DNA from: Desulfocapsa sp.
Lineage (GTDB): Bacteria > Desulfobacterota > Desulfobulbia > Desulfobulbales > Desulfocapsaceae
Assembly: GCA_029934915.1 (NCBI GenBank)
Contig: JAOZLI010000063.1
Coordinates: 1 to 10,836, forward strand
Direction: 5' to 3'
DNA: 10,836 nucleotides
A program made the position numbers and the translations under genes. How positions within the stretch are numbered: the stretch's first letter is position 1; the number at the start of each line of letters is the position of its first letter. Below, piece by piece: positions 1 through 10,836 of this stretch. The notes under the pieces were generated by a model. It did not search any database. It saw only the letters and a list, made by a program, of their open reading frames with translations, and was not told where the DNA came from.

Positions 1-13
1 AAAGGAAAATAAC

Positions 14-940
14 ATGCGAAAAAAAATAACCATCATCGGTGCCGGAAATGTAGGCGCCACTGCTGCTCACTGGGCTGCTGCCAAAAATCTCGGAAATGTA
101 GTTCTACTTGATGTTGTGGAAGGGGTACCCCAGGGAAAAGCCCTTGATCTTTCACAGGCAGGACCTGTAGAGGGCTTTCACTATAAAGTAGAGGGCAGTA
201 ATGATTATGCAGATAGTGCAAATTCAGACGTCGTTATCATTTGTGCTGGGCTTGCCAGGCAACCCGGCATGTCCCGTGATGATCTCCTTTCGAAAAATGT
301 CAGTATCGTAAAATCATGTGCAGAAGAAGCTGTGAAACATTCTCCCGACTGCTTTCTTGTGGTCGTGACCAACCCCATTGATGCCATGGTTCATACAGCA
401 TTTAAGGTAACCGGACATCCCAAGGAAAAAGTAATAGGTATGGCTGGAGTACTGGATTCTGCCAGATATCGTACCTTTTTAGCACAAGCTATAGGTGTTG
501 CTCCCAAGGATGTGAATGCCCTGGTTATGGGAATCCATGGTGATAATATGATGCCCATGGTTCGTCTTGCCAATGTTGCAGGCGTTCCTATCACCGATTT
601 GCTTTCTAAAGAAGAGATTGATGCAATCGTGCACAGAACTCAGACAGGTGGTCTTGAGATCGTGAATCACCTGAAAACCGGATCCGCTTTTTATACACCT
701 GGCCTTGCTGCCGTGGAAATGGCTGAAGCAGTACTTACCGATTCCAAACGTGTGCTTCCCTGTGCAGCGTATCTTGAAGGAGAGTTTGGTGTGTCCGGCT
801 ATTTTCTCGGTGTTCCTGTTGTGCTGGGAGAGAAGGGTGTAGAAAAAATCCTCGAATTTGAACTCACCGACGAAGAAAAAGAGTCCTTACAGCTCTCTGT
901 GCAGGCCGTTGAGAAACAGATGCAGGCCACTGGACTGTAG
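14..940 (+). CDS. mdh: Malate dehydrogenase (NAD-dependent, LDH-like type)
   Basis: This cytosolic enzyme interconverts malate and oxaloacetate with NAD(H). The 308-residue length is normal for the LDH-like malate dehydrogenases. The N-terminal Rossmann loop GAGNVG lies at residues 9-14, and Asp33 at the end of the second strand is the usual NAD-selecting acid. The substrate loop carries Arg82 and Arg88 (ARQPGMSRDDLL), where Arg82 is the dehydrogenase signature that selects malate over lactate. Asn120 is in TNPID, and the catalytic Asp148/His175 pair is in LDSARYR and GIHGDN, with Arg151 binding the carboxylate. The ATG is preceded by AAGGAA at 2-7 with a 6-nt spacer, so the start is secure. 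The stop codon overlaps the ribosome binding site of the next gene, which points to cotranscription and coupled translation. All catalytic residues are present. The promoter must lie upstream of the window. Confidence 0.97.
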   Translation: MRKKITIIGAGNVGATAAHWAAAKNLGNVVLLDVVEGVPQGKALDLSQAGPVEGFHYKVEGSNDYADSANSDVVIICAGLARQPGMSRDDLLSKNVSIVKSCAEEAVKHSPDCFLVVVTNPIDAMVHTAFKVTGHPKEKVIGMAGVLDSARYRTFLAQAIGVAPKDVNALVMGIHGDNMMPMVRLANVAGVPITDLLSKEEIDAIVHRTQTGGLEIVNHLKTGSAFYTPGLAAVEMAEAVLTDSKRVLPCAAYLEGEFGVSGYFLGVPVVLGEKGVEKILEFELTDEEKESLQLSVQAVEKQMQATGL

Positions 941-949
941 GAACTTTTT

Positions 950-3271
950 GTGGCTGGTGCAAAGGAAAGCAGACAGGAACAAGAGTTAGGGGTATCTGCA
1001 AGTTTAGGACAGGCAAGGGGGATACAACTGTCTCCTCTGGATCTTCTTCCTCATAAGGATTTACGGGAAAAACTTGTGGAGTTGGCGCTCACTGGTGTGC
1101 CTGGCGGGCTTCCTCCTGAAACCACAGCAAGTCTTCAACAGATAAAGGATGCTCTGGCACGGGAACCCGTGTCGGAGTTGAAGGTAGTTGTTTTTGGTGG
1201 CGGTACCGGGTTGTCTACGATTATTGGTGGCGATAGTCGGGCGCCGTCTTGGACATCAGATCCTTTTTCCGGTTTGAAGAATCTTTTTCCTAAAACAAGT
1301 TCTATTGTCTGCATTACTGATGATGGTGGGTCCACCGGTGAGTTGTTAAAGGATCTGCCTCTTATTGCTCTTGGCGATATTCGCCATGTGCTTCTCTCTT
1401 CTATTCAACTGGCCAAACTTCAGGATTGGTACGGGTTGTCAATATCTGAAGCACGCCGATGTGTTAAAACTCTGGCTGTTATTTTTAACTATCGTTTCCA
1501 ATCGAAGCCCAAAAGCCCGGAACAATTAAGTTATGATTGCGGGCTGCAAAAACAGAACAGCCTTCCCTCTGTCATAGCAGATCTCCTTGAAAAAGGAATT
1601 GAGCATATATTTAATGACCCACGGTTACGAGTAACGTTAAATAAAAGCCATTGTCTTGGCAATCTGCTTTTGGCATCCTCTGTTTACGAACAAATCCCCT
1701 TACATTACAGCAGCGAAGATTTAATGCAGAAGCAGGATATGCTTCGCCAGAATCTTCATCGGGGTATAAGTTCATATTGTGTTATGCTTGGTGCCGATGA
1801 ACATGCAGTTCTGCCTTGTACCACTGTTTCAGCCGAGTTAAGCGTCCGCTATACAAATGGTGTTCAGGTCACTGGTGAAAATAAATCGGGTGAGGCCCGT
1901 CGTCATTGCCCGGTTGAATATGTTAGTGTGAATTTTAATGAAAAACCGGTTTTGTCTTCTACGATTGAAACTCTGATTTCTGCTGCTGACATAATGATCC
2001 TGGCTCCTGGTAGCCTCTATACTTCACTTATTCCAGTTTTTCAGGTACCCGGAATTGCAGAGGCTGTGAAGAAAAATGACAAGGCATTGAAAATACTGGT
2101 TTCGAATCTCTGGGTGCAGGCAGGTGAAACTGATTTCAGTATTTCAGAGCCAGATAGGAAATTTCATCTTTCTGACTTGTTACAGGCGTATGAGCATAAT
2201 ATCCCTGGCGGAACTGAAGGCCTTTTCGACAAAGTTCTCTGTCTCTCTTTTAAGGATGTGCCCGCATCTGTGATCCAAAACTATGCCGTTGAAGGGAAAA
2301 TCCCGATTTATCTTGACCGGGAAAGGGTGCGGGAACAAGGGGTAATTCCTTGGGAATGTAGTATATATTCAGTTGCAGCCCTGCGTGATTTTGGCATTAT
2401 TCGACATGACCCACAACAGTTTGCAAATGTTATCAGAACGTTGTGGGCAAGTTTTATTCATCTTCCAGCTACAACAAAACCTTCACCATATCTTGGAAAT
2501 GGTAAAGCCTGGAATGATAAACATCAGACCAATATGATGATGCCCTGTCTGCGTCATCAAAAGATAGAAAAATATCTGTCTGAGCTGTCTATCCATCTTG
2601 AAACGCAGTCAAAGGAGTTTGTGCAAAAGGTATGCAACAGCCTACAGCGAATTCTATGGAATCACAGAGATATACCCTTTGAGCATTTAAGCTTTGTCAA
2701 AGGGGTACAGGGTATTGCCACCGAGGAATGGAAGCGAAATCAAAACTGGGATAAGGTGTATTCGTTCTATGATCCCAACGATTCCTGTGTGAAAATAAGA
2801 CAGGATCAATTTGATTCGGAACGCAGTTTTGAAATAGCCTTTCTGGTTGCCCTGGGGCAATCATTACTTGGTGATTATGCAGAGAGTAAAAAGATTCTCA
2901 AGATTGATCCCGGGTTCCCGCAACTTGGAAAAGTATATCATCTCAGGTTAAAACAATCTGAAGATATGTGTTGTTATTTCTCTCCAAAAAATCTTGCAGA
3001 ATTCTTGCAACTTTCCCGTATGGTTCAGGCACCTGACAATCCAAAACATTTTACCCGTGTGGTAAATGGAAACGAAGGTTTTACTCCACCCGGCCTCCTC
3101 TTTGGCCTCATCTACGCATGGTATCTTGATAATCGCTTTGCCTCCAATATTGAATATAAAATGGCGGTTATCCGAATAGATCGTTCAGATCTCATTCCAG
3201 AGCAGGTTCGTATGAGGAATCGCAGAAAAAAACTTACCGATTTTTTCCGTGAGATTGTTTTTGGTTATTGA
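950..3271 (+). CDS. Large CofD/YvcK-family protein with long C-terminal extension
   Basis: The first half belongs to the CofD/YvcK (UPF0052) fold, which includes 2-phospho-L-lactate transferase CofD and the UDP-sugar-binding gluconeogenesis factor YvcK. Visible motifs are GGGTGLS (83-89), ITDDGGSTGELLKDLP (122-137), the GNLLLA segment (237-242) and LAPGSLYTSLIP (351-362). The family is usually about 300-450 residues; this protein has 773. It has about 75 extra N-terminal residues, and from about residue 500 onward a domain I do not recognise, with no membrane segment or signal peptide. The start is GTG at 950, with AGGA (939-942) overlapping the mdh stop codon and a 7-nt spacer, so translation is probably coupled to mdh. 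Nothing for F420 synthesis lies nearby, so a YvcK-like role in carbon metabolism or envelope precursor control is the likelier guess. The family is firm; the exact function is unknown. Confidence 0.85.
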   Translation: MAGAKESRQEQELGVSASLGQARGIQLSPLDLLPHKDLREKLVELALTGVPGGLPPETTASLQQIKDALAREPVSELKVVVFGGGTGLSTIIGGDSRAPSWTSDPFSGLKNLFPKTSSIVCITDDGGSTGELLKDLPLIALGDIRHVLLSSIQLAKLQDWYGLSISEARRCVKTLAVIFNYRFQSKPKSPEQLSYDCGLQKQNSLPSVIADLLEKGIEHIFNDPRLRVTLNKSHCLGNLLLASSVYEQIPLHYSSEDLMQKQDMLRQNLHRGISSYCVMLGADEHAVLPCTTVSAELSVRYTNGVQVTGENKSGEARRHCPVEYVSVNFNEKPVLSSTIETLISAADIMILAPGSLYTSLIPVFQVPGIAEAVKKNDKALKILVSNLWVQAGETDFSISEPDRKFHLSDLLQAYEHNIPGGTEGLFDKVLCLSFKDVPASVIQNYAVEGKIPIYLDRERVREQGVIPWECSIYSVAALRDFGIIRHDPQQFANVIRTLWASFIHLPATTKPSPYLGNGKAWNDKHQTNMMMPCLRHQKIEKYLSELSIHLETQSKEFVQKVCNSLQRILWNHRDIPFEHLSFVKGVQGIATEEWKRNQNWDKVYSFYDPNDSCVKIRQDQFDSERSFEIAFLVALGQSLLGDYAESKKILKIDPGFPQLGKVYHLRLKQSEDMCCYFSPKNLAEFLQLSRMVQAPDNPKHFTRVVNGNEGFTPPGLLFGLIYAWYLDNRFASNIEYKMAVIRIDRSDLIPEQVRMRNRRKKLTDFFREIVFGY

Positions 3272-3276
3272 GGGCC

Positions 3277-3426
3277 TGTTTAAAAGTAACTGCACCAATT
3301 TAATTGCCTTTTTACCCATCCGCTTCGTTACGCAAGCAGTTACATCGCGCTGCTATACTTCTGTTTGTGTGCTCAGTAGTGGAAAAAAACCCTGCCTAAA
3401 CCTACTACACTTATTTGTTTAAAAGT
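3277..3426. repeat. 139-bp segment bounded by 11-bp direct repeats (possible small inserted element)
   Basis: TGTTTAAAAGT occurs at 3277-3287 and again, identically, at 3416-3426. Between the copies is non-coding sequence with an 8-bp perfect inverted repeat, GTAACTGC (3286-3293) and GCAGTTAC (3336-3343), and smaller palindromic stretches such as GCTTCGTTACGCAAGC (3322-3337). I see no reading frame and no clear terminal inverted repeats. Removing one copy plus the intervening bases would place the MltF-like start 34 nt after the stop of the CofD-like gene, a normal operon spacing. This suggests a late insertion or a dispersed intergenic repeat, but no second copy exists in the window to prove it. 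It could instead be an ordinary leader. Confidence 0.4.
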
Positions 3427-3444
3427 CCTGAGAGGAAAATCCCA

Positions 3445-5004
3445 TTGGATAAGAAATCATCTGTTTTTGTTGCGATAACAGTTTGTGTCATTGTTGCATT
3501 ATTCTATAATTTTCGGCCCTCTGCTCAAAATGAAGAGAACACTTCCCACGTGCCAACAGCGCCTGCCATAGTTGAAGAAAGCAATCCTTCACCAGAAGAG
3601 AAAAGTTCGGAAATCCAGCAACCATTTGAAGATGATATATGGAGTCATAATATCTGGTTCGGCGATTATTCTGATATGGTTAATCGCAGGATCATACGGG
3701 TTCTTGTACCGCCTGGAAAGACATTTTTTTTTCTTGATAAGGGACAAAAACGAGGGCTGACCTATGATAATATGATGGCCTTCGAAAAATACATAAATAG
3801 TCATTTAAAGAGTAAACATATGCAGGTGAAGGTGGTGGTCATTCCTACTTCACGAGATCGTCTGCTTCCATATTTACAACAGGGCTATGGAGATATTGCT
3901 GCCGGGAATCTTACCATAACGCCTGATCGTCTGGAATACGTAGATTTCACCAATCCGCTTCTGAAAAATGTTGAGGAAATTGTGGTAAGTTCTGCAAAAA
4001 TACCAACATTAAATTCTCTTTTTGATCTCTCAGGTACCGAAATCTACGTCAGAAAATCAAGCAGCTATTACCAATCCCTTCTCAGTCTGAATAACACCCT
4101 TGTATCCCTTGGAAAAGAACCCGTTCGTCTTAATCTGGTTGATGAATATTTAGAGGATGAAGATCTGCTGGAGATGGTGAATACCGGGTTGATTCCCATG
4201 ATTGTTATGGATAGCCATAAAGCAAGATTCTGGGAGAAAATATTCCCTGATATTAAGTTGCAACGCAAAGTGAAATTGCGACTAAATGGTGAAATTGCTT
4301 TTGCAGTAAGAAAAGATTCCCCAGAGTTGGTGCATGTCTTGAACGATTTTGTAAAGGAAAACAAAAAAGGCACCCTGATGGGTAATATGCTGTTTCGGAA
4401 ATATTTGGAAAACAGCAATTATATTAAAAATAACCTCAGTGATGCTTCCAGAAAAAAATATACCCAGAATGTTGAATTATTTCAAAAATATGGTCGTCAG
4501 TATGACTTTCCTCATCTTTTACTTGTTGCTCTGGCATTTCAGGAATCTGGTCTTGAGCACAGTAGACGCAGTAACGCCGGGGCCATTGGTATTATGCAGA
4601 TTCTTCCACGAACTGCAGCAGATAAAAATGTTAATATACAAAACATCACCCAACTGGAAAATAATATTCATGCCGGGGCAAAATATTTACGTTTCCTGCA
4701 AAACAGGTATTTTTCCAATGATGATATGGATGAGCTCAATAGCCATCTGTTTGCTATCGCAGCCTATAATGCAGGTCCCGCCAGAATTGCGAAACTGAGA
4801 AAAGAGGCGGAGAAAAAAGGTTTTGACCCAAATATCTGGTTTAATAATGTGGAAGTTATCGCATCTGTACGAATAGGGCGAGAAACTGTGCAATATGTTG
4901 GTAATATCTATAAGTATTATATCGTGTACAAACACATTGTGAGTCAGCGTCAGGTGAAGCAAATAGGGAAGAACCTTATGCTGCAACATTATAAGGATAA
5001 ATAG
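3445..5004 (+). CDS. mltF: MltF-like lytic murein transglycosylase (solute-binding domain plus SLT domain)
   Basis: This envelope enzyme is expected to cleave the MurNAc-GlcNAc bond of peptidoglycan, leaving 1,6-anhydro-MurNAc ends. A hydrophobic segment at residues 6-21 gives membrane anchoring or export. An extracellular solute-binding (SBP_bac_3) domain follows at about 80-330, with RVLVPPG and the typical GDIAAGNLTITPDR and VDFTNPL. A family-1 SLT domain fills about 345-500, with catalytic Glu367 in FQESGL, then AGAIGIMQILP and AAYNAGPARI. At 519 residues it matches MltF in size and domain order. I chose TTG 3445 because GAGAGGA (3430-3436) lies 8 nt upstream; a TTG at 3415 has no comparable site. 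The N-terminus lacks a lipobox (Val precedes the only Cys), unlike the E. coli outer-membrane lipoprotein, so a signal anchor or ordinary signal peptide is more likely. The solute-binding part probably senses or modulates rather than serving a transporter, since no permease is nearby. Confidence 0.88.
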   Translation: MDKKSSVFVAITVCVIVALFYNFRPSAQNEENTSHVPTAPAIVEESNPSPEEKSSEIQQPFEDDIWSHNIWFGDYSDMVNRRIIRVLVPPGKTFFFLDKGQKRGLTYDNMMAFEKYINSHLKSKHMQVKVVVIPTSRDRLLPYLQQGYGDIAAGNLTITPDRLEYVDFTNPLLKNVEEIVVSSAKIPTLNSLFDLSGTEIYVRKSSSYYQSLLSLNNTLVSLGKEPVRLNLVDEYLEDEDLLEMVNTGLIPMIVMDSHKARFWEKIFPDIKLQRKVKLRLNGEIAFAVRKDSPELVHVLNDFVKENKKGTLMGNMLFRKYLENSNYIKNNLSDASRKKYTQNVELFQKYGRQYDFPHLLLVALAFQESGLEHSRRSNAGAIGIMQILPRTAADKNVNIQNITQLENNIHAGAKYLRFLQNRYFSNDDMDELNSHLFAIAAYNAGPARIAKLRKEAEKKGFDPNIWFNNVEVIASVRIGRETVQYVGNIYKYYIVYKHIVSQRQVKQIGKNLMLQHYKDK

Positions 5005-5386
5005 GGGGCGCATTATCTAGATAAAAAAAGTGTGGACGTGCAGGTACCGTGCTTTTTGTCATTCTTGTTATCCTTCAATTCTGCACTTGCGATTTCCAGA
5101 CCATCACCAATGTTAACGATTCTGCTGGTGAAATAAGTAATGCTAGTACTTTAGTGGCAAATCGTGCAGAAACGCTGATTTAATTCAGTATTGTCCCGTT
5201 AAGAATTCGAAGTCTACGCTATCTGCAAGAGGGGTTGAGGCTTGCTCCAGTCAGCGTATTCTGGAAGTTTCGTAGTATTGTCTCACCAAAGTATTGACAA
5301 GAGATTGTATGCCTAAGTTATTTCTTACCGAGCCCTTTGCCTGAAATCTTTACTTAAATAGTTTAGTAATCATTCTTCGTTCTTTC
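5005..5386. other. Intergenic stretch without a convincing gene
   Basis: About 380 bases follow the transglycosylase gene. No tRNA, CRISPR repeat or strong rho-independent terminator is visible. The only protein-like item is a short frame at 5049-5183, described separately. A perfect TTGACA occurs at 5294-5299, but the bases 17-18 nt downstream (TTATTT) are a poor -10. The rest looks like unconstrained AT-rich sequence or a decayed gene. Confidence 0.5.
5049..5183 (+). CDS. Doubtful 44-residue frame with a hydrophobic N-terminus
   Basis: From a GTG at 5049 the frame encodes 44 residues. It begins with a hydrophobic run (VLFVILVILQFCTC), followed by a polar tail containing NDSAGEIS and ends at TAA 5181. 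The composition resembles a small exported or lipoprotein-like peptide, but Cys12 has no proper lipobox before it, there is no good ribosome binding site, and the frame opens upstream only to a TAA at 5022. It may be a gene remnant or chance. I do not recognise it. Confidence 0.15.
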   Translation: MLFVILVILQFCTCDFQTITNVNDSAGEISNASTLVANRAETLI

Positions 5387-5414
5387 TTGCTATCACAAAA
5401 AATTGCGTTATAGT
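5387..5414 (+). promoter_or_regulatory. Candidate sigma-70 promoter for the 112-residue protein gene
   Basis: TTGCTA (5387-5392) and TATAGT (5409-5414) are separated by 16 nt and lie about 70 nt before the start at 5484. A 16-nt spacer is slightly short, but both boxes are close to consensus. The gene sits alone after nearly 480 non-coding bases, so it needs its own promoter somewhere here. No operator palindrome is evident. Confidence 0.45.
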
Positions 5415-5483
5415 ATCTCTATGTGTTAATTATTTCGCAAACAGACATTGTGTAGAAATATTGATTAGAGCAGGAGGCTGACG

Positions 5484-5822
5484 ATGATACAGCAAGCAAC
5501 CGCAGCAGCATTACAAAGCAGTTTACAAACGTATGGAAAGAGTTCAACACCTGAAGGTGATTCTGCTAGCAGGACGCAAGACAGGTTGCAGCAACAAGAT
5601 AGCCAAACCAGCCAGTCTTCACCTGACGTGGTAACTAATTTTTCAGCAGCTGGCCTGGAAGCCGCCCGTACTCTAACCCAGCCGACAGAGGTTTCTTCTC
5701 AAGAACAAACTGAAGAGAGAACCGGTGAGACGGAGCTTCTTGAGTCCTCGGTTAAAGAACAGCAAGAAATACTCAGACAGAGTGAACAAGCACAGTCTGG
5801 GAGTGTTGACTTAATGGCTTGA
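5484..5822 (+). CDS. Small hydrophilic Gln/Ser/Glu-rich protein, unknown function
   Basis: This 112-residue protein has no signal peptide, membrane segment or cysteine. It is unusually rich in Gln, Ser, Thr and Glu. The start resembles a short amphipathic helix (MIQQATAAALQSSLQTYG), the middle is polar and probably disordered, FSAAGLEAARTL forms a second likely helix at about 53-64, and the C-terminal third is acidic and helical. The ATG follows AGGAGG (5472-5477) with a 6-nt spacer, one of the best ribosome binding sites in the window, which supports real expression. It stands alone between two long non-coding stretches. I do not recognise a family. The composition would suit a soluble chaperone-like, secreted or structure-associated protein, but nothing in the sequence decides between these. 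Confidence 0.7.
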   Translation: MIQQATAAALQSSLQTYGKSSTPEGDSASRTQDRLQQQDSQTSQSSPDVVTNFSAAGLEAARTLTQPTEVSSQEQTEERTGETELLESSVKEQQEILRQSEQAQSGSVDLMA

Positions 5823-6200
5823 TTTTAGATGTCAGGGGATTGGAAACGGAACATGCTGTTTGCCTTGGGTTTCCTCTGATGTTCGTAAGTGAATTAACTC
5901 ATACGTAAGCACTGTCTATTACAAGAGTACGAATAGTATCTTTACGGACCGCTTTTCATAGTAATGCGGGCTTGAGTTTCGTATTCCTGGAAGTCCAGAT
6001 TTAACCGAGCAGCCCCCCCTTTTTTGAGCCAATTAAAAGAGTTTTTTCACCCGCTGAAGCAAAAAACCAGACATCCTCTCTCTGCAGTACAATTCCTGAA
6101 ACTGTATTGTTCATACTTGTGCCATCCGACAGAAGCAGGGAAAACCGGGGCAGGGTGCCAAGTATATTAGAACCCAACCTATTTATAGCTTGCAGACATA
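5823..6200. other. Intergenic stretch without a supported gene
   Basis: Nearly 380 bases separate the small polar protein gene from the exported coiled-coil protein gene. A homopolymer junction (a run of C followed by a run of T) lies near 6013-6025. A minus-strand frame open through 6001-6231 has only a TTG start inside the next gene and no ribosome binding site, so I do not call it. No clear terminator, tRNA or repeat array is visible. The promoter of the 6219 gene should be here, but I cannot fix its boxes. Confidence 0.5.
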
Positions 6201-6218
6201 TTGAACGGAAATGAGACC

Positions 6219-6767
6219 ATGAAAAAAACAATGATTCTTTCCTATCTTATTACCGCTTGTTGCGTTGCATTTTTTTGTACCATTTCAAACGCAGGTCAAT
6301 CTGGTAAAGCTATGGGTGCTGGAGGGAAAACAGCAACAGCAAGTTCAGATGCTGCCAGGATTTATCGTTCAACGATGGCAGGAGCAGGTGCACTCACTGT
6401 CCCTATGCTTAAACAGTGTCTGCGACTGGATAAAAAAGTCGCATCGGCAGACTCACGACTCTCTGAGTTGGATGCCGCAATGGCTTCTATAGAGTCTGAC
6501 ATTGAGCAACTTAATGCTTATATCGATATCAATTCCGATAAGGTCGATACCACCAGCCAGAAAGCTGTCGATATGTTCAATGCTAAAATTAATCAACATT
6601 CAAGCAAGATTAACGAATATAATGAACAGATTTTTAAACGAAAGAGTTATTATGGCGTTTATAAAAAATTATATACCACGTTTAAACAAGAATGCGCAAA
6701 CGAAGAATATTACGAAGATGATTACCGGAGGGCAGTCAAAAAAGTCGGTTATGGTATTAGCAGATAA
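6219..6767 (+). CDS. Exported coiled-coil protein of an uncharacterised family
   Basis: This 182-residue protein starts with a Sec signal peptide: MKKT, a hydrophobic core to about residue 22, and a likely signal peptidase I site after SNA (residue 25). An ITAC at 11-14 resembles a lipobox, but hydrophobic residues continue after that Cys, so lipoprotein processing is less likely. The mature part has a Gly/Ala/Ser-rich stretch, then a long heptad-like helix at about residues 65-150. Two cysteines bracket this helix (in MLKQCLRL and FKQECANEEYYEDDY) and could form a disulfide closing a helical hairpin. Secreted proteins with a conserved Cys, repeated Asn/Tyr-rich heptads and a terminal C-x-Y-x-D element are familiar, but I know no function for them. 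ATG 6219 is preferred over the in-frame TTG 6201 because it begins a textbook signal peptide. The gene converges on pqiB with only 14 nt between stop codons. Confidence 0.8.
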   Translation: MKKTMILSYLITACCVAFFCTISNAGQSGKAMGAGGKTATASSDAARIYRSTMAGAGALTVPMLKQCLRLDKKVASADSRLSELDAAMASIESDIEQLNAYIDINSDKVDTTSQKAVDMFNAKINQHSSKINEYNEQIFKRKSYYGVYKKLYTTFKQECANEEYYEDDYRRAVKKVGYGISR

Positions 6768-6781
6768 ATAGATTCTCATTG

Positions 6782-8428
6782 TTATTTATTTGTAGCTTTT
6801 GCCTTGCCCTTCAGTTGTTCAGGAATTTCCCCAAGTTCCAAAGCAGGGCTCCAATTCAGCCATGAATCATCAGGATCGTTGTTAAGGGTGAAACGATGTC
6901 CATTGGTGACCAGATTTCCCATATCATTGTCCTCAGGCGTTGAAAAGGATACGCCACCTGCAATAAGCGTCGCTAGAGATTCTGTACTTATCTTCATGGA
7001 AGTCATCAGTCCACCTTTGATTCGAAATCCTGTACTGTTCCAGAATTTAGTGTTTTCCCGGATAAGGTTAACGTAGGGTTTATGGATATTGATATAAACA
7101 AGAACCTTCTGACCGGTCGGAGAAAGTTCATAACCCGTGGTATGACCCACCTGAACCTGTCTGTAATAAATAGGCTTATTGTAGCCAAGAGAACCAAGAC
7201 GATCTGTTTCCAGGACCAGATTTAGCCCGGTTGTGACCGTCATATTAACTGGTCTGCGGGGTTGTACAAAAAAGGTGTTTGTGGCTTTCCCGGTTCCGGC
7301 TATCAGGTTTAAGTAGGGACCCGAAATGATAGTCCCAAGATTAGACACCCCACCTCCATTAAACTTAGCTCGAACAGCATAAATGTATGTGTTTTCACGA
7401 AGAAGATGGCCAAGGTTTTTGTCTATATATGCTTTAGCATATACAGTTTTAAAATCATCGCTCAGCTTAACACTATGGATGAATCCGATTTTGACGCCGT
7501 TATATTGAATTTCAGCACCCTTTGTTAATCCATTCTCCACTGAAAAAGATAAGTTAACAATAATATTTTCTGCATTTTTAGCTGTTTGCTGGTTCTCATA
7601 CAGTGGTCGTATCTTTTCAGTATCTTCCAGTGTTTTACCACCTGGTGGCGTGAAAAAACTGATACCGCCCTGTATAACTGTCTTAAGAGGATCAATGTGA
7701 AATGTAATTTTTGGAAGGTTGGCTTCGAGTTTTATGCCATCACTGATAAAAAAACGCGTACTGCTGCTCACATGATTTTTATATTTGGGATAGATCAGGA
7801 TCTTCGTTTCAATGGACGCATCGTTCTGTAAAATATTTGACACAACTTCACCAACAGCAACTTTCTTGAAATAAACAGGGGAGCCAGCTCCCAATGAGAC
7901 AGCAAGGTGTGACGTAAGTGTCAGGTGCAAACCCGGGGCACGTTCAGAAAGCGGTGGTATTTCATTAAGAGCGATAAAATGTGTGGATGGTTCCTTGGAG
8001 GTTCCAGGCTGAACTTCAAAATAACTTCCTTTGACCAGCGTTTCCAGTCCAGCAATCCGGTTAAGGGAAACTTCCGGGCGTACAATCCAAAATTTACTGT
8101 CCTTGGTCAGTTCTTCTCTGGCCTCCTTCACCATTTCTATATTTGCATTGATATGCTCAAGATCAGGACTTACAGAAAATCCTTTTAACGTTCCAACAGG
8201 AAGACCTTTGAACAATATTTTTGTTTTTCCGGCTGTAAGGCCAGAAGCATCTTTTACCTGCACGGTAATCATAAAACCGGACTCATTGTAATCCTTATAA
8301 AGGAGCCAGCCACCAAGGATGAGTGCCAGGATTGGCAGCACCCAAATGGGTGAGATACCTTTTTTTGTTTTTTCAATTGGAGTTTCCAAATTTTTTGTAC
8401 CCGGAGTAAAAGTAGTGGTTTCAGGCAT
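6782..8428 (-). CDS. pqiB: PqiB-like MCE-domain intermembrane lipid transport protein
   Basis: MCE proteins of this type form periplasmic hexameric tubes that carry lipids between inner and outer membranes, working with a PqiA/LetA-type membrane partner. The 548-residue protein has a short cytoplasmic tail, one membrane anchor (about 26-44, ISPIWVLPILALILGGWLLY) and a periplasmic remainder. Four MCE modules are visible at about 52-143, 166-264, 288-380 and 400-500, each with a VYF/IYY-type strand leading to VG and ending near GxxF. E. coli PqiB has three MCE modules plus a long helical C-terminal needle; here a fourth module replaces the needle and only about 48 residues follow. This makes it intermediate between PqiB and the seven-module LetB. 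The ATG at 8428 overlaps the preceding stop by 8 nt (ATGCCTGA), so translation is coupled. A longer upstream frame would lie wholly inside pqiA and is not credible. No pqiC lipoprotein gene follows. Confidence 0.92.
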   Translation of the reverse strand: MPETTTFTPGTKNLETPIEKTKKGISPIWVLPILALILGGWLLYKDYNESGFMITVQVKDASGLTAGKTKILFKGLPVGTLKGFSVSPDLEHINANIEMVKEAREELTKDSKFWIVRPEVSLNRIAGLETLVKGSYFEVQPGTSKEPSTHFIALNEIPPLSERAPGLHLTLTSHLAVSLGAGSPVYFKKVAVGEVVSNILQNDASIETKILIYPKYKNHVSSSTRFFISDGIKLEANLPKITFHIDPLKTVIQGGISFFTPPGGKTLEDTEKIRPLYENQQTAKNAENIIVNLSFSVENGLTKGAEIQYNGVKIGFIHSVKLSDDFKTVYAKAYIDKNLGHLLRENTYIYAVRAKFNGGGVSNLGTIISGPYLNLIAGTGKATNTFFVQPRRPVNMTVTTGLNLVLETDRLGSLGYNKPIYYRQVQVGHTTGYELSPTGQKVLVYINIHKPYVNLIRENTKFWNSTGFRIKGGLMTSMKISTESLATLIAGGVSFSTPEDNDMGNLVTNGHRFTLNNDPDDSWLNWSPALELGEIPEQLKGKAKATNK

Positions 8429-9050
8429 CCCACAGGAGCCTTGAATCAAAAGTGAGAGCTGCAAACATGGTACAGACCACAACGGCAGCAAAATAAGAAG
8501 CAGCAGGTGCCGCCTGGGTTGCTGTGAAGCTTCCAAATTCAACGAGGGTTGACATTAAGGCAATGACAAAGATATCAAGCATGGACCAGCGACCAACAAA
8601 TTCTATAAAATGAAACATCTTTGTTTTATGGCGTAGCCATCGCTTCCACTTAAATTTGATGGAAAGTAAAATGCTTATCATGCCGACAATTTTAAAGAGT
8701 GGTACAAGTATGGATGCCATAAAAATTATCAGTCCGATGCCATATTCCCCGGAGTGAAAAAAATAAATAATTCCATCCATGATGGTCGAATATTCAACAG
8801 AGCCAAATAACTCGACCTGCATGATAGGAAGGAGATTCGCGGGGGCAAATAGAATGGCCGCAGTGATAACAAGAGCCCAGGTTGTCGGGACAGATTGGTG
8901 CTTTCGAAAATGTACATCTGCATTACAGCGGGAACATGCCAGATGACCATTTTGGGGAACATGCCTGCCATCCATCAGCTTGCCACAGTCATGACAGGAG
9001 ATAAGACCCGCATCCATGGCGGTTTGACGATGTGATTTATTTAGAGCCAT
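8421..9050 (-). CDS. pqiA: PqiA-like membrane protein, second (C-terminal-type) half
   Basis: Paraquat-inducible protein A proteins are inner-membrane partners of MCE tubes and are thought to load or extract lipids. This 209-residue polypeptide corresponds to one half of the usual two-domain PqiA. It starts with a cytoplasmic zinc ribbon with Cys19/Cys22 (CHDC) and Cys39/Cys42 (CSRC). Four likely membrane helices follow at about 57-78, 104-130, 154-170 and 180-198. The conserved WSMLDIFVIALMSTLVEFG follows the second helix pair. I chose ATG 9050, which overlaps the end of the upstream half by 14 nt; an alternative TTG at 9074 has no ribosome binding site. Its stop overlaps the pqiB start. The order half one, half two, PqiB fits one operon and probably one complex. 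Confidence 0.9.
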   Translation of the reverse strand: MALNKSHRQTAMDAGLISCHDCGKLMDGRHVPQNGHLACSRCNADVHFRKHQSVPTTWALVITAAILFAPANLLPIMQVELFGSVEYSTIMDGIIYFFHSGEYGIGLIIFMASILVPLFKIVGMISILLSIKFKWKRWLRHKTKMFHFIEFVGRWSMLDIFVIALMSTLVEFGSFTATQAAPAASYFAAVVVCTMFAALTFDSRLLWDA

Positions 9051-9693
9051 TACTTTTACGGTTAGAAGATGCAATTTTTAATTTATCCAGTGCCCGCCAG
9101 AAACATTCAGGGTCAAGTGCTGAAGTTGTAGCTCTGGTCATAAGAACAAGAAGAATAAAACAGAAAAATCCAATGTTATATTCTATGGAGGCCATCTTGT
9201 GTATCTTGATAATGCTCACGATAATAGCAATAAGGTAGACATCAGGCATTCCCCATTCATCGAGATGATGTGCTGTTCTAAATAGAAAAAACAGCGATTT
9301 GGAGTATAATCTAATTTTCAGTTGCAGGCTGACGGTGAAAAGGATACTAAGCCTGATGAGTGGGAAAAGAATAGAGGTGAAAAACAGCAGGATAGTCACC
9401 AGAAAATATTGCTGATTATAAAAGCATAAAAAAGCATCAAAAATTGATCCTGTTTGTTCCATTCCCATGGCATTGAGCGTGAGAAGTGGCATAAAGATAG
9501 CGGGGATGTAGAAAAGAAGGCCGGCCATGGAGATTGCCAATACCTTGGAAATACTATCAACTTTCTTTTGATAGAGTAGTGTCTGGCAACGGGGGCAAAA
9601 AAGATTTCTGCCGTTCACTGTGTGGATGTTTTGCAGGAGCAGATCACAGGCTGGACAGGCAATTTGTTGTGCAATAGCTGATTTCATGATCAT
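9037..9693 (-). CDS. pqiA: PqiA-like membrane protein, first half
   Basis: This is the first gene of the minus-strand operon, homologous to the next gene and to the N-terminal half of full-length PqiA. A zinc ribbon with Cys13/Cys16 (CPAC) and Cys33/Cys36 (CPRC) is followed by membrane helices at about 50-71, 97-123, 150-164 and 172-186. WGMPDVYLIAIIVSIIKI matches WSMLDIFVIA of its partner. In E. coli both halves are one chain of about 417 residues; here they are 218 and 209 residues and must assemble from two polypeptides. The start is uncertain: ATG 9693 and ATG 9687 are in frame, as is GTG 9708, which overlaps the only purine-rich site (AAGGG at 9712-9708). I give ATG 9693. It is transcribed away from the YkgJ-family gene, sharing a short divergent promoter region. 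Confidence 0.88.
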   Translation of the reverse strand: MIMKSAIAQQIACPACDLLLQNIHTVNGRNLFCPRCQTLLYQKKVDSISKVLAISMAGLLFYIPAIFMPLLTLNAMGMEQTGSIFDAFLCFYNQQYFLVTILLFFTSILFPLIRLSILFTVSLQLKIRLYSKSLFFLFRTAHHLDEWGMPDVYLIAIIVSIIKIHKMASIEYNIGFFCFILLVLMTRATTSALDPECFWRALDKLKIASSNRKSNGSK

Positions 9694-9750
9694 GTATTGA
9701 TAGCACACCCTTAGGAACTGGTAAAGAATAACATGTGATTTACCCGTTCA

Positions 9751-9778
9751 TTAATATAAAGAGAAGATTTATTAGCAA
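9751..9778 (-). promoter_or_regulatory. Candidate sigma-70 promoter for the pqi operon
   Basis: On the minus strand TTGCTA (9778-9773) is followed after 16 nt by TATTAA (9756-9751), about 55 nt before the first pqiA start. The divergent intergenic region is only 85 bp, so the promoters of the pqi operon and of the YkgJ-family gene must be close or overlapping. The layout matches the TTGCTA/16-nt candidate at 5387. No SoxS-type or other operator is recognisable. Confidence 0.35.
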
Positions 9779-10471
9779 ATGACTCAAAGCAAAAATAAAA
9801 TTAAGACCCAAAGTCAACAGACATCTTGCACGCAATGTGGGATATGCTGCACAAAAGGAGGAGCTGCCTTTCATGGTGCAGATTTACCCTTGTTATTGGA
9901 ACAGCAAGTTCCATGGCGTAATCTTATTACGCTCAGGGCAGGTGAGTTCGCATGGGATCCAGTGACGGAGGGTGTACAGGCTATTCAAAAAGAAATTATC
10001 AAGTTGCGTGGGAGTGGTAGTGAATGGACCTGCTGCTATTTTAATTCATCAAATAACAGTTGTGGTATATACCATAAACGTCCTATTGCCTGCAAAACAT
10101 TGCAATGCTGGAATCCTGAAGAAAGTCTCGCCCTTGCAGGGAAAGACCTTCTTAGTCGTGAGATGGTTCTACAAAATGAAACAGTTTTGCAAGGACTTGT
10201 GAAACAATACGAAACCGAATTTCCATTGCCAGATTTTAATACGCTGGAAACCGAACTGGAATCTCGATGTGAAACCTACATCACAGAGCTTGAGGAACAG
10301 GTCAATAATGATCTGATTTTTCGCGAAAGAGAAATCGCTAAGTCAAAGTTAGTTTCTGATATTGAACTTTTTCTCTTTGGCCGTCCACTGTTTCAACTTT
10401 TGCAGCCATTTGCTGTGCAAGCTTTTCAATCGGGAAACAGACTGAGGCTTCAATATATCAAACAGGGTTAA
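9779..10471 (+). CDS. YkgJ-family cysteine-cluster protein
   Basis: This 230-residue cytosolic protein belongs to the YkgJ/UPF0153 cysteine-cluster family, thought to bind a metal (zinc or an iron-sulfur cluster); its biochemical role is not established. The N-terminal signature CTQCGICC gives Cys17, 20, 23 and 24. A second cluster has Cys85-Cys86 in WTCCYF, Cys95 in NSCGIYHKRP, then Cys105 and Cys110 in IACKTLQCW. The remainder is a helical, acidic C-terminal region without cysteines except Cys163 or so (ESRCETY). The ATG at 9779 has only a weak GAGAAG (9761-9766) 12 nt upstream, but no better start precedes the cysteine motif. The gene ends 2 nt before the TusA-like selenoprotein gene, so the two are almost certainly cotranscribed, suggesting a shared part in thiol, selenol or metal chemistry. 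Confidence 0.88.
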   Translation: MTQSKNKIKTQSQQTSCTQCGICCTKGGAAFHGADLPLLLEQQVPWRNLITLRAGEFAWDPVTEGVQAIQKEIIKLRGSGSEWTCCYFNSSNNSCGIYHKRPIACKTLQCWNPEESLALAGKDLLSREMVLQNETVLQGLVKQYETEFPLPDFNTLETELESRCETYITELEEQVNNDLIFREREIAKSKLVSDIELFLFGRPLFQLLQPFAVQAFQSGNRLRLQYIKQG

Positions 10472-10473
10472 AA

Positions 10474-10695
10474 ATGAATAACGATATTATCGATTATCGC
10501 GGAGATTGTTGAAAAGGCTTTAAAGATGTGCGTGCACGTCTCAAAAAGATGTCAAGAAGTACTGAGTATCAATTTATCTGCGCTGCCGACATGGCAGGGA
10601 AGATGGATCGGGTGATCTGTCTTGCAGGTGGCATGGTTAAGCAAAAAGACGTGCTTCCTGAGGGTACTGTTATCACAGTGATGAAAGCGGAATAA
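10474..10695 (+). CDS. Candidate TusA-like selenoprotein (in-frame TGA read as selenocysteine)
   Basis: From ATG 10474 the frame runs 12 codons to TGT (Cys12), meets TGA at 10510-10512, and stays open another 60 codons to a double stop, TAATAA, at 10693. Read through, it is a 73-residue protein, the usual size of TusA/SirA-like sulfur carriers. It starts with a strand ending in DYRGDC, where the family has DxRGxxC. A helix (GFKDVRARLKKM) follows, then a strand (EYQFICAA), a second helix, and a final hairpin ending in TVITVMK. Residue 13 aligns with the catalytic cysteine, so Sec would replace it and form a Cys-Sec pair; the usual Pro after the cysteine is Lys here. AGGG (10464-10467) lies 6 nt before the ATG, which is 2 nt after the YkgJ-family stop. 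A hairpin fitting a bacterial SECIS follows the TGA. The alternative is a nonsense-mutated pseudogene, but the intact rest of the frame argues against it. Confidence 0.75.
10510..10541 (+). promoter_or_regulatory. Candidate bacterial SECIS element for UGA 10510-10512
   Basis: After the UGA, AGATGTG (10524-10530) pairs with CACGTCT (10535-10541) in a 7-bp stem with one G-U pair, closing a CGUG tetraloop. The loop G at 10532 is 20 nt past the UGA. From established knowledge, bacterial SECIS hairpins lie just downstream of the Sec codon, carry a G in the first two loop positions, and place the loop roughly 16-37 nt from the UGA to recruit SelB. All three conditions are met. The stem is coding sequence, so some pairing could be chance. 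Confidence 0.6.
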
Positions 10696-10730
10696 TAATT
10701 GAAAATGTAAATTCTACCATGAAATAACGA

Positions 10731-10826
10731 ATGAAAAATGTTACGCAAAGTTGCTGTTCCAGCGGGCTTGAAACCCTTTTCAAACAAAAGGGTAACCTAA
10801 TGGTCTCCTGGAGTTCCATGCTGTAA
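10731..10826 (+). CDS. Doubtful 31-residue frame with a vicinal cysteine pair
   Basis: ATG 10731 opens a 31-residue frame containing QSCCSSGLETL and ending at TAA 10824. It has no good ribosome binding site and contains the hairpin at 10773-10793. The Cys-Cys pair is notable next to two other cysteine/selenocysteine genes, but the frame is too short to judge and may be chance. Confidence 0.12.
   Translation: MKNVTQSCCSSGLETLFKQKGNLMVSWSSML
10773..10793. repeat. Perfect 8-bp hairpin downstream of the selenoprotein gene
   Basis: ACCCTTTT (10773-10780) and AAAAGGGT (10786-10793) form a perfect stem around a 5-nt loop, CAAAC. It is about 80 nt past the TusA-like stop. There is no U-run directly after it on either strand, so it is not a classic rho-independent terminator, but it could end or stabilise the transcript. 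A T-run occurs further on, at 10830-10835. Confidence 0.4.
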
Positions 10827-10836
10827 ATCTTTTTTG

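What the first reader, a model, noticed from the sequence alone, without database searches (positions are those of the whole stretch)
10474..10695. Unannotated TusA-like selenoprotein with a Cys-Sec pair
Seen: an open frame of 73 codons interrupted once by TGA, immediately after a Cys codon, with a good ribosome binding site 2 nt after an upstream gene and a double stop at its end. Known: TusA/SirA-like proteins have about 75-80 residues and a DxRGxxC start to the active-site loop. Inferred: the UGA encodes Sec at the position of the catalytic cysteine, giving a Cys12-Sec13 pair instead of the usual CP. A selenol sulfur (or selenium) carrier with a vicinal thiol would have distinct redox chemistry. 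Standard gene callers would miss it.
Basis: partly seen in the sequence, partly recalled or inferred. Interest (0 to 1): 0.9.

Follow-up and report, generated by a model that had tools for sequence, protein, structure and literature searches.

The report
TusA-fold selenoprotein with Cys-Sec pair
A tiny gene that annotation programs cut short or skip appears to make a small selenium-containing protein shaped like the cell's sulfur-carrier protein TusA, and it may be part of how some sediment bacteria handle selenium.

The parts
10474..10695 (+). TusA-fold selenoprotein gene, 73 codons, UGA at codon 13 read as Sec
   Evidence: family; fold
10510..10512 (+). in-frame TGA (Sec13), directly after Cys12 (TGT)
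   Evidence: TGA at this column in 48 loci of 41 genomes
10524..10541 (+). bacterial-SECIS-like hairpin: stem 10524-10530 with 10535-10541, loop 10531-10534 (CGTG), G at loop position 2
   Evidence: agrees with the bSECIS model in PMC13188914 section 5
10464..10467 (+). AGGG, probable ribosome binding site, inside the end of the upstream gene
   Evidence: read from the sequence
9779..10471 (+). upstream gene, 230-aa CxxCxxCC (PF03692) protein, probable operon partner (2-nt gap)
   Evidence: Pfam 30 bits against cut-off 23; relative directly upstream in 13 of 48 loci including the window

Best explanation
The gene encodes a small selenoprotein with a TusA-like fold. UGA at codon 13 is read as selenocysteine by the SelB/tRNA-Sec machinery, directed by a hairpin placed 18 nt downstream. 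The product carries a vicinal Cys-Sec pair at the start of helix 1, where TusA carries its sulfur-accepting Cys-Pro (CPxP). Shown by sequence: the conserved TGA, the selected hairpin, the genome's Sec machinery. Predicted: the fold. Inferred: it works as TusA does, as a chalcogen carrier, taking a sulfane sulfur or selenium atom as a persulfide or selenosulfide and handing it to a partner; in the lineages where it sits next to the selenium-metabolism LysR regulator this is probably selenium handling (delivery or scavenging of reduced selenium). My odds: selenoprotein 0.97; TusA-like fold 0.9; chalcogen carrier of some kind 0.55; specifically selenium handling 0.35. The figure given below is for the whole statement as a carrier.
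For: TGA at the same column at 48 loci in 41 genomes. Stem of 7 pairs: 97.0% of 329 cells paired, 5 of 7 pairs changed on both sides, slid controls at most 66.3%. All 7 pairs standard in 44 of 48 loci against a synonymous-codon null of mean 1.23, maximum 6 in 2000 draws; where the overlapping residue is Leu, 19 of 22 loci use TTA or CTA against 6.8% in neighbouring genes. Loop G invariant in the 48 rows. tRNA-Sec 71.5 bits, selA 604 bits, selD 377 bits, selB split over C571 and C496 with a 55-nt identical contig overlap. AlphaFold pLDDT 92.0 and 95.6; seven of the top eight rows are TusA-family structures in both comparisons. LysR directly upstream at 8 of 48 loci, 7 of 7 tested over the NF040786 cut-off of 250 bits.
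Confidence: 0.55

Rival explanations
1. A selenoprotein of TusA fold whose Cys-Sec pair is a redox or metal/metalloid-binding site (selenenylsulfide reductant, or Hg/As/Cu binding) rather than a chalcogen carrier.
For: Vicinal CU motifs occur in metal- and mercury-related selenoproteins in the review's Table 1 (SaoL, HgcA, MbdU). The window's subfamily sits beside a CxxCxxCC gene in 13 of 48 loci, a ferredoxin-like gene in 10 of 48 and hydroxylamine reductase Hcp in 6 of 48, a redox and stress setting.
Against: The pair sits where TusA-family proteins carry sulfur; no metal-resistance gene was identified beside it; the LysR_Se neighbour in another clade points to selenium handling.
Confidence: 0.27
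2. A TusA-like sulfur carrier for molybdenum or siroheme-type cofactor work that happens to use Sec.
For: moeA genes follow at 3 of 48 loci, a molybdopterin oxidoreductase gene lies near 6 of 48 and cbiK near 7 of 48. TusA has a role in molybdenum cofactor synthesis (passage in PMC11073785).
Against: These contexts are confined to a few clades and several of the genes are not in the same operon or strand.
Confidence: 0.13
3. TGA is an ordinary stop or a sequencing error; a 47-55 aa protein starts downstream, as databases annotate it.
For: 41 of 91 database proteins read lack the part with the motif, most of them starting just after the TGA.
Against: TGA, the DYRxDC motif before it and the hairpin after it are conserved together at 48 loci. 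The truncated product would lack strand 1 and part of helix 1.
Confidence: 0.02
4. UGA is read as Trp (code 4), as 43 database proteins show it.
For: 43 of 91 proteins read carry W at this column.
Against: The genome encodes Sec machinery, the other genes examined in the window end normally under table 11, and a SECIS-like hairpin would be pointless. The W is most simply a gene caller's choice of code 4 on short contigs (inference).
Confidence: 0.01

Closest known systems
TusA / SirA-like family (PF01206; E. coli TusA = YhhP, PDB 1dcj, 3lvj)
   Same: Predicted fold (beta-alpha-beta-alpha-beta-beta), length about 70-75, a reactive Cys at the start of helix 1 after an xDxxG strand
   Different: No CPxP: the Cys is followed by Sec and the second Pro is Gly or Ala; one residue shorter before the Cys in the profile alignment; no Pfam hit in 26 members
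YeeD / TsuB (thiosulfate partner of YeeE; PDB 8k1r, 8j4c)
   Different: YeeD keeps CPxP and works with the membrane protein YeeE (passages); no YeeE gene was identified beside the 48 loci in the neighbours I annotated, which were only a selection
YedF (selenium-linked protein, SirA-like plus DsrE-like domains)
   Same: TusA-type domain linked to selenium utilisation (passages of PMC5322559)
   Different: YedF has two domains, a CPxP motif and no Sec in that domain; ours is a single domain with Cys-Sec
Selenoproteins with a vicinal CU motif (SaoL, SaoC, HgcA, KCU-star/DUF466, MbdU)
   Same: Cys-Sec neighbours (Table 1 of PMC13188914)
   Different: Other folds and contexts by name; none is TusA-like in that table; not aligned here
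DsrE-like and rhodanese-like selenoproteins
   Same: Sulfur-relay proteins with Sec in the active site (Table 1 of PMC13188914)
   Different: Different families; Sec motifs UxxC, UxxS, UxxG, CxU

Membership tests
Bacterial selenoproteins | In-frame UGA conserved at one column in homologs | tested here: met
   48 loci, 41 genomes. Exceptions: L025 has Thr-Leu; 6 database proteins have neither residue; P0025 shows Cys
[quoted passage not shown]
   7-bp stem, 4-nt loop, G at position 2, spacing 18 nt, window MFE -9.2; model quoted from PMC13188914 section 5
Bacterial selenoproteins | Host has selA, selB, selC, selD | tested here: met
   selB fragments are below the cut-off singly (207.6 and 182.6 against 242.25 bits) but share a 55-nt contig-end overlap
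Bacterial selenoproteins | Selenium in the product | not testable with these tools
   needs 75Se labelling or mass spectrometry
TusA family (PF01206) | Match to the Pfam model | tested here: not met
   0 of 26 members matched TusA at E up to 1; control: the same model finds TusA genes in 17 of 17 relatives
TusA family (PF01206) | CPxP motif | tested here: not met
   CUxG or CUxA in place of CPxP; the first Cys is kept
TusA family (PF01206) | TusA fold | tested here: met
TusA family (PF01206) | Accepts persulfide sulfur from a Cys desulfurase | not testable with these tools
   needs biochemistry

The most novel reading that the evidence does not exclude
This is a dedicated selenium carrier, itself a selenoprotein: a TusA-fold protein that binds reduced selenium on a Cys-Sec pair and passes it on, for instance to SelD, under control of the selenium-sensing LysR regulator, so that selenium status feeds back on its own carrier. 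It would address the open question of what delivers selenium to SelD in the cell.
Probability: 0.25. Interest if true: 0.92.

Novelty: new variant of a known kind. Interest (0 to 1): 0.76.

Why it matters
The 2026 review lists 119 prokaryotic selenoprotein families or subfamilies, none of them TusA-like, and states that the form of selenium used by SelD and its donor remain incompletely elucidated. A TusA-fold selenoprotein, next to the selenium-linked LysR in one group of lineages, is a concrete and testable candidate. It is also a clean case of a conserved gene family that annotation pipelines truncate or mistranslate: of 91 database proteins read, 43 carry W at the Sec column and 41 lack the motif region.

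Tried and rejected
Single-sequence folding of the window hairpin was not significant alone (z -0.82 to -1.45 over four stretches). Whole-stretch MFE against synonymous shuffles is modest (mean z -1.25 over 48 loci, 16 of 48 below 0.05, window 0.13); the position-specific stem test is the strong one. One of five covariation measures did not stand out: further pair types 10 against 9.0 shuffled, 121 of 500. The 48 rows are related, so neither test is a probability. The 48 loci were picked by a script pattern that requires Cys then TGA, so 'all have Cys before TGA' is by construction there; the underlying searches used Cys in place of Sec and allowed any stop. Of their hits, one (L025/L129) without TGA and one partial false match (L070, model 10-52, no TGA) were left out; L020/L141, with an extra TAA, was kept.

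Rfam at gathering threshold gave nothing in the window. PDB sequence search with A2 gave an engineered protein (E 2.2e-5, no stretch passing alone) and an oxidoreductase (E 1.2), taken as chance. selA presence as a co-occurrence test: uninformative, 359 of 395 genomes have it. sel genes near the family: no selA or selB hit; the selD query in that script took a wrong frame. The family outside the phylum was not tested by genome search; database hits that bear names are Desulfosoma, Desulfacinum, Dissulfurirhabdus, Deltaproteobacteria and Desulfatiglandaceae, and five named contigs are Desulfobulbaceae, Desulfocapsa or plain Proteobacteria/Pseudomonadota. P0025's Cys was not checked at DNA level and could be an annotated Sec shown as C. 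Residue-level register of the two models on TusA was not available; only ranges were.

Papers: search listings only; passages or sections of PMC4607533, PMC5322559, PMC12013277, PMC13188914, PMC11097638, PMC11073785. Section 7 of PMC13188914 was read in parts 1 and 2 of 3; its whole main text was word-searched.

Full report
The frame runs from ATG 10474 to TAA 10693-10695 with a second TAA behind it, has 73 codons and one TGA, codon 13, directly after TGT; it starts 2 nt after the upstream gene.

Conservation across the TGA. In 56 genomes (own and relatives), 20 had a match, with 27 matches: 26 with TGA in the frame and one (L025) without; one of the 26 (L020) also has a TAA. In 395 genomes of the phylum, 26 had a match; 25 have one TGA, and one is a partial match without TGA that I judge false. 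Together: 48 loci in 41 genomes. The motif is D-Y/S-R-x-x-Cys-Sec followed by a conserved helix. It is patchy: 14 of 20 same-genus genomes, 2 of 15 others of the family, 4 of 21 others of the order (one of these four being L025). After the TGA, dN/dS against the window is 0.07-0.35 in 10 of 11 comparisons (one saturated), and pN/pS is 0.27-0.57 in the 11 without the hairpin codons.

The hairpin. The 48 stretches align without gaps. Columns 15-21 pair with 26-32 and the loop G at column 23 never varies. 97.0% of 329 cells pair against 91.9% in shuffles and at most 66.3% when slid; 5 of 7 pairs change on both sides, in 27 cells; the count of further pair types did not exceed shuffles. As the stem overlaps conserved codons, I resampled synonymous codons with each locus's own usage: all seven pairs are standard in 44 of 48 loci against 1.23 on average and 6 at most; Watson-Crick pairs 277 of 336 against 134.5 (sd 7.5). 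Where the codon is Leu, 19 of 22 loci use TTA or CTA, against 6.8% in neighbouring genes. So selection on the RNA acts beyond the protein. The geometry fits the published bSECIS model. In the Sec-less L025 two of the seven pairs are broken (one sequence).

Machinery. The genome (3.06 Mb, 606 contigs, 83% complete) has tRNA-Sec (71.5 bits, cut-off 47), selA (604), selD (377, itself with one in-frame TGA), and selB in two pieces on C571 and C496 whose contig ends share 55 identical nt.

Database view. Of 91 distinct proteins read from three searches, 43 carry W at the Sec column, 1 carries Cys (P0025), 6 carry neither Cys nor Sec, and 41 lack that region. W is most simply a code-4 gene call (inference). 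Sec is thus the rule here, with a Cys form very rare, which is unusual among selenoproteins as I recall them.

Neighbours, in stretches cut by contig ends. Window-type members follow a CxxCxxCC gene in 13 of 48 loci, with a convergent ferredoxin-like gene in 10 and Hcp in 6. In 8 loci a LysR regulator lies directly upstream on the same strand; 7 were scanned and all pass NF040786, selenium metabolism-associated LysR. That subfamily (LysR_Se, HrsM in archaea) was linked to Sec genes in PMC5322559. Other contexts: moeA 3, molybdopterin oxidoreductase 6, cbiK 7 of 48. In Methanococcus maripaludis TusAD transcripts rise 4.5-4.6 log2-fold on selenium depletion (passage), which shows a TusA-selenium link elsewhere, no more.

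Mechanism. Shown: recoding signals and conservation. Predicted: fold. Inferred: chalcogen transfer on a Cys-Sec pair. The selenium-specific version rests on the LysR context of one part of the family.

Novelty. NCBIfam release 20 has no model for it (26 members); the 119-family table and the deep-Sep paper name no TusA or SirA selenoprotein; paper searches found none. These cover open-licence papers only.

Noticed in passing
L025:1501-1701 (G050); P0029, P0030, P0031, P0032, P0034, P0039: A sister group keeps DYRxx but has Thr or Ser plus another residue in place of Cys-Sec; in L025 two of seven hairpin pairs are broken. A paralog that lost the active pair?
   Followed up: partly
L026, L028-L032, L024, L047: A second subfamily with DCUWG and an MRKRVRI start occurs as a paralog in genomes that also have the window type; G008 has three family members.
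   Followed up: partly
G000:C571 end (L040) and C496 start (L038): selB is split by a contig break with a 55-nt identical overlap.
   Followed up: yes
G000:C454:77-1018 (L042): selD has one in-frame TGA, so SelD is probably itself a selenoprotein here.
   Followed up: no
window 950-3271: 773-aa protein with a CofD domain at 79-465 and a long C-terminal part without a Pfam match at E up to 1.
   Followed up: no
L105:2288-2920 and L105:1646-2272: Beside Hcp: a short NIR_SIR protein resembling the NirB C-terminal part and a 208-aa Cys-rich protein with no family match.
   Followed up: no
L125:1234-1884: 216-aa protein with no Pfam or NCBIfam match, directly downstream of the DCUWG-type gene in 4 of 48 loci, ahead of moeA.
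   Followed up: no
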